From assembly GCF_013911965.1 (NCBI RefSeq), contig NZ_JACESE010000019.1, positions 1 to 63,273 of the forward strand: 63,273 nt of DNA. Direction: 5' to 3'. The stretch is from Phenylobacterium sp. (lineage in GTDB: Bacteria > Pseudomonadota > Alphaproteobacteria > Caulobacterales > Caulobacteraceae). Below, one piece after another: positions 1-63,273 of the stretch; within the stretch, counting starts at the first letter, position 1; each line of letters begins with the position of its first letter. A model generated the notes under the pieces. That model was not told the DNA's origin, did not search any database, and saw only the letters and a program-made list of their open reading frames with translations. Both the position numbers and the translations under genes were made by a program.

Positions 1-116
1 CACCCGTGCAGCGCCACCAGACGGTAAAGCGCCGCCAGATCCACCCGCGCCTGCCACTCCTCGGCGCTCACCTTGCCCTTCAGGGACGTCACGACGCCCG
101 CGGACCCATCGGCCAT
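1..116 (-). CDS. class II aldolase/adducin family protein, N-terminal fragment
   Basis: Only the first 38 codons lie in the window; the gene runs off the left edge. The visible segment WQARVDLAALYRLVALHG near residues 19-36 matches the N-terminal helix of class II aldolase/adducin domain proteins, which are metal-dependent aldolases or scaffold proteins. The ATG at 116 is preceded by GGGAGG. It sits downstream of glpK on the same strand, 60 bases away, so the two may be co-transcribed. The substrate cannot be told from this fragment. Confidence 0.7.
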   Translation of the reverse strand, partial: MADGSAGVVTSLKGKVSAEEWQARVDLAALYRLVALHG

Positions 117-175
117 GGCGGCCTCCCTTCGTGTCTGTTCGTTGCCTCGAAGAGTCCTCCCGCGGGCGGGGGCCG

Positions 176-1675
176 TCAAGGGGCGCGGCTGAGCGTACGG
201 CCGACGGCGTCGCGCCAGCGGGCCTGGCGCCTGGCGCGCGCCTCGGGATCGAGGGCCGGCTCGGCGGCCTCCGTCCGGGGGCGCGCGGCGGCGGCCTCTT
301 CCAGGCTGGCGTAGAGGCCCGCGCCGAGGCCGGCGAACAGCGCCGCCCCCAGGGCGGTGGTTTCCTGATAGCTGGCGCGCGCCACCCGCTGGCCGGTGAG
401 GTCGGCCAGGCGCTGGGCGAACCAGGCGCTGCGCGACATGCCGCCGTCGATGCGCAGCTCCGATCCGGCGCCGAAGGCGTCCGGCGCGTCGGACCGCATG
501 GCCTCGATCAGGTCGGCGGTCTGGAAGGCGCTGGCCTCGTAGGCCGCCGCGCTGATCTCAGCCAGGCCGGTGTCGCGGGTCAGGCCGATCAGGGCGCCGC
601 GGGCGTCCGGGTCCCACCACGGCGCGCCCAGGCCGGTGAAGGCCGGGACCATGACGACGCCGTGGCCCTCCCGGGCCTGCCGCGCCAGGTCCTCGGCCGC
701 CTGGGGCGAATCGACCCCCAGGCCTTCGCACAGCCACTGGATGGCCGCGCCGGCGATGAAGATGGCGCCCTCCAGGGCGTAGGTGGCGCGGCCGTTCACC
801 CGGGCTGCGACCGTGGTGAGGAGCCGGGCCCGGGAGACCGGCGCCGCCGCCCCGGTGTTGACCAGAAGGAAGCAGCCCGTCCCGTAGGTGGCCTTCATCT
901 GGCCCGGCGCGATGCAGCCCTGCCCCATCAGGGCCGCCTGCTGGTCGCCGGCCACGCCGCAGATGGGCACGGCCCGCCCCAGGACGTCAGGCAGGGTGTC
1001 GCCGAAGTGGGTGGCGCAGTCCTTCACCTCGGGCAGGACCTGGGCCGGCACGTCGAAGAGTTCGAGCATCGCCTCCGACCAGGCCTGCATCCGCAGATCG
1101 AAGAGCAGGGTGCGGGAGGCGTTGGTGGCGTCCGTCACGTGCGCCTGTCCGCCTGTCAGCTGCCAGATGAGCCAGGTGTCGATCGTCCCGGCCAGGAGTT
1201 CGCCCGCCGCGGCCCGGGCGCGTGCGCCCGGCACATTGTCGAGCAGCCAGGCGAGTTTCGTCCCGGCGAAATAGGGGTCGATCAGCAGTCCCGTGACCTC
1301 GGTGACGTGCGGCTCCGCCCCCTGCCCCTTCAGGCGTTCGCACGTCGCAGCGGTGCGGCGGTCCTGCCAGACGACCGCGCGGTGGATCGGCTCGCCCGTG
1401 GCCCGATCCCAGACGACCACCGTCTCGCGCTGGTTGGTGATGCCGATCGCGGCCACATCGGAGACGCCACAGCCGGCCCGTTCCACGGCCTCGCGCATGA
1501 CCGCGACGCTGGCCTGGAAGATCTCGACGGCGTCGTGCTCGACCCATCCGTCGGCGGGATAGTGCTGGGTCAGAGGCCGGCCCGCCTCGGCCACCGCCCG
1601 TCCCTGCAGATCGAAGAGGATGGCGCGGGTGCTGGTGGTGCCCTGGTCCAGGGCCATGATCAGCGGTTTGGCCAT
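176..1675 (-). CDS. glpK: glycerol kinase
   Basis: ATP-dependent phosphorylation of glycerol to sn-glycerol 3-phosphate in the cytoplasm. At 499 aa it is the usual GlpK length. The FGGY-kinase phosphate-binding motif [10 protein letters not shown] is at residues 9-18, WQDRRT lies near residue 103, and the C-terminal ATP-binding region has [12 protein letters not shown] followed by an ETTALGAA segment. The start is supported by AGGAGG about 9 bases upstream. No glpF, glpD or glpR is next to it, so it appears to be a solitary kinase gene rather than part of a glp operon. Confidence 0.95.
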
Positions 1676-1794
1676 GCGGCGTTTCCTCCTGAAGCGTCTT
1701 GAACTGCAGCCTTGGTTGAACGGGGTTTAAGCATGTTTTCATTTGCTCCCGTCAGATTCGCGAGTGCGAAAGCCCTTCAGATTCGGAGATCGCC

Positions 1795-2916
1795 TTGAGC
1801 GCTCTGGCCCGGACGCAAGAGATTCTCAGCCTCGCCAAGAGCCGCGCGCCGGCCGATCGCGAGCGCCTGCTTATGGCCGTGGTCGACCTGTGCGACGTCT
1901 CCGACAGCGCCCAGATCATGGGCGCGCCGGCCATTCAGGACCTGCTGAACTCCATCTTCATGAGCCTGGTGGTCGAGGCCGAGCGGGAGATCCGCCGCCG
2001 CCTCGCCGAGAAGCTGTCGACCGTGGACTGGGCTCCGACGGCCCTGGTGAACGTCCTGGCGCTGGACGACATCGAGATCGCCCGCCCGATCATCGCCTCC
2101 AGTCCCGTGCTCAAGGATTCCGACCTGGTCCGGCTGCTGGTCGAGGCGACGGTGGAGCACCAGATCGAAGTCGCGCGGCGGCCCGGCCTGGGCGGCGAAG
2201 TGGTCGCGGCCATCCTGCAGCAGAACGAACCGGCGGTGCTCACGGCCCTGGCGGGCAATACGCAGACGCCGCTTTCGGCCGGCGACATGGCCCTCCTCGT
2301 CAACGCCTCGCGACGGGTGGCGGCCCTGCGCTCGCCTCTGGCCCGACGCCCGGAACTCACCGAGGATCTGGCCCTGCAGCTCTATGTCTGGGTCGGCCAG
2401 GCCCTTCGGCAGTCCCTCACCTCGCGCTTCCGGCTCGATCCGGCCGCGCTGGACGCCGCCCTCGCCGAGGCCGTCGGACAGGCGCACGCCGGTGGGGTCC
2501 AGGAGGCCGATCCGGCCATCGTCTGGCAGCAGGACGACGAGCGGGAGGAGATGGAGCGGCGCCTGATCTCCAAGCTCGCCGCCGCCGGCCAGCTGCGCCC
2601 GGGCTACCTCCTGCGCGCCCTGCGCGAAGGCAAGCTGTCGCTCTTCGTCGGCGCCCTCGCCGCCCTGGGCGATTTTCCGCCCGAGCACATCCGCAAGGCC
2701 CTCGACAGCGATCGGCCGGAGCTGCTCGGCCTGGCCTGCGCGGCCGTGAGCATCGACCGAAGCGCCTTCCCGACCATCCTGCAGCTCGTCCGCGAACTGA
2801 ACGAAGACCGGCCCTGCGGCGGGGCCGAAGGCGCCCGACGCGCCTTGAGCGCCTTTGGCCCGTTCTCTCCCGATCTGGCGGCGGCCGCCTTCCGCCAGGC
2901 CGTGGCCGCCCACTGA
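1795..2916 (+). CDS. DUF2336 domain-containing protein (first of two)
   Basis: A 373-aa protein of the DUF2336 family, an alpha-helical, HEAT-like group common in Caulobacterales and Rhizobiales with no settled function. The diagnostic central region (residues 60-140) carries repeated helical units such as LALDDIEIARPIIASSPVLKD. It has no membrane segment or signal peptide. The only good start is a TTG. A second member of the same family lies 2.2 kb away on the other strand (5163-6302), with an Hpt protein between them and a hybrid kinase beyond, which suggests a signalling role; that role is inference. Confidence 0.85.
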   Translation: MSALARTQEILSLAKSRAPADRERLLMAVVDLCDVSDSAQIMGAPAIQDLLNSIFMSLVVEAEREIRRRLAEKLSTVDWAPTALVNVLALDDIEIARPIIASSPVLKDSDLVRLLVEATVEHQIEVARRPGLGGEVVAAILQQNEPAVLTALAGNTQTPLSAGDMALLVNASRRVAALRSPLARRPELTEDLALQLYVWVGQALRQSLTSRFRLDPAALDAALAEAVGQAHAGGVQEADPAIVWQQDDEREEMERRLISKLAAAGQLRPGYLLRALREGKLSLFVGALAALGDFPPEHIRKALDSDRPELLGLACAAVSIDRSAFPTILQLVRELNEDRPCGGAEGARRALSAFGPFSPDLAAAAFRQAVAAH

Positions 2917-2981
2917 GGCTTGCGGACGCCCGACGAGATCGGGTTTGACAAGGCCGGACGGCTGCCGGCTTTTGCACCGCC

Positions 2982-3764
2982 ATGTTCAAGGCCGAACCCT
3001 TCGTGACCCGCGTCGCCTTCGCCGCCAGCGACCGCCCCGAAGCCCAGGATGCGCTGAAGGACCTGACGGCGCGCTACGGTCAGGTCCCGGAGGACCAGGC
3101 CCAGGTCATCGTCGCCCTGGGCGGCGACGGCTTCATGCTGGAGACCCTGCATCGGAACATGGGCGCGCCCAAGCCGATCTACGGCATGAACCGCGGCTCC
3201 GTCGGCTTCCTGATGAACGAGTACAGCGCCGACGACCTGCTGGACCGGATCAACGCCGCCGAACGCGCCGTCATCCACCCGCTGAGCATGGTCGCCGTGG
3301 ACATCCGCCGGCGGCAGCACCGGGCGCTGGCGATCAACGAGGTGTCGCTGCTGCGCCAGACCCGCCAGACGGCCAAGCTGCGCATCTCGGTGGACGGCAA
3401 GGTCCGGCTCAACGAGCTGTCGTGCGACGGCGCCCTCGTCGCCACGCCGGCGGGATCGACCGCCTACAACCTCTCGGCTCACGGGCCGATCATCCCCCTG
3501 GACGCCAAGGTCCTGGCCCTGACGCCGATCAGCGCCTTCCGGCCCCGCCGTTGGCGGGGCGCCCTGCTCGGCCACGAGGCCCGCGTCACCTTCGAGATCC
3601 TGGAGGCCGACAAGCGGCCGGTCAGCGCCGTGGCCGACAATTACGAGGTCCGCGACGTCCTCGAGGTGCATGTGGCCGAGAACCGCGACATCAGCCTGGT
3701 CATGCTGTTCGACGCCGGGCGCAGCCTGGAGGAGCGGGTTCTCGCGGAGCAGTTCTCGTCCTGA
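2982..3764 (+). CDS. nadK: NAD kinase
   Basis: Phosphorylates NAD to NADP using ATP or polyphosphate. It is 260 aa, the normal length for the short alphaproteobacterial type. The diagnostic GGDG is at residues 47-50, AINEVSLLR lies near 118, and the second NAD-binding motif TPAGSTAYN is near 155, followed by the LTPISAF region. Cytoplasmic. It follows the DUF2336 gene by 65 bases on the same strand and could share its transcript. Confidence 0.95.
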
Positions 3765-3842
3765 GGCAGGCATAGCCACGCCTCATTCGTTGTTAAGGTC
3801 TGGGAACTACGGTCAGGCCAAGCATCCGTAAAGGAGATGGCC

Positions 3843-4328
3843 ATGAGTCAGCAGAATACCGGTCAGGTGATCCAGGTCCCCAACACCCTCCGACTGAAGG
3901 TCGGCGGCCGGTTCGGCTCGGTCGATCCCAGCGCGATCGCCAAGGCCGAAGCTGCGCTCAAGAACCTCTCCGGAAACTTCGCCCAGTGGCTTCAGGACGA
4001 GGTCACCAAGCTCGAGACCGCCCGCGCGCGGGTGAAGTCCGAAGGTGCGAACCCGGAAACGCTCGAGAGCCTCTATCTCCGCGCTCACGACCTGAAGGGC
4101 CTGGGCACCACCTACGAATTCCCGCTGATCACCCGCATGGCCGCCTCGCTCTGCAAGCTGATCGACGACAAGGACAAGCGCCTGGAGGCGCCGATGGTGC
4201 TGATCGACGCCCATATCGACGGCATCAAGGCGGCCGTCCGCGACAGCATCAAGACCGACGACCATCCGGTCGGAAAGATCCTGGTCGAGGAACTGGAGCG
4301 CCGCGTGGCCGCCTCGGGCCTGGTCTGA
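3843..4328 (+). CDS. Hpt-domain protein (histidine phosphotransfer)
   Basis: A 161-aa soluble protein with a single Hpt domain. The phosphoacceptor is probably His82 in the motif LRAHDLKGLGTTYE; the helix following it (PLITRMAASLCKLID) fits the Hpt four-helix bundle. The start at 3843 is chosen because AAGGAG lies 6 bases upstream; the in-frame ATG two codons earlier overlaps that ribosome binding site. It is a free-standing phosphotransfer protein, so a plausible partner is the hybrid histidine kinase at 6463-8262, which has a receiver but no Hpt domain of its own. That pairing is inferred from position only. Confidence 0.85.
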   Translation: MSQQNTGQVIQVPNTLRLKVGGRFGSVDPSAIAKAEAALKNLSGNFAQWLQDEVTKLETARARVKSEGANPETLESLYLRAHDLKGLGTTYEFPLITRMAASLCKLIDDKDKRLEAPMVLIDAHIDGIKAAVRDSIKTDDHPVGKILVEELERRVAASGLV

Positions 4329-4335
4329 CCCGGAC

Positions 4336-5109
4336 TTAGAGGACCGAGGCGAGCGGCTCGGCCACCGGCCCGTAGCCCGCCGCCTCCGGCAGCACCAGCA
4401 TCCTGCCTTCGGGACGATCCTCCACCTGCGGCTCAACCGCATAGGGCGGGCGTGATCTCGCCTGGGCGACGGCCTCGTCCGCGGCCCGCGCCTCAGCCAG
4501 GCGCATCAGATTCATGCGGGTGGGGAAGACCACCTTGCGCCGCCCCGTCTCGGCGGCCTCGAGGGCTTCCTGCGGCGTGAGCCAGCAGGCGTCCACCGTC
4601 TCGCGCCCGTCGCAGGCGGCGAGCTGCCCCTCCGGGGCGTGAGCGACATAGAACCAGGTGTCGAACCGTTTGGCCGCGAAGGCCGGCGTGATCCACCGGG
4701 CGAAGACGGTGAGGGCGGCGAGGTCGATGCTCGCACCCGCCTCGCGCACCACGTCCAGGAACGGGATCTCGCCCCGGTCGACCGCCTGGCGCAGCTCGAG
4801 CGGGCAAGGCTCCATCTCCAGAGGCCCGCCTCCGCGGCCGCGCGCGAGCAGGACGCCGGCCTCCTCGAACACCTCCCGGATGGCGGCGATGCGCAGTGGG
4901 CGCTGCTCGGCCTCCACCGCGCCCCAGCCCAGGGCATGCTCCGACCAGGCTTCGTCCAGATCGCCGGCGTGGGTCTTGCCGCCCGGAAAGACGAGGGCGC
5001 CGGAGGCGAACTCGATCTGCCGGTGGCGCTCGACCATCAGCACCTCGAAGCGCGGCGCGTCGCGCAGCAGCAGGATGGTCGAGGCGGGGACGGCGGCGGC
5101 GGAATCCAT
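4336..5109 (-). CDS. NUDIX hydrolase, NUDT19-like
   Basis: A 257-aa protein that probably hydrolyses a nucleoside diphosphate derivative or CoA ester. The Nudix box is split: FPGGKTHAGD at residues 41-50, then a short insertion, then REVFEEAGVLL near 77-87. An interrupted box with a long C-terminal extension is characteristic of the RP2/NUDT19-type branch, whose members act on CoA and related substrates. The gene converges with the Hpt gene, with 7 bases between the stop codons. Confidence 0.85.
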   Translation of the reverse strand: MDSAAAVPASTILLLRDAPRFEVLMVERHRQIEFASGALVFPGGKTHAGDLDEAWSEHALGWGAVEAEQRPLRIAAIREVFEEAGVLLARGRGGGPLEMEPCPLELRQAVDRGEIPFLDVVREAGASIDLAALTVFARWITPAFAAKRFDTWFYVAHAPEGQLAACDGRETVDACWLTPQEALEAAETGRRKVVFPTRMNLMRLAEARAADEAVAQARSRPPYAVEPQVEDRPEGRMLVLPEAAGYGPVAEPLASVL

Positions 5110-5162
5110 GGCTCATGTTGAGCCGCGACGCCGCCCTTGGCCAGCGGCTTCGGCCGCGCCGG

Positions 5163-6302
5163 TCAGGCCAGCTGGGCGGCCGGCGCCTGCCGGTCGGCCA
5201 GGCGGTCCATCTTCTCCAGCAGATAGTCGGCGTCCTCGCGGCCGCCCACGTGGGGCTGGGTGAGAAAACGTTCGAGCATCTTCTTCTGGAAGCGCTCGCG
5301 GTCGCGCGCGCCGCCGTCGAACTCCACGGCGTGGAAGGTGTCCACCCCGGCCCGGAACGCGGGGAAGAGTCGCGCCGGCAGTCCCGCCCGCTCATAGACG
5401 GCCTTGAGACCGAGCGGCCCGGCGTCGTGGATCATCAGCCAGGTGCGATGGTGCGGCACGCCGGCCAGTTCGGCCAGGCCCCACTCGAAGAAGGCCATGT
5501 GGCCGTGAGCCAGGGCCCGCAGCAGAAGCGAGGCGGTCAGGCGCTCATTGCGGTGCAGGTGGGCGACGAAGGACTTCAGGTCCGCGGTCCGGCCGGCCTG
5601 GTCCACCAGGTCGATGGTCGCGCGCTCCTTGGCGCCGGTGGCGATCTGAAGCGCCAGTTCGGCCGAGACCGGGTGATGGGTCAGCAGGTGATCGCGCACC
5701 TTGTCGCTGACCATGTCGACGAGCTTCTCGGTGACCGACAGCGGCAGGGCCTGACGATAGGCCACGGCCGAGAGGACGCGCTCGGAGCGCTCGAACCGCG
5801 CCAGCACCTGCATCAGGGTGGCGTCGGCGAAATCGGCGTTGTCGTTGGCGCAGGCGACCTCGACGGCGCGCTCGGTGCCCACCTCGACGATGGCCTGGGT
5901 CACCCGCTTCGACAGGCGCGGGCGCTTGGCCACGGCCACCTGCCGGATGGGCCCGCCCAGGCGCACGATCTCCATCAGATCCTCGTCGGTGAAGACCGGC
6001 GAGAAGGCGATGATCGGCTGGCAGACGCTCTCCACGTCGCGGGCGAGCTTCACCGCCACGTCGTGCGGCAGGAGGGGCGAGTGCTTCAGGGTGACGGCGA
6101 GCGCACGGCGCACCAGTTCGGCCGCGTCGGCGGCCATGACGCGGAGGATTTCCTGCGCCAGATCGCGCTCCTCCGCCGTCAGCTCCACCGTCTCGATGCG
6201 GCGGCAGAGCTTGTGGGCGACCACCGCACGCTCGTCCGGCGTCGCGCCCTTGACGAGTGTGCGGATGTCCTCGTCGGTCAGAGCCGCCCGCGTGGTCGTC
6301 AT
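5163..6302 (-). CDS. DUF2336 domain-containing protein (second of two)
   Basis: A 379-aa alpha-helical protein of the DUF2336 family, paralogous to the one at 1795-2916. The core motif IIAFSPVFTDEDLMEIVRLG at roughly residues 85-104 lines up with IIASSPVLKDSDLVRLLVEA of the first copy. The start at 6302 (MTTTRAAL) is preferred over an upstream in-frame GTG/TTG region because a GAGGGGG stretch lies about 7 bases upstream. It is divergent from the hybrid histidine kinase; the 160-bp gap between them must hold both promoters. Confidence 0.85.
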   Translation of the reverse strand: MTTTRAALTDEDIRTLVKGATPDERAVVAHKLCRRIETVELTAEERDLAQEILRVMAADAAELVRRALAVTLKHSPLLPHDVAVKLARDVESVCQPIIAFSPVFTDEDLMEIVRLGGPIRQVAVAKRPRLSKRVTQAIVEVGTERAVEVACANDNADFADATLMQVLARFERSERVLSAVAYRQALPLSVTEKLVDMVSDKVRDHLLTHHPVSAELALQIATGAKERATIDLVDQAGRTADLKSFVAHLHRNERLTASLLLRALAHGHMAFFEWGLAELAGVPHHRTWLMIHDAGPLGLKAVYERAGLPARLFPAFRAGVDTFHAVEFDGGARDRERFQKKMLERFLTQPHVGGREDADYLLEKMDRLADRQAPAAQLA

Positions 6303-6462
6303 GACGCACCCCCTCGCCTTCAGGACCGCCGTCCCAACCTCGGATAATGGTCGGTTAGGCTTAACGATCAGTTGCACACGCGGCTGTGGATTAACGCTGT
6401 TCCGTAACCCCGCGCCAACCGTGCGCCTCTACCCTCGACACGTGTCCGCAGAGGGTTCGTCC

Positions 6463-8262
6463 GTGTCATCAAACGCCGATTCTCGTCGGGCCGCGCCACT
6501 GCGCGGCGGGGCGTCCTTCTCCCACCAGTCGCTCGAGGCGCAGACCGCTCTGCTGCCCTACGCCCTGGCCGCCTTCGCCATCAGCCTGCCCGTCTATGTC
6601 TGGGCCGGTTCGTTCGCCCCGAACACCGCCTGGATGACGGCGAGCTTCGCCCTCTTCGCCATCGCCTGCGGCGCCACCTACGCCGCGGTGAGCTGGCTGA
6701 AGACCGAGGCCGCCGCCGATCTCGGCCGGCGCGCCCGGGTGCACATCCTGACCGGCCTCATCTGGGCCGGCTGCGTGGCCCAAATCGCCGCCTTCGCCCA
6801 CCAGGCCGGCCCGATGCGCGAACCTCTGCTGATGATGGCCACGGCCGCGGCGGTGGTCTGCATCTTCTTCACGGCGCCCTGGCTGCCGAGCCTGCTGGTG
6901 GTCGGGGCCGCCGCCGCCGCCGGGCCGCTGATCGCGCTCTTCGCCCATCCGGAGAGCGAAGGCGCCGCCACCCTGGCCTGGGGGGCCGTGGCGCTGGCCT
7001 TCGCGCTCGCCCTGATCCTGAACCGCATCCTGCGCCGCCAGTTCGCCCTGGCCAGCGAGCGCGAGGTGCTGATCGCCGACCGCGCCGGAAAGGTCGAGGA
7101 GGCGAGCCGCCTGGCCCAGTCGAAGTCTGACCTGGTCGCCACCCTGAGCCACGAGATCCGCAACGGCCTGACCGGCGTCGCCCACGTCCTGGCCTCGGCC
7201 GCCGGCCGCAACGGCCGCGCCGCGCCCTCGCGCGAGCAGCTGTCGGCGGCCCTGGACGCGGTCAACGACCTGATCGCGGTCCTCAACACCACCCTGGATT
7301 CCGAGACCGCCGAAGCCGGCCGCCTGGCCGTGGACATCCGTCCCATCGACGCCGCAGCCCTGGTCCGGGATCTCGTCCTGCTCAACCGGCCGCATGCGGC
7401 CGCCAAGGGCCTGGAGCTGACCCTGCACGTGCCCGCCGAGCTCTCTGAGGGCCGCGGCGCGGCGCTGGGTGATGCGACCCGGGTCCGCCAGATCCTGGCC
7501 AACCTGATCGGCAACGCGATCAAGTTCACCGTCCGCGGGCGCGTGGAAGCCCGCCTGGAGATCACCGAGGCCGGCCGCCTCGCCGTAGAGGTCGCCGACA
7601 CCGGGCCGGGCCTGTCGCCCGAAGAACTGTCGCGCGCCTTCGAGGCCTTCCACAGGGTCGAGCGGACCAGCGCCGGCGTGCCGGGGGCGGGTCTGGGCCT
7701 GTCGCTGTCGCGGCAGCTGGCGCGGCTGATGCACGGCGAGCTGAAGGCGAGCAGCGCGCCCGGCGTCGGCAGCTGCTTCCGGCTGGAGCTGCCCTTCGAC
7801 GCCACGGCTTCGGGCGACACGCCCGAATTCGAGGATGCCGCCGCCCTTCCGGCGCAGGATCGGCGCAAGCTGCGCATCCTGGTGGCGGAGGACGACGGCC
7901 TGAACGCGGCCATGCTGCGGGCCGTCCTGGAACAGCTGGGCCACCAGATCGTCCACGCGGCCGACGGCCGGCGGGCGACGGACCTGGCGCGGGTCTGCGA
8001 ATTCGACCTGGCGATGATCGACGGCCGCATGCCGGGCCTGGACGGTCCGCAGGCGACGGCCGAGATCCGCCGCTTCGAAGGCGCGGCGGGACGCCTGCCG
8101 ATCATCGCCGTCATCGGCGGCGACGCCGAGGAGGCTCAGGAATGCCTGGAAGCCGGCGCCGACGCGGTGCTGCGCAAGCCGGTCACCGTCACCGCCGTCG
8201 CCCGGGCCGTCGCCGACGCGACGGCGCGTTCGGGCCAGGAGGCCGGCCGCCGCGTCGCCTGA
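6463..8262 (+). CDS. hybrid sensor histidine kinase with C-terminal receiver
   Basis: A 599-aa membrane kinase. About five to six hydrophobic segments lie within residues 28-185 with no extracytoplasmic sensor domain, followed by a dimerisation helix with the H-box ATLSHEIRNGL (phosphoacceptor His230), the N-box NLIGNAIKFT, the G1 box DTGPGLS and the G2 box GAGLGLSLS. The C-terminal receiver (about 465-590) has the acidic pair EDD, phosphoacceptor Asp520 in MIDGRMPG and the conserved Lys572 in LRKPV. The GTG at 6463 is chosen over the earlier GTG at 6442 because AGAGGG lies just upstream of it. No Hpt domain is present, so a separate phosphotransfer protein is needed. Confidence 0.93.
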   Translation: MSSNADSRRAAPLRGGASFSHQSLEAQTALLPYALAAFAISLPVYVWAGSFAPNTAWMTASFALFAIACGATYAAVSWLKTEAAADLGRRARVHILTGLIWAGCVAQIAAFAHQAGPMREPLLMMATAAAVVCIFFTAPWLPSLLVVGAAAAAGPLIALFAHPESEGAATLAWGAVALAFALALILNRILRRQFALASEREVLIADRAGKVEEASRLAQSKSDLVATLSHEIRNGLTGVAHVLASAAGRNGRAAPSREQLSAALDAVNDLIAVLNTTLDSETAEAGRLAVDIRPIDAAALVRDLVLLNRPHAAAKGLELTLHVPAELSEGRGAALGDATRVRQILANLIGNAIKFTVRGRVEARLEITEAGRLAVEVADTGPGLSPEELSRAFEAFHRVERTSAGVPGAGLGLSLSRQLARLMHGELKASSAPGVGSCFRLELPFDATASGDTPEFEDAAALPAQDRRKLRILVAEDDGLNAAMLRAVLEQLGHQIVHAADGRRATDLARVCEFDLAMIDGRMPGLDGPQATAEIRRFEGAAGRLPIIAVIGGDAEEAQECLEAGADAVLRKPVTVTAVARAVADATARSGQEAGRRVA

Positions 8263-8364
8263 CGTCGCGGCGCCCTTTTCCCGGCCGGCGCCGAACGCCA
8301 TCATGCCGCCGAACGACAAGGCCGGGCCCATGCCGCCCGGCCGCCAGGCGGAGGACCAAGGCTC

Positions 8365-9561
8365 GTGATCCTGAAGGGACTGAAGGTGGTGGAGTTCGCC
8401 ACCTATATCGCCGCGCCCGGCGCGGCCGGCGTCTTGGGCGACTGGGGCGCGGAGGTCATCAAGATCGAACGGCCCGGCGGCGACGAGATGCGGCACGTCT
8501 TCGCCGACGCCAAGAGCGAGCTGTCGGCCAACCCCACCTTCGAGATGGACAACCGCGGCAAGCGCTCGGTCGTCCTCGACATCTCCAAGCCGGAGGGCCG
8601 GGACGCGGTGGCGCGGCTGGCGGAAGACGCCGACGTGTTCATCACCAATGTCCGGCCAGCCTCTCTGAAACGGGCGGGCCTGGACGAGGCCGCGCTGCGG
8701 GCGAAGAACCCCCGCCTCGTCTATGCGCTCGTCACCGGCTACGGACTCGAGGGACCTGACGCCCACAAGCCGGGCTTCGATGTCACCGCCTTCTGGTCGC
8801 GTGCCGGCGTGGCCCACATGCATGCGCCCAAGGGGACCGATCCCTTCCTGCTGCGCACCGGCGTCGGCGACCACACCACCTCGCTCGCCACCGTCTCGGC
8901 CATACTGGCGGCGCTCTACGAGCGCGAGCGGACAGGGGAAGGACGGTTCGTCCAGACGTCGCTGCTGGCCACCGGCGTCTATGTGGTGGGCTCGGACCTG
9001 GCGGTGCAGCTGCGCTTCGGGCGGCTGGCCTCCAACCGGTCCCGGCGCGAGCCGCTGAACCCGCTGGCGAACTTCTTCAGGAGCGCCGACGGGCGGTGGT
9101 TCGTGACCAATCCGCGGGGCGGGAGCGTCGACTGGAAGGCCATGTGCGACGTCGCCGGCCGGCCCGACCTGCTGGAGGATCCCCGCTTCGCCGGCGGGCG
9201 CGAGCGCAAGGCCAACACCGCCGAACTGACGGCGGAGTTCGACGCCGCCTTCGCCGCCCTCACCTATGAGGAGATCACCGCAAGGCTCGACGCCGCCGAT
9301 CTCGTCTGGGCGCCGGTGCAGACCCCCGCCGAGGTGGCGGCCGATCCGCAGGTCCGCGCCGCCGGCGCGCTGGTCGAGGTCGAGGATGGCCGTGGCGGCC
9401 GCGCCGATTCGCCGGCCGCGCCCGCGCGCTTTCCCGGCAGCGACGCGCCGAGCCGCCCCGCAGCGCCGGCTCTGGGCGCCCACACCCGCGAGGTGCTGGC
9501 GGAGATCGGATACGGGCCAGCCGAGATCGAGGCCATGATCGAGGCCGGCGCGGCCGCCTAG
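8365..9561 (+). CDS. CaiB/BaiF family CoA-transferase (family III)
   Basis: A 398-aa protein that moves CoA between organic acids. The N-terminal signature LKVVEFATYIAAPGAAGVLGDWGAEVIKIE is typical of family III. The catalytic aspartate is Asp169 in TGVGDHTTS, the same position as in formyl-CoA transferase. Start is GTG. It overlaps the convergent transglycosylase gene by 4 bases. The substrate cannot be told; related genes often serve carnitine, bile acid or alpha-methylacyl-CoA metabolism. Confidence 0.92.
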   Translation: MILKGLKVVEFATYIAAPGAAGVLGDWGAEVIKIERPGGDEMRHVFADAKSELSANPTFEMDNRGKRSVVLDISKPEGRDAVARLAEDADVFITNVRPASLKRAGLDEAALRAKNPRLVYALVTGYGLEGPDAHKPGFDVTAFWSRAGVAHMHAPKGTDPFLLRTGVGDHTTSLATVSAILAALYERERTGEGRFVQTSLLATGVYVVGSDLAVQLRFGRLASNRSRREPLNPLANFFRSADGRWFVTNPRGGSVDWKAMCDVAGRPDLLEDPRFAGGRERKANTAELTAEFDAAFAALTYEEITARLDAADLVWAPVQTPAEVAADPQVRAAGALVEVEDGRGGRADSPAAPARFPGSDAPSRPAAPALGAHTREVLAEIGYGPAEIEAMIEAGAAA

Positions 9562-10391
9562 GTCCCGTCCCGGGCCTCGGAGAGCATGCGCAGCATTTCG
9601 GTGGAGAAGAGCGAGCCGCCGAGCCGCTGTCCGACGCCGGCGTCCTCGGCGCTCTGCGATCCCCGGAGGATGAAGTCCACCAGGGCCTCCTGCTCGCGCA
9701 GGGCTTCGGCCCGCCGGGCCGAGGCGTACTGGATGAAGCCGCCGTCGGGCGCGGGCGTCGGCTGGGCTTCGCGCGGGCGGACCGCCTCCCCGCCCCCGCC
9801 GGTGCGGGTCAGGTTGGCGTAAACCTCGGCCACGGTCGCCGCGCGGCCGCCCTTATAGAAGATCGATCGGTTGGCGCGGGCGGCCTCGGGGAAGAGCGAG
9901 GCGGCGCTGGCGTTGGGCTGGGTGCGGGTGGCCTCGATCAGACGCGCCGATCCCTGCGGCCCCAGGAAGTGGGCGGCGTAGAGCTCGCCGGCCGTGGGCG
10001 TGCGCCCGACCCGGCCGCGCAGATAGGCGGCATGGTCCGTGGCCAGCTCGCCGGCCATCAGCGAGGCGGCGTGGGGGTCGTAGCGCAGGTCCATCACCGT
10101 CTTGCGCGCCTCGGCGCCGGCGACACGGTAGCGCCCGTCCGAGCCCTTCTGGATCAGGTCGGCGTAGCGGGCATAGCCGTACTTGGCGCCATGCTGCTTG
10201 AGGGTGGCGAGCCAGGTCTGCTCGACGAACTGGAAGAGGCCGGCGGCCGAGGAGGTCTTGGCCTTGGCCGAGGGGTTGTAGCCGCTCTCGCGGTGGGCCG
10301 TGCCCATCAGGAAGGTGAAGTCGACGCCCGTCGCGCTTGAGGCGCGCTGGATCGCCGTTTCAACCACACCTCTGAGGCCCTGCACCGCCAT
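9558..10391 (-). CDS. lytic transglycosylase, SLT-domain
   Basis: A 277-aa murein-cleaving enzyme. The catalytic glutamate is Glu35 in TAHRESGYNPSAKAKTSSAAGLFQF, followed by EQTWLATL, the standard SLT arrangement. No clear signal peptide is seen, so export may use another route, as for flagellar or pilus-linked transglycosylases. The C-terminal 80 residues are Pro/Arg-rich and low in recognisable structure. A CtrA-like box (10414-10432) lies just upstream, which would fit cell-cycle timing of a wall-remodelling enzyme such as PleA of Caulobacter; identity with PleA is not established. Confidence 0.88.
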   Translation of the reverse strand: MAVQGLRGVVETAIQRASSATGVDFTFLMGTAHRESGYNPSAKAKTSSAAGLFQFVEQTWLATLKQHGAKYGYARYADLIQKGSDGRYRVAGAEARKTVMDLRYDPHAASLMAGELATDHAAYLRGRVGRTPTAGELYAAHFLGPQGSARLIEATRTQPNASAASLFPEAARANRSIFYKGGRAATVAEVYANLTRTGGGGEAVRPREAQPTPAPDGGFIQYASARRAEALREQEALVDFILRGSQSAEDAGVGQRLGGSLFSTEMLRMLSEARDGT

Positions 10392-10413
10392 GCGCCTCTG
10401 ATGCCGCAGACAT

Positions 10414-10432
10414 GGTTAATTCGCCGCTAACC
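10414..10432 (-). promoter_or_regulatory. CtrA-like box upstream of the lytic transglycosylase
   Basis: Between 10416 and 10430 the plus strand reads TTAATTCGCCGCTAA, that is TTAA-N7-CTAA; read in the direction of the gene this is TTAG-N7-TTAA, one mismatch from the CtrA consensus TTAA-N7-TTAA. It ends 25 bases upstream of the start codon at 10391. GGTTA and TAACC also form 5-base inverted arms around it. A single near-match is weak evidence on its own. Confidence 0.35.
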
Positions 10433-10448
10433 ACGTTCGCCCGGAGGG

Positions 10449-11471
10449 TCAGGCGTCGAAACGCCGCGGGTCCAGGCGCTTCGCCCAGGGGCCGGGATCG
10501 TGACCGAGCACGACATCGGCGACCATTCGACCGACCATCGGGGCGAGCAGCCAGCCATTGCGACGCGCGCCGGTCGCAAGGATCACGCCGTCAGCGGCCG
10601 ACTCGCCGACCATGGGCAGGCCGTCGGGAGTCGCCGCCCGCACGCCGGCCGCAGCGATCCAGGGACGGTCGGCCAGGCGAGGAAAGACCGCCGCGGCGCG
10701 CGCGGCGAAATCGCGCGCCACCGCAGCATCGACGGTCCCCTCCCCGCGCCCCACCTCCATGGTCGCGCCGATCAGGGGTCCAAGGTCGGAAGGGACGGCG
10801 TAGGCCCCAGGACCCCGGAGCGCCGGCCCCGTATAGTCCAGATACGGCAGGCTCAGGATGTGGCCCTTGATCGGCGACAGGACCTTCAGCTCCGGCGCCA
10901 GCTTGACCGAACTGGGCGACCAGCCGGTGGCGACCACGAGGCGGTCGATCGTCTGCAGATCGGGCGGCGCAGTGTTGAAGACCACGCCAAGATCTTCGGC
11001 GACGACGGCCATCGAGAGAAGCGCCGAGCTATCGATGCGCCAGTCCTCCGCGATGGCGAGCGCGCCCAGCCCGGCGGCGAAGCCCAGGGGGAAGTCGGGC
11101 AGCTCTGAGGGGCCGAGACGATGGGACGAACGCCCCAGAGCCGACAAGGCCGTCTCCAAGCCGGCCAATCGCGCCTCGTCCCCCAAGAGCAAGGTTCCCG
11201 TGCGGTCCAGGTCGAGCCCGTTCTCGGCGGCGAAGGCGGGCCAGAGCGCGCCGGCGGCCAGCAGGAGGTCGACGTGCGGCCGGGCGGACTCGTCGGTCAG
11301 GGCTTCGCTGACCGGCGCGATCATGCCGGCCGCCACGCGTGAGGCGTTCTGTTCGAGCGGCCTCTTCGGATCGTGCACGCTGACCTGCGCGCCAGACTTG
11401 GCGAGCTCCAGCGCGCAGGCGAGCCCGAACACGCCTTCGCCGACGATGGCGACTCTCAAACCTTGGGTCAT
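10449..11471 (-). CDS. FAD-dependent glycine oxidase-like protein (ThiO type)
   Basis: A 340-aa DAO-superfamily flavoprotein. The N-terminal Rossmann motif VAIVGEGVFGLACALELAK (residues 6-24) binds FAD; the C-terminal GVRAATPDGLPMVGES and the closing GARRNGWLLAPMVG segment match ThiO/DadA-type oxidases that convert glycine to iminoacetate for the thiamine thiazole ring. The start at 11471 has AAGGA upstream. No thiS, thiG or thiE lies near, so a ThiO role rests on family resemblance; another amino-acid oxidase function is possible. Confidence 0.75.
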   Translation of the reverse strand: MTQGLRVAIVGEGVFGLACALELAKSGAQVSVHDPKRPLEQNASRVAAGMIAPVSEALTDESARPHVDLLLAAGALWPAFAAENGLDLDRTGTLLLGDEARLAGLETALSALGRSSHRLGPSELPDFPLGFAAGLGALAIAEDWRIDSSALLSMAVVAEDLGVVFNTAPPDLQTIDRLVVATGWSPSSVKLAPELKVLSPIKGHILSLPYLDYTGPALRGPGAYAVPSDLGPLIGATMEVGRGEGTVDAAVARDFAARAAAVFPRLADRPWIAAAGVRAATPDGLPMVGESAADGVILATGARRNGWLLAPMVGRMVADVVLGHDPGPWAKRLDPRRFDA

Positions 11472-11566
11472 GGCGTCCTTAGGAACCCGCCGTCGCGGCA
11501 GATCAAGAGGAACCGGCCCGATCGGCGCGGGTTCACCGCTGGCTTTCAACCGTTGTGGAGACGCAC

Positions 11567-12079
11567 GTGGCCGAGGCCCTGAAGCTCGACATACCTGATG
11601 AACTGGACCAGCTGGCCAAGGCGGTCCTGAAGACCGCCTGCGACCGCGACCTGCGCCTGGCCTCCGCCGAGAGCTGTACGGGCGGTCTGCTGGCCTCGCT
11701 GCTGACGGACATCCCCGGCTGCAGCCACGCCTTCGAGCGGGGATTCGTCGTCTATACGGACGAGGCCAAGAACGAGCTCCTGGGCGTGCCCAAGGCGATC
11801 CTGGAGACCGACGGGGCCGTGTCGGAGGCCGCCGCGCGGGCCCTGGCCGCCGGGGCGCTGGAGCGCTCGCGCGCCGACATCGTGGCCGCCATCACCGGGT
11901 TCGCCGAGGCTGGCCCGGGGCCGGAGGACGAAGCCGGCCTCGTCCACTTCGCCAGCGGCCGACGCCATCGCGGCGTCCATCACCGCCTGGTGCGGTTCGG
12001 CGACATCGGGCGGGCGCGCGTGCGCTACGGCGCCCTCGAGGTCGCGCTGAAGATGATGCGCGAGGAAATGGAGGCCTGA
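11567..12079 (+). CDS. CinA-family nicotinamide-nucleotide amidohydrolase
   Basis: A roughly 170-aa stand-alone CinA C-terminal domain (PncC type), which deamidates NMN to NaMN in pyridine nucleotide recycling. The signature LASAESCTGGLLASLLTDIPG is near residues 30-50 and VVYTDEAKNELLGV follows. The usual TGIAGPGGG motif is changed here to TGFAEAGPGPEDEAG. The start is either GTG 11567, which has GGAG 6 bases upstream, or GTG 11555 four codons earlier. It ends inside a strong hairpin that separates it from the convergent diiron gene. Confidence 0.85.
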   Translation: MAEALKLDIPDELDQLAKAVLKTACDRDLRLASAESCTGGLLASLLTDIPGCSHAFERGFVVYTDEAKNELLGVPKAILETDGAVSEAAARALAAGALERSRADIVAAITGFAEAGPGPEDEAGLVHFASGRRHRGVHHRLVRFGDIGRARVRYGALEVALKMMREEMEA

Positions 12080-12100
12080 CGTCTTGCGCGACGTCAGGCC
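12073..12100. terminator. hairpin between convergent cinA-like and diiron genes
   Basis: Perfect 11-bp stem: GGCCTGACGTC at 12073-12083 pairs with 12090-12100, with a 6-base loop TTGCGC. It includes the stop codon of the cinA-like gene and lies 15 bases past the stop of the opposing gene. No T-tract follows on either strand, so it may act as a bidirectional barrier rather than a classic intrinsic terminator. Confidence 0.6.
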
Positions 12101-12114
12101 CGAGTTGTCCGCGG

Positions 12115-13245
12115 CTACTCGGCCGCGATCGTCACCGGAGCGGCGGTGCGATCCTTGAAGTTGATTTCCTGGAGGTACTTGATGCCCTCCTCGGCGATGT
12201 CGTCGCCGACCATCTTCTCGCCTTCGGCCTTCAGCTCGTCCATGTCGACATAGGTCGCATAGAAGGCCCGCGTCCGCTCGGTGATCAGGCCGGCGTTGAA
12301 GAGGGTCTTGATGAGCACGCGGAAGATGTTGGTCTGGCTCTTCAGCCGCTCGCGACGGCTGTCGTCGTTCTGGTAGGTGGCGCGCATCTCGGCGACCACC
12401 CGCTCCGGATCAAGCCCGAACTGGGTGTAGATCGCCGCCTGCTGCACGGGCGAGCCCATGTTGAACAGCAGCGACTGGAAGCAGTGGGCGGCCCAGTCCT
12501 CGACGATGTCGCGCTCTTCCTGCGTCATCTTCGGAATGGTCCGGTCGGCCCAGATCTTGCCGAACTTGTGGTGGAAGGCCTCGTCGGTCATCACCAGCTG
12601 GAAAAGCTTCCTGGCCAGGGGATCGCGGTTGTACTGGAAGCCCGCGGCGAAGGCGCCCATGGCCAGGCCCTCCACCAGCATCTGCATCCCAATGATCTTC
12701 TTGTAGACCTCCGGGGCGGCGATGATGTCGACCAGCAGCTGCTGCAGGGTCGCGCCGCAGGGCCGCGGGCGGCCCCAGCGGGCCTTCACATACTTGGCGA
12801 AGGCGGTGACGTGGCGGGCTTCCTCGCGCGTCTGGTTGGCCGCGTACTCCTGGGCGCCCTGATCCTTGAGCACGTGGCAGAGGCTGGCCGACAGGTTCAG
12901 CGCCCCCTGCTCCCCATGCAGGATGGAGGAGAAGTTCCAGAGCACCATCTCGTTGATGAACTTGACCTTCTGGCCCGTCTTCTCGAGGTGGTCGAGCACG
13001 TAGGGCACGCCGAGCGCCATGACCTGATCGTCCGGGAGAAGCGCCTCGTTCTCCATGTCCCAGGGCTCGGAGAAGTCGATGTACTTGGGATCGAGGGGGT
13101 CCCAGAAGTGGTCATGGGTGGCCGAGATGATCTTGTCGAACGCCGTCGAGCGGGCGTTGTAGCGGTCCAGCTCCAGCATGGACTCGAAGTCGTCGGGGGC
13201 CACCGCGTCATACATGACGTCTTTGGTGATGTTGCCGTCGGCCAT
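12115..13245 (-). CDS. ferritin-like diiron protein, probable oxygenase
   Basis: A 376-aa protein with a complete carboxylate-bridged diiron site: Glu112 (HGEQGALN), Glu142-x-x-His145 (EEARH), Glu192 (VEGLAMG) and Glu222-x-x-His225 (DEAFHH). This spacing is that of the ferritin-like/AurF/R2-type fold with two ExxH helices, in which oxygen is activated at two irons. The start at 13245 has GGGAGG upstream. A TetR gene lies 64 bases upstream on the same strand, and a P450 is 2 kb away, so an oxidation function on a hydrophobic substrate is plausible. The substrate is unknown. Confidence 0.8.
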   Translation of the reverse strand: MADGNITKDVMYDAVAPDDFESMLELDRYNARSTAFDKIISATHDHFWDPLDPKYIDFSEPWDMENEALLPDDQVMALGVPYVLDHLEKTGQKVKFINEMVLWNFSSILHGEQGALNLSASLCHVLKDQGAQEYAANQTREEARHVTAFAKYVKARWGRPRPCGATLQQLLVDIIAAPEVYKKIIGMQMLVEGLAMGAFAAGFQYNRDPLARKLFQLVMTDEAFHHKFGKIWADRTIPKMTQEERDIVEDWAAHCFQSLLFNMGSPVQQAAIYTQFGLDPERVVAEMRATYQNDDSRRERLKSQTNIFRVLIKTLFNAGLITERTRAFYATYVDMDELKAEGEKMVGDDIAEEGIKYLQEINFKDRTAAPVTIAAE

Positions 13246-13309
13246 GGTTTCCTCCCAATGCAGCCGAGGACCAGCAGACGCCCCGAAACGGCGTTTGGAT
13301 AGGGCGCCC

Positions 13310-13897
13310 TCAGCGGCGGCCGAACAGCAGCTCCAGCCCCTGGATGACGTCCTCCAGCAGGGCGTCGTGGCGCTCCGTCTCCGGCGAGGCGAGCGTGGCC
13401 GCCCCATGGCCGCAGGCCCAGACGGCGAGCGCGATCTTCGTCCGGGCCTCGGGTTCGTCGCGATCGGGCAAGGCCACCCCGATGGCCCGCTCAAGGACCT
13501 CGAACGCCTTCTGCCGCGCCTCGTCGACCTTCGAGTGGCCCAGCACGCCGGCGTCGAACATCAGGCCGAACAGGGCCGGCTGCGCCCGGGAGAAGCCGAA
13601 ATAGGCTCGCGCCAGGGTGCGGATCCGCACCCCCTGGGGCGCCTCGGCGAGGGCCTGCTCCAGGGTCTGTTCAAGCTCCTGGAAGCCGGTGGCCGCCAGT
13701 TCGGCCAGCAGTTCGGCCTTGTTTTCATAGTGATGATAGACCGAGCCCGGCGCGATGCCCGCCCGGGCGGCCAGGGACCGGAGGTTCAGCTGGGCGAGGC
13801 CGCCGGCCTCCACCAGGGCGCGCGCCTCCTCGAGCAGCTGCGCCCGCAGATTGCCCACGTGGTATTTGCGGCGCGCCGCCGCATCCGACCAGGCCAT
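13310..13897 (-). CDS. TetR/AcrR family transcriptional regulator
   Basis: A 195-aa repressor. The N-terminal helix-turn-helix is at about residues 20-65 (LNLRSLAARAGIAPGSVYHHYENKAELL), and the C-terminal ligand domain resembles the TetR_C_33-type. The ATG at 13897 gives the expected short leader before the first helix. It lies directly upstream of the diiron gene on the same strand and probably controls it. A candidate operator, an inverted repeat with arms AATCCTA and TAGGATT, is at 14115-14137 in the gap toward the divergent small membrane gene. Confidence 0.92.
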   Translation of the reverse strand: MAWSDAAARRKYHVGNLRAQLLEEARALVEAGGLAQLNLRSLAARAGIAPGSVYHHYENKAELLAELAATGFQELEQTLEQALAEAPQGVRIRTLARAYFGFSRAQPALFGLMFDAGVLGHSKVDEARQKAFEVLERAIGVALPDRDEPEARTKIALAVWACGHGAATLASPETERHDALLEDVIQGLELLFGRR

Positions 13898-14114
13898 CAG
13901 CGCCGGCTCCGCGGCTCTGCGCGCCGGACCGTCACGCCCGACGCCATGAAGGACTGTTTCTCGCGCTCCAAAGGCATGGGGCGATTGGGCGCCAATGCGC
14001 AGGCGATGTCCAGAAGTCACCTCCGGCCAGGCTTCGCCTTCGCGCGACGGCAGGTCGCATCGCGAGCGCTGCCGACGCCCCCCATCCTCCTGGTCAGCAA
14101 ACGCCGGCGCGGAT

Positions 14115-14137
14115 AATCCTACCTAATGCATAGGATT
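14115..14137. promoter_or_regulatory. inverted repeat, candidate TetR operator
   Basis: AATCCTA (14115-14121) and TAGGATT (14131-14137) are exact inverted copies separated by 9 bases. It is one of the few AT-rich stretches in the 350-bp gap between the divergent TetR gene (start 13897) and the small membrane protein (start 14249), where a TetR operator would be expected. The rest of the gap shows no gene on either strand. Confidence 0.45.
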
Positions 14138-14176
14138 TAAACCCGCCTGCAGATAAACTTGGGTTGGACGACGCCG

Positions 14177-14229
14177 CCCCTGCTCTACCTGTAGGGGAAC
14201 CGAGCCCCGGAGCAGACGTTGCTCGGGGC
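14177..14229 (+). promoter_or_regulatory. structured leader with two hairpins before the small membrane gene
   Basis: Two hairpins occur in tandem. The first pairs CCCCT with AGGGG around 14177-14197. The second pairs GCCCC and GAGCA (14204-14214, one bulged G) with TGCTC and GGGGC (14220-14229) around the loop GACGT. The second ends 20 bases before the ATG at 14249, so it could influence translation or act as an RNA processing site. No known riboswitch class is recognised. Confidence 0.35.
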
Positions 14230-14248
14230 AGGAACAAGGAAAGACAGG

Positions 14249-14431
14249 ATGGGCCAGGCCCTCGCGGACAGACTGCCCAAGACGGGCGATGCGATTTACT
14301 CCCGAACCCAGGCGCTTGCCTGGCGAAGCCAAGAGGATGGCAGATGGTCGGCGCGCCAGACGCTGACCTTCGTTGTCGCCTCCTCCGCCCTTCTCTGGAT
14401 GTTGCTTCTGGAGACGGCGCGAGTTCTCTAG
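14249..14431 (+). CDS. small single-pass membrane protein, unknown function
   Basis: A 60-aa protein with one hydrophobic segment at its C-terminus (about residues 39-57, LTFVVASSALLWMLLLETA) and a charged N-terminal half. The start ATG at 14249 has AAGGAAAG 5-12 bases upstream. It is divergent from the TetR gene and overlaps the convergent RNA methyltransferase gene by 4 bases. I do not recognise the family; the preceding RQTL and the short tail-anchored layout recur in small Caulobacterales membrane proteins. Confidence 0.6.
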   Translation: MGQALADRLPKTGDAIYSRTQALAWRSQEDGRWSARQTLTFVVASSALLWMLLLETARVL

Positions 14432-15252
14432 GCGCGCCGGGCGGCGATGTGGTGAAGGACGACCCCGCTGGTCGTCGCCACGTTCAGGGAATCGAAGCCC
14501 GCCGCCATCGGAATGCGCACGGAACGCGTGCGCGACAGGAGGTCCGCCGGCAGGCCTGGTCCCTCCGCCCCGAACAGGACCGCCGTCCGGGCGGCCGGCC
14601 TGAAGTCGGCGAGGGTCTCGCGCCCCGAAGGACTGAGGGAGACGACCTCGAATCCCGCCCCGGCCAGCCGATCCACCAGATCCTCGGAGGGCCGCAGGCG
14701 CGCGAACGGGGTGACGAGCGCAGCCCCGACCGACACCCTCAGCGCCTTGCGATAGAGCGGATCGCAGCAGCCGGCGTCCAGCACCACCGCATCCGCCCCG
14801 AAGGCCGCGGCGTTGCGGAAGATGCCCCCCATGTTGTCGTGATTGCCCACGCCGTGGACGGCGACGACCGTCGCCTGAGGGCCGAGGCCTTCCAGCACCT
14901 CGTCCGCGCTCGCCGCCGGCAGCCGGCCCAGGCCGAGCAGCCCGCGGTGGATATGGAATCCCACGATCGCGTCCATCACCGCCGGCTCGGCCACATAGAC
15001 CGGCGCGCCGGGCGCGACGCCGGCGATCATCTCGGCGAACCTCGGCGCGCGCGGCGCGGCGACCAGGAAGGCCACAGGCGAGCACCGCGGCGAGCCGATG
15101 AGGTGGCGCAGAACCACCTCGCCCTCGGCCATGAACAGTCCCTGACGTCCGACGAGATCGCGGTCGCGCACGTTGAGGAACGGCTCGACGCGCGGGTCGG
15201 CGGGATCGTCGATGGCGACGAACGGCGGCGATGCGCCCGCTTCCTGCTTCAA
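14428..15252 (-). CDS. TrmH/SpoU family RNA 2'-O-methyltransferase
   Basis: A 274-aa SPOUT methyltransferase that methylates ribose 2'-OH of rRNA or tRNA with SAM. The three family motifs are present: motif 1 NHDNMGGIFRNAAAFG (near 137-152), motif 2 LFGAEGPGL and motif 3 IPMAAGFDSLNVATTSGV near the C-terminus, which form the knotted SAM site. The N-terminal 100 residues resemble the L30e-like substrate-binding domain. It reads away from the P450 gene with about 90 bases between them. The target nucleotide is not determinable. Confidence 0.9.
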   Translation of the reverse strand: MKQEAGASPPFVAIDDPADPRVEPFLNVRDRDLVGRQGLFMAEGEVVLRHLIGSPRCSPVAFLVAAPRAPRFAEMIAGVAPGAPVYVAEPAVMDAIVGFHIHRGLLGLGRLPAASADEVLEGLGPQATVVAVHGVGNHDNMGGIFRNAAAFGADAVVLDAGCCDPLYRKALRVSVGAALVTPFARLRPSEDLVDRLAGAGFEVVSLSPSGRETLADFRPAARTAVLFGAEGPGLPADLLSRTRSVRIPMAAGFDSLNVATTSGVVLHHIAARRA

Positions 15253-15340
15253 GTTCGGAATTCCCGCATCCGGAGAACGGGAAAAGTTGACGCCCGCGTC
15301 ATCTTTCGCCTATCCTTGCGTCAAAATCTGGAGGATTCTC

Positions 15341-16597
15341 ATGGCTGACGGTTCGGTGGACATTTTGAAGGACGCGCAGGCGAAGGCCTATGCGACGCCC
15401 CTGGACGAGCTGAACCCAGCCCAGCCGGCCCTCTTCCAGGCCAACGCCATGTGGCCCTATTTCGAACGGCTGCGGAAGGAGGCTCCGGTCCACTACACGG
15501 CCGAGAGCGAATACGGCCCGTACTGGTCGATCACCAAGTACAACGACATCATGGCCGTGGACACCAATCACCAGGTGTTCTCCTCCGAGCCCGGCATCAC
15601 CATCGCCGAGCAGACGGGCGACGAAGGCCCGCTGCCGATGTTCATCGCGATGGACCCGCCCAAGCACGACATCCAGCGCAAGACCGTCAGCCCGGCCGTC
15701 TCGCCGACCAACCTGCAGATCCTCGCCCCGCTGATCCGCGAGCGGGCGGCCAAGATCCTGGACTCGCTGCCGATCGGCGAGGAGTTCGACTGGGTCGACA
15801 AGGTCTCGATGGAACTGACGGCGATGACGCTCGCCACCCTCTTCGGGGTGAAGCAGGAGGACCGCCGCAAGCTGACCTACTGGTCCGACGTGGTGACCGC
15901 GGCCCCCGGCCACGGCCTGATCGATACGCTCGAGCAGAAGATGCAGATCTTCATCGAGTACCACGCCTACTTCACCGAGCTCTGGAACGAGCGCGTCAAC
16001 GCCGAGCCCACCGGGGACCTGATCTCCATGCTGGCCCACGGCCCGGAAACCCGGAACATGTCGCCGCGGGAGTACTTCGGCAACGTCGTGCTGCTGACCG
16101 TCGGCGGCAACGACACGACCCGCAACACCATCTCCGGCTCCGTCCTGGCGCTGAACGAGAACCCCGACCAGTACAAGAAGCTGCGCGAGAACCCGGACCT
16201 GATCCCGTCGATGGTCTCGGAGACCATCCGCTGGCAGACGCCGCTGGCCCATATGCGCCGGCGCGCCACCCAGGACATCGAGTTCGGCGGCAAGAAGATC
16301 AAGGAAGGCGACAAGGTCGTCATGTGGTACGTCTCGGGCAACCGCGACGACGAGGTGATCGAGAACCCGAACGCCTACATCATCGACCGCGCCCGGCCCC
16401 GCCAGCACATCTCCTTCGGCTTCGGCATCCACCGCTGCGTGGGCAACCGCCTGGCCGAGCTGCAGCTTCAGATCATCTGGGAAGAGATCATGAAGCGCTT
16501 CCCCGACATCCAGGTCGTCGAGGAGCCCAAGCGGGTCTATTCGACCTTCGTGAAGGGCTATGAATCCATGAAGGTGGTCATCCCCAAGCGGCTCTGA
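15341..16597 (+). CDS. cytochrome P450, CYP153-like
   Basis: A 418-aa soluble bacterial P450. The I-helix oxygen-binding motif is VGGNDTTRN, the K-helix ExxR is ETIRW, and the heme-thiolate Cys366 lies in FGFGIHRCVGNRLAE. The segment FIAMDPPKHDIQRKTVSPAVSP resembles CYP153-type fatty acid and alkane omega-hydroxylases, so that assignment is suggested. The ATG at 15341 has GGAGG 8 bases upstream. No ferredoxin or ferredoxin reductase gene is adjacent, so electrons must come from partners encoded elsewhere. A strong terminator follows at 16638-16670. Confidence 0.92.
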   Translation: MADGSVDILKDAQAKAYATPLDELNPAQPALFQANAMWPYFERLRKEAPVHYTAESEYGPYWSITKYNDIMAVDTNHQVFSSEPGITIAEQTGDEGPLPMFIAMDPPKHDIQRKTVSPAVSPTNLQILAPLIRERAAKILDSLPIGEEFDWVDKVSMELTAMTLATLFGVKQEDRRKLTYWSDVVTAAPGHGLIDTLEQKMQIFIEYHAYFTELWNERVNAEPTGDLISMLAHGPETRNMSPREYFGNVVLLTVGGNDTTRNTISGSVLALNENPDQYKKLRENPDLIPSMVSETIRWQTPLAHMRRRATQDIEFGGKKIKEGDKVVMWYVSGNRDDEVIENPNAYIIDRARPRQHISFGFGIHRCVGNRLAELQLQIIWEEIMKRFPDIQVVEEPKRVYSTFVKGYESMKVVIPKRL

Positions 16598-16637
16598 CCC
16601 TCTGCGCCCCTTCGAGCATCTGCGGGCGTCGCCAGGA

Positions 16638-16670
16638 AGCCCCGCCGCTCTCACCAGCGGCGGGGCTTTT
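16638..16670 (+). terminator. intrinsic terminator after the P450 gene
   Basis: A 12-bp perfect stem: AGCCCCGCCGCT (16638-16649) pairs with 16656-16667 around the loop CTCACC, followed by a short T run (TTTT, counting the last stem base). It lies 40 bases past the P450 stop codon. Confidence 0.85.
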
Positions 16671-16702
16671 GCGTGGGGGGCGCGGCCGGCTATGACCGCG
16701 GC

Positions 16703-17383
16703 ATGAAGCCCTGGATCCACCTCGACAGCGCCCAGATGCCCGACGACGGGGGCGAGCTGCGCCTGATGCGCCGCGACACCGAGTTCTCCATCATGGCCGG
16801 CCCGATCGAGCTGATGAACAGCCGGCTGAGCGGTTCGGAGGAGGCGCTGGCGACCCTGACCTGGGAGCGCCTGTCCGGCCGCGCGGCGCCACGGGTGCTG
16901 ATCGGCGGCCTGGGGATGGGCTTCACCCTGCGGGCCGCCCTGGCCGTGCTGCCGGGCGATGCGCGGGTGACCGTGGCCGAACTGGTTCCGGCGGTGGTGG
17001 CCTGGGCCCGCGGACCGCTGGCGGGGGTGTTTTCCGGCTGTCTGGACGACCCGCGGGTGACCATCCGCGAGGGGGATGTCGGCCCGCTCATCGGCGCGCG
17101 GCAGGCCGCCTGGGACGCCATCCTGCTCGACGTGGACAACGGGCCGGAGGGCCTCACCCGGCGGGCCAACGACGCGCTCTACGATCTGGCGGGCCTCGCG
17201 CGGACGCGGGCGGCCCTGACCCGCGGCGGAGTCGTTGCGGTCTGGTCCTCGGCGCCGGACGAGGGCTTCACCCGGCGCATGCGCCGCAGCGGCCTCCTCA
17301 CCGAGGTCCTGCGCGTCCCCGCCCGCAAGGGCGGACGGGGCGCCCGGCATGTCATCTGGATCGGGACGAACGGCGGCCGCTGA
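16703..17383 (+). CDS. spermidine synthase-like / class I SAM-binding protein
   Basis: A 226-aa protein with a Rossmann SAM-binding core: VLIGGLGMGFTLRAAL (motif I) near residues 65-80, VTVAELVPAVVAW (acidic loop) near 90-102 and DAILLDVDNGPEG (near 138-150). This arrangement is that of the spermidine-synthase-like fold, but the polyamine-binding residues cannot be confirmed and it is shorter than true SpeE. No speD or speH is near. It is best read as a methyltransferase-like protein of unknown substrate. Confidence 0.7.
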   Translation: MKPWIHLDSAQMPDDGGELRLMRRDTEFSIMAGPIELMNSRLSGSEEALATLTWERLSGRAAPRVLIGGLGMGFTLRAALAVLPGDARVTVAELVPAVVAWARGPLAGVFSGCLDDPRVTIREGDVGPLIGARQAAWDAILLDVDNGPEGLTRRANDALYDLAGLARTRAALTRGGVVAVWSSAPDEGFTRRMRRSGLLTEVLRVPARKGGRGARHVIWIGTNGGR

Positions 17384-17386
17384 GCC

Positions 17387-17653
17387 CTAGGGCCGACGGT
17401 CGGCGATCGCCTCGCCGCCCTCCTCCTCCTCCAGCAGGGCCGCATTGTCGGCGTTGGCGCTGAGCCGGACACGATCGCCCTCCACCTCGGCCACCAGGCC
17501 GCCGGAGATGTAGTGATGGTGATCGCTGTGCGAGCCGCTGTCGGCCCGCGTCAGCTTGATCCGGTCGCCTTCCACCTTGTCGACCGTGCCGAGGCGGACG
17601 CCGTCGGCCCCGATGACTTCCATATGTTCCCTGATCGCCGAGAGATCGGCCAT
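17387..17653 (-). CDS. DUF2171 domain protein
   Basis: An 88-aa protein of the DUF2171 family, a PRC-barrel-like beta domain. Visible features are IREHMEVIGADGVRLGTVDKVEGDRIKL, then a His-rich loop HSDHHHYI, then a second beta unit GLVAEVEGDRVRLS and an acidic C-terminal tail. Such proteins are often encoded near stress and cell-envelope genes, with no defined activity. AAGGAG lies 10 bases before the ATG at 17653. It converges with the gene ending at 17383, 3 bases apart. Confidence 0.8.
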   Translation of the reverse strand: MADLSAIREHMEVIGADGVRLGTVDKVEGDRIKLTRADSGSHSDHHHYISGGLVAEVEGDRVRLSANADNAALLEEEEGGEAIADRRP

Positions 17654-17733
17654 GGCTGACGCTCCTTCGCTGTCTGGCGAAGGAAACGGCGCGGCCGGAC
17701 CGGTGTTCCGTCCGGCCGCCGCCGCGCGCCGTC

Positions 17734-18885
17734 CTAGCTCTTGCGGGGGCCCACCAGGCCGAAGGCCGCGCCCTGAGGATCGATGCAGGTCATGGAGAAG
17801 TCCCCGCCGGGGATTTCGTCCGGCGCCTGGACCACCTGGCCGCCGCCCGCCTCGACGGCGGCCTTGGCGGCGTCGATGTCCGGGACGCGGAAGTAGGTCA
17901 TCCACGAGGGCGGACCCATGGCCGCATCGGCCTTCATCATGGCTCCGATCACCCCGCCGTGGCGAATGAACTGGTACTGGCCCATGGGCCCCATATCCAT
18001 GTCGCCGTCGTGGCGCCAGCCGAACAGGTCGCCGTAGAAGGTCCAGGCGGCGGCCTGGTCCAAGGTGCGCAGCTCGTTCCAGGCGGCGTGCCCCACCCGC
18101 GGCCGGTCATTGGCGAAGGCCATGCTCTTGCCGCCCGAGGCGGGCTTCATGACGTAGAGCGGCGCGCCCTGAGGGTCGGCCACCATGGCCATGCGCCCGA
18201 CCATGGGAACATCCATGGCCGCCATCTGGACGGTCCCGCCCTTGGCCTCGACGGCCGCCACCGCCTCGTCCACGTCGTCCACCGCGAGGTAGGACAGCCA
18301 CACCGGGCGGGCGCCGTTGGCGACCATCTCCGGCGTGACGGCCATCAGGCCCCCGACCTCGTGCTCGGGCGCATGGACGATGCGGTAGTCCATGTCGGCC
18401 TGGCCGAAACTGGCGAAGGTCCAGGGCAGCACCTTGGCGTAGAAGGCCTCGGCGGCGTCGACGTCGGTGGTGAGCAGCTCGTACCAGATGAAGTCGCCCG
18501 GCCGGCTCACCTGCGGCGCCTCGAGCGTCACGACGGGCGCGAAGCCGCCGAAGATCATCCGCGCGCCGTCGAAGGGCATGGGATTGTGCTCCGGGCTCAT
18601 CCGCGGGTCGGTCTTCATAAGCTCTTCCATGCGCGACATGGCGGCGTCGCGCGTCGCCTTGTCCGGCCACTCGATGAAGGAGAAGACCACCGCCTCCTCG
18701 GCCGTCGCCTGGACGGCGCGGCGGAAGTCGGTCTGCTTGCCGTCGGGAACGTCGTCCCCCCAGCACTCCAGAACCCGCAGGGCGCCGAGCTCCATGAAGA
18801 CGCTGTCGCCGAGATTGGCGTGGTCGATGAACTTCTGGCGGTTGGCGGTGGGAACCGCGATCACGAAGCCGTCGATGTAAGTCAT
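17734..18885 (-). CDS. DUF1428-VOC-VOC fusion protein
   Basis: A 383-aa protein with three domains in order. Residues 1-115 are a DUF1428/YbaA-like unit (MTYIDGFVIAVPTANRQKF ... MPFDGARMIFGGF). Residues 125-245 are a VOC/glyoxalase domain beginning GDFIWYELLTTDVDAAEAFY. Residues 258-380 are a second VOC domain (WNELRTLDQAAAWTFYGDLFGW). VOC pairs commonly form one metal-binding active site, but DUF1428 fused to the pair is unusual. The start ATG at 18885 has AGGAGG upstream. Substrate unknown; a role in detoxification is only a family-level guess. Confidence 0.88.
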   Translation of the reverse strand: MTYIDGFVIAVPTANRQKFIDHANLGDSVFMELGALRVLECWGDDVPDGKQTDFRRAVQATAEEAVVFSFIEWPDKATRDAAMSRMEELMKTDPRMSPEHNPMPFDGARMIFGGFAPVVTLEAPQVSRPGDFIWYELLTTDVDAAEAFYAKVLPWTFASFGQADMDYRIVHAPEHEVGGLMAVTPEMVANGARPVWLSYLAVDDVDEAVAAVEAKGGTVQMAAMDVPMVGRMAMVADPQGAPLYVMKPASGGKSMAFANDRPRVGHAAWNELRTLDQAAAWTFYGDLFGWRHDGDMDMGPMGQYQFIRHGGVIGAMMKADAAMGPPSWMTYFRVPDIDAAKAAVEAGGGQVVQAPDEIPGGDFSMTCIDPQGAAFGLVGPRKS

Positions 18886-19006
18886 GGTCTGCCTCCTGAG
18901 GCGTGCCTCCGGCCGATGCTGCGCCGGGCGAGCCAAGGACGAACTACGACTCAGAAATGCGACAACGGCGACCGTCGAAATTTCATCGGCCGTGGACGCG
19001 CGGTCT

Positions 19007-19573
19007 TCAGCGGGTCTCCGGCCTGGGCAGCAGGACGCAGGCGCGGGCCAGGGAGACGCGCGTCAGCTCACGCCGGCGCAGGAAGATCTGCATGGCGTCC
19101 GTGGTCGGGTCGCGGGAGACCTGCCATTCGCCCAGGTCACGGTAGCGGGTCATCAGCAGCAGGCGCCGCGAACCCTCCAGACGGTCGGCCTGGCTCTCGG
19201 CCGCGAGGAAGAGACCGAAGATCTGCGTCTCGAAGCGCGCTTCGAAGTCCGGCCAGGCCTGGCCGGACAGGGCGACGAACTCGTCCGCCGCCTCCCCGTC
19301 GATGGTGAACCAGTTGTGGACATAGACGCCGCCCGGCGGCGGCCGCGCGCCCTCGGCCGGGCGCAGGGTGGGCGAGAGGCTGTGCGCCTCGGCCTTCGTC
19401 TTCGGCGGCAGCTCGAAGCCGCCGCTCCCCAGCACAAGGGCCTGATCGGAGGCGAAGCCCAGCAGGGGCGCGAAGACCGCCACGCAGCCTTCGCGTTCGT
19501 AACAGGCGTGGGCGAGGTTCTTCAGCCCGGCGCGGTCGCGTTGCAGCGTGACCTGGAAGTAGTGGTAATCCAA
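19007..19573 (-). CDS. conserved hypothetical protein, downstream of the SDR
   Basis: A 188-aa soluble protein that I do not recognise. It contains VYVHNWFTIDGEAADEFVALSGQAWPDFEARFETQIFGLF in the middle (given here in two pieces: VYVHNWFTIDGE and the following FEARFETQIFGLF) and MTRYRDLGEWQVSRDP toward the end, a layout like NIPSNAP or dimeric alpha-beta barrel proteins. The start is TTG at 19573 with AGGGG about 8 bases upstream. It follows the SDR gene by 10 bases on the same strand, so the two are almost certainly one operon. Confidence 0.7.
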   Translation of the reverse strand: MDYHYFQVTLQRDRAGLKNLAHACYEREGCVAVFAPLLGFASDQALVLGSGGFELPPKTKAEAHSLSPTLRPAEGARPPPGGVYVHNWFTIDGEAADEFVALSGQAWPDFEARFETQIFGLFLAAESQADRLEGSRRLLLMTRYRDLGEWQVSRDPTTDAMQIFLRRRELTRVSLARACVLLPRPETR

Positions 19574-19583
19574 GGCCTTGCCC

Positions 19584-20354
19584 CTAGAAATTGACGCGGC
19601 TGGAGATCGCGCCGTCGACCAGCATGTTGATGCCGGTGGTGAAGGCCGAACGGGGGCTGGCCAGGAACACCGTCGCGGCGGCCACCTCCTCCGGCGTGGC
19701 CATCCGGCCGGTCGGATTGCGCTTGATCATCTGGTCGAAGAAGCCCGGCGCATTGGCCTTCACATTGCCCCACACGCCGCCCTCGAAGAACACGGTGCCC
19801 GGCGAGACGACGTTGCAGCGGACCTGCTTGGGCGCGCCGACCTTGGCCACCCCCTTGGCGAAGTGGATCAGCGCGGCCTTCATCGGGCCGTAGGCCGAGA
19901 CGCCGTTCGCTTCGGCCGCCGAAACGGACGAGGTGATGATGAAGCAGGCGTCCCCACTTGCTGCCGCCGCCTTCTCCAGGTGCGGTTGCGCCGCCTCCCA
20001 GGTGCGGACGGCGCCCAGCATGTCGACCTCGAACATGGCCCGCCAGTCGTCCTCGCCGCCGCCGCTGACCAGGGCGCTGGCGTTGGAGACAAGCACGTCG
20101 AGCCCGCCGAGCGCCTCGGCGGCGTCGGCCACGAAGGCGCGGATGGCCGGGCCGTCGGCGATGTCCACCGCCCGGCCCCAGGCCCGCACGCCCTTGGCCT
20201 GAAGAGCCTTCACCGTCTCGGCCACGCCGTCCTCGCCGCGGGCGCAGACGGCCACGTCGCAGCCCTCCTCGGCGAGAAGCTCGGCGATGGACCGGCCGAT
20301 GCCGCGGCTGGCGCCGGTGACGATGGCCTTCTTGCCCTTCAGTTGCAGATCCAT
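19584..20354 (-). CDS. SDR family oxidoreductase
   Basis: A 256-aa short-chain dehydrogenase/reductase. The cofactor-binding motif TGASRGIG is at residues 13-20, VSNASAL (the NNAG equivalent, altered) is near 88, and the catalytic Tyr-x-x-x-Lys is YGPMK near 157, with Ser about 13 residues earlier in ITSSVSAAE. The C-terminal FLASPRSAFTTGINMLVDGA is typical of classical SDRs. It probably oxidises or reduces a hydroxyl or ketone with NAD(P). Substrate unknown. The next gene on the strand follows at 10 bases. Confidence 0.92.
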   Translation of the reverse strand: MDLQLKGKKAIVTGASRGIGRSIAELLAEEGCDVAVCARGEDGVAETVKALQAKGVRAWGRAVDIADGPAIRAFVADAAEALGGLDVLVSNASALVSGGGEDDWRAMFEVDMLGAVRTWEAAQPHLEKAAAASGDACFIITSSVSAAEANGVSAYGPMKAALIHFAKGVAKVGAPKQVRCNVVSPGTVFFEGGVWGNVKANAPGFFDQMIKRNPTGRMATPEEVAAATVFLASPRSAFTTGINMLVDGAISSRVNF

Positions 20355-20541
20355 GGCGCGTCCGTCCCTTCATCTCATGATCGAGCGCGGACCTTAGCGC
20401 GCCCGCCCCGGCCAGGATCAAGAGCGCGTCCCTCGATTCCTGATCGCCGTTCTCTTTGATCGTTGCGCCCGACAGGCGGGAACGCCAAGCTCTTCGCATG
20501 AGCCGGTCGCCAGAACCGGCCGCCAAGGGAGGAAGAACACC

Positions 20542-21756
20542 ATGCGGGTCATCGCCGCCCCGGCCGTCATGGCCGTCCTGCTCGCCGCGGCCCCCGCCGC
20601 CGCCAAGACCCTTTCCGTCTCGCCCGGAGCCGACGCCCAGGAGGCCCTGCAGCTCGCCCTGCTCGACGCCAAGCCCGGGGACGTGGTGGAACTGGCCGCC
20701 GGCCGATACGAACTCACCGACGGCCTGTCGCTGGACGTCGACGGCGTGACGGTGAAGGGCGCCGGTCCCGAGGCCACCATCCTGTCCTTCGACGGCCAGA
20801 AGGGCGGCGCCGAGGGGCTGCTGATCACCTCGGACAGGGTGACGGTGCGCGACTTGGCCGTGGAGAATTCCAAGGGCGACGGGGTCAAGTCCAAGGACGC
20901 CGACCAGATCAGCATGATCAATCTGCGGGTGGAGTGGACCGGCGGGCCAAAGGCGACCAACGGCGCCTACGGCGTCTATCCCGTCGGCTCGACCAATGTG
21001 CTGATCGAGGGCGTGACGGTCCGCGGCGCGTCCGACGCGGGCATCTATGTGGGCCAGTCGAAGAACATCGTCGTCCGCGGCAGCCGGGCGGAGTTCAACG
21101 TGGCCGGCATCGAGATCGAGAATTCCAGCAACGCCGACGTCTACGACAACGTCGTGACCCGCAACACCGGCGGCATCCTGGTCTTCGACCTGCCCAACCT
21201 GCCGGTCATGGGGGGCCATTCCACGCGCATCTTCGGCAACCGGATCGTCGACAACGACACGCCGAACTTCGCGCCGGAGGGCAACATCGTCGCCAGCGTG
21301 CCCGTCGGCGCCGGCGTCATGGTCATGGCCAACCGCAACGTCCACGTCTTCGACAACGAGATCGACGGCAACCAGACCGCCGCGGTCATGCTCGTCTCCT
21401 ACACCCGTCCCTTCGACGATGCGAACTACGAGCCGACCCCGCGCGAGGTGGTGGTGCGCGACAACAGGCTCGGCCGCAACGCCTGGGCGCCGGCCTTTCC
21501 CGGCGGCGAACAGCTCCTCGCCGCCCTGGGTGGAACCATGCCGCCGGTCATGTGGGACGGGGTGGGCCCGGAGGGCGCCGGCGAGGCGCAGAAGATCAAC
21601 CTGCTGAACGGGCCGGTCATCAACCTGAACCTGCCCAAGGCCGGCGCCATGGACCAGGCGCGGCCCGAGGTGGCGGCCAAGATCGAACAGGGGGCCGTGG
21701 CCGAGCCTGCGGCGGTCGTCCTGCCCGAGGATCAGGCCGTTCTGATGGCCTCGTGA
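20542..21756 (+). CDS. parallel beta-helix repeat protein (TIGR03805 type)
   Basis: A 404-aa exported protein. A signal peptide (residues 1-21, AAAPAAA cleavage) is followed by a right-handed beta-helix: recurring units such as LLITSDRVTVRDLAVENS, VLIEGVTVRGASDAGIYVGQSKNIVVRG and NADVYDNVVTRNTGGILVF. This family is known to occur in two-gene pairs with a diheme cytochrome-like protein, and that partner follows here with a 4-base overlap (GTGA at 21753-21756). The pair has no known function. Probably periplasmic. Confidence 0.88.
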   Translation: MRVIAAPAVMAVLLAAAPAAAKTLSVSPGADAQEALQLALLDAKPGDVVELAAGRYELTDGLSLDVDGVTVKGAGPEATILSFDGQKGGAEGLLITSDRVTVRDLAVENSKGDGVKSKDADQISMINLRVEWTGGPKATNGAYGVYPVGSTNVLIEGVTVRGASDAGIYVGQSKNIVVRGSRAEFNVAGIEIENSSNADVYDNVVTRNTGGILVFDLPNLPVMGGHSTRIFGNRIVDNDTPNFAPEGNIVASVPVGAGVMVMANRNVHVFDNEIDGNQTAAVMLVSYTRPFDDANYEPTPREVVVRDNRLGRNAWAPAFPGGEQLLAALGGTMPPVMWDGVGPEGAGEAQKINLLNGPVINLNLPKAGAMDQARPEVAAKIEQGAVAEPAAVVLPEDQAVLMAS

Positions 21757-22817
21757 GGCGGGCTGCGATCCTGCTGGCGCTCGCCGCCCTCGCCCTTTCG
21801 GGGGCGAGCCCGGCGCCGGCGCCGGTGGACCTTTCCGTCGTCCTGGCCGAAGCCCCGGCGGCGAAGCTGTCGGACTACCGCCTGTTCGTCGACGCCGGCG
21901 CGCGCCAGCCGAACGGCCGCGTCACGCCCTACGACGTGGCGACCCCGCTCTTCAGCGACTATGCGGTCAAGCATCGCTACGTCTTCACGCCGAAGGGCGA
22001 ACCGGCCGCTTGGCGGGACCAGGGGCCCCTCGCCTTCCCCGTCGGCACGGTTCTGGTGAAGACCTTCGCCTATCCCGCGGACTTCCGCCGGGCCGAGCAG
22101 GACGAGCGCTTCCTGGAAACGCGCCTTCTGATCCGCAAGGCCGGCGGCTGGACCGCCCAGACCTATCTGTGGAACGCCGAGCAGACCGAGGCGACTCTCA
22201 AGCGCGTCGGCGCACGGCTCGATGTCAGCTTCATCGGCCAGGACGGCGCGCCGGTCGCGTTCGAGTACGCCGTGCCGAACCAGAACCAGTGCAAGGAGTG
22301 CCATTCGGCCGACGGGGTCATGCAGCCGATCGGCCCGAAGGCGCGCAATCTGAACCACGACTTCGCCTATCGTGAGGGAACGCGGAACCAGCTGTCCCAG
22401 TGGCGGACGCTCGGCCTGCTGGCCGGCGGCCCGGCGCCGGCCGATGCGCCGCGGACGGCCGACTGGACCGACGCCTCCGCAGGCCTGGAACAGCGCGCCC
22501 GCGCCTATCTCGACGCCAATTGCGGCCACTGTCACAACCCGGCGGGGATGGCGAGCACCAGCGGCCTGTTCCTGAACGCCGAGGAGGACCGACCGGCCCA
22601 CCTGGGCCTGAACAAGGCGCCCGTGGCCGCCGGCCGCGGTTCCGGCGGGCTCAAGGTCTCCATCGACCCGGGCCATCCGGAGCGGTCGATCCTGATCCAC
22701 CGCATGGCCTCCGACGATCCGGGCGTGATGATGCCCGAACTCGGCCGCGCCCTGGTCCACGAGGAGGGCGTCGCCGTAGTGGCGGCCTATATTGCGAGCC
22801 TCAAGCCCGCGCCCTGA
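21753..22817 (+). CDS. SO2930-type diheme c-type cytochrome-like protein (TIGR03806)
   Basis: A 354-aa exported protein with a signal peptide (residues 1-22). Two c-type heme motifs are present: C180-K-E-C-H184 and C257-G-H-C-H261, so two hemes are expected. The central region holds FVDAGARQPNGRVTPYDVATPLFSDYA near 50-76, characteristic of the HNE_0200/SO2930 family. The start GTG overlaps the stop of the beta-helix gene, so translation is coupled. The conserved pair suggests a periplasmic redox or binding complex, unproven. Confidence 0.88.
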   Translation: MRRAAILLALAALALSGASPAPAPVDLSVVLAEAPAAKLSDYRLFVDAGARQPNGRVTPYDVATPLFSDYAVKHRYVFTPKGEPAAWRDQGPLAFPVGTVLVKTFAYPADFRRAEQDERFLETRLLIRKAGGWTAQTYLWNAEQTEATLKRVGARLDVSFIGQDGAPVAFEYAVPNQNQCKECHSADGVMQPIGPKARNLNHDFAYREGTRNQLSQWRTLGLLAGGPAPADAPRTADWTDASAGLEQRARAYLDANCGHCHNPAGMASTSGLFLNAEEDRPAHLGLNKAPVAAGRGSGGLKVSIDPGHPERSILIHRMASDDPGVMMPELGRALVHEEGVAVVAAYIASLKPAP

Positions 22818-22826
22818 GGGGCGACG

Positions 22827-24278
22827 TCACTTCGCCGGCGCGTCCAGCGGCAGGCGCAGGGCGTGGCGCATCACCTGGAAGAGGTAGGGCTGGTCCATGG
22901 AGCCGCGGATCAGATAGGCCGCCGGGCCGTCGGCATAGGCGGGCACGTCCTCGCCCGCATGGGCGGCGCTGCCCAGACGCACGCCGGCCTGGCGGACCTG
23001 ATCGGCGGCGGCGATGTCGAGGCCCGTCTGATCGGCCCGCGCCTCGCCCGCCGGCGGACCGCCCGGGCCCGTAGCGTAGGTCAGGATCGGCAGCGGCTTG
23101 CCGTCGCCGGCCAGACGCGGCTCGTCGTCCGAGCCGCCGATGAAGCCCAGCACCGGCTCATCGCGGTCGCCGCCGTTGATCACCAGGCCGTGGCTGTGGT
23201 CGGCGGTGACGATGATCAGGGTGTCGGCGGAGTCGGTCATCTCCCGCGCCACGGCGACGGCCTTTGAGAGCTCGACGGTTTCGTTGAGCGCCTCGGCCAC
23301 CAGGCCGGCGTGGTGCGCCTTGTCGATGTGCGCCCCCTCAACCAGCAGGACATAGCCCTGCGGCGCGCGGGAGAGGCGCGTGATGGCCGCGGCCGTCATC
23401 TGGGCGAGCGTCGGGATCTGGCGCGCCCGGGCGGCCCGCCCGGTCTCGCGCAGCATATGGTCGGGGGCGAAGAGGCCGAGGATCTGCCCCTCCCCCTTCG
23501 CCGCCTGCTCCAGGGCCGCGGCGTCCTGGACGAAGACCGCGCCGTCGTGGGCCTTCCACGCGGCCACCAGGTCGCGCGCGTCCTTGCGGGCCCCGCCGAT
23601 GACGGTGGGAATGAAGTGGGCCAGACCACCGCCCAGCGCCACATCCATGCGCACCTCGTCGGGGGCGTCCACCAGCTGGCTGGCGATGTCCTTGCAGCCG
23701 GCGGCGCGGGCCTCCGGCGGCAGGCCGGTGTCGTCGTGCCAGTCGCGGTCGGCGGCGTGGGCGTAGAGCGCCGCCGGCGTGGCGTCGGTGATCGAGGCGG
23801 TGGAGACGACGCCCACGGCCTTGCCCTGCTCGCGCTTGGCGCGCCGGGCGATGGACTCCACGAAGCGGGCCGGCTCGCATACGCCCCGCCGGGTTCCGCC
23901 GTCCACGCCCAGGGCGCCGTTGACCGTGCGCACGCCCGTGGTGATGGCCGAGGCGCCGTTGGCGGAGTCGGTCACCAGGGCGTTCTGCGAATAGGTCCGC
24001 ACGAGACCGCCGTCGGGCAGGGTCTCGAACGCCAGATTGTTGGAGGGACCGTCGCGGCCGCCCCGCTGGCCTTCCAGGATGCGGGCCGCCGTGACGGTGC
24101 TGACGCCCATGCCGTCGCCGATGAACAGGATGACGTTACGCGCCGGGGCGGCGTTCGGCGCCTTGGCCAGCGCCGCCTGCAGCGCAGCGGCCGGATCGGC
24201 GCCGGCCGCATGGGCGGCCATCGGGAACAGGAGGGCGAGGGTCGCCGCAGCGGCCCGGGCGGTGGCTTGGAGGGTCAT
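22827..24278 (-). CDS. alkaline phosphatase
   Basis: A 483-aa periplasmic phosphomonoesterase of the PhoA superfamily. A signal peptide ends near AAHA (residues 19-22). Metal and catalytic motifs: FIGDGMGVST near 51-60, the nucleophile Ser in VTDSANGASA (near 101-110), VEGAHIDKAHHAG and TADHSHG (two His/Asp metal ligands). It converges on the cytochrome gene 9 bases after its stop. Phosphate starvation control would be expected, but no Pho box was recognised upstream. Confidence 0.93.
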   Translation of the reverse strand: MTLQATARAAAATLALLFPMAAHAAGADPAAALQAALAKAPNAAPARNVILFIGDGMGVSTVTAARILEGQRGGRDGPSNNLAFETLPDGGLVRTYSQNALVTDSANGASAITTGVRTVNGALGVDGGTRRGVCEPARFVESIARRAKREQGKAVGVVSTASITDATPAALYAHAADRDWHDDTGLPPEARAAGCKDIASQLVDAPDEVRMDVALGGGLAHFIPTVIGGARKDARDLVAAWKAHDGAVFVQDAAALEQAAKGEGQILGLFAPDHMLRETGRAARARQIPTLAQMTAAAITRLSRAPQGYVLLVEGAHIDKAHHAGLVAEALNETVELSKAVAVAREMTDSADTLIIVTADHSHGLVINGGDRDEPVLGFIGGSDDEPRLAGDGKPLPILTYATGPGGPPAGEARADQTGLDIAAADQVRQAGVRLGSAAHAGEDVPAYADGPAAYLIRGSMDQPYLFQVMRHALRLPLDAPAK

Positions 24279-24504
24279 GCTGGCCTCGGCAGGGCGGCGC
24301 TCGAGGGCCGCAGATTCGGCGCTTATGCCCGGCTCAGGTGACGGCCGTACGAAGATCGACGTCATTTGACCGACAAATGGAGGCCGGCCCGCGTGCAACA
24401 GGCTCGATCCCCGGCCAAAGCCGATCCGTGAGCGCGAAAACTCTGCGGGAAACAGCCGCAAGGCCGCCGGCCCGGATGCGGAAGGTCCTGCTGGCCGGGA
24501 AACG

Positions 24505-24527
24505 AAAAAGGCCTGATTGCTCAGGCC
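24505..24527 (-). terminator. intrinsic terminator after tRNA-His
   Basis: Reading on the minus strand, GGCCTGA-GCAA-TCAGGCC forms a 7-bp stem with a 4-base loop, followed by TTTTTC (plus-strand 24505-24509 is AAAAA). It begins 9 bases beyond the CCA end of tRNA-His. Confidence 0.85.
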
Positions 24528-24535
24528 CTTTGCGA

Positions 24536-24612
24536 TGGTACCGCCTCCCCGGTTCGAACGGGGGACCTCCAGAGCCACAATCTGGCGCTCTAACCAACTG
24601 AGCTAAGGCGGC
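24536..24612 (-). tRNA. tRNA-His (GTG)
   Basis: A 77-nt tRNA with encoded CCA. Acceptor GCCGCCT pairs with AGGCGGT, D-stem GCTC/GAGC, anticodon stem CCAGA/TCTGG with loop TTGTGGC (anticodon GTG), T-stem CCCCG/CGGGG with TTCGAAC. The base before G1 is C, so the usual encoded G-1 is absent; the discriminator is A73 and the first pair is G1-U72. This is the unusual form known in a clade of Alphaproteobacteria. Confidence 0.97.
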
Positions 24613-24691
24613 GTGTCGCGAGGGGTAGGTTTCTAGTGGCCGCGCCGGCTCCGATCAAGCGCGATCGCACGCGCCGGAGCCCCGCTTCCAA

Positions 24692-24724
24692 AGAAAAACC
24701 CCGGAAGCCGAAGCTTCCGGGGTT
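24692..24724 (-). terminator. intrinsic terminator of the exbB-exbD-tonB operon
   Basis: A 12-bp stem AACCCCGGAAGC (24697-24708) with 24713-24724 around loop CGAA; on the minus strand a T run (TTTTT) follows. It lies 30 bases past the tonB stop. Confidence 0.85.
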
Positions 24725-24753
24725 CTGCTGTCTTGTCGACCTCTCCGGCCGCC

Positions 24754-25461
24754 CTATTCGGGCAGGCGGAAGGAGATCGGGATCCGCACCGTGCCGCCTT
24801 CGACGGGCGAGCCGTCGGCGGTCCGGGGCCGCATCCGGAACAGTCGGCTCATCCGCAGGGCGGCGGAGCCGAAGTCCTGGTCGCCGGGGCTTTCCTCGAC
24901 GACGGAGCAGTTCTCGAGCGTCCCGCGCGCCGTCACCGAGCAGTTCAGGACCACCCGACCCTCGACCCCCATCCGCTGGGCGCGGTCGGGATAGTAGCGG
25001 GCCATGTCTTCCCCACTGGGCAGACGGGCCCAGTCCGGGTTGGTGATCACCGAAGGCCGCGGCGGCGGCGTCGGCGGAGCCGGAGCCGGCGGCTTCGGCT
25101 GCTCGATCCGCTTCTCCACCGGGGGCACCGGCAGGGGCGGGATCGACGGCGCATCGATCGGCGGCGTCACCGGCGGCCGAGGCTGAAGCTTCGGCGGCGG
25201 CGGCGGCGGCGTGTTCGCCGGCGGCGGCGGAGGCGGGGGCGGCGGCGGCGGCGGCGGAGCGGGCTTCACGATCGCCACGTCCGTCACGTCGTCCGAGTAC
25301 TCCCGATACTCCGGCTCGAACTTGGTCTTGTAGAGATAAAGACCAAGCGCGATGTGCACCACGACCGAAACGATGATCGCGATGATGGCGCCGTTGCTCT
25401 TCCGCTTGCGCGGGGCGTCGAAGACGCTGTGGTGGTGAACGGTGTCACTGCTGTCAGACAT
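24754..25461 (-). CDS. tonB: energy transducer TonB
   Basis: A 235-aa inner-membrane protein that couples proton motive force to outer-membrane TonB-dependent receptors. One membrane anchor lies at about residues 24-43 (AIIAIIVSVVVHIALGLYLY). A Pro-rich periplasmic spacer follows with a run of about 14 prolines near residues 67-80. The C-terminal domain, YYPDRAQRMGVEGRVVLNCSV followed later by VRIPISFRL, matches the TonB fold. Third gene of a tight minus-strand operon, 12 bases after exbD. Confidence 0.95.
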   Translation of the reverse strand: MSDSSDTVHHHSVFDAPRKRKSNGAIIAIIVSVVVHIALGLYLYKTKFEPEYREYSDDVTDVAIVKPAPPPPPPPPPPPPPANTPPPPPPKLQPRPPVTPPIDAPSIPPLPVPPVEKRIEQPKPPAPAPPTPPPRPSVITNPDWARLPSGEDMARYYPDRAQRMGVEGRVVLNCSVTARGTLENCSVVEESPGDQDFGSAALRMSRLFRMRPRTADGSPVEGGTVRIPISFRLPE

Positions 25462-25473
25462 GCGTCACCCCCC

Positions 25474-25905
25474 TCAATTGTCTTCTTCGCCGATGAGCGC
25501 CACGCTGTAGAACCCGTTGTCCTGAAGCATGTTCATCACGCCCATGAAGTCACCATACATGGTGTCCTTGTCGGCGCGGATGAAGATGCGCTCCTTCTCC
25601 GGGTTCCGCGTCCCGATGTTGTCTCTCAGATCGTCGCCGAGGGCAGAGAGATCGGTGCGAAAGTCACCGATGTAGACGCTGCCGTCGGACTGGATCGAGA
25701 TGTACACCGGTTTCGGTGGGTTCGGAGACGGCTCGGCGACAGCTGGCGGAAGAGCGACCTGGATCGTCACGCTGGCCAGCGGGGCCGCCACCATGAAGAT
25801 GATCAGGAGAACCAGCATGACGTCCACGAAGGGCGTCACATTGATTTCGCTGTTCTGCTCGATGTCGTACTTGCCGCCCCCAGAACCTGAGATTTTAGCG
25901 GCCAT
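25474..25905 (-). CDS. exbD: ExbD/TolR family biopolymer transport protein
   Basis: A 143-aa inner-membrane component of the Ton motor. The single transmembrane helix contains the conserved proton-carrying aspartate in TPFVDVMLVLLIIFMV (near residues 25-40), and the rest is periplasmic. It starts 5 bases after the exbB stop, so co-translation is expected. Works with ExbB and TonB in the same operon. Confidence 0.95.
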   Translation of the reverse strand: MAAKISGSGGGKYDIEQNSEINVTPFVDVMLVLLIIFMVAAPLASVTIQVALPPAVAEPSPNPPKPVYISIQSDGSVYIGDFRTDLSALGDDLRDNIGTRNPEKERIFIRADKDTMYGDFMGVMNMLQDNGFYSVALIGEEDN

Positions 25906-25910
25906 TGGGA

Positions 25911-26819
25911 TTAGGCCCCCTTGTCGAGCTGCCGGGAGATGGCGTTCATCAGCTCAGCGATAAACCCTTCCGTACGGGCGCCGTAGGCGGAAATGCGGGT
26001 CTGGAAGTAGTTATAGAAGATAACCGACGGGATAGCGGCGAACAGACCCATGCCGGTCGCCAGCAGGGCTTCGGCGATGCCGGGCGCCACGACGGCCAGG
26101 TTGGTCGTGTTGGTGTTCGCGATGCCGATGAACGAGTACATGATCCCGTACACCGTACCGAACAGACCGATGAACGGACCGTTGGAGCCGACGGACGCCA
26201 GGAACTGCATGCCGCTCGACAGACGCTTGGTCAGCGAGGCCTGCACGCCGCCCACGGCGGACATGGCGCGGGTGATGGTGGTTTCGCGGTGCTCGCCGGT
26301 GACGCTCAGGCCCGCCTGACGCGACACTTCGACTTCCTGCACGGCCGCAGCGGCCATGTCGGCCAGCGGGTTGCCTTCGAACTCGTCCGACATGGCGACG
26401 CGGCCGATGTCGTTGATGTTCTTCGAGCCGCGGAACGCTTCGAGGAAGCGGTTGGTCTGACGCTCCAGGCCGCCGAACTCGATCAGCTTCGTGATCAGCA
26501 GGGTCCAGGAGAAGATCGACGCCAGGGCCAGACCGATGAGCACGGCCTTACCGACGGGCTGGGCGTCGATGAACATCTGCATGATGGTCAGTTCGCCAGC
26601 ATGCTCGATCTCGGTCGGAGCGGCTTCTTCGGCCGGCGCTTCCGCCGCGGGGGCGGCTTCGGCCGGAGCAGCTTCGCCTTCGGCCGCGGGATCGGCCGGA
26701 GCCTCGGCGGCGGCCGGATCAGCCGGAGCCGCGTCTTGCGCGAACGCCGGCGCGCCCATCACCAGCGCAGCCGCGCCAATGAGAGCGATGAGGGGGGTCT
26801 TCCGTTTATTGTCGAGCAT
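25911..26819 (-). CDS. exbB: MotA/TolQ/ExbB family proton channel protein
   Basis: A 302-aa membrane protein, the stator-like channel subunit of the Ton system. It has an N-terminal signal-like segment ending at AFAQD, an Ala/Pro/Glu-rich linker (about residues 28-75), then a TM at 93-110 and two further TMs (about 205-265). Conserved VGSNGPFIGLFGTVYGIM is the family hallmark. The signal peptide plus acidic linker is an extended N-terminus typical of Caulobacterales ExbB. First gene of the operon; the promoter must lie in the 700-bp gap upstream. Confidence 0.94.
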   Translation of the reverse strand: MLDNKRKTPLIALIGAAALVMGAPAFAQDAAPADPAAAEAPADPAAEGEAAPAEAAPAAEAPAEEAAPTEIEHAGELTIMQMFIDAQPVGKAVLIGLALASIFSWTLLITKLIEFGGLERQTNRFLEAFRGSKNINDIGRVAMSDEFEGNPLADMAAAAVQEVEVSRQAGLSVTGEHRETTITRAMSAVGGVQASLTKRLSSGMQFLASVGSNGPFIGLFGTVYGIMYSFIGIANTNTTNLAVVAPGIAEALLATGMGLFAAIPSVIFYNYFQTRISAYGARTEGFIAELMNAISRQLDKGA

Positions 26820-27519
26820 CTGTCGCCAGTTCCTAATGGTCTAGCACGTTTGGACCGAGGGTCGTCGCGCGAGAGCGTCTCCACCCTAGTTGAACAAGCC
26901 CGGCGCGGACATCGTTAGAACGACCTCCGGCCGGAACCGCTTTCGCTGCACCCGACCCGTAGCGCCCGATTTCCACAATCCTGTGAAAATGAGCGCCCCG
27001 ATTGGGCGAGGCGAGACCGTATCCCAGAGGAACACGGACCCTCACCGCAAAGTTAGACGTGCGGCGAGGCTCCTTTGGCAACCCCCAAACGGAGCGTCAA
27101 GTGGCGTCAACCTCAGCTAACCGCTGATAACCGCTTCCGAAATCCGGGTACTGCTGCAGCGCACAACATGAACCGCCAGCATTACTTGGCGTAATTCAAC
27201 TGGTCGACGAAAAGTAATGCTGCAGTGCAGCATGCGCGACCGAACGACGGTCGGCCAATATGGCGGGAATCTGGCGAGAATCGACGCCGTCGCGCTTAGC
27301 TTTTGCGCACTCGCAACGTCGGGGCGGCAAATGGGCGGGCCTCCGCCGCCAGTCAAGCCGGCGACGCCGCCATCGCCCGAATTCGCTTCAGCCTGTCACC
27401 GATTTGTCGCGCCCGATGTGAGCCAGATCAAACGGCCAGTGGGCTGGGGAAGCGGGAGCGGGCTTTCGTGCGGTCCCGGACGCTTCCCGAACCGCCCTTG
27501 ATCGTGCGACCTTCACCTC
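26820..27519. other. 700-bp intergenic region with palindrome cluster
   Basis: No convincing gene on either strand. It separates divergent exbB (start 26819) and the hydrolase (start 27520). Base composition is less GC-biased than the flanks. The notable content is the palindrome cluster at 27178-27233, described separately. The gap is long enough for two promoters and regulatory sites or a small RNA; no known RNA family is recognised. Confidence 0.6.
27178..27233. promoter_or_regulatory. nested inverted repeats, candidate regulator binding region
   Basis: Three symmetrical elements overlap. AGCATTACTT (27178-27187) is an exact inverted copy of AAGTAATGCT (27212-27221), 24 bases apart. Within the left arm ATTAC-TTGGC-GTAAT (27181-27195) is a short palindrome. 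The right arm runs into ATGCTGCAGTGCAGCAT (27217-27233), perfect 8-base arms around one base. The region lies 360 bp upstream of exbB and 290 bp upstream of the hydrolase start. Confidence 0.5.
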
Positions 27520-28167
27520 ATGTCGCGCGATGTGGTCATCATTCCCGGTCTTGCCAGATTGCCGTCCGAGCTGTCGGCCTACGCAGACCTGGGCCGCATC
27601 ATTCCCCTACCAGGGCAGGGCGCGCCGGTCCTTCCGGAGATGACCTTCGCCGGCATCGTTTCCAGCCTGCGCTTGCAGATACCTGCGGGCGCGTTCGTCG
27701 TGGGGGAGAGCCTTGGCGGGCTCATCGCCCTCGGACTGCCAAACCCCGTGCTGGCGATTGACCCGCCTCTGACGACAAGCAAGCAATGGGCGCTCCAGAT
27801 CGCTGCGCGCGACATGGCGCGGCGGATCGCAAAGCGTCCCTTCGACGACCTCCTCGCCAACGTGTTCGGCTACATGCCGGACGGCGGGCTTGAGGAGCGA
27901 ATCTATTACGGCCTGCTCGAACGACGCCAGCCGACGCACATTTTGACTGGGGACCTGCCGCTCTTCCCCGGTCATCTGCCCGTGCCGCAGCCCTGCTTGC
28001 TCGACGATGTCGACCGCTACATGCTGCAGCGCGCGGGCGTCCCGGTTCACCAGATATCCGGCCCCCACGCCCTGATGGATGCCAACCCTGCAGCCGTTCG
28101 TCAGGTGATCCTCGAGGTTCGGGAAGCCCTTCAGGGCGCCCTTGAAGGTCACAACAGCGGCGATTGA
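27520..28167 (+). CDS. alpha/beta-fold hydrolase, small
   Basis: A 215-aa soluble protein. The nucleophile elbow is VVGESLGGLIAL near residues 60-71 (GxSxG with Ser in GESLGG), the opening VVIIPGLARLPSEL fits the first beta strand, and the catalytic His may be in ISGPHALMDANP near 185. It is shorter than typical lipases. Substrate unknown. It stands alone between the intergenic palindromes and tRNA-Phe. Confidence 0.7.
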   Translation: MSRDVVIIPGLARLPSELSAYADLGRIIPLPGQGAPVLPEMTFAGIVSSLRLQIPAGAFVVGESLGGLIALGLPNPVLAIDPPLTTSKQWALQIAARDMARRIAKRPFDDLLANVFGYMPDGGLEERIYYGLLERRQPTHILTGDLPLFPGHLPVPQPCLLDDVDRYMLQRAGVPVHQISGPHALMDANPAAVRQVILEVREALQGALEGHNSGD

Positions 28168-28258
28168 AAACTGAGGCCCGATTGGGCGGGGTGCGAAGCG
28201 CGATAAGAACGCTTCCGTCCCGATGGGGAGGTCGCTTCGCAAAGTCTCATGGGAAGGA

Positions 28259-28334
28259 TGGTGCCTGGGGGCGGATTCGAACCACCGACACGCGGATTTT
28301 CAATCCGCTGCTCTACCAACTGAGCTACCCAGGC
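28259..28334 (-). tRNA. tRNA-Phe (GAA)
   Basis: A 76-nt tRNA with encoded CCA. Acceptor GCCTGGG pairs with CCCAGGC, the D-stem is GCTC/GAGC, the anticodon stem is GCGGA/TCCGC with loop TTGAAAA (anticodon GAA), and the T-stem is GGTGG/CCGCC. It lies 75 bases past the yacG stop on the same strand. Confidence 0.97.
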
Positions 28335-28409
28335 GTAGGCCGCCGACGCGGGAGCCGCGTCTATAAAAGAGCCGTCCGCCGAAGTCCAGCGCTGTGCGAC
28401 GGCTTCTTT

Positions 28410-28577
28410 TCAGCGCTCTTCGTCATCCTCGCCGACCTCGTCCTCCTCGGCCGCAGGAAGGGCGTAGCCGCCGGAAAACCACCGCTGCAGATCGACGTCG
28501 GCGCAGCGTTTCGAGCAGAAGGGGCGGATGGCCGGATCGGTCGGCTTGCCGCAGATCGGGCACTTGGGGCGGCTCAT
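28410..28577 (-). CDS. yacG: DNA gyrase inhibitor YacG-type zinc protein
   Basis: A 55-aa protein. The zinc knuckle is C6-P-I-C9 and C21-S-K-R-C25, followed by DLQRWFSGGYALP, the characteristic YacG (DUF329) sequence, and an acidic tail. YacG inhibits DNA gyrase in E. coli. Its ATG overlaps the stop of the RNase E/G gene (ATGA, 28574-28577), so it is translationally coupled. Last gene of the housekeeping block. Confidence 0.92.
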   Translation of the reverse strand: MSRPKCPICGKPTDPAIRPFCSKRCADVDLQRWFSGGYALPAAEEDEVGEDDEER

Positions 28578-29614
28578 GATGCGCTGACCTCGAACGCCTC
28601 ACGCCCCCGCCCCGCCTCGGGCGAAACCTCAAAACGGCGACCGATCCTTCCGGCCAGGCTCTCGAGAAGCGGCGCGGCCGCCTCGGCCACGGCCGGAGCG
28701 CATCGCACCTGAAGCCGCGCGCCGGGATTGGCCGCCGCCTCGGCCTCCATCCGCCGGATCAGGCGCTGGGCGAGGCTGCGGTCGGTCAGCCGGCCGCCGG
28801 CGTCGCAGAGCGTGTCGAGCACCGGCGCCGCGCGGCGCGGCACGGTCAGCTCGATCGTCCCGAACCGGCTGACCGGCCCGATGGCCACGCCGGGATTGTC
28901 CGGCTGGAAGGCGGCGCGCATGGCGTTCATCAGCGCCGTGCCGTCATGGCCGCGGCCGGCCAGGTCGAACACCACCAGTCCCCCCTGCCCCTTCAGCCTC
29001 AGAAGCCGCGCGCCCTCGGTGATCGCCGCCAGATTGGCCTGGCGGGTGACGCGCTTCACCTCCGCGCCCTTGCGGTCGCCCACATCGACGTCGATCGAGG
29101 TCAGAGCCCGCGTCGTCTCGATGGCGATCGTCCCTCCGCCCGGCAGCGGATGGACCGTCTGCAGCGCCTCGGCCTCGGCCTCATCGGCCAGGGCGCGGGC
29201 CTCGGGGCCGGTGACGGGATCCTCGTCGCCGACGAAACCGGCGAGAACCTCGGTCAGATCCGGCGCCTGGGCGAGCAGGGCCGGCTCCCCCTGGGCGGGC
29301 CCAAGCGCCCGCAGGGTGGCGAGCTTCCCGGCGCGCGGCTCGACGCGGATCTCCACCTCCAGCGCCTCGCCCTGGCGAGGCCGGGCGTCCGGCTTGAAGG
29401 GGAGGATGGCCTCGGCGCCCTCGCCCAGGTCGAGGAAGGCGATCCCCAGCTGCGGCTCCACATGCCGCACCCGGGCGCGCAGGCGGGCGCCCAGACGCAG
29501 CCGCTGGGGCGCGTCGTCGCGGACGACGAAGAGGCGTTCAGGACGATCGTCGAGGAGCACCCCGCCCCGGGTTTCCCCGAGGCCGCGGTCGATGAAGCTG
29601 GCGCGTCGGCTCAT
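28574..29614 (-). CDS. ribonuclease E/G family protein (short form)
   Basis: A 346-aa RNase E/G-like protein. An S1-like segment lies near the N-terminus (RLRARVRHVEPQLGIAFLDLGEGAEAILPF), and the catalytic core has GGTIAIETTRALTSIDVDVG (metal-binding Asp in SIDV) and VVFDLAGRGHDG, the equivalents of the RNase E active-site aspartates. It is shorter than RNase G and lacks the usual zinc-link and C-terminal scaffold. Probably a 5'-end-sensing endonuclease for RNA processing, but the short form is not well characterised. Coupled to yacG and overlapping maf by 4 bases. Confidence 0.85.
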   Translation of the reverse strand: MSRRASFIDRGLGETRGGVLLDDRPERLFVVRDDAPQRLRLGARLRARVRHVEPQLGIAFLDLGEGAEAILPFKPDARPRQGEALEVEIRVEPRAGKLATLRALGPAQGEPALLAQAPDLTEVLAGFVGDEDPVTGPEARALADEAEAEALQTVHPLPGGGTIAIETTRALTSIDVDVGDRKGAEVKRVTRQANLAAITEGARLLRLKGQGGLVVFDLAGRGHDGTALMNAMRAAFQPDNPGVAIGPVSRFGTIELTVPRRAAPVLDTLCDAGGRLTDRSLAQRLIRRMEAEAAANPGARLQVRCAPAVAEAAAPLLESLAGRIGRRFEVSPEAGRGREAFEVSAS

Positions 29615-30201
29615 GCGCCCTGATAGCCCAGTCCGCGCAGCAGGTTGAGCGTTTCATAGAGGGGAAGCCCGACAACCGCCGGATAGGAGCCCTGCAACGA
29701 GGTCACGAACGCCCCGGCTCGGCCCTGGATTCCATAGCCGCCCGCCTTGCCGAGCCCCTCGCGGTTGGCGACGTAGGCGTCGATCTCGAAGGCGTCCAGT
29801 CGCTTGAAGCGGAGCCTAGTCTCGACGAGCCGCGAAGCGTGCCGCTCGCCGGGCGCGGCCACGGCGACGCCGGTGTAGACCCGGTGCGACCGTCCGGAGA
29901 GCAGGCGCAGGCAGGCGCGGACTTCGGCGTCGTCTTCCGCCTTGGGCAGGATGCGCCGCCCCACGGCTACCACCGTGTCGGCGGCCAGGACGAGGGCGTC
30001 GGGGTGGGCCGGCGCAAGCGCCGCGGCCTTTTCCCGGGCCAGGCGCTCGGCCAGGGCGCGCGGGGTCTCGCCAGACCTCGGCGCCTCGTCGATGTTCGAC
30101 GCCATGACCAGGTCGGGGGTGACGCCGATCTGGTTGAGCAGATCCAGCCGACGCGGACTGGCCGAGGCCAGCACCAGGCGCGGTGAGTGCGGAGAAGCCA
30201 A
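29611..30201 (-). CDS. maf: Maf family nucleotide pyrophosphatase
   Basis: A 196-aa house-cleaning enzyme that hydrolyses non-canonical or modified nucleoside triphosphates (m7GTP, dTTP or UTP classes). The signature LVLASASPRRLDLL is at residues 8-21 and ADTVVAVGRRILPKAED follows near 74. Overlaps the RNase gene start by 4 bases and follows infA at 17 bases, part of the conserved alphaproteobacterial block. Confidence 0.93.
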   Translation of the reverse strand: MASPHSPRLVLASASPRRLDLLNQIGVTPDLVMASNIDEAPRSGETPRALAERLAREKAAALAPAHPDALVLAADTVVAVGRRILPKAEDDAEVRACLRLLSGRSHRVYTGVAVAAPGERHASRLVETRLRFKRLDAFEIDAYVANREGLGKAGGYGIQGRAGAFVTSLQGSYPAVVGLPLYETLNLLRGLGYQGA

Positions 30202-30218
30202 TGGACCGCCGGACCTGC

Positions 30219-30437
30219 TCAGCGGACCCGGAAGGTGATCCGGCCCTTCGTGAGATCGTAGGGGGTCATCTCGACGAGGACCTTGTCCCCGACCGCCACG
30301 CGGATGCGGTTCTTGCGCATCTTGCCGGCGGTGTGGGCGATGATCTCGTGATCGTTTTCGAGCTTCACGCGGAACATGGCGTTGGGCAGCACCTCGCTGA
30401 CCACGCCCGGGAACTCCAGCAGTTCTTCCTTCGCCAT
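30219..30437 (-). CDS. infA: translation initiation factor IF-1
   Basis: A 72-aa S1/OB-fold protein that binds the A site of the 30S subunit during initiation. [18 protein letters not shown] opens it and [14 protein letters not shown] ends it, both family hallmarks. The start at 30437 gives the standard length. A perfect TATAAT lies about 80 bases upstream (30513-30518). A second, diverged infA is present at 54645-54914. Confidence 0.97.
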
Positions 30438-30512
30438 GCAGGCTCCATGGGCGGCGAACACCTAAACGAAAGGCCCGCGCCGGGAATCGGGCCGCGAGCC
30501 GTTCGCCTGCAA

Positions 30513-30518
30513 ATTATA
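30513..30518 (-). promoter_or_regulatory. possible -10 element upstream of infA
   Basis: On the minus strand TATAAT stands within CGGTATAATTT in a short AT-rich patch between the phosphatase gene and infA, 76 bases upstream of the infA start. No good -35 hexamer was found at 16-18 bases. In a genome this GC-rich the exact hexamer is notable, and an internal promoter for infA would make sense. Confidence 0.35.
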
Positions 30519-30550
30519 CCGTAGCTTCCTGAGGCCGGTAGGCGCCGCCG

Positions 30551-31009
30551 TCAAGCGCTTCCGAAGCGCTCGCGAAGCCTTGCGGCCAGGGCGTTGCGCA
30601 CGTCCCGATAGGCCTCCAGCCGGTGCTCGCGCGAGCCGCCCGCCAGGGTCGGGTCGTGGGTCGGCCAGTACTCGATGTCGACCGCGCGGTGACGCGTGAG
30701 CTCGACGGCGCGGTGCTGGGCCTCCGGCGTCAGGGAGATGACAAGGTCGAACGAGCCGTCCTCCAGTTCGTCGAAGGTCTTGGGCGTGTGGCGGGACAGG
30801 TCGCAGCCGATCTCGGCCATCACCGCCTCGACGAAGGGGTCGGCGCCTTCGGCCCCCTCCTCGGCCTTCAGGCCGCAGCTGTCGACGAACACCCGATCGC
30901 CCAGCATCTTCTTCAGAAGCGCCTCGGCCATGGGCGAGCGCACCCGATTGAAGTTGCAGGCGAACAGGACGGCGCCGGGCAGCGGCGGCGGGTCGGACTC
31001 CGAAGCCAT
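30551..31009 (-). CDS. low molecular weight phosphatase family protein
   Basis: A 152-aa LMW-PTP/arsenate-reductase-like enzyme. The P-loop C-x5-R is CNFNRVRS near residues 18-25, and the general-acid region is WPTHDPTLAGG near 124 (the DP motif of the family). It lies between UPF0262 (5 bases upstream) and infA, an arrangement conserved in Alphaproteobacteria. Substrate (protein tyrosine or small phosphate ester) unknown. Confidence 0.87.
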   Translation of the reverse strand: MASESDPPPLPGAVLFACNFNRVRSPMAEALLKKMLGDRVFVDSCGLKAEEGAEGADPFVEAVMAEIGCDLSRHTPKTFDELEDGSFDLVISLTPEAQHRAVELTRHRAVDIEYWPTHDPTLAGGSREHRLEAYRDVRNALAARLRERFGSA

Positions 31010-31014
31010 CGGGT

Positions 31015-31494
31015 TCAGGTCCGGTGGTGCAGGGCGCAGATGAGGGTGAAGAGCCGCCGCGCCGTGTCGAGATCGGTCTCGATCTTGCCCGACAGCCGGG
31101 TGCGCAGAAGCTCGGAGGCCTCGTTGTGCAGGCCGCGGCGCCCCATGTCCAAGGCCTCGATCTGCTGCGGCGTCGCGTTGCGGATGGCCTGGTAGTAGCT
31201 CTCGCAGATGAGGAAGTAGTCCTTGATCAGCGCCCGGAACGGCGAGAGCGACAGGATGTGGCGCTTCTCATAGCCGGGCCCCCGGACGTCGAGCACGAGG
31301 CGGTTCTCCATCAGCCCCATGCGCAGGTCGTAGGGACCGCCCTCCGCCCCCTCGGGCGCGAAGTGGTTCTCCTCCAGCAGGTCGAAGATAGCGATCTGCC
31401 GTTCCTGCTCCTGGTCGCGCGAGATCGCGCCGAGGGATTCCTCGTCGATCTCGACGCTCTGCAGGCGGTGGTTGTTCGGGTCGTCGTCGGCCAT
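31015..31494 (-). CDS. UPF0262 family protein
   Basis: A 159-aa conserved alphaproteobacterial protein of unknown function. Hallmark stretches are [49 protein letters not shown] (read as [10 protein letters not shown] then [12 protein letters not shown]) and [13 protein letters not shown]. The start at 31494 is the standard one for the family. It opens the transcription unit that continues through the phosphatase, infA, maf, RNase E/G and yacG. Confidence 0.92.
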
Positions 31495-31576
31495 GACGCT
31501 CGGGCGAAGTTCTTGCCCAAGCTTTATTGCAAACCACCCCGTGCCGTCATCCCTGCCGGACATCCCCGTGCGCGCG

Positions 31577-31606
31577 AAAAAGCCCCCGCCGCGATGCGAC
31601 GGGGGC
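31577..31606 (-). terminator. intrinsic terminator after the SH3 protein gene
   Basis: On the minus strand a stem of 11 bp (one G-U) between 31596-31606 and 31582-31592 with loop ATC is followed by TTTTTC. It lies 24 bases past the stop of the SH3 gene and separates it from the UPF0262 operon. Confidence 0.85.
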
Positions 31607-31629
31607 CAATTGCGGCGCGGAGGCCGGGA

Positions 31630-32259
31630 TCAGTAGCGGTAGTTGGCGTAGCGGTAGCCTTCCGGCTGCACATAGGCGCCGTGGACATAGCCCACGCCGA
31701 CGCCGTTCTGGCCCACCAGGACCCAGTCCGAGCCCCGAACCTGGGCCAGGGCTTCGAATCGTTCGCCGGCGCGAAGCTGGCCGACGCGGGCGCTGCCGGT
31801 GGTCGGGGCGGCGCGCAGGTTCACCGTGGTGCGCGCCACCATGTAGCCGCCGCCGCCATAGTAGCTGGCCGGGGCCAGACTGCGGTCGAGGCGGTAGCCG
31901 CCGTGGCTGTAGGTGGCCGGCTGGTTGTAGTCATAGCCGCGCCCCTGGGCGTAGCGGCGATCCTGGTCGTCGTGCTGCAGCTTGCAGCCGATCGCCGAGC
32001 CGGCGGCCGCGCCGACCACCGCCCCCAGGGCCGTGCCGGTCCCGCGGTCGTTCTTGGCGAGGTTCGAGCCGGCCGCGGCGCCAAGCAGCGCGCCGATCAG
32101 GGCGCCGCCTTCCTGCTTGCCGCCCGAGGCTTGGCAGCCGAGCACGCCGCCGAAGTTCTGCGCCTGGGCCGCAGGCGCCCCGACGCCCAGGACCATGGCG
32201 CTGGCCAGGACGGCCGCCGCCGCGCCGGTGGTGAATTTGGAAACAGTCTTGTTCGGCAT
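31630..32259 (-). CDS. exported glycine-zipper and SH3-domain protein
   Basis: A 209-aa secreted protein. A signal peptide ends at AAQAQ (near residue 34), then two glycine-zipper stretches (GGALIGALLGAAAGSNLA near 52-69 and GTALGAVVGAAAGSAIG near 77-93), then a Tyr-rich linker, then a bacterial SH3 domain (residues 145-200, TTVNLRAAPTTGSARVGQLRAGE). GGAGG precedes the ATG at 32259. It probably binds the cell wall or outer membrane. It sits between UPF0262 and hisD with its own terminator. Confidence 0.85.
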   Translation of the reverse strand: MPNKTVSKFTTGAAAAVLASAMVLGVGAPAAQAQNFGGVLGCQASGGKQEGGALIGALLGAAAGSNLAKNDRGTGTALGAVVGAAAGSAIGCKLQHDDQDRRYAQGRGYDYNQPATYSHGGYRLDRSLAPASYYGGGGYMVARTTVNLRAAPTTGSARVGQLRAGERFEALAQVRGSDWVLVGQNGVGVGYVHGAYVQPEGYRYANYRY

Positions 32260-32365
32260 GGGTGCGCCTCCATCAGATCGATTTCGACGGGCCATCTCGA
32301 CCCTACGAAGCGACCTTAGGCGCCCGCGCCTGAACAGGCGCCGGAACGGGCCTGACAGGAACCGT

Positions 32366-33655
32366 TCAGCTTTTCGTCTGGCCCAGGCGCAGGGCGGCGG
32401 AGCGGGCGTGGGCCGGCAGCCCCTCAGATTCCGCCAGCGCCACGGTGGCTGGCCCAAGCGCGGCGAACGCCCGCTCGTCGCACTTCACGATCGAGGTGCG
32501 CTTGATGAAGTCGTAGAGGGAAAGGCCGGAGGAGAAGCGCGCCGCCCGGCTGGTCGGCAGCACGTGGTTGGAGCCGGCCACATAGTCGCCGATGGCCTCC
32601 GGCGTCCACCGCCCCAGGAACATCGCCCCGGCATGTCGCACCCGCTCGGCCAGGGCGTCAGGATCGGCGACGGCGAACTCCACGTGCTCGGGCGCGAGCC
32701 GGTCGACCAGCGCCGGCGCCTCGTCCAGGGGGGCGATGATGATCGCGCCGTGGTCGCGCCAGGACTGGGCCGCCGCTTCCCCCGTCGACAGCGTCTTGAG
32801 CTGCGCCTCGATCTCGGCGGCGACGGCCGCGCCGAAGGCGGCGTCGTCTGTGATCAGGATGGATTGCGCGGCCGGATCGTGCTCGGCCTGGGACAGCAGG
32901 TCGGCGGCGATCCAGTCGGCGCGGTTCTGTCCGTCCGCCACGACGACGATCTCGGACGGACCGGCCAGGGCGTCGATGCCGACGACGCCATAGACCCGGC
33001 GCTTGGCCGCCGTGACGAAGGCGTTGCCCGGCCCCACGATCTTGTCCACGGGCTTGATCGGTCCGGCGCCATAGGCGAGGGCCGCCACGGCCTGGGCCCC
33101 GCCGACGCGCCAGATCTCCGTCACGCCGGCCGCCTGGGCGGCGGCCAGCACCGCCGGCTGCAGCTTGCCCGGCGGGGTGACCATGGCGATGCGCGACACG
33201 CCCGCGGCCGCAGCGGGCACGGCGTTCATCAGGACTGTGGAGGGATAGGCCGCGCGTCCGCCGGGCACATAGACGCCGACGGCCTCCAGCGGGCTCCAGC
33301 GCCAGCCCAGTTCGGCGCCGGTCTCGTCGACGAAGCGGGCGTCCGCCGGACGCTGCCGCTCGTGATAGGCGCGGATGCGTCCCGCCGCGAGTGCGATGGC
33401 CTCACGCACCTCCGGCGCGCAGGCGGCGGCGCCTTGCGCGATCTCCTCCTCGGTGACCCGCAGATTGCTCTCGTCGACCTCGGCCCGGTCAAACTGCCGC
33501 GCGAATCGCAGCACCGCCGCCAGGCCCTCGGCCTTCACTGCGGTCAGCACGTCGCGGACGATCGCCTCGACGTCTTCCGGCGTCTCGCGCCGCGCATCGG
33601 CGAAGGCGGCGAAGGTCTGGGCGAAGTCGGGCTGGGAGAAATCGAAACGGCGCAT
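32366..33655 (-). CDS. hisD: histidinol dehydrogenase
   Basis: A 429-aa zinc enzyme that oxidises L-histidinol to L-histidine with two NAD. The family features GWRWSPLEAVGVYVPGG, GPGNAFVTAAKR, GPSEIVVVADG and RLAPEHVEF (metal and catalytic His/Glu region) are all present. Length is normal. It lies 57 bases after DUF2948 on the same strand, a conserved neighbour in this class, rather than in a his operon. Confidence 0.96.
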   Translation of the reverse strand: MRRFDFSQPDFAQTFAAFADARRETPEDVEAIVRDVLTAVKAEGLAAVLRFARQFDRAEVDESNLRVTEEEIAQGAAACAPEVREAIALAAGRIRAYHERQRPADARFVDETGAELGWRWSPLEAVGVYVPGGRAAYPSTVLMNAVPAAAAGVSRIAMVTPPGKLQPAVLAAAQAAGVTEIWRVGGAQAVAALAYGAGPIKPVDKIVGPGNAFVTAAKRRVYGVVGIDALAGPSEIVVVADGQNRADWIAADLLSQAEHDPAAQSILITDDAAFGAAVAAEIEAQLKTLSTGEAAAQSWRDHGAIIIAPLDEAPALVDRLAPEHVEFAVADPDALAERVRHAGAMFLGRWTPEAIGDYVAGSNHVLPTSRAARFSSGLSLYDFIKRTSIVKCDERAFAALGPATVALAESEGLPAHARSAALRLGQTKS

Positions 33656-33712
33656 GGCGCCGCTATTTAGTGGTCCGCAGGCCGTAGCGCCATGGGGCGC
33701 GTGCTGCGGGCC

Positions 33713-34147
33713 TCAGTCCTCGTGCCGCGGGCGCCTGCGCGTCGGCCAGGGCTCCGAGACGTCGGCCATCAGAACGTCGAGACACTCGACCATCACCCGC
33801 ATTTCCCCGCCGCCGGCGAAGGTCAGCACCGCGGTCCCGCCCGGCGGCTCTTCCGCCGGCTCGAAGCCGATCGACAGCAGTTCGACGACCGCGTCGGGCG
33901 CGTCCGAGCGAAGGCGCCGCGCCTCGACGCGCTCGACCGATCCGAACTGCACCGCCGCGCGCACGCGGCGGCCGCCGCCGCACTCCCAGCAATAGCGGTT
34001 GAAGCTCAGGGTCAGCCGCCGCGCCTTCTGTTCGAAGCGAATGTCGCCGATCTTGCCCACCGCATCCTGCAGGGCCGCCGAGATGACCTGCAGGTCCCCG
34101 GCGTCCTGGGCGAGGAGCTTCAGCGGCTTGAAGACACGATCAGGCAT
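33713..34147 (-). CDS. DUF2948 family protein
   Basis: A 144-aa conserved alphaproteobacterial protein of unknown function. Hallmarks are [27 protein letters not shown] at the N-terminus and [25 protein letters not shown] near the C-terminus (given in parts: [17 protein letters not shown]). It overlaps the murA stop by 8 bases on the same strand, so translation is coupled. The murA - DUF2948 - hisD order is conserved in the class. Confidence 0.92.
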
Positions 34148-35435
34148 CCAGCACCGCCGCGCCTTCGCCCGGGATGCGGCGCACCCGGGCCCCGCACGCG
34201 CCGAGCTTGGCCTCGAGCCGCTCGAAGCCGCGATCGAGATGATAGACCCGGCTCACCGTCGTCTGCCCCTTGGCCGCCAGCCCGGCGATGACCAGGCTGA
34301 CCGAGGCCCGCAGGTCCGTCGCCATCACCTCGGCCCCGTTCAGCGCGCCGACGCCGGAGACGCGCGCCTCGCCGCCGCGGATCTCGATGTCCGCCCCCAG
34401 CCGCGCCAGTTCTGGCGCGTGCATGAAGCGGTTCTCGAAAATGGTCTCGCGGATCACCGAGCGTCCCTCGGCCAAGGTCATCAGGGCCATGAACTGGGCC
34501 TGCAGGTCGGTGGCGAAGCCCGGATAGGGATCGGTCTCCACCTCGACAGCCTTCAGGCGGGCGCCGTTGCGCTTGATGGTCACGCCGTCGTTGTGGCGGG
34601 TCACGCCGACGCCGGCCTCCTCCATCTTCTCCAGCAGATTGGCGATGAAGTCGCTGCGCGTGCGGGTGATGCGCACCTCGCCGCCGGCCATGGCCGCGGC
34701 CATGGCGTAGGTGCCGGTCTCGATCCGGTCGGGGATGACCGCATGGGTCGTTCCGCCCAGTCGGCTGACGCCCCGGACATGCACCTCCGACTGGCCTGCG
34801 CCCGTGATCTGGGCGCCCATCTTGTTCAGGCAGTCGGCCAGGTCGACGATCTCGGGCTCGCAGGCGCAGTTGCGCAGCACCGTCTCACCCTCGGCCAGGA
34901 CGGCCGCCAGCAGGGCGTGCTCCGTCGCGCCCACGGACACGAACGGGAAGGTGATCTCCGCGCCGGTCAGGCCGCGCGGGGCCTGGGCGTAGACATAGCC
35001 CTCGTGCAGGTCGATGTGCGCGCCCAGCGCCCGCAGCGCCTCAAGGTGCAGGTCCACCGGCCGCGCGCCGATGGTGCAGCCGCCCGGCAGCGACACCTTC
35101 GCCTGGCCCGAACGGGCCAGCAGGGGCCCCAGCACGTTGAACGAGGCGCGCATCTGCCGGACGAGGTCGTAGGGCGCGATCGCGCTGACGATCTCCGGGG
35201 TCTGCAGAATGGTCTCTGCGCCGTCCGCCCCGTCCCGTTCCTCGACCTCCGTCCCCAGACGCGAGAGGAGCTGACCCAGGAACCGGGTGTCGGCCAGGCG
35301 CGGCATATTGGTCAGGCGCAGCGGCTCGTCGGTGAGCAGGCTGGCGGCCATGAGCTTGATCGCGGAGTTCTTGGCGCCGCTGATGGCGATCTCGCCCTCC
35401 AGACGCGCGCCGCCTTCGATGGCGATTCGGTCCAA
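34140..35435 (-). CDS. murA: UDP-N-acetylglucosamine 1-carboxyvinyltransferase
   Basis: Catalyses the first committed step of peptidoglycan synthesis, adding enolpyruvate from PEP to UDP-GlcNAc. The catalytic Cys lies in [16 protein letters not shown]-terminal [22 protein letters not shown] is standard. The start is probably TTG at 35435 (reading [12 protein letters not shown]) with AGGGGG upstream; an ATG 27 bases earlier (35462) is the alternative. About 431 aa. Confidence 0.95.
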
Positions 35436-35532
35436 AACCCCCTGCCCTCGCTGACGCCGCATCTTCTGCGGCGGTGAACAACCCAGAGGCGCTTCTAGCG
35501 TGGCGGACCGCCCGCGCAAAGCGGCGCTCCGC

Positions 35533-35694
35533 TCACGAACGCTTGTCGTCCCCGGTTTCGGAGGGCGCGTCGCCGCGCGGACCTTCGCTCTTCGCCGGCG
35601 CCTTGCGCCGCCGCAGGTTGGCGCGCAGGGCCTGTGCGAGCTTGGCCTCGCGCTCGGCCTCCGGCGTGGGCTTCGGCTTGTCGTTCCCCGTCAT
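35533..35694 (-). CDS. small conserved protein, Lys/Arg-rich
   Basis: A 53-aa hydrophilic protein beginning [32 protein letters not shown] (given in parts: [18 protein letters not shown] then RRRKA). The amphipathic helix and the RRRK cluster recur in small alphaproteobacterial hypothetical proteins located upstream of murA. No Shine-Dalgarno sequence is obvious, so the start could be an upstream in-frame ATG at 35712 or 35760. Function unknown. Confidence 0.5.
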
Positions 35695-35800
35695 GTCCGC
35701 GTCGTTGCGGCGCATCCGATTTGCCGTCAAGGGCGAGAAATCCGGATTTGGGGGCTTCACGGCGCCCGCGGCTTTCGTTATAGCGCCCGCCTCGCCTTTC

Positions 35801-35875
<75 letters not shown>

Positions 35876-35876
35876 T

Positions 35877-35905
35877 GTCTCCCCGGCCCAGCGGGTCGGG
35901 GAGAC
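35877..35905 (+). terminator. hairpin after tRNA-Thr
   Basis: GTCTCCCCG (35877-35885) pairs with 35897-35905; the inner GCCC/GGGT can extend it to 13 bp around loop AGC. It begins two bases after the CCA end. No T-tract follows, so it may serve in tRNA 3' processing as well as termination. Confidence 0.6.
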
Positions 35906-35967
35906 GCCACTCCCAAAATCATCCGGGTCTTATTGACGGCGCGCCTTGTGGACGGCCAAGTGCGTCC

Positions 35968-36525
35968 ATGACGACCTTCACCGCTTTCGCCGGCGGTGCG
36001 CGCATCGCGCACGGATCGGCTTGCGAGGTGGCCCTGGCGCTGAGCGCGCTCGCCCCCGATGCGCCCCCGCCGCTGGTCCTGGACGACGCCACCGGCAAGG
36101 CCGCCGACCTCGATCTGCGCGGCGGACCCGAGGCGATCCGGCGCCGCTACCCGGCGCCCGAAGCTCCGGAGCCGAAACCCGGCCGCGGGCGGCCGAAGCT
36201 CGGCGTCGTTCCGCGCGAGGTCACCCTCCTGCCCCGCCACTGGGAGTGGCTCGCCCGCCAGCCTGGCGGCGCCTCGGCGGCCCTTCGCCGACTCGTCGAG
36301 TCGGCGCGCCGCGAAGGCGGCTCGGCCGAGGATCTCCGTGTGCGACGCGAGCGCGCCTACAGCGCCATGGCGGCCCTCGCCGGCGATGCTCCGGGGTTCG
36401 AGGAGGCGAGCCGCGCCCTGTTCGCCGGCGATCGCCCGCGGCTGGAGGCGCAGATCGCGATCTGGCCCGGCGACATCCAGGCCTATGTGCTCGCCCGCCT
36501 CGACGACTCAGCGGCCCTCGACTGA
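35968..36525 (+). CDS. DUF2239 family protein
   Basis: A 185-aa protein of the DUF2239 family. N-terminal FTAFAGGARIAHG and central GRGRPKLGVVPREVTLLPRHWEWLARQPGGASAALRRLVESAR (shortened here: LGVVPREVTLLPRHW) are typical; the central part resembles a ribbon-helix-helix-like or DNA-associated segment. Function unknown. It ends 18 bases into the convergent Rz1-like gene. Confidence 0.8.
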   Translation: MTTFTAFAGGARIAHGSACEVALALSALAPDAPPPLVLDDATGKAADLDLRGGPEAIRRRYPAPEAPEPKPGRGRPKLGVVPREVTLLPRHWEWLARQPGGASAALRRLVESARREGGSAEDLRVRRERAYSAMAALAGDAPGFEEASRALFAGDRPRLEAQIAIWPGDIQAYVLARLDDSAALD

Positions 36526-36795
36526 GCGCGCCTCCAGCGCGTGCTCAGCCGCATGCGTGTCCACGGCGAGCTTCCGAGCCGCGTCGCAGGCCACCAGTTG
36601 CGCGCCTCGCATCACATAGCCGATCTCCAGATCGGCGAAGCTCGGAGCTTCAGGAAGGACGTAGAGGGCGCACGGCCTTTGCGCCTCAAGGGGCATGGAG
36701 AGCTGCGGCGCAGCCCTCGAGAGCGGGAGCTGCGGCGCACAGCTGGCGATCGGCCAGGCGCAGGCGGTCAGCACGATCAGGATCAAGCGGCGCAT
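36508..36795 (-). CDS. Rz1-like outer-membrane spanin lipoprotein
   Basis: A 95-aa small lipoprotein. A lipobox IASC is at residues 16-19 after a hydrophobic leader. The following LSMPLEAQRPCALYVLPEAPSFADLEIGY and GAQLVACDAARKLA (PCxxxxLPE ... C pattern) match LysC/Rz1-type phage o-spanins, which span the periplasm with an i-spanin to disrupt the outer membrane. The start lies 110 bases inside the upstream Rz-like gene in a different frame, the arrangement of overlapping Rz/Rz1 pairs. Assigned on pattern and position, not homology search. Confidence 0.7.
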   Translation of the reverse strand: MRRLILIVLTACAWPIASCAPQLPLSRAAPQLSMPLEAQRPCALYVLPEAPSFADLEIGYVMRGAQLVACDAARKLAVDTHAAEHALEARSVEGR

Positions 36796-37063
36796 TCGCG
36801 TCCTCCGCGTTCAGGGCCTTCGGAATGGCGGCCGCGGCGATCCGCTCGGCGGCGCGCACGGGAACCTGCTGGGCCGCGACGCGGGCGGCGGCGTCCCGTT
36901 CGCCCTCCGCCTCCAGGGCGTGCCGGTCCGCCGCCGACTGCGCGGCGGCCACCTCGGCCCGCAGGCGCCGCGACGCATCGGCGCGTCCATCCAGATAGAG
37001 GGCGAGCCCACAGATCAGCAGAACGCCCGCGAGGCTCGCCCAGAGCGTGAGGCGCCAAGTCAT
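36686..37063 (-). CDS. Rz-like inner-membrane spanin
   Basis: A 125-aa protein with one N-terminal membrane helix (residues 7-25, LWASLAGVLLICGLALYLD) followed by a charged helical, probably coiled-coil stretch (RRLRAEVAAAQSAADRHALEAEGERDAAARV in short pieces). This is the standard layout of phage i-spanins. It starts 4 bases before the endolysin stop (ATGA at 37060-37063) and contains the Rz1-like start, so the three genes form one lysis cassette. Confidence 0.7.
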   Translation of the reverse strand: MTWRLTLWASLAGVLLICGLALYLDGRADASRRLRAEVAAAQSAADRHALEAEGERDAAARVAAQQVPVRAAERIAAAAIPKALNAEDANAPLDPDRADRLRLADRQLCAAAPALEGCAAALHAP

Positions 37064-37521
37064 GGGCGCAGCCCCGCCCGATAGCGTCCGCCCTCGTAAG
37101 TCATCACCTGGCGCCGCCAGCGGCCGCCCAGGCCCAGATGCACCCAGCGGCCGTTCTCCTCTATCAGCTGGTCGAACCGCAGATCCGAGGCCGCGATCGC
37201 CCGGCAGATCTCGCGCGGCGTCCCGAAGGCCGGGCAGATGAAGTCCGCCGCCTCCCCCCGCATGTGGGCGCTGGTCGCCGAACCGCCGACCGCGCGGTTC
37301 ACCTCCGGCGAGCGATAGCCGCTCGTCACCAGGATCGGGCGGTTCCCAAGCAGGGCGCGCACCGTCTCCAGAATCCGGGCCGTCTCCGTCAGCCGCGTCA
37401 GCACGGGCGGCGGCGGATCATTCGACAGTCCGCGCTGCTGCGTGGCGGTCAGTTCCTCCAGCGGCGCCAGGGCCGCCACCGCCTCGCGCGGATCCTTCCG
37501 CCTGCGAACCGCCCGCGCCAT
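37060..37521 (-). CDS. M15-family D,D-carboxypeptidase endolysin
   Basis: A 153-aa soluble peptidase of the M15A family, the common phage endolysin type. Zinc ligands: SAHMRGEAADF (SxHxxGxAxD) near residues 94-104 and WVHLGLG near the C-terminus; SGYRSPEVNRAVGG (near 80) is family-typical. No signal peptide, as expected when a holin releases it; no holin gene is recognised nearby. GAGGTGG precedes ATG 37521. First gene of the lysis cassette with the two spanins. Confidence 0.82.
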   Translation of the reverse strand: MARAVRRRKDPREAVAALAPLEELTATQQRGLSNDPPPPVLTRLTETARILETVRALLGNRPILVTSGYRSPEVNRAVGGSATSAHMRGEAADFICPAFGTPREICRAIAASDLRFDQLIEENGRWVHLGLGGRWRRQVMTYEGGRYRAGLRP

Positions 37522-37895
37522 CGCCACCTCACTCTTCTGAAAACCAACGGGGCCGTCCGCCCCGCGCCCGCTCCGCGCCTCACGAGAGGCGCGCCGATGG
37601 CTCCTGGAGCCGGGCGCGGGGCTCCTGCGGCGCATGAAGAAGCCGCCGCCCCGGGCCTCGTCCCATCGCCGCCGCCCGCGGGGGAGGACACGAACGGCAG
37701 CGGAACATCAGGCGCGCGTCCGCGGCCGGAGCTTGAGAGGACGCTCCAGCGCCGCCTGCGCCATCAGCGCAGCCGCCACACCTGACTTTGCGAAAACCCG
37801 GAAAACCGCGAGGCGAACCCGCCCCGCCGCGGCGTCCCTCAGCGCCTCAGACGCAAGAACGACCCATACCCAGAAGCTACCAAATCCTCAGGGGA
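37522..37895. other. gap upstream of the endolysin
   Basis: About 370 bp with no supported gene. On the minus strand a very short reading frame starting MAQAALERPLKLRPR (about 37720-37775) may be a relic. The gap must contain the promoter of the lysis cassette; no operator resembling the TGTA-N7-TACA of the S24 repressor was seen in it. Confidence 0.4.
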
Positions 37896-37991
37896 ATGCA
37901 AGAACATTTAGAGAACATCTCAGCGAACGCCAATGACGCCCATTCCTGCTTGCGCCGCTTGGTGGACCTCCTCATGCTCCGGGCGGACTGA
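37896..37991 (+). CDS. very small protein, unknown
   Basis: A possible 31-aa protein, MQEHLENISANANDAHSCLRR followed by LVDLLMLRAD. Its DNA is richer in A/T than the neighbours, and CAGGGGA lies directly before the start, though very close. It could be a phage-derived regulatory peptide or a chance reading frame; I know of no family. Confidence 0.3.
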   Translation: MQEHLENISANANDAHSCLRRLVDLLMLRAD

Positions 37992-38091
37992 CGGGGAAGG
38001 GTAAGATCGGCTGGCCGCGTCGCAAAGGGAACACCACCCCGAGGCTCGACCGGTGGCTGGCGAGCCGGGCATATCCCCTGAAGGAGATCAC

Positions 38092-38286
38092 ATGTACCAG
38101 TGTTGCTTCTGCGGCGAATCCATTTCCCGGAAGGACGCGGGCGCTGTCTCCATCGGCATCTGGACGATCCAACGCAAGGATCCGCCGGGGCAGAACGTGT
38201 TCGCGCACAATCGCTGTCTTGCGGAGAAGTTCGGGCCGACGCTGCACCCCTCCGTGCCGTTCGATGCAGAGGCCTTCCTCGACTGA
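38092..38286 (+). CDS. small CxxC protein, unknown
   Basis: A 64-aa protein. MYQCCFCGESISRKD holds a Cys cluster (C4, C5, C7 with FCG) that could bind zinc, and the second part IGIWTIQRKDPPGQNVFAHNRCLAEKF ends with a further Cys near His-Asn-Arg. The start ATG 38092 has AAGGAGA 6 bases upstream, a very strong site. I do not recognise the family. Confidence 0.65.
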   Translation: MYQCCFCGESISRKDAGAVSIGIWTIQRKDPPGQNVFAHNRCLAEKFGPTLHPSVPFDAEAFLD

Positions 38287-38302
38287 GCTCGCGGGCCGCC
38301 GC

Positions 38303-38746
38303 TCAACGCGACGCATAAGCCGCCATCAGCCGGCCGAAGTCCGCCGGCTGCGGGAAGCCCGCGAACCCTTCCACCGCTGGCGTGCTCGCCCAGGGCAGCT
38401 TCTCAGCCGTCATCGTCTCCATGAAGGGCTCCAGCCCCGAGGGGTCGTCGAACAGGGTCGAGCGGACATTGACGAAGCCCTCGGCGCCCTCCGGCCGCGT
38501 GAACATCCAGCTCATGCAGTGCGGGCAGAAGAAGTGCCGCGTCGCCCCGTGCAGCCCGCCGATCACCGGCTCGCCCGCCGTGACCTCGAAGTCGTCGGCG
38601 GCGAAGAGCGCGCTCAACGAAAAGGCGCTGGCCGTCATCTGCTGACAGCCGCGGCAATGGCAGGCCATCGTCACCTTCGGCGCCCCGCTCACGCGAAACC
38701 GCACCTGGCCGCACCGGCATCCGCCCTCTCGCGACATCGTCCCCAT
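38303..38746 (-). CDS. GFA family (glutathione-dependent formaldehyde-activating enzyme-like) protein
   Basis: A 147-aa zinc-binding protein. The Cys ligands are in GGCRCGQVRFRV (residues 9-20), CHCRGCQQM (near 30) and FFCPHCMSW (near 92), the Mss4-like layout of GFA proteins. It may spontaneously or enzymatically link glutathione and formaldehyde, but many members have other roles. GGAGG precedes ATG 38746. It is convergent with the small CxxC gene, 16 bases apart. Confidence 0.88.
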   Translation of the reverse strand: MGTMSREGGCRCGQVRFRVSGAPKVTMACHCRGCQQMTASAFSLSALFAADDFEVTAGEPVIGGLHGATRHFFCPHCMSWMFTRPEGAEGFVNVRSTLFDDPSGLEPFMETMTAEKLPWASTPAVEGFAGFPQPADFGRLMAAYASR

Positions 38747-38860
38747 GGCCCTCGCCTCCTCAGCTTCAACCGCCCGCCATGTGCGCAGCCGAAGGCGGAG
38801 CCGTCCAGGGCGGGGATCGCTCCTGACCGCGGCGTCCCCGGCGGCTCTCAGATTGGGCTT

Positions 38861-38884
38861 GAGCTGGAGCCTCGCTCCAGGCTC
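38861..38884. promoter_or_regulatory. hairpin in the purC leader
   Basis: CTGGAGC (38864-38870) pairs with GCTCCAG (38874-38880) around loop CTC, and GAG/CTC extend the stem past a bulged G. It lies about 75 bases upstream of the purC ATG. It could be part of a 5' leader or a barrier to transcription from upstream. No known riboswitch is recognised. Confidence 0.35.
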
Positions 38885-38958
38885 ATAAGGCGCTGCGCCG
38901 CGAGGCGCCCAGAGACAGACCGCCCCTTCCGACCCTGCCGAGACTGCGAGTCGCCGCC

Positions 38959-39960
38959 ATGCCCACCATCGACGAAGCCCGCCTCTCGGCCAGCGCCCAT
39001 CAGGTCCTGCGCGAGGCCATCGACCCGGCCCTGCCCGGCCTCTACCGCGGCAAGGTGCGCGACAATTACGACCTGCCCGACGGCCGGCGCATCCTGGTCA
39101 CCTCCGACCGCCTGTCGGCCTTCGACCGCGTGCTCTGCCACATCCCGTTCAAGGGCCAGGTGCTGAACGGCGTCGCCCGCTGGGCCTTCGAACAGACCGC
39201 CGACATCTGTCCCAACCATGTGCTCGACTATCCCGACCCCAACATCGTCGTCGGCCGCCGCCTGCAGATCCTGCCCGTCGAGATCGTCGTCCGCGGCTAC
39301 CTCGCGGGCACGACCAGCACCTCGATCCTGACCATGTACAAGGCCGGCCGCCGCCAGATGTACGGCCAGACCCTGCCCGACGGCCTGAAGCCCAACCAGG
39401 CGCTCGACCGCCCGATCATCACCCCCACCAGCAAGGCCGACGACGGCGCCCACGACGAGCCGCTGACCGCCGACGACATTCTCTCGCGCGGCCTGCTCAC
39501 CCCGTCCCAGTGGGATCAGATCGGCGAAACCGCGCTGGCCCTCTTCGCCCGCGGCCAGGCGTTGGCCGCCGAACGGGGGCTGATCCTGGCCGACACCAAG
39601 TACGAGTTCGGCCTCGACGCCGACGGGACCCTCCGCCTGGCCGACGAGATCCACACCCCCGACTCCAGCCGCTACTGGCGCGCCGACACCTATCCCCAGC
39701 GCCTGGCCGCCGGCGAACGTCCCGACAGCTTCGACAAGGACGTCATCCGCGACTGGGTGGCCGCCCGCTGCGACCCCTATGCCGACGCCATCCCCGACAT
39801 CCCGCCGGAGCTGATCTGGAAGACGGCGCTCACCTATGTCGAAGCCTATGAGCGGATCACCGGCCAGACCTTCGCCCCGCCGAAGCCGACGCCGCCGGTG
39901 CAGGACCGCGTGATGGCCGCCCTGGCGAAGTTCCACGACGCCGCTTCCGCGAAAGCCTGA
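38959..39960 (+). CDS. purC: phosphoribosylaminoimidazole-succinocarboxamide synthase, long form
   Basis: SAICAR synthetase of de novo purine synthesis (ATP-dependent ligation of aspartate to CAIR). At 333 aa it is the longer, yeast Ade1-like form rather than the 237-aa E. coli type. The core has GKVRDNYDL (near 30), [22 protein letters not shown], and [12 protein letters not shown], all standard. No Shine-Dalgarno is obvious upstream. rpiB follows at 11 bases on the same strand and probably shares the transcript. Confidence 0.95.
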
Positions 39961-39971
39961 GCCGCCCGCCC

Positions 39972-40421
39972 ATGACGCCGAACCGACGGATCGTCCTCTC
40001 CAGCGACCACACGGCCATCGCCCTGCGCCAGGCCATCGCCGCCCACATCGCCGACCACGGCTGGGAACCCCTCGACATCGGTCCCACGACGCCGGACAGC
40101 ACGGACTACCCTCGCCATGGCGAAGCCGCCGCCCGCCGCGTCGCCTCCGGCGACAGCCGCTTCGGCATCATCCTCTGCGGGACAGGCCAGGGGATCATGA
40201 TGGCCGCCAACAAGGTGAAGGGCGTCCGCTGCGGCGTCTGCGCCGAGCCCTATTCCGCCGCCATGATCCGCGCCCACAACGACGCCAACATGCTGGCCCT
40301 GGGCGCCCGCGTCGTCGGCCAAGCCCTGGCGCTCGCCATCGTCGACGCCTTCCTCACCACCGATTTCGAAGCCGGCCGCCACGCTCCGCGCGTGGAGATG
40401 ATCAAGGCGCTGGAGGGGTAG
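39972..40421 (+). CDS. rpiB: ribose-5-phosphate isomerase B-type sugar-phosphate isomerase
   Basis: A 149-aa RpiB/LacAB-family enzyme interconverting ribose 5-phosphate and ribulose 5-phosphate. SSDHTAIALR (near 10), ILCGTGQGIMMAANK (Cys and anion hole, near 64-78) and CAEPYSAAMIRAHNDANMLALGAR are diagnostic. It links the pentose phosphate pool to purine synthesis, fitting its place just behind purC. Confidence 0.93.
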   Translation: MTPNRRIVLSSDHTAIALRQAIAAHIADHGWEPLDIGPTTPDSTDYPRHGEAAARRVASGDSRFGIILCGTGQGIMMAANKVKGVRCGVCAEPYSAAMIRAHNDANMLALGARVVGQALALAIVDAFLTTDFEAGRHAPRVEMIKALEG

Positions 40422-40441
40422 GATCGCGGCCGAAGATGATC

Positions 40442-40981
40442 CTATCGCCGTTCGCCATAGCGGTTCGGCCCGGGGGAGCCTGGCAAGGCGAGAAGGACGA
40501 TCAGCCCAAGCACGGCGAGCCCGTAAAGCGCATGCGCCGCTGCCGCACTGTCGAACAGCCAGTGTGTGGGAAAGTCCTCGTACCACGTGACCCAGAAGGC
40601 GCCCATGCCGTATTCGGCGAACGGAATGGGGAGCAGTCCCCAGCGCGCCGAGCGGCCGATATCATGAAGGCGCCGCGCGACGGCGGCCGCCATCAGAGCG
40701 TAGTAGCTGACGGTCGTCAGGAGCGTGAAAAGCATGAACTTCTGCGTCGCGGCGTCGAAATGCTCGTCTAGCCGGTCCAGCAGTTCGCTCGACGGCTCTG
40801 CGCCCGCTTGAATGGCGAACATGGCCTCCATCAGCGGATAGGTGATCAGAACACCCCCCGCAAAGCCCACCGAGACGTACAGCCCGAGGACCATGGCGGC
40901 GAAGAGCCAGAACTCCCCCAGCGTATCCCGTCCCCCAAAATCCCGCAGCCGGCGGAAACCGCCGATAACCTCATTCCGCAT
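40442..40981 (-). CDS. DUF805 family membrane protein
   Basis: A 179-aa integral membrane protein with about four hydrophobic segments (near 27-45, 85-105, 120-140, 150-168). The motif ARRLHDIGRSARWGLLP, here in the middle, is the DUF805 hallmark. Function unknown. The start at 40981 fits the start of the first amphipathic stretch. Confidence 0.85.
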   Translation of the reverse strand: MRNEVIGGFRRLRDFGGRDTLGEFWLFAAMVLGLYVSVGFAGGVLITYPLMEAMFAIQAGAEPSSELLDRLDEHFDAATQKFMLFTLLTTVSYYALMAAAVARRLHDIGRSARWGLLPIPFAEYGMGAFWVTWYEDFPTHWLFDSAAAAHALYGLAVLGLIVLLALPGSPGPNRYGERR

Positions 40982-41059
40982 GCCCGCACCCCCGCCTGAT
41001 GCGCGTATGTAGAGCGCAGCTTGGCCATTCGGACCAGCCCGCTGAGCCACCTCGGCGCC

Positions 41060-41290
41060 TACGGCGTCATCTCCATCGCCAAATCCCCCAGCACCGCATC
41101 GATCGTCCGCCGCCCCGCCGCGGCGATCGCCTCGTTCTTCCCGCGATAGTAGGAAGCGCCAGCACGCCCTCGATCAGGGCCCAGGCCCGCCCGCGCCGCC
41201 AGGTGGCCGCGGCGCCCGCACGGCCAGTTCCTCGCCCAGCCGGCACATGTCGTGATCGGCGCTGTCGGCGCTCACGCGCGAAACCGCCCG
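41060..41290 (-). pseudogene. decayed gene remnant, family uncertain
   Basis: Three short stretches of protein-like sequence lie in different minus-strand frames: RAVSRVSADSADHDMCRLGE (upper end), AWALIEGVLAL (middle) and YYRGKNEAIAAAGRRTIDAVL ending at a TAG at 41060. They read as parts of one protein broken by at least two frameshifts. A regulator C-terminus is possible, but the family is not identified. Confidence 0.5.
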
Positions 41291-41388
41291 CGCGACAGCC
41301 CTGGGGCCTCGTCATCAGCTATGTCGTCGATCCCTCCGGCGTCCTCTGACACGTCGCCCAGCGCCGCCCAGGCGAGATCAGCGACTAA
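41278..41388 (+). pseudogene. VOC/glyoxalase C-terminal remnant
   Basis: The frame reads PPARQPWGLVISYVVDPSGVL, a TGA at 41347-41349 where Trp is expected, then HVAQRRPGEISD and TAA. The PWG...SYVxDPxGxLW pattern is the conserved end of VOC glyoxalase-like proteins. No N-terminal half is present, so it is a truncated, nonsense-broken remnant next to another decayed gene. Confidence 0.55.
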
Positions 41389-41971
41389 CAGCGCACTCAT
41401 CCCCCGCCAGCAGGTCGAGCGCCACGCCGAGCAGCGCCTCCAGTTCGATCACCGCGCGTTCGCCTCGCGCCGCCTCGCGGGGGGTCAGCTCGCGGCCGCA
41501 GACGAGGTCGCAGGCGGCGACGAGTTGCGGCTGGTTCCACAGGCGCGTGCGGAGCGCCGCGAGCCGCGCGGCCGCCTGGGCCGAGCCTTCGGCGGCCATC
41601 AGCAAGACCTCCTCCCGCGCGCCCGGCCCAGCGGGGCCCCCACCGCCCGGTCGCACGTCGAGGGTGGAGCGGATCGCCCCCTCCCGCGCCGACCGGCGAT
41701 AGAGGACGCCGTATCGCTCGCCCGCGCTCTTCTGCCGGGCGCTGATCTTCCCCTTGCGCGCCAGCCAGTCGAGCCCCGCCTGGCGCTTGTAGGGCGTGGC
41801 CCGCGCCGCATGGGCCGGCGCCTCGAACGCCGCGCCGCGGGCGGCCGACAGGGCCACCGTCTCGGCCACGCCCGCCTCCACCGCTGCGGCCTCGGCCTTG
41901 GTGCGGGCCCGCCGCTCGGCCGCCAGCAATTGTTCCCGCGCCCGCAGCGCAGGGTCGAAGATCCTCGCCAT
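41378..41971 (-). CDS. third gene of the repressor-linked operon, DUF6456-like layout
   Basis: A 197-aa soluble protein. A basic helical N-terminus (AREQLLAAERRARTK) is followed by GLDWLARKGKISARQKSAGE near residues 66-85 and a C-terminal helical part (NQPQLVAACDLVCGRELTPRE, then LEALLGVALDLLAGDE). The LxWLxxxGxIsxxQxxAGE pattern resembles DUF6456-type proteins of Alphaproteobacteria and phage-linked regulators. It lies 11 bases after the 73-aa gene. Function unknown; DNA binding is possible. Confidence 0.65.
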   Translation of the reverse strand: MARIFDPALRAREQLLAAERRARTKAEAAAVEAGVAETVALSAARGAAFEAPAHAARATPYKRQAGLDWLARKGKISARQKSAGERYGVLYRRSAREGAIRSTLDVRPGGGGPAGPGAREEVLLMAAEGSAQAAARLAALRTRLWNQPQLVAACDLVCGRELTPREAARGERAVIELEALLGVALDLLAGDECAVSR

Positions 41972-41982
41972 CGCTGTTCCCC

Positions 41983-42204
41983 CTATGGCCGGCCGCGGGA
42001 GACCACGGCGTCGGCCAGCCGGTAGACCGCCTCGCCGGCCGCCCGGTCCCCCTCCAGGATCACCAGGCCCGCCGCCGTGTGGGCCAGCAGCTCCTTCAGG
42101 AACTGCGCCCGCGCGCCGGGCGTGCGATCGCCCAGGGCGCGGGCCACCAGGGCGCCGGCGTCCTCGGGCGCGCCCTCCGCCGCCCCTTCTATCGCCACCC
42201 TCAT
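41983..42204 (-). CDS. second gene of the repressor-linked operon, unknown
   Basis: A 73-aa mostly helical protein (LVARALGDRTPGARAQFLKEL, then VYRLADAVVSRGRP). I do not recognise a family. Its ATG overlaps the stop of the upstream gene by 4 bases and the next gene follows at 11 bases, so the three minus-strand genes form one operon divergent from the S24 repressor. Confidence 0.65.
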   Translation of the reverse strand: MRVAIEGAAEGAPEDAGALVARALGDRTPGARAQFLKELLAHTAAGLVILEGDRAAGEAVYRLADAVVSRGRP

Positions 42205-42542
42205 CGCGAAGCCTCCGGCCAGACGAGCGGCAGGCCGACGCAGACGCCGGTCCGGCCGATCCGCCGCTCGGTCAGGGCGGGAAAACCGCCCTGCCCCATC
42301 ACCGCGGCCACATGCCTGTCGTGCCGGGCGAACTTGGGCTGCGCCTCGCCGGCGCCCCGCGCCACCTGGCCGCGGAAGGCCTTCTCCATGTTGCGCATCG
42401 CCCGCGGGCCGAGGCGGAGAAAGGCGCCGGCCTGGGCCGAGGTGGCCCCGCCTCGCCGCAGGTTCGCATAGTCGCCGAGGGCGGGCAGGCTGGGCGGCTT
42501 GGACTTCGGGGCCGCCGCCCGGATGTGATCTGACGTTTCCAT
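42201..42542 (-). CDS. first gene of the repressor-linked operon, possible helix-turn-helix protein
   Basis: A 113-aa protein. The stretch GDYANLRRGGATSAQAGAFL followed by RLGPRAMRNMEKAFRG looks like a helix-turn-helix, while the C-terminus VGLPLVWPEASR is not recognised. The start is 42542, or 42566 (MYEKYTQAM), which would overlap operator O1 at 42551-42565. No Shine-Dalgarno is obvious. It is transcribed away from the S24 repressor, whose operators O1 and O2 lie at its promoter. Confidence 0.65.
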   Translation of the reverse strand: METSDHIRAAAPKSKPPSLPALGDYANLRRGGATSAQAGAFLRLGPRAMRNMEKAFRGQVARGAGEAQPKFARHDRHVAAVMGQGGFPALTERRIGRTGVCVGLPLVWPEASR

Positions 42543-42550
42543 GGCCTGAG

Positions 42551-42565
42551 TGTATTTTTCATACA
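42551..42565. promoter_or_regulatory. operator O1 (TGTA-N7-TACA)
   Basis: TGTATTTTTCATACA: arms TGTAT and ATACA around 5 bases. It lies 9 bases upstream of the minus-strand operon start at 42542 and matches O2 (42586-42600) and O3 (43299-43313) in the pattern TGTA-N7-TACA. Confidence 0.7.
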
Positions 42566-42585
42566 TACAGCCGACAAGCAGAAAC

Positions 42586-42600
42586 TGTAGGTTATTTACA
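42586..42600. promoter_or_regulatory. operator O2 (TGTA-N7-TACA)
   Basis: TGTAGGTTATTTACA, flanked by C and G that extend the arms to CTGTA/TACAG. It lies 31 bases upstream of the repressor ATG (42632), between the two divergent genes, so it probably controls the repressor itself. Confidence 0.7.
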
Positions 42601-42631
42601 GCCGCCCACAGGTCCGCTAAGTCTGGCGACC

Positions 42632-43276
42632 ATGGACAAGCCGTCAGACCGACTGCGCCAGGCGAGGCTCGAGGCCGGCTATGAGACCGCCGCCGCGGCG
42701 GCCGAAGCCTTCGGCTGGAACCGCAACACCTACGCCTCCAACGAGAACGGCAACGCCCCCTTCTCCTTCCGGCGCAGCAAGGAGTATGCGGCCGCCTTCA
42801 AGGTGCGGCCCGAATGGCTCTACGACGCGCTGGGCCCCATGCGCGATTCCGCCCGCGAAGGCTTCGTCCCGATCCTCGGCCATGTAGGCGCAAACCCCGA
42901 CGGCGTCGTGCTTTTCGCCACGGGACAGGAGCCCACCGACCTCGCCCCCATCCCGCCGGGCGGCACGACCCGGGCCCGCGCCCTGCGGGTCGTCGGCCAT
43001 TCCATGCGCGGCCTCGCCGACGACGGCGCCCTGATCTATTTCGAGGACCAGCGCACCCCGCCCACGCCCGACATGCTGGGCCATGTGGTGGTGGTCGAGG
43101 TCGACACCGACGAGGTGCTGGTCAAGCGCCTGCTGCGCGGCTCGCGCGCCGGCCTCTACGATCTGGAAAGCGTCGCCGGCCCCACGCGCCAGGACGCCCG
43201 CCTGCGCTGGGCGGCCCACATCACCGCCATCATCCCACCCTTCCAGGCCCGCCGGATCATCCAGAGCGCCCTCTGA
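42632..43276 (+). CDS. XRE-family S24-type phage repressor
   Basis: A 214-aa repressor. The N-terminal helix-turn-helix is at about residues 6-45 (LRQARLEAGYETAAAAAEAFG then WNRNTYASNENG), and the C-terminal S24 (LexA-like) peptidase domain has the catalytic dyad Ser124 in VVGHSMRGLADDG and Lys165 in VLVKRLLRG. These residues suggest RecA-stimulated self-cleavage, though the Ala-Gly cleavage site could not be fixed. It is surrounded by three TGTA-N7-TACA sites and is divergent from a three-gene operon. Confidence 0.9.
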   Translation: MDKPSDRLRQARLEAGYETAAAAAEAFGWNRNTYASNENGNAPFSFRRSKEYAAAFKVRPEWLYDALGPMRDSAREGFVPILGHVGANPDGVVLFATGQEPTDLAPIPPGGTTRARALRVVGHSMRGLADDGALIYFEDQRTPPTPDMLGHVVVVEVDTDEVLVKRLLRGSRAGLYDLESVAGPTRQDARLRWAAHITAIIPPFQARRIIQSAL

Positions 43277-43298
43277 GCGGCTTTTCCTTGCCGTTGAT

Positions 43299-43313
43299 TG
43301 TATGTAAGATACA
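43299..43313. promoter_or_regulatory. operator O3 (TGTA-N7-TACA)
   Basis: TGTATGTAAGATACA, the centre of a longer perfect palindrome (8-base arms GATTGTAT and ATACAATC, 43296-43316, 5-base spacer). It is downstream of the repressor and ends 9 bases before the GTG start of the next gene (43323), so binding would block that gene. Confidence 0.75.
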
Positions 43314-43322
43314 ATCCCGCCT

Positions 43323-43736
43323 GTGAGCGCTCCACCCCCACCCCGGCACGACGAGATCCTGGCCCGGCTGGCGGCCCGCGACCAGGCCGCCTGGGCCGCC
43401 GGACAGGCCGCGCGCCGGACGGGCGCCGTCTGGTCGGCCCTGACGCCGGACCCCCGCCGCCGACGCGACGCCGACCAGCTCAGGGCCGCCGCCGAAGCCG
43501 AACACGCCGCCCGCCGCGCCTGGCGTGACAGCCCTCAGGGCCGGCTGAAGACCGCCCTCTCGGCGCTGCAGCAGGCCGCCCGCGCCCTCGATCACCGCGC
43601 CGAGGCCCTGCGCGAGGCCGCCAGCCGCGACCCCACCCTCGCCGCCGAGGTCTGGCCGCGACGCCGCGACGACCTCCGGCGCGACGCCGCCCGCCTCCGC
43701 CAGGCCCTGCATCAGCTCCTGCGCGCTCTCCGCTGA
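43323..43736 (+). CDS. repressor-controlled small protein, unknown
   Basis: A 137-aa highly helical, Ala/Arg-rich soluble protein (QLRAAAEAEHAARRAWRD, ALSALQQAARALDHRAEALR), probably coiled-coil. I do not recognise the family. It starts with GTG 9 bases after operator O3, with no Shine-Dalgarno, and lies 46 bases past the repressor. Induction on loss of the repressor is inferred. Confidence 0.6.
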   Translation: MSAPPPPRHDEILARLAARDQAAWAAGQAARRTGAVWSALTPDPRRRRDADQLRAAAEAEHAARRAWRDSPQGRLKTALSALQQAARALDHRAEALREAASRDPTLAAEVWPRRRDDLRRDAARLRQALHQLLRALR

Positions 43737-43793
43737 GCCCGTGCTATCCTGCCCTTCGACGCGTCCGCAGAGGCGCGCGAGGAGAGGACGCCC

Positions 43794-44621
43794 ATGCAGA
43801 CCCCGGCCTTCGACGCCGACGCCCATGCCCAGCGCATAGAGGCGGACGGCTACACCATCATCGAGGACTTCCTCGGCGCCGACCAGCTCGCCCGCGTCCG
43901 CCGCGCGCTCGCCCCGCACCTTCGGAGCCGCCACGGCCGCAACGCCTTCGAGGGGTTCCGGACCGAGCGCGTCTACACCCTCGTCGCCCGCGGCAAGGTG
44001 TTCGAGGAGATGACCGAGGAGCCGCGCATCCTCGCCCTCCTCGACCGTTTCCTCCTGCCCGGCTATCTGCTGACCGCGAGCCAGGCCATCAACATCGAGC
44101 CGGGCGAGGCCGCGCAAGGCGTCCACTATGACGACGCCTTCTACAACCTGCCCCGCCCCCGCCCCGCGGCCAGCCTCAGCGTCATCGTCGCCGTCGACGA
44201 CTTCACCGAGACCAACGGCGCGACCGACATCCTGCCCGGCAGCCACCGATGGAGCGACGAGGAGGTGACGGCCTTTTCGCTCCGCCCCGACGCGGCGGCC
44301 CAACTGAAGCCGGCGGTCATGCCCGCGGGTTCGGCCATGGTCTTCCAGGGCCACATGCTCCACCGCGGCGGCGCCAACCGCTCGGACGCGCCCCGCCTGG
44401 CGCTCACCAACCAGTACTGCCAGCCCTGGGGCCGCACCCAGGAGAACTTCTTCCTCGGCGTCCCGCGCGAACTGGTCCGCACCATGTCGCCGCGCCTTCA
44501 GGCCCTGCTCGGCTACAGCATCTGGCATCCCTTCATGGGCCATGTGACCGCCTCCCATCCGCTCAAGACGCTCGACGAAGCCTACCGGCCGCCGGTGCTC
44601 GAGGACCGCGTCGCCGACTGA
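43794..44621 (+). CDS. phytanoyl-CoA dioxygenase family protein
   Basis: A 275-aa Fe(II)/2-oxoglutarate-dependent oxygenase (PhyH). The iron ligands are His and Asp in GVHYDDAFYNL (near 109) and a distal His in FQGHMLHRGGANRSD (near 188). GAGGAGAGGA precedes ATG 43794. It probably hydroxylates a small molecule or lipid. Neighbours give no pathway. Confidence 0.9.
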   Translation: MQTPAFDADAHAQRIEADGYTIIEDFLGADQLARVRRALAPHLRSRHGRNAFEGFRTERVYTLVARGKVFEEMTEEPRILALLDRFLLPGYLLTASQAINIEPGEAAQGVHYDDAFYNLPRPRPAASLSVIVAVDDFTETNGATDILPGSHRWSDEEVTAFSLRPDAAAQLKPAVMPAGSAMVFQGHMLHRGGANRSDAPRLALTNQYCQPWGRTQENFFLGVPRELVRTMSPRLQALLGYSIWHPFMGHVTASHPLKTLDEAYRPPVLEDRVAD

Positions 44622-44683
44622 CCCGCCATGTCCCGCGGCGGCGCTTGACCCGGGGCGGGAGAGGCGTATGGAGGGCATATCAA

Positions 44684-44702
44684 TAGTTCACAAACCTAAC
44701 TA
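44684..44702. promoter_or_regulatory. inverted repeat before the MarR gene
   Basis: TAGTT (44684-44688) and AACTA (44698-44702) form inverted arms 9 bases apart in an AT-rich stretch just upstream of the MarR start. It is a likely autoregulatory MarR operator. Confidence 0.4.
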
Positions 44703-44715
44703 GATTCATTTGATC

Positions 44716-45186
44716 ATGCCCCTGGCCGCCCTCGCCAAGGATCCTGCCGATCCCGACCTCCTGGCCGAAGCGCTGCGCCCGGCCATCCTTCGCGTCTCGC
44801 GGCGCCTGCGGCAGGAAGCGTCCAAGGCCGGGCTCTCGGCCCTCGACGTCCTCCTGCTGGTGGAGATCAAGCGTCAGCCCGGCGTCGGGGTCTGCGATCT
44901 CGCCGACGGCGAGAAGATGTCCCGCCCGGCCATGAGCGGCCACGTCAAACGCCTGGAGGCCGCCGGCTGGATCAGCCGCATCAGCGACGCCAAGGACGGC
45001 CGCCGCTCCGGCCTCGCCATCACCGAGGCCGGGCTGAAGGCGCTGGCCGAGACGCGCCGCCACCGCAATGACTGGCTCGCCGCGCGCCTGGCCCACCTTA
45101 GCCCCGAGCAGCGCGAGGCTCTCGCCGCCGCCGCCGGGCCCCTCCTGGCGCTGGTCGAGACCCAAGGCCCGGAGGCCGCGCGGTGA
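44716..45186 (+). CDS. MarR family transcriptional regulator
   Basis: A 156-aa winged-helix repressor. LSALDVLLLVEIKRQPGVGVCDLADGEKMSRPAMSGHVKRLEAAGWISR (shortened: CDLADGEKMSRPAMSGHVKR) is the recognition region, followed by the wing SDAKDGRRSGLAIT. The start is ATG 44716 (a TTG at 44710 is possible). It overlaps the efflux pump gene by 4 bases and probably controls it. Confidence 0.93.
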   Translation: MPLAALAKDPADPDLLAEALRPAILRVSRRLRQEASKAGLSALDVLLLVEIKRQPGVGVCDLADGEKMSRPAMSGHVKRLEAAGWISRISDAKDGRRSGLAITEAGLKALAETRRHRNDWLAARLAHLSPEQREALAAAAGPLLALVETQGPEAAR

Positions 45187-46652
45187 GCGAGATCTCCACC
45201 ACCGACAGCCCGCCGGAGGTTGCGCCGGCCCAACCCGTGGACAAGTCGACCGCCGCCACCCGCGGCTGGCTGGTGCCCGCCATCATCGGCTCGGCCCTGA
45301 TGATGCAGACGCTGAACGCCACAGTGCTGTCCAACGCCCTGCCCACCATGGCCCGCGAGCTCGGCGAGGATCCGCTGCGGCTGAACCTCGCCATCACCAT
45401 GTACCTGCTGGCCGCGGCGGTCTTCCTGCCGATCAGCGGTTGGGCGGCCGACAAGTTCGGGGCGCGGCGCATCTTCATGGCCGCCATGGTGCTCTACGCC
45501 CTCTCCTCGGCCGCCTGCGGCTTCGCAAATTCGCTCACCGAACTCGTCGTCGCCCGCCTCTTCCAGGGGGCGGCCGGGGCCATGATGGCGCCGGTGGGCC
45601 GCCTCGTCCTGTTGCGCACGACGCCGAAGAACGAGCTGGTCGGCGCCATGTCGGTGCTCACCATGCCGGCCCTGCTCGGCCCGGTGCTCGGCCCGCCCGT
45701 CGGCGGCTTCGTCGTCACCTTCTGGGACTGGCGCTGGATCTTCTTCATCAATCTCCCGATCGCCGCCATCGGCGTCCTGCTGGTGGCCCGCTTCGTGCCC
45801 AATGTGGCGGTCCAGAACGCCCCGCGCCTGGACTGGTTGGGCATGATCCTGACCGGCTTCGGCCTGGCCGGCGTCATCTTCGGGTTCGAGAACCTGGGAC
45901 GGGACATCCTGCCCTTCCCCCTGGTCCTCGCCCTGTTCCTGGGCGGCTTCGCGGCGCTCGGCCTCTACGCCTGGCACGCCAGGCGAACGCCCCACGCCAT
46001 CCTCGACCTTTCGCTCTTCCGGCTGCAGACCTTTCAGGCCGCCATCGTCGGCGGCGCCTTCATGCGCATCGCCATGGGCGCCACGCCCTTCATGCTGGCC
46101 ATGCTGCTCCAGATCGGTTTCGGCATGACCGCGTTGCAGGCGGGCCTCCTCACCTTCGTCAGCGCCGCCGGCGCCCTCATCATGAAGACGACGGCCCCGC
46201 CCATCCTGCGCCGCTTCGGGTTCCGCCAGGTCCTGGTGGTCAATGCGGTGATCACCGGCCTCTTCTTCATGGCCTATGCCCTCTTCAAGCCTACGACGCC
46301 CCACTGGATCATCATGGTCGTCCTCCTGGCCGGCGGCTTCTTCCGTTCGCTCCAGTTCACCAGCCTCAACGGCCTGGCCTATGCCGACATCGAGCAGGAC
46401 CGCATGAGCCGCGCCTCGACCATGTCCAGCATGGCCCAGCAGCTCGTCCAGTCCATCGGCATCGGCCTGGCCGCCATGCTGATCCACCTGTTCACCCGCC
46501 TTGCGGGCCAGGCCGAACTGACGGCGGCCACGGTGTCGCCGGCCTTCCTGGTGATCGGGGCGCTCACCTTCGTTTCGCTGTTCTTCTACGTCCGGCTGCC
46601 GGACGATGCGGGGGACGAGATGAACAGCCGCGGGCGCATGGCCCGGCCTTGA
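45183..46652 (+). CDS. MFS transporter, DHA2 drug efflux type
   Basis: A 489-aa, roughly 14-helix proton-driven efflux pump. MQTLNATVLSNALPTMARELG near the N-terminus and VGRLVLLRTTPKNELVGAMS-type motif C with GPVLGPPVGG near 160 are DHA2 (EmrB/QacA) hallmarks. GTG start overlaps the MarR stop. Together they form a typical repressor-pump operon for export of toxic compounds; substrate unknown. Confidence 0.93.
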   Translation: MSEISTTDSPPEVAPAQPVDKSTAATRGWLVPAIIGSALMMQTLNATVLSNALPTMARELGEDPLRLNLAITMYLLAAAVFLPISGWAADKFGARRIFMAAMVLYALSSAACGFANSLTELVVARLFQGAAGAMMAPVGRLVLLRTTPKNELVGAMSVLTMPALLGPVLGPPVGGFVVTFWDWRWIFFINLPIAAIGVLLVARFVPNVAVQNAPRLDWLGMILTGFGLAGVIFGFENLGRDILPFPLVLALFLGGFAALGLYAWHARRTPHAILDLSLFRLQTFQAAIVGGAFMRIAMGATPFMLAMLLQIGFGMTALQAGLLTFVSAAGALIMKTTAPPILRRFGFRQVLVVNAVITGLFFMAYALFKPTTPHWIIMVVLLAGGFFRSLQFTSLNGLAYADIEQDRMSRASTMSSMAQQLVQSIGIGLAAMLIHLFTRLAGQAELTAATVSPAFLVIGALTFVSLFFYVRLPDDAGDEMNSRGRMARP

Positions 46653-46699
46653 CCCCGGCCCCTGCCGTCCGTCCCATGGGCGGCAAACGGGAGACGCTC

Positions 46700-47218
46700 A
46701 TGAAGTTCCTGGCCGGTTTCGCCGCCCCCGCCGCCCTCGCGCTCGCCGCCTGCTCGGAAGACCCGGCCCCGCCGGCGCCGGTCGAGCCGGCGGCCGAGCC
46801 CGCGCCGCCCGCCGCGCCGACCCAGCCCGGCCTCTCTTGGGACATGGCCTCCAGCGGCGAAGGGGTCGCCCTGGTCATGAGCGGTCCGGACGGAAGCCAG
46901 CGCCTCCATCTCGGCTGCACGCGCCACCCGCCCCGGCTCGTCCTGGTGGTGAACGATTTCAACCCGGTGGGCAGCGAGGAGCGTCTGACGGTCGGCCTGG
47001 ACGAACAGCTCTTCGTCTTCGTGGCCGAGCCCACCGCGCCCGGCGCCGGCGTGCGCGCGACGACCGCCGTCTCCGGCGACTTCCTGGAGCGCCTGCCCCG
47101 CGCGGCGACCCTTGGCGCCGTCTACGGCGCGCAGGCATTCGGCCCGGTCCGCCCGCCGCCGCAGGAGATGGCGACGCGCTTCGCCGCCGAGTGCCGCCAG
47201 GCGGCCGGCCTGCCCTAG
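46700..47218 (+). CDS. lipoprotein, unknown
   Basis: A 172-aa putative lipoprotein: lipobox LAAC with Cys near residue 17, then a Pro/Ala-rich linker and a compact C-terminal beta domain (EGVALVMSGPDGSQRLHLGC, LVLVVNDFNPVGSEERLTVG). It follows the efflux pump by 47 bases and could be part of its transcript. Family not recognised. Confidence 0.75.
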   Translation: MKFLAGFAAPAALALAACSEDPAPPAPVEPAAEPAPPAAPTQPGLSWDMASSGEGVALVMSGPDGSQRLHLGCTRHPPRLVLVVNDFNPVGSEERLTVGLDEQLFVFVAEPTAPGAGVRATTAVSGDFLERLPRAATLGAVYGAQAFGPVRPPPQEMATRFAAECRQAAGLP

Positions 47219-47222
47219 AGCC

Positions 47223-47999
47223 TTACGGCCGCCGACTCTGGGCCAGCGCCGCGCAGGCCGCAGATCCGATCGGGCCTTCCTCGTCGTAGAGGAAGCACTC
47301 GCCGATCGCCACGCCGTCGGTGGCGTGGTGATTGATGGTCTCGAAGCCCACCCACGGGGTCTTCGGCAGGCGGTGCAGATAGACGGTCACGTCGCTGTTG
47401 ATATAGCCCAGCCCCTTGTCGCCGGCGTTGGCGAAGGGGCTCGCGAAGTCGGCGGCCACAGCCACGCGGGTGAACGGCGTCAGGGCCTCGCCCTCCACCA
47501 GCTCGCGCACCTCGCTCATCCAGGTCCGACGCTGGCCCGGCGTGCCGAAGCCGCCGGTGATCCGCCGCATCGCCCACATGCCGCCCATCCCCTCGCGGGC
47601 GTCCTCCGGCGGCGGGATGTCGGCCGGCGCCGGCGCGTCCCAGTTCGGCGGACTCCAGACATTCCCCTCCGGATTGGCCGTCCGGCGCAGGAACTGGCAG
47701 CTCGCCCGCGCCATGGGGGTCCCGCCGCTGATGAAGTCGGCCTCCACCAGCTTCAGGCGCCCGCCGGCGCGCACGACCCGCGTCGTCACCTCGATCTCGG
47801 AGAAGTCCGGCAGGCGGAACATGTCCACCGTCAGCCGCGCGGGCAGCAGGTCGGCCTCGCCATGCTCCTGCTCGATCACGTGGCCCAGCAGGCCGACGAT
47901 GACGCGGCCGTGCAGCGACTTGGGATTCCACGGGCCCCGGCAGGCCGGGGTGGGCTGAAAGCGGCCATCCTGCCGCCGGAAGAAGGGTTCGTTCGCCAT
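47223..47999 (-). CDS. thioesterase family protein (double hot-dog)
   Basis: A 258-aa acyl-CoA thioesterase-like protein. HGRVIVGLLGHVIEQEHGEADLLPARLTVDMFRLPDF (shortened: LLPARLTVDMFRLP) and the later FINHHATDGVAIGECFLYD-like end (INHHATDGVAIGECFLYDEEG) match the two-domain hot-dog fold. Substrate unknown. It converges on the lipoprotein gene, 4 bases apart. Confidence 0.8.
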   Translation of the reverse strand: MANEPFFRRQDGRFQPTPACRGPWNPKSLHGRVIVGLLGHVIEQEHGEADLLPARLTVDMFRLPDFSEIEVTTRVVRAGGRLKLVEADFISGGTPMARASCQFLRRTANPEGNVWSPPNWDAPAPADIPPPEDAREGMGGMWAMRRITGGFGTPGQRRTWMSEVRELVEGEALTPFTRVAVAADFASPFANAGDKGLGYINSDVTVYLHRLPKTPWVGFETINHHATDGVAIGECFLYDEEGPIGSAACAALAQSRRP

Positions 48000-48042
48000 G
48001 ACGGGCGCCATCCCTGCCGGATTCCGCGACCCAGGCAAGCGC

Positions 48043-48456
48043 TCAGCGGTTCAGATCGAGCTTCTCGCTGTCCTCGCCCTCGAAGGTCGCCCAGCCGCTC
48101 CCCACCCCGGTCTCCGGCAGTCCGGCGGCGATGTCGTCCATCGGGTTGGGGTCGATGCCCCGCCCCTGACGGTGCAGGTGGGCCTTGGCGATCATGTTGG
48201 CCGAGATCGGCGCGGTCAGGAACAGGAAGAGGGTGATCAGGAGTTCGTGGGCCGACCAGGCGCCCTTGAAGGCCGGGAAGAAGATCACCGAGGCGATCAG
48301 GCACGATCCGACCCCGAGCGTCGTCACCTTGGTCGGTCCGTGCAGCCGCGTCATCAGCGAGGGCATGCGCGTCAGCCCCCAGGAGCCGACGAGCGCGAAG
48401 AAGCCGCCGAAGACCAGCAGCGCCGAGACGAGGACTTCGAGGAGCGTCGACACCAT
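48043..48456 (-). CDS. mnhG: monovalent cation/H+ antiporter subunit G
   Basis: A 137-aa membrane protein with three hydrophobic segments, last gene of the Mrp/Pha operon. GLTRMPSLMTRLHGPTKVTTLGV near residues 27-50 is the MnhG hallmark. The soluble C-terminal tail (about 95-137) is longer than usual. Part of the multisubunit Na+/H+ (or K+/H+) antiporter. Confidence 0.9.
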   Translation of the reverse strand: MVSTLLEVLVSALLVFGGFFALVGSWGLTRMPSLMTRLHGPTKVTTLGVGSCLIASVIFFPAFKGAWSAHELLITLFLFLTAPISANMIAKAHLHRQGRGIDPNPMDDIAAGLPETGVGSGWATFEGEDSEKLDLNR

Positions 48457-48461
48457 GGCCC

Positions 48462-48731
48462 CTACTCCACCACGTCGCCGCGCAGGACGAACTTGCAGTA
48501 GGCCACCGTGCCGACGAAGCCGACCATGGCCAGCAGCAGGGCGGCCTCGAAATAGACCGGCGAGCCCATCTGGATCTGGATCAGCACGATCACCGCGATG
48601 GCGTTGATGGTCATGGTGTCCAGCGCCAGGACCCGGTCGGCCGTGGTCGGTCCGCGCAGCAGCCGCCACAGGTTCAGAACCATCCCCAGGCCCACACAGC
48701 CCAGGGCGAACAGCACGGCGGTCATGATCAT
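48462..48731 (-). CDS. mnhF: monovalent cation/H+ antiporter subunit F
   Basis: An 89-aa membrane protein with three transmembrane helices; GPTTADRVLALDTMTINAIAV is the MnhF/PhaF signature. The start is ATG 48731 (GAGGA 8 bases upstream), with an in-frame ATG two codons later. Overlaps subunit E by 4 bases. Confidence 0.9.
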   Translation of the reverse strand: MIMTAVLFALGCVGLGMVLNLWRLLRGPTTADRVLALDTMTINAIAVIVLIQIQMGSPVYFEAALLLAMVGFVGTVAYCKFVLRGDVVE

Positions 48732-49219
48732 AGGAAGATCCTCATCAGCCTGGCCTCGTAACGCGACTTGATCCGCGCCACCTCGCCCTCCGGGTCGCCG
48801 GTGTCCAGCGCGTGCACCAGCAGGACGCGCCCGCAGGAGGAAACGTCGCACGACACCGTCCCCGGCGTCATGCTGATCGTGCCGGCCAGGGTCGTGATCG
48901 CCTCGGGCGAGGTGAGCTCCAGCGGCACGACCAGCCAGTGGGAGCGGATGTCCTTGTTCCGGCGGAACAGCACCACCCCCGCCACCTGGATGCTGGCGGT
49001 GACGATGTCCCACAGGACCAGCAGGATGTAGAAGCCGTGCGACGGTCCGAAGCTCAGGCGCGGCCGGTCGGGCCAGAAGGGGCCGGTGATGATCGGGATC
49101 ACCACCCCGACGATCACCCCCAGCACGACGCCGCCCACCGACAGCTCGTTGCTCAGCAGGACCCAGACCAGGATCAGGGTCACGGTCAGCGCGGGATGGG
49201 GCAGCAGTCGCTTCATCAT
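48728..49219 (-). CDS. mnhE: monovalent cation/H+ antiporter subunit E
   Basis: A 163-aa membrane protein with two to three hydrophobic segments and a soluble C-terminus. VPLELTSPEAITTLAGTISMTPGTVS matches MnhE/PhaE (shown as EAITTLAGTISMTPGTVS). Follows subunit D at 10 bases. Confidence 0.9.
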   Translation of the reverse strand: MMKRLLPHPALTVTLILVWVLLSNELSVGGVVLGVIVGVVIPIITGPFWPDRPRLSFGPSHGFYILLVLWDIVTASIQVAGVVLFRRNKDIRSHWLVVPLELTSPEAITTLAGTISMTPGTVSCDVSSCGRVLLVHALDTGDPEGEVARIKSRYEARLMRIFL

Positions 49220-49229
49220 GCCGGCCTCC

Positions 49230-50744
49230 TCACCGCCCCTTCAGCACGGCGGCGGCATAGTCCGCCGGATTGTAGAGCTGGGCCGCCGTCGCGTTCAGAT
49301 AGGCCGTCACGGGACCGCCGGCGAAGGTCAGGCCGACCAGCAGCAGCAGCAGGGCGGCGGCCACGGCCGGCGCAGCGCCCGGCGCCACGGGCGCGGCCGC
49401 ATGCAGCTCGCCGGTGGTCTCCCGGCTCTTCCAGAAAATGGCGCTGCCGGCGCGGGCGAAGGCCAGCAGGCCCAGCACCGTCGTGCCGAGCACGAAGCCC
49501 CAGACCCACCAGCCCCCCTCGACGCCGCGCATGGCGTCGAGCACCAGCAGCTTGCCGGGGAAGCCCGACAGCGGCGGCAGGCCCACGACCGCCACGGCCG
49601 CCAGCATGAACAGGGCCGAGAGCACGCCGGCCTGCACGAAGGGCGGACTCGGCGCCAGGGTGTCGCCATAGTCGCCGCGCCGGGCGGCGATGATGTCGAC
49701 GATCAGGAAGAGGGCCGCCGTCGCAAAGGTCGAGTGCGGCAGATAGTAGAGCGCCGCGGCCGTGGCCTGGGGCGAGAAGACCGCGATGGCGCAGAGCAGC
49801 GTCCCCATCGATCCGATCACCGAGAAGGCCGCCAGGTCCCGCAGTTGCCGCGCGGCCAGGACGCCGAGATAGCCGATGGCCAAGGTCGCCAGCGCCGCCG
49901 GCAGCAGCCAGGGCGACGGCGCCCAGGCCAGTTCGCCGGCCGCCTCGCCGAAGGTCAGGGTGGTGAAGCGCAGGATGCAATAGGCGCCGACCTTGGTCAT
50001 CACGGCGAAGAGCGCGGCCACGGGCGCGGTGGTCGAGGCGTAGGTCCTGGGCAGCCAGAAGTGCAGCGGGACGAGCGCCGCCTTCAGGCCGAACACGGCG
50101 ATCAGCAGCAGGCCTCCGGCCAGGATGAGGCCATGGTCGCCCGGCGGCGCCTCGGCCACCCGCTGGCCCATATGGGCCATGTTGAGCGTGCCCGTCGCCC
50201 CGTAGAGCAGGCCGACGGCCACCAGGAAGAGCGTCGATCCCACCAGGTTGATGACCACGTACTGCACGCCCGCCTTCAGCCGCGCCGCGCCGCCGCCGTG
50301 CAGCATCAGGCCGTAGGAGGCGATCAGCAGCACCTCGAAAAAGACGAACAGGTTGAAGACGTCGCCGGTGAGGAAGGCGCCGTTCAGGCCCAGAAGCTGG
50401 AACTGGAAGAGCGGATGGAAGTGCCAGCCCTTGCGGTCGATGCCGGTCACCACCGCATAGGACATGACCGCCAGCGCCAGCAGGCTGGCGATCAGCACCA
50501 TCATGGCCGACAGCCGGTCGAGCACCAGCACGATGCCGAAGGGCGCCGGCCAGTCGCCGAGTTCGTAGGTCTGAATGGCGCCGGTGTCGGCCTGCACGAC
50601 CAGCGCGCAGGCCAGCCCGACCAGGGCGGCGCAGGCGCCGATGGACAGCGCCCGCGAGGCCGCCAGCCGCCGGCGCAGGAAGAGCAGCATCAGGGGCGCC
50701 AGCACCGCCGGCAGCAGGATGGGCGCGATCAGCCAGTGGTTCAC
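49230..50744 (-). CDS. mnhD: monovalent cation/H+ antiporter subunit D
   Basis: A 504-aa, about 14-helix proton-translocating subunit homologous to NuoN/NuoL. DVFNLFVFFEVLLIASYGL near residue 130 and LVPLHFWLPRTYASTTAPVAALFAV near 240 (in parts: LHFWLPRTYASTTAPVAAL) are conserved ion-channel regions. Overlaps subunit C by 4 bases. Confidence 0.93.
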   Translation of the reverse strand: MNHWLIAPILLPAVLAPLMLLFLRRRLAASRALSIGACAALVGLACALVVQADTGAIQTYELGDWPAPFGIVLVLDRLSAMMVLIASLLALAVMSYAVVTGIDRKGWHFHPLFQFQLLGLNGAFLTGDVFNLFVFFEVLLIASYGLMLHGGGAARLKAGVQYVVINLVGSTLFLVAVGLLYGATGTLNMAHMGQRVAEAPPGDHGLILAGGLLLIAVFGLKAALVPLHFWLPRTYASTTAPVAALFAVMTKVGAYCILRFTTLTFGEAAGELAWAPSPWLLPAALATLAIGYLGVLAARQLRDLAAFSVIGSMGTLLCAIAVFSPQATAAALYYLPHSTFATAALFLIVDIIAARRGDYGDTLAPSPPFVQAGVLSALFMLAAVAVVGLPPLSGFPGKLLVLDAMRGVEGGWWVWGFVLGTTVLGLLAFARAGSAIFWKSRETTGELHAAAPVAPGAAPAVAAALLLLLVGLTFAGGPVTAYLNATAAQLYNPADYAAAVLKGR

Positions 50745-51091
50745 GGCGCCGGCTCCGCGGGGTCGGCCTTGCCGTCGACCTGGTCCGTGCCGGTCTCAAG
50801 GAAGGTGCGCAGGGCGAGCACGACCACCAGCGCCGTCATGCCGAAGGAGATGACGATGGCCGTCAGCACCAGGGCCTGGGGCAGCGGGTCGGTGTACTCG
50901 GTGATCCCCTTCTCGTAGAGCGGCGGCCGGTCGATCAGCAGCCGTCCCGACGCGAACAGGAAGACGTTGATGGCGTAGGACATGAAGGCCAGGCCCAGCA
51001 CCACGGGGAAGGTCCGGCCGCGCAGCACCAGGTAGATGCCGCCCGCCGACAGCACGCCCACCGCGCTGGCCACCAGGAATTCGATCGTCAT
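50741..51091 (-). CDS. mnhC: monovalent cation/H+ antiporter subunit C
   Basis: A 116-aa, three-helix membrane protein homologous to NuoK. GIYLVLRGRTFPVVLGLAFMSYAINVFLF in the middle and DPLPQALVLTAIVISFG (near 70) are typical of MnhC/NuoK. Overlaps the fused AB subunit gene by 4 bases. Confidence 0.92.
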   Translation of the reverse strand: MTIEFLVASAVGVLSAGGIYLVLRGRTFPVVLGLAFMSYAINVFLFASGRLLIDRPPLYEKGITEYTDPLPQALVLTAIVISFGMTALVVVLALRTFLETGTDQVDGKADPAEPAP

Positions 51092-53955
51092 GGCCGGTCC
51101 CCAGCGTGGTCGATGGGGACCGCGGGGCGGCTGGGGTCGACGTCCATGGCGAGGTCGCTGGGCGGCAGCTTCTCGGCCCGCTGGGCGACGCTGGAAAGGT
51201 GGTGCAGGGCCAGCATCACCGCCCCGACGACGGTGAACGCCACCCCGATGTCGAAGACGAGCGCGCTCGACAGCCCGACCTCCCCGATCAGCGGGATCGG
51301 CACATATTCGTAGGCGCTGGTCAGGAAGGGCGCGCCAAGCACCATGGCCGCCAGGCCAGTGGCCGCCGCGGCGGTGACGCCAAAACCGATCAGGCCGTGA
51401 TGGTCGGCCGGCAGACGGCGGTTCGACCAAGCATAGCCCGAGGCCATGTACTGCATCAGCAGCGCGATCGAGACGACGAGGCCCGCAATGAAGCCGCCGC
51501 CCGGCTCGTTGTGCCCGCGCAGGAAGATGTAGAGCCCGACGGTCGAGGCGAGCGGCAGGAGAAGCCGCGTCGCCACCACCAGCATCATCGGATGCCGCTC
51601 GGGCGAGCGCCGCTGATCGGGCTCCCACCGGGCCAGCCTCTGGCCGGCCGAGCCGCGGTCGGCCGTCTCCAGCAGGGCGAAGATGGTCAGCGCCGCGATG
51701 CCCAGGACGATGATCTCGCCGAAGGTGTCGAAGCCCCGGAAGTCCACCAGGATGACGTTGACCACATTGGTGCCGCCGCCGCCCGAATAGGAGTTCTCCC
51801 AGTGATAGTCAGAGATCGAAGGCGGCCCCTCCCGGCGCAGCAGCACCCAGGTGGCGAGCCCCATGCCGACGCCGCCGAGGGTCGCCAGGACACCGTCGCG
51901 AATCCGCCGCGGCGCGCTGCTCTCCACCGGCGTGCGCTTGGGCATCAGGTTCAGCGCCAGAAGCATCAGCAGGATGGTGACCACCTCCACCGAGATCTGG
52001 GTGAGCGCCAGGTCCGGCGCCGACAGATAGACGAAGCCCAGGGAGATGATCAGGCCGATGACGCTGATGAAGATCAGCGAGATGTAGCGATGGCGGTGCC
52101 ACACGACGACCGAAGCCGCGGCGGCGACCAGCAGCGCCCAGGCCGCAAGGGTCACGCCGTTGGCCGGCAGCGGGGGCCGCGCGCCCGCGACGTGCTCGGC
52201 GCTGAAATAGCCCGCCAGGCCCAAGGCCACGGCGCTGGCCAGAATCACCGCCAGGTAGCGCTGCAGAGAGCCCGTATGCAGCCCGTCGCTCGCGCGCCGC
52301 GCACCGCGCACGGTGACCTCCACCAGGCCGTCGAACACCGTCTTGGCCTGCGGCAGCGGCGAGGCCTGCCAGAGCCGGTCCAGCCCGCCATGGTGGGCCA
52401 GCAGCACCGCCCCGCCGACGATGGCGGCCGCGCTGAGCGCGAGCGGCAGGTTGAAGCCGTGCCACAGGGCCAGGTGCTTCTCCTTGGCCGCCCCGCCGGT
52501 CACCGCGCCGGCGACGGCGTTGACCAGGTCCCCGGCGATGGCGTGCGGGAAGAGGCCGATGGCGACAACCAGGGCCGTCAGCAGGGCTGAGGGCGCCCAC
52601 ATGCCGACCGGCGCGTCGTGCGGCTTGTACGGGAAGCTCTCAGGCTTCCTCCCGAAATAGACCCCGATCACATAGCGATAGGCATAGGCCGCCGAGAACA
52701 GGGCCCCCGCGGCGGCCAGGGCCGGGACCAGCCAGGGCAGGCCGAAGACGGCCGTATGCGTCGCCTCCTCCAGCATCATCTCCTTGGAGATGAAGCCGTT
52801 CATCGGCGGCAGGCCGGCCATGCCGGCGGCGGCGAAGACGGCCAGGGTCGCGGCGATGGGCATCAGGGTGACGAGGCCGCCCAGCTTGCGGATGTCGCGC
52901 GTGCCCGCCTCATGGTCGACGATGCCGGCGTTCATGAAGAGGGCGGCCTTGAAGCAGGCGTGGTTGATGATGTGGAAGACGCCCGCCACGGCCGCGGCCG
53001 GCGTGCCCAGGCCGAACAGGAAGGTCAGCATGCCGAGATGGCTGACCGTCGAATAGGCCAGCAGGCCCTTCAGATCGTCCTTGAAGAGGGCCACCACGGC
53101 GGCGAACACCATGGTGACGAGGCCGACCCCGCCCACCAGGAAGAACCACGCCTCCGTCCCGGCCAGGGCCGGCCACAGCCGCGCGAGCAGGAAGACGCCG
53201 GCCTTCACCATGGTCGCCGAGTGCAGATAGGCGCTGACCGGCGTCGGCGCGGCCATGGCGTGAGGCAGCCAGAAGTGGAAGGGGAACTGGGCCGACTTGG
53301 TGAAGCAGCCGCCCAGGATCAGCAGCAGGGCCGGCAGGTAGAGGGGCGAGGCCTGGATCGCCGCTCCGCTCGCCAGGATCACCGACAGGTCATAGGAGCC
53401 GGCGATGTTCCCCAGGATCAGCAGGCCGGCGATCAGCGACAGCCCGCCCGTCCCGGTGACGGCCAAAGCCATGCGCGCGCCCTGCCGCCCTTCGGGCAGA
53501 TGGCCCCAGTAGCCGATCAGCAGGAAGGAGGAGAGGCTCGTCAGCTCCCAGAAGATCAGCAGCAGGAGGACGTTGTCCGAGAGCACGATGCCCAGCATCG
53601 CCCCCTGGAACAGCAGCAGGAAGGCGAAGAACCGCCCCATCGGGTCGGTCTTGGCCAGGTAGAAGCGGGCATAGACGATCACCAGGATCCCGATGCCCAG
53701 GATCATGCCGGCGAACATCAGACCGAGCGGATCGAGGAAGAAGTTGGCGTTCAGGCCAAGGCCCGGAAACCACTCCAGCCGCCAGTGGACCACCTCGCCG
53801 GCCAGGACCCGCGGCGCGAGTTGCAGCAGCATGACCAGGCTGGTCCCGCTCACCGCCAGGGTGGCGAGCGCGCAGGCGTTACGCCCGGCGCGGATCGCCA
53901 GGGCCGGCGCAAGCGCCCCCAGAAACGGCAGTAGGGCGATCCACGCCAGGGTCAA
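51088..53955 (-). CDS. monovalent cation/H+ antiporter fused subunit A and B
   Basis: A 955-aa membrane protein. Residues 1-600 correspond to MnhA (NuoL-like: GMILGIGILVIVYARFYLAK, HFWLPHAMAAPTPVSAYLHSATMVKAGVFLLARL shown as HFWLPHAMAAPTPVSAYLHS). The C-terminal third has the MnhB-type domain (RLLLPLASTVGLYIFLRGHNEPGGGFIAGLV shown as FLRGHNEPGGGFIAGLVVS). The fusion replaces separate A and B genes. Start TTG at 53955. First gene of the Mrp/Pha operon; antiport of Na+ for H+ for pH and salt tolerance. Confidence 0.93.
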   Translation of the reverse strand: MTLAWIALLPFLGALAPALAIRAGRNACALATLAVSGTSLVMLLQLAPRVLAGEVVHWRLEWFPGLGLNANFFLDPLGLMFAGMILGIGILVIVYARFYLAKTDPMGRFFAFLLLFQGAMLGIVLSDNVLLLLIFWELTSLSSFLLIGYWGHLPEGRQGARMALAVTGTGGLSLIAGLLILGNIAGSYDLSVILASGAAIQASPLYLPALLLILGGCFTKSAQFPFHFWLPHAMAAPTPVSAYLHSATMVKAGVFLLARLWPALAGTEAWFFLVGGVGLVTMVFAAVVALFKDDLKGLLAYSTVSHLGMLTFLFGLGTPAAAVAGVFHIINHACFKAALFMNAGIVDHEAGTRDIRKLGGLVTLMPIAATLAVFAAAGMAGLPPMNGFISKEMMLEEATHTAVFGLPWLVPALAAAGALFSAAYAYRYVIGVYFGRKPESFPYKPHDAPVGMWAPSALLTALVVAIGLFPHAIAGDLVNAVAGAVTGGAAKEKHLALWHGFNLPLALSAAAIVGGAVLLAHHGGLDRLWQASPLPQAKTVFDGLVEVTVRGARRASDGLHTGSLQRYLAVILASAVALGLAGYFSAEHVAGARPPLPANGVTLAAWALLVAAAASVVVWHRHRYISLIFISVIGLIISLGFVYLSAPDLALTQISVEVVTILLMLLALNLMPKRTPVESSAPRRIRDGVLATLGGVGMGLATWVLLRREGPPSISDYHWENSYSGGGGTNVVNVILVDFRGFDTFGEIIVLGIAALTIFALLETADRGSAGQRLARWEPDQRRSPERHPMMLVVATRLLLPLASTVGLYIFLRGHNEPGGGFIAGLVVSIALLMQYMASGYAWSNRRLPADHHGLIGFGVTAAAATGLAAMVLGAPFLTSAYEYVPIPLIGEVGLSSALVFDIGVAFTVVGAVMLALHHLSSVAQRAEKLPPSDLAMDVDPSRPAVPIDHAGDRP

Positions 53956-54089
53956 AGGGCCCTCGAGTTCACGTCGTCACCATGCGGAATGGGCCATCAA
54001 TAGCGACCGAACATCGCAGCCCCAATGACATTCGCGTTATTGTTCAGCTCTGCCGCCGCACCTGCTGCGAACCTGGAGGCGCCCTGCCC

Positions 54090-54641
54090 GTGGCCAAACA
54101 GTTCCCCGCCCTTCTTGCTGAACACCGCAGTTTCATCGCCCGCCAGCCGGTCTTCTTCGTGGCCAGCGCCGCGGCCGACGGACGGGTGAACCTCTCGCCC
54201 AAGGGTCTGGACCCGTTGCGCGTCATCGACGAGCGGACCGTCTGCTACCTCGACCGTACCGGCAGCGGCGCCGAGGTGGCCGCCCATCTGCGCGCCGACG
54301 GCCGGCTGACCCTCATGCTCTGCGCCTTTTCCGGGCCGCCGCTGATCCTGCGCCTCTACGGCCGCGGCGAAAGCCTGCCGCGCGGCGGGGCGGCCTATGG
54401 ACAGCTTCTGGCGGAGGTCTTCGGCGGCGCCGAACCGCCGGGCGCGCGCCAGATCGTCCGGCTCGACATCGATCTCGTCCAGACCTCGTGCGGCTTCGGC
54501 GTACCGCTCATGGACTTCGTCGGCGAACGCCCTTCGCTGGACCGCTGGGCTCAGGCGCAGGGCGAGGCGGGGCTCTCGGATTACCGGCGGGCCAAGAACG
54601 CGCTCAGCCTGGATGGCCTGCCGACCGGCCTCGTCGATTGA
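54090..54641 (+). CDS. pyridoxamine 5'-phosphate oxidase family protein
   Basis: A 183-aa FMN-binding split-barrel protein. FFVASAAADGRVNLSPKGLD (near 22) and YLDRTGSGAEVAAHLRADGRL (in parts: YLDRTGSGAEVAAHL) are typical of this PPOX subgroup. The start GTG 54090 has GGAGG 10 bases upstream. Probably a flavin-dependent reductase or heme-related protein; function uncertain. Confidence 0.85.
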   Translation: MAKQFPALLAEHRSFIARQPVFFVASAAADGRVNLSPKGLDPLRVIDERTVCYLDRTGSGAEVAAHLRADGRLTLMLCAFSGPPLILRLYGRGESLPRGGAAYGQLLAEVFGGAEPPGARQIVRLDIDLVQTSCGFGVPLMDFVGERPSLDRWAQAQGEAGLSDYRRAKNALSLDGLPTGLVD

Positions 54642-54644
54642 AGC

Positions 54645-54914
54645 CTAGCGCCGGTGCGGCGGTCGGCGCTGGCCGCCGCCCATGCGGGGGCCTTCGGTCT
54701 TGTGACGATAGGTGATGCGGCCCTTTTCCAGATCGTAGGGCGTCATCTCCACCGTGACCCGGTCGCCCACCAGCGAGCGGATGCGGTTCCGCTTCATGCG
54801 GCCGGCGGTGTAGGCGAGGATGGTGTGTTCGTTGTCGAGCTGAACCCGAAAGCGGCCTTCCGGCAGCAGCTCGGTGATCACGCCTTCGAACTCGATGAAC
54901 TCTTCCTTGGACAT
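54645..54914 (-). CDS. infA2: second translation initiation factor IF-1, with C-terminal tail
   Basis: An 89-aa IF-1 paralogue. The core [22 protein letters not shown] and [14 protein letters not shown] match IF-1, but many positions differ from the copy at 30219-30437 and there is a 17-residue basic extension ending [16 protein letters not shown] precedes ATG 54914. A duplicated IF-1 may have a specialised role; it could be a stress- or growth-phase-specific form. The gene stops 4 bases from the convergent FMN-protein gene. Confidence 0.9.
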
Positions 54915-55233
54915 GCGGTACGCCTCCTGTGAGCCGGCGACGCCTTGACGACCGGCCAGGATGCGGCCGGCGCCCCGATCCCGGAGTGAGATCATGTGGG
55001 GACTTGGTCGGCGTCCACGCCGGCGGAGCGGCGATGCGGGGTCCAGACGCGTCGAAAACCCCTCGGATGCGCCGGCGGACCGGCGCAAGGGGCGGAGAGA
55101 AGCGTGCTTAGATCGGACCGCGCGGTGACGGACGTCTAGTGTCGAGCGTCGCGCGACGAAATGTCGAGGTCCCATAAGTAGGGATGCAAGGCCCGCCTGT
55201 CCACCCTGCCCCGCCTTGGGCTATGGCTCGCCC
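54915..55233. other. gap between infA2 and the flavoprotein
   Basis: About 320 bp with no supported gene. It must hold the promoter and 5' leader of infA2 (minus) and of the flavoprotein (plus). Only one modest hairpin-rich stretch was noted and no known RNA motif was recognised. Confidence 0.4.
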
Positions 55234-56415
55234 ATGGAAACCTTCGATGTGGTGGTCGCCGGCGCCGGGGCGGCCGGCATGATGTGCGCGGCCCAGGCCG
55301 GCCAGCGGGGCCGCCGGGTCCTGATCCTCGACCACGCCAAGGCGCCGGGCGAGAAGATCCGCATTTCGGGGGGCGGCCGCTGCAACTTCACCAATCTCGA
55401 CACGGGCCCGCAGAACTTCATCTCGGAAAATCCGCGCTTCTGCATCTCGGCCCTGCGCCGCTACACCCAGCACGACTTCACAGCCCTGGTGAAGCGCTAC
55501 GGCGTCGCCTTCCACGAGAAGACGCTCGGCCAGCTCTTCTGCGACGGCTCGTCCAAGGAGATCGTCGCCCTCCTGCTGGCGGAGATGGACAGGGGCGGCG
55601 TGGAGCTGCGCCTGCAGACGGCGATCGAGCGCATCGAGCGGACGGAAGCGGGCTTCCGCCTCCTCGCCGGCGGCCGCGAGATCGCCTGCGAGAGCCTGGT
55701 CATCGCCACCGGCGGCAAGTCGATCCCCAAGATGGGCGCCACCGGCTTCGGCTACGAGGTCGCGCGCCAGTTCGGCCTGCGGGTGACGGAGACGAGGCCC
55801 GCCCTCGTGCCGCTGACCTTCGACGTCTCCCTGCTGGAGCGGACCAAGCCGCTGGCCGGCGTCGCTGTCGATCCGGCCCAGGTCGCCGCCGGCAAGACCC
55901 GCTTTTCCGAGGCCCTCCTCTTCACCCACCGGGGCCTGAGCGGTCCCGCCATCCTCCAGGCCTCCTCCTACTGGCGCGAGGGTCAGGAGATCGAGGTGAC
56001 GCTCGCCCCCGGCCATGACCTCTTCGCCGAACTGCGCGCCGCCCGCACCGCCCGCCCCAAGGCCGCGCCCGCCACCGTCCTCTCCGAGATCCTCCCCAAG
56101 CGCCTGGCCCAGTTCGTCGCCGAGACGCACGCCCCTCGAGGCAACATGGCCGACCAGTCCGACAAGACGCTGCGCGCCCTGGCCGAGGCCGTGAACGCCT
56201 GGCGCGTGAAGCCGGTCGGCTCCGAAGGCTACCGCACGGCCGAGGTCACCCTGGGCGGCGTCGACACCCGCGACCTTGATTCCCGTACGCTCACCGCCCG
56301 CGAGGTTCCGGGCCTCTACTTCATCGGCGAAGTGGTCGACGTCACCGGCTGGCTCGGCGGCTATAACTTCCAGTGGGCCTGGTCCTCGGGCTGGAGCGCC
56401 GGGCAGGTGGCTTAG
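55234..56415 (+). CDS. HI0933/YhiN-family FAD-binding protein
   Basis: A 393-aa flavoprotein. VVVAGAGAAGMMCAAQAGQRG (residues 6-26, in parts: VVVAGAGAAGMMCAA) is the FAD Rossmann motif, GEKIRISGGGRCNFTN is the family hallmark near 45-60, and the C-terminal DVTGWLGGYNFQWAWSSGWSAG is the conserved end (shown as GWLGGYNFQWAWSSG). The 'BaiN/RdsA-like' group reduces enones or cyclic substrates; function here unknown. Confidence 0.9.
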   Translation: METFDVVVAGAGAAGMMCAAQAGQRGRRVLILDHAKAPGEKIRISGGGRCNFTNLDTGPQNFISENPRFCISALRRYTQHDFTALVKRYGVAFHEKTLGQLFCDGSSKEIVALLLAEMDRGGVELRLQTAIERIERTEAGFRLLAGGREIACESLVIATGGKSIPKMGATGFGYEVARQFGLRVTETRPALVPLTFDVSLLERTKPLAGVAVDPAQVAAGKTRFSEALLFTHRGLSGPAILQASSYWREGQEIEVTLAPGHDLFAELRAARTARPKAAPATVLSEILPKRLAQFVAETHAPRGNMADQSDKTLRALAEAVNAWRVKPVGSEGYRTAEVTLGGVDTRDLDSRTLTAREVPGLYFIGEVVDVTGWLGGYNFQWAWSSGWSAGQVA

Positions 56416-56422
56416 GACTTCG

Positions 56423-56698
56423 ATGCGCGAACTCACTCTGAGCAATCGGCTGGCGCTTACAGGCGCCCTCGTCTTCGTCACCGGGATCGCGGGTGGTCTG
56501 CCACTTGCGCTCCTCCACGAGAGCTCGCCCAACCTCACCTTCTTTCTCGCTCTGATGCTCTTGGCCGTCGAGGTCGTGGGACTGCGTTTGATCTGGGGCC
56601 CACGCTTCTGGCGGTTCGTCTCGGCCGTCATGACGTGGTGGATTGTCCTAATGCGGCGATTGGTTCGCTCGGTGACTTTGCGAAGACCAAGGCGATAG
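56423..56698 (+). CDS. small membrane protein, unknown
   Basis: A 91-aa protein with two hydrophobic segments (about 12-30 and 38-60) and a basic C-terminus (MRRLVRSVTLRRPRR). The start ATG 56423 has AGGA 6 bases upstream. It follows the flavoprotein by 7 bases. No recognised family. Confidence 0.6.
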   Translation: MRELTLSNRLALTGALVFVTGIAGGLPLALLHESSPNLTFFLALMLLAVEVVGLRLIWGPRFWRFVSAVMTWWIVLMRRLVRSVTLRRPRR

Positions 56699-56902
56699 AG
56701 GAAACACCGTCCCCATTTCCCCAGAGGCGCGCGCACCTTCGGGAAGCACACAGCGCGCGCCGCTCAGATGCCCCGTCCAGGCCTCGCTTCTAGCCTCCGG
56801 TATCCTGCGGCCCAGGTTGACGCGCACGACAACCTCAGGCTTGCTCCTCCGCATTATGAGGCGCGCCGCATCCAAGGAGCGCGCCCGGGAGGAATATTCA
56901 AA

Positions 56903-58435
56903 ATGGCCCAGGGTTCATCGGGCGAGGACGAGCGCCTCAGTTTCAGGACCAAGCTTTCGTTCGGGGTCGGCAGCGGGGCGGAATCGATCGCCCTCTTCTC
57001 CGTCGGCTCCTACGCCATGCTCTTCTACAACCAGGTCCTGGGCCTCGAGGCGCACCTGGCCGGGCTCGCCATCTCGGCCAGCCTTTTCCTCGACGGCATT
57101 TCCGACCCGCTGGTCGGCTCATTGTCGGACCGCACCAAGTCCCGCTGGGGCCGGCGGCACATCTACATGTTCTTCGCCCCGATCCCGATCGTGCTATCGC
57201 TGATCGCGGTGTTCAATCCGCCCGACGGCCTGGGCCGGTGGGGCCTGTTCGCCTGGTTCACCGTCACGGTGATCCTCCTGCGCCAGTCCATGACCTTCTA
57301 TCACACGCCTCACCTGGCGCTCGGGGGCGAGTTGTCCCGCGACTACACCGAACGCTCCAAGGTGATGGCCTACAACAGCTTCTTCACCTGGGCCGGGGCG
57401 GCGGGCACCACCTGGATCGCGCTCAGCTACTTCTTCAAGGCGACGCCGGAATACCCCAGGGGTCTGCTGAACCCAGAGCCCTACGCGCCCTATTCGATCG
57501 TGATGGCGCTCCTGGCGCTCGCCCTGCTCGGCGCCTCGGCCTGGTTCACCCGCGACCGCATCCCCCACCTGCCCAAGGCCCCCGAAAACCTGCCGAAATT
57601 CAGTCCTTTCGAGTTCTTCAAGGACATCGGCAAGGCCTTCGCCAACCGCAACTATGTCTGGCTGCTGGTGGCCTACTTCTTCCTCAGCATGATGATCGGC
57701 CTGCGGGGCGGCCTGCACCTCTACACCAACACCTACTATTGGCACCTGACGAGCGAGCAGATCCGCTTCTTCGTCATCGGCTCCTTCGCCGGCTACCTGT
57801 CGGCCTTCCTGTTCGCCGCCATGCTGCACGGGCGGTTCGACAAGAAGCGCACGATCATCGTCTCGGCCATCGTCTATGCGCTGGCGCCCAGCGCGCCGAT
57901 CCTGCTCGGCTTCGCCGGCGTGCTGACCGACCAGACCGCGGGCCTGCTGCCCATCCTCATCGCCTTCTCCATCCTCAGCTATGGGGCGGCCAGCGTGCTC
58001 TCCATCAGCATCATGTCGGCCCTGGCCGACATCGCCGACGAGAACGAGCTGACGTTCGGGGTCCGGCAGGAGGGCGTGCTCTATTCGACCCGCGCCCTCT
58101 TCGCCAAGGTCGACCAGGCCATCGGCGCGGCCCTGGCCGGCTTCGTCCTGACCCTCATCGCCTTCCCGACCAAGGCCAAGGTGGAGGAGGTCCCGGCCGA
58201 GGTGGTCTGGAACCTGGCCCTGTGGGACGGCGTCCTGGCCGGCGTTCCGGGCTTCATCGCCGTCTTCTTCTACGCCCGCTACAAGATCACCCGCGCGAGC
58301 TACGAAGAGACCAAGGCGGCGCTGGCCGCGCGCCGCGCCGCCATACGGGCCCCTCTCGCCACCGCCACCCAGGCGGCCGACGACGTGCCCCAGCCCCTGG
58401 TGCCGCCGGTCATCTCGCCCCGACCGGCGGAATAG
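56903..58435 (+). CDS. GPH/MFS-type sugar transporter
   Basis: A 510-aa, about 12-helix transporter. SGAESIALFSVGSYAMLFYNQVLGLEAHLAGLAISASLFLDGISDPLVGSLSDRTKSRWGRRHIYMF (key parts: LDGISDPLVGSLSDRT, RWGRRHIYM) is the GPH-family loop motif. It imports sugars or glycosides with cations, e.g. melibiose type. The ATG 56903 has GGGAGG upstream. The Pro-rich C-terminal tail (last 30 residues) is cytoplasmic. Confidence 0.9.
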   Translation: MAQGSSGEDERLSFRTKLSFGVGSGAESIALFSVGSYAMLFYNQVLGLEAHLAGLAISASLFLDGISDPLVGSLSDRTKSRWGRRHIYMFFAPIPIVLSLIAVFNPPDGLGRWGLFAWFTVTVILLRQSMTFYHTPHLALGGELSRDYTERSKVMAYNSFFTWAGAAGTTWIALSYFFKATPEYPRGLLNPEPYAPYSIVMALLALALLGASAWFTRDRIPHLPKAPENLPKFSPFEFFKDIGKAFANRNYVWLLVAYFFLSMMIGLRGGLHLYTNTYYWHLTSEQIRFFVIGSFAGYLSAFLFAAMLHGRFDKKRTIIVSAIVYALAPSAPILLGFAGVLTDQTAGLLPILIAFSILSYGAASVLSISIMSALADIADENELTFGVRQEGVLYSTRALFAKVDQAIGAALAGFVLTLIAFPTKAKVEEVPAEVVWNLALWDGVLAGVPGFIAVFFYARYKITRASYEETKAALAARRAAIRAPLATATQAADDVPQPLVPPVISPRPAE

Positions 58436-58440
58436 CGGCA

Positions 58441-58472
58441 AAGAAGAAGGGGCTCCGCGCAGGCGGAGCCCC
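58441..58472. terminator. bidirectional hairpin, intrinsic terminator for the fasciclin gene
   Basis: A 10-bp stem GGGGCTCCGC (58449-58458) with 58463-58472 around GCAG. On the minus strand it is followed by a T-rich stretch TTCTTCTTT, so it ends the fasciclin transcript; on the plus strand it is a plain hairpin after the transporter. Confidence 0.75.
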
Positions 58473-58499
58473 CGGGCCGTCAGCCGTGGCCTCGACCCA

Positions 58500-59087
58500 T
58501 CAGGCCGCCGGCATGACGACCGTATCGATCACGTGGATCACGCCGTTGGAGGCGTCGAGGTCGGTGCTGGTCACCATGGCCGTGCCGCCGGCCGCGTCGG
58601 TCAGCTGGACGCCGCCATTGGCCATGGCGGCCGTCAGCGTGCCGCCCTGGACGGTGGTGAGCGTCGCCGTGCCGCCGCCGGCCTCGATGGCCGCGGCGAT
58701 GTCGGCCGCCTTCATCTCGCCGGGCACCACATGATAGGTGAGGACGCCCGTCAGCTGGTCCTTGGCGTCCGGCTCCAGCAGACCTTCCACCGCGCCGTCG
58801 GGCAGCTTTTCGAAGGCCGCATTGGTCGGCGCGAAAACCGTGTAGGGGCCCGGTCCCGCCAGGGTCTCGGCCAGGCCGGCGGCCTGAACGGCGGTGACGA
58901 GGGTGGAGAAGTCGGGCGAGGCCTGGGCGGCCTCGACGATGTTCACTTCAGGGGTCGCCGGCGCGGCGGCGACCGGTTCGGCTTCGGCGGGCGCGGGCTC
59001 TTCGGCCGGTTGCGAGCAGGCCGCGACGCCGAGCGCCAGGGCGATGGCCGAAACGCCGGCCAGGATGCGGAACTTGGGTTCGGTCAT
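58500..59087 (-). CDS. fasciclin-domain lipoprotein
   Basis: A 195-aa lipoprotein: lipobox GVAAC (Cys near residue 24), an acidic Ala/Glu/Pro linker, and one FAS1 domain (residues 50-195: ASPDFSTLVTAVQAAGLAETLAG, PYTVFAPTNAAFEKLP, LTYHVVPGEM). FAS1 proteins mediate adhesion or surface interactions; probably outer-membrane or periplasmic. Confidence 0.9.
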   Translation of the reverse strand: MTEPKFRILAGVSAIALALGVAACSQPAEEPAPAEAEPVAAAPATPEVNIVEAAQASPDFSTLVTAVQAAGLAETLAGPGPYTVFAPTNAAFEKLPDGAVEGLLEPDAKDQLTGVLTYHVVPGEMKAADIAAAIEAGGGTATLTTVQGGTLTAAMANGGVQLTDAAGGTAMVTSTDLDASNGVIHVIDTVVMPAA

Positions 59088-59271
59088 GGGTCGTCCCTCG
59101 TGGTTGTGGCCACGGGCGGGAGGCGCCGCGGCTGACTTAGCTACGGGACAGGCGCGGCCTGGACGCATCGGCGGCGGATTTCTTTCGCAAGGGTCCAGCG
59201 CGGCCGTTGCGGGTCTGGCGGGCTCGGCCTAGGGTCCGCGCCCTTCTCAACTTCATCACGGGCGCACGCCC

Positions 59272-60264
59272 ATGCCGCAGATCCTCGTCGAGGACCTGGC
59301 CAAGACCTATCGCGTCGCCGAGCGCGATCCCGGCCTGCTGGGCGCGGTCAAGGGTCTGGTCCATCGCCGCCACCGCACGGTCGAGGCCCTGCGCGACGTC
59401 TCCTTTTCCCTGGAGGCCGGCGAGCTCCTGGGCTTCATCGGCCCCAACGGGGCGGGCAAGTCCACCACCATCAAGATTCTCTCGGGCATCCTGAAACCCG
59501 ACGGCGGACGCGTGGTCGTGAACGGCCGCGCGCCCTTCGACGACCGGATCGCCCACGTGGCGGAGATCGGCGTCGTCTTCGGTCAGCGGACCCAGCTCTG
59601 GTGGGACCTGCCGATCGCCGACGGCTTCGACCTGTTGCGCGACATCTACCGCCTGGCGCCGGAGCGCTACCGCCGCAACCGCGACGAACTCGTCGCCCTC
59701 CTGCGCCTGGAGCGGCTCCTCGACCAGCCGGTGCGCCAGCTCTCGCTCGGCCAGCGCATGCGCGCCGAGATCGCCGCGGCCCTGCTGCACGAGCCGCCGG
59801 TCCTCTTCCTCGATGAGCCCACCATCGGCCTGGACGCGCCGTCGAAGCTCGCCGTGCGCGAGGTGGTCAAGCGCCTGAACCGCGAGCGCGGCGTCACCGT
59901 CCTGCTCACCACCCACGACATGCACGACATCGAGGCGCTGGCGCAGCGGGTCATCGTCATCGGCCACGGCCGTGTCCTCGCCGACAGCCCCTTCGAGGCG
60001 CTGCGGGCCGGCGTGCTCGCCGAACGGCGTCTCTTCGTCGATTTCGCCCACGAGGCGCCGGACATCGCCCTGGAGGGCGTCCAGGTCCGCGGGCGCGAAG
60101 GCCATAGCCTGGAACTCGCCTTCGATCCGGCCCGCACCCCGGCCCCGGCGCTCATCGCGGCCATCGCCGCCGAACATGCCGTGGTCGACATCCATGTGGA
60201 GCAGCCGGCCATCGAAGAGGTCATCGCCCGCTTCTATGACCTGCACGGCGCGGCGGAGGCCTGA
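59272..60264 (+). CDS. ABC-2 exporter ATP-binding protein
   Basis: A 330-aa ATPase. Walker A GPNGAGKST near residues 59-67, signature LSLGQRMRAEIA near 155, Walker B LFLDEPTIGLD near 175. First of three plus-strand genes (ATPase, two permeases) forming one ABC-2 transport system. The C-terminal 80 residues are a typical DUF4162-like extension. Substrate unknown. Confidence 0.92.
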   Translation: MPQILVEDLAKTYRVAERDPGLLGAVKGLVHRRHRTVEALRDVSFSLEAGELLGFIGPNGAGKSTTIKILSGILKPDGGRVVVNGRAPFDDRIAHVAEIGVVFGQRTQLWWDLPIADGFDLLRDIYRLAPERYRRNRDELVALLRLERLLDQPVRQLSLGQRMRAEIAAALLHEPPVLFLDEPTIGLDAPSKLAVREVVKRLNRERGVTVLLTTHDMHDIEALAQRVIVIGHGRVLADSPFEALRAGVLAERRLFVDFAHEAPDIALEGVQVRGREGHSLELAFDPARTPAPALIAAIAAEHAVVDIHVEQPAIEEVIARFYDLHGAAEA

Positions 60265-60270
60265 TCCGAA

Positions 60271-61104
60271 ATGGACGCCGTCCGCCCCTACGCCGCGGCC
60301 TTCACGAGCCGCTTCCTGCTGATGCTGCAGTATCGCGCCGCGGCCCTGGCCGGCTTCGCCACCCAGTGCTGGTGGGGCGGCATCAAGGTGATGATCTACT
60401 CGGCCTTCTTCGCCGCCGCCCCGGCCGCGGCGGCCGGCGCGCCGATGAGCCTGACCCAGGTCATCACCTACACCTGGCTCGCCCAGGCCCTGCTGGCGCT
60501 GACCCCCTGGAGCGCCGATCCCGAGATCGCGCTGGCGGTCCGGACCGGCGGCGTCGCCTATGACCGCCTGCGCCCGCTCGACACCTACGCCCTCTGGTAC
60601 GTCCGCGGCGCGGCCTGGATGGCCTCCCGCGCCGTGCCCCGCGCGGCCCTGATGCTGCTGGCCGCGGGCTTCGTCCTGCCGCTGATCGGCCTGTCGGACT
60701 GGGCCTGGAAGCCGCCCGCCACCTTCGCCGCCGCCGCCCTGTTCGCCGTCGCCCTGCCCCTGGCGCTGGCCCTGTCGGCCGCCTTCCTGATGATCGTCAA
60801 CGTCGTGGTCGCCGCCACCCTGACCGACCGCGGCCCCAATGTTCTGTTCAACGCCCTGATCATCGTCTTCTCGGGCAATCTCCTGCCGCTCGCCCTCTAT
60901 CCCGACTGGGCGCGGACGGCCCTGCTCGTCCAGCCCTTCGCCGGCATGCTCGACATCCCCTTGCGCCTCTATGTCGGCGAGCTCTCCGGCGCCGCGGCGG
61001 CGGGCGGTCTTGCCCTTCAGGCCTTCTGGACGCTGACCCTGATCGCCCTCGGCCGCTGGGCGCTCTCCCGCGTCATGCGCCGCCTCGAAGTGCAGGGAGG
61101 CTGA
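60271..61104 (+). CDS. ABC-2 transporter permease (first)
   Basis: A 277-aa membrane protein with about six hydrophobic segments. It opens FTSRFLLMLQYRAAALAGFATQCWWGGIKVMI (key part: LMLQYRAAALAGFATQ), as in the DUF990/YadH-type ABC-2 permeases that pair with a second permease. It begins 6 bases after the ATPase stop. Confidence 0.88.
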   Translation: MDAVRPYAAAFTSRFLLMLQYRAAALAGFATQCWWGGIKVMIYSAFFAAAPAAAAGAPMSLTQVITYTWLAQALLALTPWSADPEIALAVRTGGVAYDRLRPLDTYALWYVRGAAWMASRAVPRAALMLLAAGFVLPLIGLSDWAWKPPATFAAAALFAVALPLALALSAAFLMIVNVVVAATLTDRGPNVLFNALIIVFSGNLLPLALYPDWARTALLVQPFAGMLDIPLRLYVGELSGAAAAGGLALQAFWTLTLIALGRWALSRVMRRLEVQGG

Positions 61105-61109
61105 ACGCC

Positions 61110-61913
61110 ATGAACGACCTGCGTCTGCTCGGCCGCTACTTCGACGCCTCCATCCGCAGCCAGCTGCAGTATCCCGGCTCGGCCATCATGCTGGGGATCG
61201 GCGCCTTCGTGACGACCATCGTCGACATGCTGGCCGCCTGGGCCCTCTTCGACCGCTTCGGCCAGGTCCAGGGCTGGCGCCTGGGCGACATCGCCGTCTT
61301 CTACGGCGTCGTCTCCACCAGCTTCGCCATCACCGACTTCGTCACCCGCGGCTTCGACGTCTTCGGGACGGAATTCGTCAAGACCGGCGCCTTCGACCGC
61401 ATCCTGCTGCGCCCGCGCTCTCCCGCCCTCCAGCTCGTCGGCTACGAGTTCCGGATCAGCCGCTTCGGCCGCCTGGCTCAGGCCCTGCTGGTCCTCTTCG
61501 TCGGCGCCGCCGTCATCGGCGTGCAATGGACGCCGGAAAAGGCGCTCCTCCTCGCCTGGACGATCACGGGCGGCGTCGCCCTCTTCTCCGGCCTCCTGAT
61601 CCTCCAGGCCAGCTTCGCCTTCTGGACCACCGAGAGCCTGGAGGTGTTCAACGTGCTCACCTACGGCGGCATCCAGGCCGCCCAGTTCCCGCTCAGCCTC
61701 TACGCCGCCTGGTTCCGCAACTTCCTGATCTTCGTCGTGCCGCTCGGCTGCGTGGCCTACTATCCGGTGCTCGCCATCCTGGATCAGCCCGACCCGCTCG
61801 GCGCCCCCGGCTGGTGGCTGCCCGCCGCGCCGGCCATGGGGTTCCTGTTCCTCGGGCTCTCCTTCCTCGCCTGGCGCGCCGGCATCGCCCGCTACACCTC
61901 GACCGGGAGCTGA
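61110..61913 (+). CDS. ABC-2 transporter permease (second)
   Basis: A 267-aa membrane protein with about six hydrophobic segments, starting RYFDASIRSQLQYPGSAIMLG, similar to the partner permease of DUF990-type ABC-2 systems. It begins 5 bases after the first permease stop. The pair plus ATPase probably exports a small molecule or lipid. Confidence 0.88.
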   Translation: MNDLRLLGRYFDASIRSQLQYPGSAIMLGIGAFVTTIVDMLAAWALFDRFGQVQGWRLGDIAVFYGVVSTSFAITDFVTRGFDVFGTEFVKTGAFDRILLRPRSPALQLVGYEFRISRFGRLAQALLVLFVGAAVIGVQWTPEKALLLAWTITGGVALFSGLLILQASFAFWTTESLEVFNVLTYGGIQAAQFPLSLYAAWFRNFLIFVVPLGCVAYYPVLAILDQPDPLGAPGWWLPAAPAMGFLFLGLSFLAWRAGIARYTSTGS

Positions 61914-61969
61914 GACCCGCTGGCGCCGAGGGCCGGAAGCTTCTGACCTGAGGCCGCCCCCTCTCCTTC

Positions 61970-61992
61970 ATTCCCGGCCCTGTGCCGGGAAT
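61970..61992. repeat. REP-like palindrome
   Basis: ATTCCCGGC (61970-61978) is an exact inverted copy of GCCGGGAAT (61984-61992), 5 bases apart, in the convergent gap. Palindromes of this sequence type are frequent between genes in Caulobacterales. Confidence 0.6.
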
Positions 61993-62058
61993 CCCTCGGA
62001 CGCTCGCGCCCGCCACGGGCAGGGATGCTCGTCACAGGGAAACAGGGGGGCTGCAGAC

Positions 62059-63063
62059 CTACTCCGCCGCCATCAGCGCCCGGCCGGCGGTGAACGAGGT
62101 CTTCTCGGCCAGCGCAGCCTTGGCCGCCTCGTATTCGGCGGCCAGCTTGGCCACCAGTTCGCCGGCGCCCAGGATCTCCTGAACCGCGCCGATGCCCTGG
62201 CCGCAGCCCCAGATGTCCTTCCAGGCCTTGGCCTTGGTGTTGCCGCCGGAGCCGAAGTTCATCTTCGAGGGATCGGCCTCGGGCAGGTTGTCGGGGTCGA
62301 GGCCCGCCGCCACGATCGAGGGCCGCAGATAGTTGCCGTGCACCCCGGTGAAGAGGTTCGAATAGACGATGTCCTCGCCCGAGCTTTCGACGATCATGTC
62401 CTTGTAGCCCTGGGCGGCGTTGGCCTCCTTGGTGGCGATGAAGGCCGAGCCGATATAGGCCAGGTCCGCCCCCATGGCCTGGGCGCCCAGGATGGCCGCG
62501 CCGTTGGCGATGGCGCCCGACAGCGCGATCGGCCCGTCGAACCAGGTCCGCAGCTCCTGGATCAGCGCGAAGGGCGAAAGCGCCCCGGCATGGCCGCCGG
62601 CCCCGGCCGCCACGGGGATCAGGCCGTCGGCGCCCTTCTCCACCGCCTTGCGGGCGAAGCGGTCGTTGATGATGTCGTGCATGACGATGCCGCCATAGGC
62701 GTGCACCGCCTGGTTCACATCCTCCCGCGCGCCCAGCGAGGTGATGATGATCGGGACCTTGTACTTGGCGACCATCTCCACGTCGTGCTCCAGCCGGTCG
62801 TTGGTCTTGTGCACGATCTGGTTCACCGCGAAGGGGGCCGAGGGCATGTCCGGGTTCTTGGCGTCCCAGTCGGCCAGCTCCTCGGTGATCCTCGCCAGCC
62901 ATTCGTCGAGCTGGCTTGCCGGCCGGGCGTTCAGCGCCGGGAAGGAGCCGACGATGCCGGCCTTGCACTGGGCGATCACCAGGTCCGGGTTCGAGATGAT
63001 GAACAGCGGCGAGGCGATCACCGGCAGGCGCAGGCGGTCACGGAGGATGGGCGGCAGGGCCAT
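62059..63063 (-). CDS. nitronate monooxygenase family protein
   Basis: A 334-aa FMN-dependent enzyme (2-nitropropane dioxygenase/NMO). PPILRDRLRLPVIASPLFIIS opens the TIM barrel, GGIVMHDIINDRFARKAVEKGADGLIPVAAGAGGHAG (key part: GADGLIPVAAGAGGHAG) is the FMN-phosphate region. AAGGA precedes ATG 63063. It oxidises alkyl nitronates or related toxic compounds; may instead be an enoyl reductase-like member. Confidence 0.88.
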   Translation of the reverse strand: MALPPILRDRLRLPVIASPLFIISNPDLVIAQCKAGIVGSFPALNARPASQLDEWLARITEELADWDAKNPDMPSAPFAVNQIVHKTNDRLEHDVEMVAKYKVPIIITSLGAREDVNQAVHAYGGIVMHDIINDRFARKAVEKGADGLIPVAAGAGGHAGALSPFALIQELRTWFDGPIALSGAIANGAAILGAQAMGADLAYIGSAFIATKEANAAQGYKDMIVESSGEDIVYSNLFTGVHGNYLRPSIVAAGLDPDNLPEADPSKMNFGSGGNTKAKAWKDIWGCGQGIGAVQEILGAGELVAKLAAEYEAAKAALAEKTSFTAGRALMAAE

Positions 63064-63091
63064 GGGCGATTCCTTCAACGGCGCATTTGTT

Positions 63092-63106
63092 GTTTACGAT
63101 GTAAGC
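63092..63106. promoter_or_regulatory. short palindrome upstream of the nitronate monooxygenase
   Basis: TTAC-GAT-GTAA lies about 30 bases upstream of the start at 63063. It could be a TetR-type operator, but the arms are only 4 bases. Confidence 0.25.
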
Positions 63107-63130
63107 GCAAACCAGGCGCCCAAGCAAGAA

Positions 63131-63154
63131 CCCTCCCCCGTCGCCGGGAGAGGG
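63131..63154. repeat. REP-like hairpin
   Basis: CCCTCCCCCG (63131-63140) pairs with CGGGAGAGGG (63145-63154) with one mismatch around loop TCGC. It lies in the gap between the nitronate monooxygenase and the transposase fragment. Confidence 0.5.
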
Positions 63155-63185
63155 TCCGCTGCGTGTCAGCCTGTCGGAGCCGGTT

Positions 63186-63273
63186 CTAGGGCGTGGACTC
63201 ATAAGCTCTGAGCCACAGGCGGGTTGAGGCGAGCAGGACGGCGGCGAGGAAGTTCCTGGCCAGCTTGTCGAAG
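63186..63273 (-). mobile_element. IS5-family transposase, C-terminal fragment at window edge
   Basis: The minus strand reads FDKLARNFLAAVLLASTRLW followed by LRAYESTP and a TAG stop (63186-63188). The YDKLARNFLAxxxLAS motif is the conserved C-terminus of IS5-family transposases. The element continues beyond the window, so completeness cannot be judged; the terminal inverted repeat should lie close to 63180. Confidence 0.8.

Follow-up and report, generated by a model that had tools for sequence, protein, structure and literature searches.

The window, by which we mean the whole stretch of 63,273 nt of Phenylobacterium sp. DNA that was analyzed, carries a phage-type repressor gene (rep) accompanied by three copies of one inverted repeat and by a divergent operon of three genes (g1, g2 and g3), and it raises the question of what this switch controls and where it comes from. 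The initial annotation viewed it as a compact SOS-type switch. Our comparative analyses make it likely instead that Phenylobacterium harbors an ancient, domesticated prophage element of P22-like type and that this locus is its control region, left orphaned here by the loss of the virion genes. The features on which the argument turns are the following, in order along the window:

35,801–35,875, forward strand: tRNA-Thr(ggt), in relatives a neighbor of the element's right end
35,974–36,270, forward strand: remnant or relative of the right-end gene R182
36,520–36,663, reverse strand: remnant of a right-end lipoprotein-like gene (Rz1-like by eye only)
36,664–41,377, no strand: interval of the head genes in relatives, with GFA-like, purC, rpiB and DUF805 genes here instead
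41,378–41,971, reverse strand: g3, helical protein apparently distantly related to DUF6456 (GafZ type)
41,983–42,204, reverse strand: g2, 73-aa protein with a weak relative in phage contig L114
42,201–42,542, reverse strand: g1, small protein modeled as three helices (HTH-like) plus a beta hairpin (pLDDT 75)
42,551–42,565, no strand: predicted operator O1, TGTATTTTTCATACA, 8 bp upstream of the chosen start of g1 (ATG at 42,542)
42,586–42,600, no strand: predicted operator O2, TGTAGGTTATTTACA, 35 bp from O1 and 31 bp ahead of the start codon of rep
42,632–43,276, forward strand: rep, repressor of 214 aa with XRE-HTH and S24 domains, Ser124/Lys165, and Ala87-Asn88 where Ala-Gly is expected
43,296–43,316, no strand: predicted operator O3, palindrome with 8-base arms immediately ahead of the next gene
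43,323–43,736, forward strand: dn, gene behind O3, 137 aa, no assigned function; a SRAP-type gene stands here in other clades

The pattern TGTA-N7-TACA occurs in the window at 42,551, 42,586 and 43,299, as the initial annotation had it, and nowhere else in it; dinucleotide shuffles gave a mean of 0.04 occurrences, and 0 of 100 shuffles reached three. The layout was also as described there, with O1 and O2 lying between the g1 and rep start codons, and with O3 before the next gene, inside the longer palindrome GATTGTAT-5-ATACAATC (43,296–43,316). A scan of the whole genome, proposed together with that annotation, upheld the enrichment at the locus and failed to extend it to the genome: the window's own 3.86-Mb genome contains six exact sites, the three outside the locus having G+C-richer cores, vs. 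17 matches for a control consisting of the pattern read backwards, so that the motif is enriched at the locus only. The idea of a genome-wide regulon was dropped: away from the locus there are few exact sites, most of them G+C-richer, and the total number of exact sites was below the reversed-pattern control in this genome and in all 10 others scanned. One of the G+C-richer matches, TGTACCACTCCTACA, recurs across species (e.g., G088:C1:1375233 and G000:C5:83657), perhaps as conserved coding sequence. A promoter and terminator scan of the locus returned nothing at its cut-offs, and −35/−10 elements that we had read by eye were discarded as unsupported by it.

With the repressor as query, genome contigs yielded 78 related loci, labeled mostly Phenylobacterium and otherwise Caulobacteraceae, Caulobacter or Alphaproteobacteria. 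The operators were counted in the 68 loci where the repressor is complete and no less than 140 bp of upstream DNA is available, a set that includes paralogs and leaves out the distant L083 and L084: at least one exact operator lies upstream of the repressor in 53 of them and two in 29, and a pair (up to one mismatch each, 34–36 bp apart) is found in 44, at exactly 35 bp in 38 cases, over a background of 1/3262. An exact site and a pair occur, respectively, in 47 and 40 of the 55 loci that have g3, and in 6 and 4 of the 13 that do not. The third site is exact within 120 bp past the repressor stop in 30 of the 66 loci having enough downstream DNA, and exact sites elsewhere in the 0.68 Mb of related loci amount to 2/121. 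In 10 genomes scanned, 22 of 48 exact sites fall at the switch locus, although in one of them (G025) this locus has no exact site; the stretch from terL to the right end of the element contained none (nine of these genomes have a TerL match). This conservation supports the earlier proposal that the switch would serve the divergent operon, rep itself and the next gene.

The gene behind the repressor varies, and the third site varies with it. Among 64 classified loci it is dn-type in 26 and SRAP-type in 17 (together 43/64), and of another kind in 21; O3 is exact in 24/26, 3/17 and 2/21 of them, respectively, and with up to one mismatch allowed it is found in 8/17 SRAP-type loci (background 12/2206). 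The SRAP assignment was checked by Pfam in one gene (example L019:5702-6247). A SRAP-type next gene is a hint towards DNA damage, at loci where the third site is mostly degenerate, and dn shows a dN/dS of 0.78 in the window lineage.

The same operator arrangement accompanies related repressors in other contexts. Some of those in viral contigs (L095–L098) have operators spaced by 35 bp, with two exact sites at this distance in each of L095, L096 and L098, whose repressors are ~41–46% identical to the query set. Two other viral relatives (L091 and L092) show, by eye, GGTAT-type inverted repeats in place of TGTA…TACA, which suggests that operator specificity may have changed within the repressor family. 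In the window's own genome there is a second repressor, L191 (G000:C4:120473-121120), 70% identical to rep and preceded by two near-exact operators 35 bp apart (CGTATATAATCTACA and TGTATGATAAACACA), so the two switches may cross-regulate each other. Lastly, L071 and L072 each have a related repressor, accompanied by the same operator pair, immediately ahead of a gene that by eye is serine-recombinase-like, and these loci could be a mobile cousin of the switch.

The assignment of rep as a phage-type S24 repressor was borne out by a match to phrog_4 (E 5.7e-20), the score against Pfam S24 (22.5 bits) being just under the 23.3-bit cut-off; four matches among named phages showed 31–34% identity, and a PDB sequence search returned nothing at E 0.01. 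Both members of the annotated Ser124/Lys165 dyad are present and invariant in a 33-member alignment, and both motifs were found in 69 of the 78 loci, one or both being missed in nine cut, fused or divergent copies. However, the bond to be cut is changed. It could be scored in 67 of the 78 loci and reads Ala-Asn in 50, Ala-Asp in 16 and Gly-Asn in one; by eye, the 11 unscored loci comprise Ala-Asn (L046 and L048), Ala-Asp (L077), Ala-Gly (L083 and L084) and six without the stretch. Ala-Gly is thus seen among genome loci only in the distant L083 and L084 (42–43% identical), and it is also the bond of the viral repressors L095, L096 and L098. Cys-Gly is an alternative scissile bond of S24 repressors. 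The substitution falls at the position of lexA3, the G85D change at the scissile bond of Escherichia coli LexA that is described as making the protein uncleavable (PMC6872733, PMC6363387), and consequently self-cleavage in an SOS response, as annotated from the dyad, is unlikely for this repressor.

Modeling and profile searches give some indications on the divergent operon. A fold search of the g1 model against the PDB produced no significant match, the weak ones including LuxR/RcsB-type HTH proteins, and neither g1 nor any of its 46 aligned relatives had a DnaA-type match (GafY-like, DnaA domain IV) or a consistent family; g1 is probably DNA-binding. The model of g3 is all-helical (pLDDT 86), again with nothing significant in the PDB. 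Of 44 g3 proteins, 26 match phrog_21451, a phage family of unknown function, and one matches DUF6456 in Pfam scans (E 0.001), while the g3 of L016 had no match in named phages. A profile of g3 aligned with a DUF6456 profile of Caulobacteraceae proteins with 81.7% probability over 46 columns only, and the copy of g3 in phage contig L114 matches DUF6456 over its length (E 7.1e-5), narrowly missing the curated cut-off. The g3 relatives of phage contigs L112 and L114 stand behind replication-like genes and ~1.7 and ~0.2 kb before terminase genes, respectively (roles assigned by eye). GafA is reported to give BLAST matches annotated as DUF6456 or helix-turn-helix proteins (PMC9638019), and GafZ to resemble the C-terminal part of GafA (PMC11150451). 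Together, these comparisons are consistent with a distant, weak likeness of g3 to the GafZ/DUF6456 antiterminators.

Synteny in the relatives points to what the operon may have served. Viral contigs L102 and L104, like whole genomes, have the large terminase gene behind g3, sometimes with intervening genes, and from g3 onward the order is terminase (phrog_2, 1e-16), portal (phrog_156, 8.8e-132), scaffold (phrog_3927, 2.3e-33), P22-type coat (phrog_283, 1.3e-73; P22_CoatProtein PF11651, 1.8e-34) and further head and packaging genes, of which two more families were recognized; a small terminase behind g3 in L104 was identified by eye, Pfam giving no match. IMG/VR lists pieces of the inherited element as viral contigs (L085–L090 and L101–L106). 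Among 100 Phenylobacterium genomes, matches were found to TerL in 53, to the coat in 45 and to the repressor in 82, counts that include some fragments, paralogs or distant copies: the coat count takes in a fragment in G011 and a distant copy in G083 (32%), and the repressor count, with its paralogs and fragments, sets a ceiling of 82 on the genomes that have the orthologous switch. TerL occurs together with the repressor in 49 of the 53 genomes that have it, and together with the coat in 40; G058, for one, has TerL, portal and coat. The portal was matched in 18 of 149 genomes overall, and outside the genus in three genomes from two of the 21 other genera sampled.

The element varies among genomes. 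No stop codon interrupts any of the 45 coat matches. A tyrosine integrase was found inside the element in 0/20 genomes, some of whose contigs end before the right end, and in G010 an integrase lies ~4.7 kb beyond that end; no replication gene was recognized by eye among the conserved ORFs. In G044 and G069 half of TerL adjoins a holin-like gene, with a second TerL copy elsewhere on the contig in G069, and in G006 and G011 TerL is in pieces, possibly through assembly or sequencing errors. The repressor of G093 lies 1.3 Mb away from TerL, and G047 had no TerL or coat match.

The virion cluster, carried by about half of the 100 Phenylobacterium genomes, is mostly vertically inherited. Protein distances correlate with those of gyrB for the coat (r 0.50, 23 genomes), TerL (0.64, 24), portal (0.70, 23), rep (0.72, 15) and g3 (0.75, 16), with 0/2000 permutations as high for each of the five proteins, and several well-supported clades agree between the trees of element genes and that of gyrB. 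The coat tree departs from gyrB in joining G019 with G026 and G068 with G082, which indicates that some exchange has occurred. In the sister clade of the window, dS is 0.30 for the coat, 0.36 for TerL and 0.32 for the portal vs. 0.31 for gyrB, and dN/dS of the three is 0.08–0.11. Outside this clade dN/dS of the virion genes ranges from 0.09 to 0.38: a second clade has dS values of 0.20–0.25, below the 0.31 of gyrB, with dN/dS reaching 0.33, and a third pair has 0.26–0.32 vs. 0.26 for gyrB, with dN/dS reaching 0.38. The chromosomal place is also shared, as the element or its remnant adjoins tRNA-Thr/DUF2948/hisD in 11 of 18 genomes examined, that of the window included; in six of the other seven this flank is not in the fetched stretch, and in G010 it is absent from the 60 kb fetched.

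The window itself keeps the borders of the element, i.e., tRNA-Thr and two right-end remnants on one side and the switch at the left end. Between them, the GFA-like gene (38,303–38,746) occupies the same interval in 7/7 sister genomes compared, and the TerL, coat and portal of the P22-type cluster have no match anywhere in the window's genome; therefore, the full circuit cannot work there. The genes of the switch are intact. Their raised dN/dS at first looked like decay of an orphaned switch under relaxed selection; the values against the window are up ~3.5-fold for rep and g2, but also ~3-fold for gyrB (0.10–0.15 vs. 0.05 within the clade), so no special relaxation shows and the idea was set aside. 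Control of an RcGTA was rejected, as neither GTA_TIM nor DUF6456 was matched in the window's genome at E 0.001. As a separate observation, the window contains a second infA-like (IF-1) stretch at 54,705–54,914, 60% identical to infA of G091, besides the usual copy at 30,222–30,437.

Our best reading of these results is that the control unit is RogA-GafYZ-like and that the domesticated P22-type element is a candidate gene transfer agent. The S24 repressor would bind O1 and O2, which by their position would cover both divergent promoters, and would keep g1-g2-g3 and rep itself low, while O3 would silence the next gene, dn in the window. In relatives with virion genes, lifting of the repression would allow the synthesis of g1, probably DNA-binding, and of g3, the putative GafZ/DUF6456-like antiterminator, which together would switch on the late cluster behind g3, that is, terminase, portal, scaffold, coat and further head genes; particles might then be produced, with a possible role in gene transfer. 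Because the late genes lack exact operators in the genomes scanned, their control by the repressor would be indirect, via g1–g3 or other genes. With Ala-Asn or Ala-Asp at the scissile bond, induction would probably respond to another signal or to an antagonist, rather than to RecA-driven self-cleavage.

The locus could also be part of a defective prophage remnant with no present function, left by an ancestor that was lysogenized once, with virion genes decaying in each lineage and the repressor lingering by chance or because it protects against related phages through immunity. We grant this reading a substantial chance, a little short of even: 47 of the 100 genomes have no TerL match and 55 no coat match (some assemblies being incomplete), the deletions in G044 and G069 are visible, as are the TerL pieces of G006 and G011 if these are not errors, and dN/dS of the virion genes outside the sister clade spans the range given above; moreover, the related repressors in viral contigs, some with the same operator spacing, make a role in immunity plausible. 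A mere remnant is nevertheless harder to reconcile with coat genes free of stops, with the low dN/dS of coat, TerL and portal in the sister clade, and with a divergence that follows the host in a cluster kept by about half of the genus. Retention of the switch as a host regulator of dn or of the SRAP-type gene, independently of the virion cluster, would account for repressor matches outnumbering those of TerL, for the nearly constant O3 of dn-type loci, for module genes that stay open where TerL is missing (e.g., in the window's genome and in G047) and for a rise in dN/dS of rep and g2 close to that of gyrB. Yet the supposed target changes from clade to clade, O3 is seldom exact before SRAP-type genes, dn itself has a dN/dS of 0.78 in the window lineage, and paralogs and fragments inflate the repressor count; we regard this alternative as rather doubtful.

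The two remaining explanations fare worse. A compact SOS-type switch, in which DNA damage would release the operon and the downstream gene through RecA-stimulated self-cleavage, could draw on the S24 fold with its conserved dyad, on the SRAP-type genes of 17 of the 64 classified relatives and on the precedent of RogA, which is described as having been identified in a screen centered on a DNA-damage gene (PMC9632790). It is improbable given that Asn or Asp takes the place of glycine in every one of the 67 scored loci and, by eye, in three others, at the very residue altered in lexA3, and that the locus has no SOS box. The alphaproteobacterial SOS box is GTTC-N7-GTTC, and the two copies in the window (37,692 and 37,902), about the number expected by chance, are both away from the locus. 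Repeated insertion of an active temperate phage at one and the same tRNA gene might explain why tRNA-Thr adjoins the right end and why several copies are listed as viral contigs in IMG/VR; it is very hard to credit for an element in which none of the 20 genomes showed an internal tyrosine integrase, whose conserved ORFs include no recognized replication gene and whose divergence parallels gyrB.

Most knowledge of gene transfer agents comes from a single family, RcGTA. The domesticated element favored here would, in its fullest form, mean that Phenylobacterium carries a P22-type, short-tailed gene transfer agent independent of RcGTA, with a naturally lexA3-like repressor closed to SOS, and that the window lineage dropped the particle and kept the switch, now wired to other genes; this would be a second, separately evolved case of RogA/GafZ logic. 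We offer this extended proposal tentatively and think it somewhat more apt to fail than to hold. We found no description of the element among the open-licence papers listed for gene transfer agents in connection with Phenylobacterium, with domesticated podoviruses or short-tailed prophages, or with P22-like phages, or among those listed for prophages or S24 repressors of Phenylobacterium. If the proposal is true, a P22-type cluster is inherited with the host in a genus neighboring Caulobacter, under a repressor of RogA-like architecture, and one can ask directly whether phage domestication has repeatedly gone by way of RogA-type control logic. From the natural change of Gly to Asn or Asp at the cleavage bond one would predict that induction does not depend on DNA damage, and the several lineages that have lost virion genes can serve as natural controls.

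Among known systems, lambda CI and LexA share with rep an HTH plus S24 domain, a Ser-Lys dyad and a divergent operator region, and rep differs from them, and resembles the uncleavable LexA3, in that Gly no longer follows the expected scissile Ala, its place being taken by Asn or Asp. The P22-like temperate podoviruses have portal, scaffold, coat and head-completion genes in the same order, but the element differs in that no tyrosine integrase was found inside it and no replication genes were recognized, and in its mostly vertical inheritance. Like the RcGTA-like agents, it is an inherited, usually single-copy cluster of head and packaging genes under putative host-borne control; in contrast to them, its coat is P22-type in the relatives, and GTA_TIM is absent from the window's genome, which was searched for it. 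Head and packaging genes in a host-inherited cluster, one trait of gene transfer agents, are present in the relatives and absent from the window's genome. The closest parallel in control is RogA-GafYZ of the Caulobacter crescentus gene transfer agent, where RogA is reported to have an S24-like domain and to repress a gafYZ promoter with two inverted repeats (PMC9632790), and where GafZ is described as the antiterminator of the cluster (PMC11150451). The operator is GGAA-N4-TTCC there and TGTA-N7-TACA here, RogA lacks the catalytic residues whereas rep keeps the dyad and has a changed scissile bond, and GafY is DnaA-like whereas g1 is not; since g1 is not GafY-like and the link of g3 is weak, we do not claim membership in the RogA-GafYZ type. 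Both systems nonetheless combine an S24-type repressor with paired inverted repeats in the operon promoter, as judged here by sites and synteny, an operon that encodes GafZ in one case and the apparently distantly DUF6456-like g3 in the other, and a chromosome-borne head-gene cluster driven, in our proposal, by that operon; unlike in Caulobacter, switch and cluster usually form one locus in Phenylobacterium, and the coat is P22-type.
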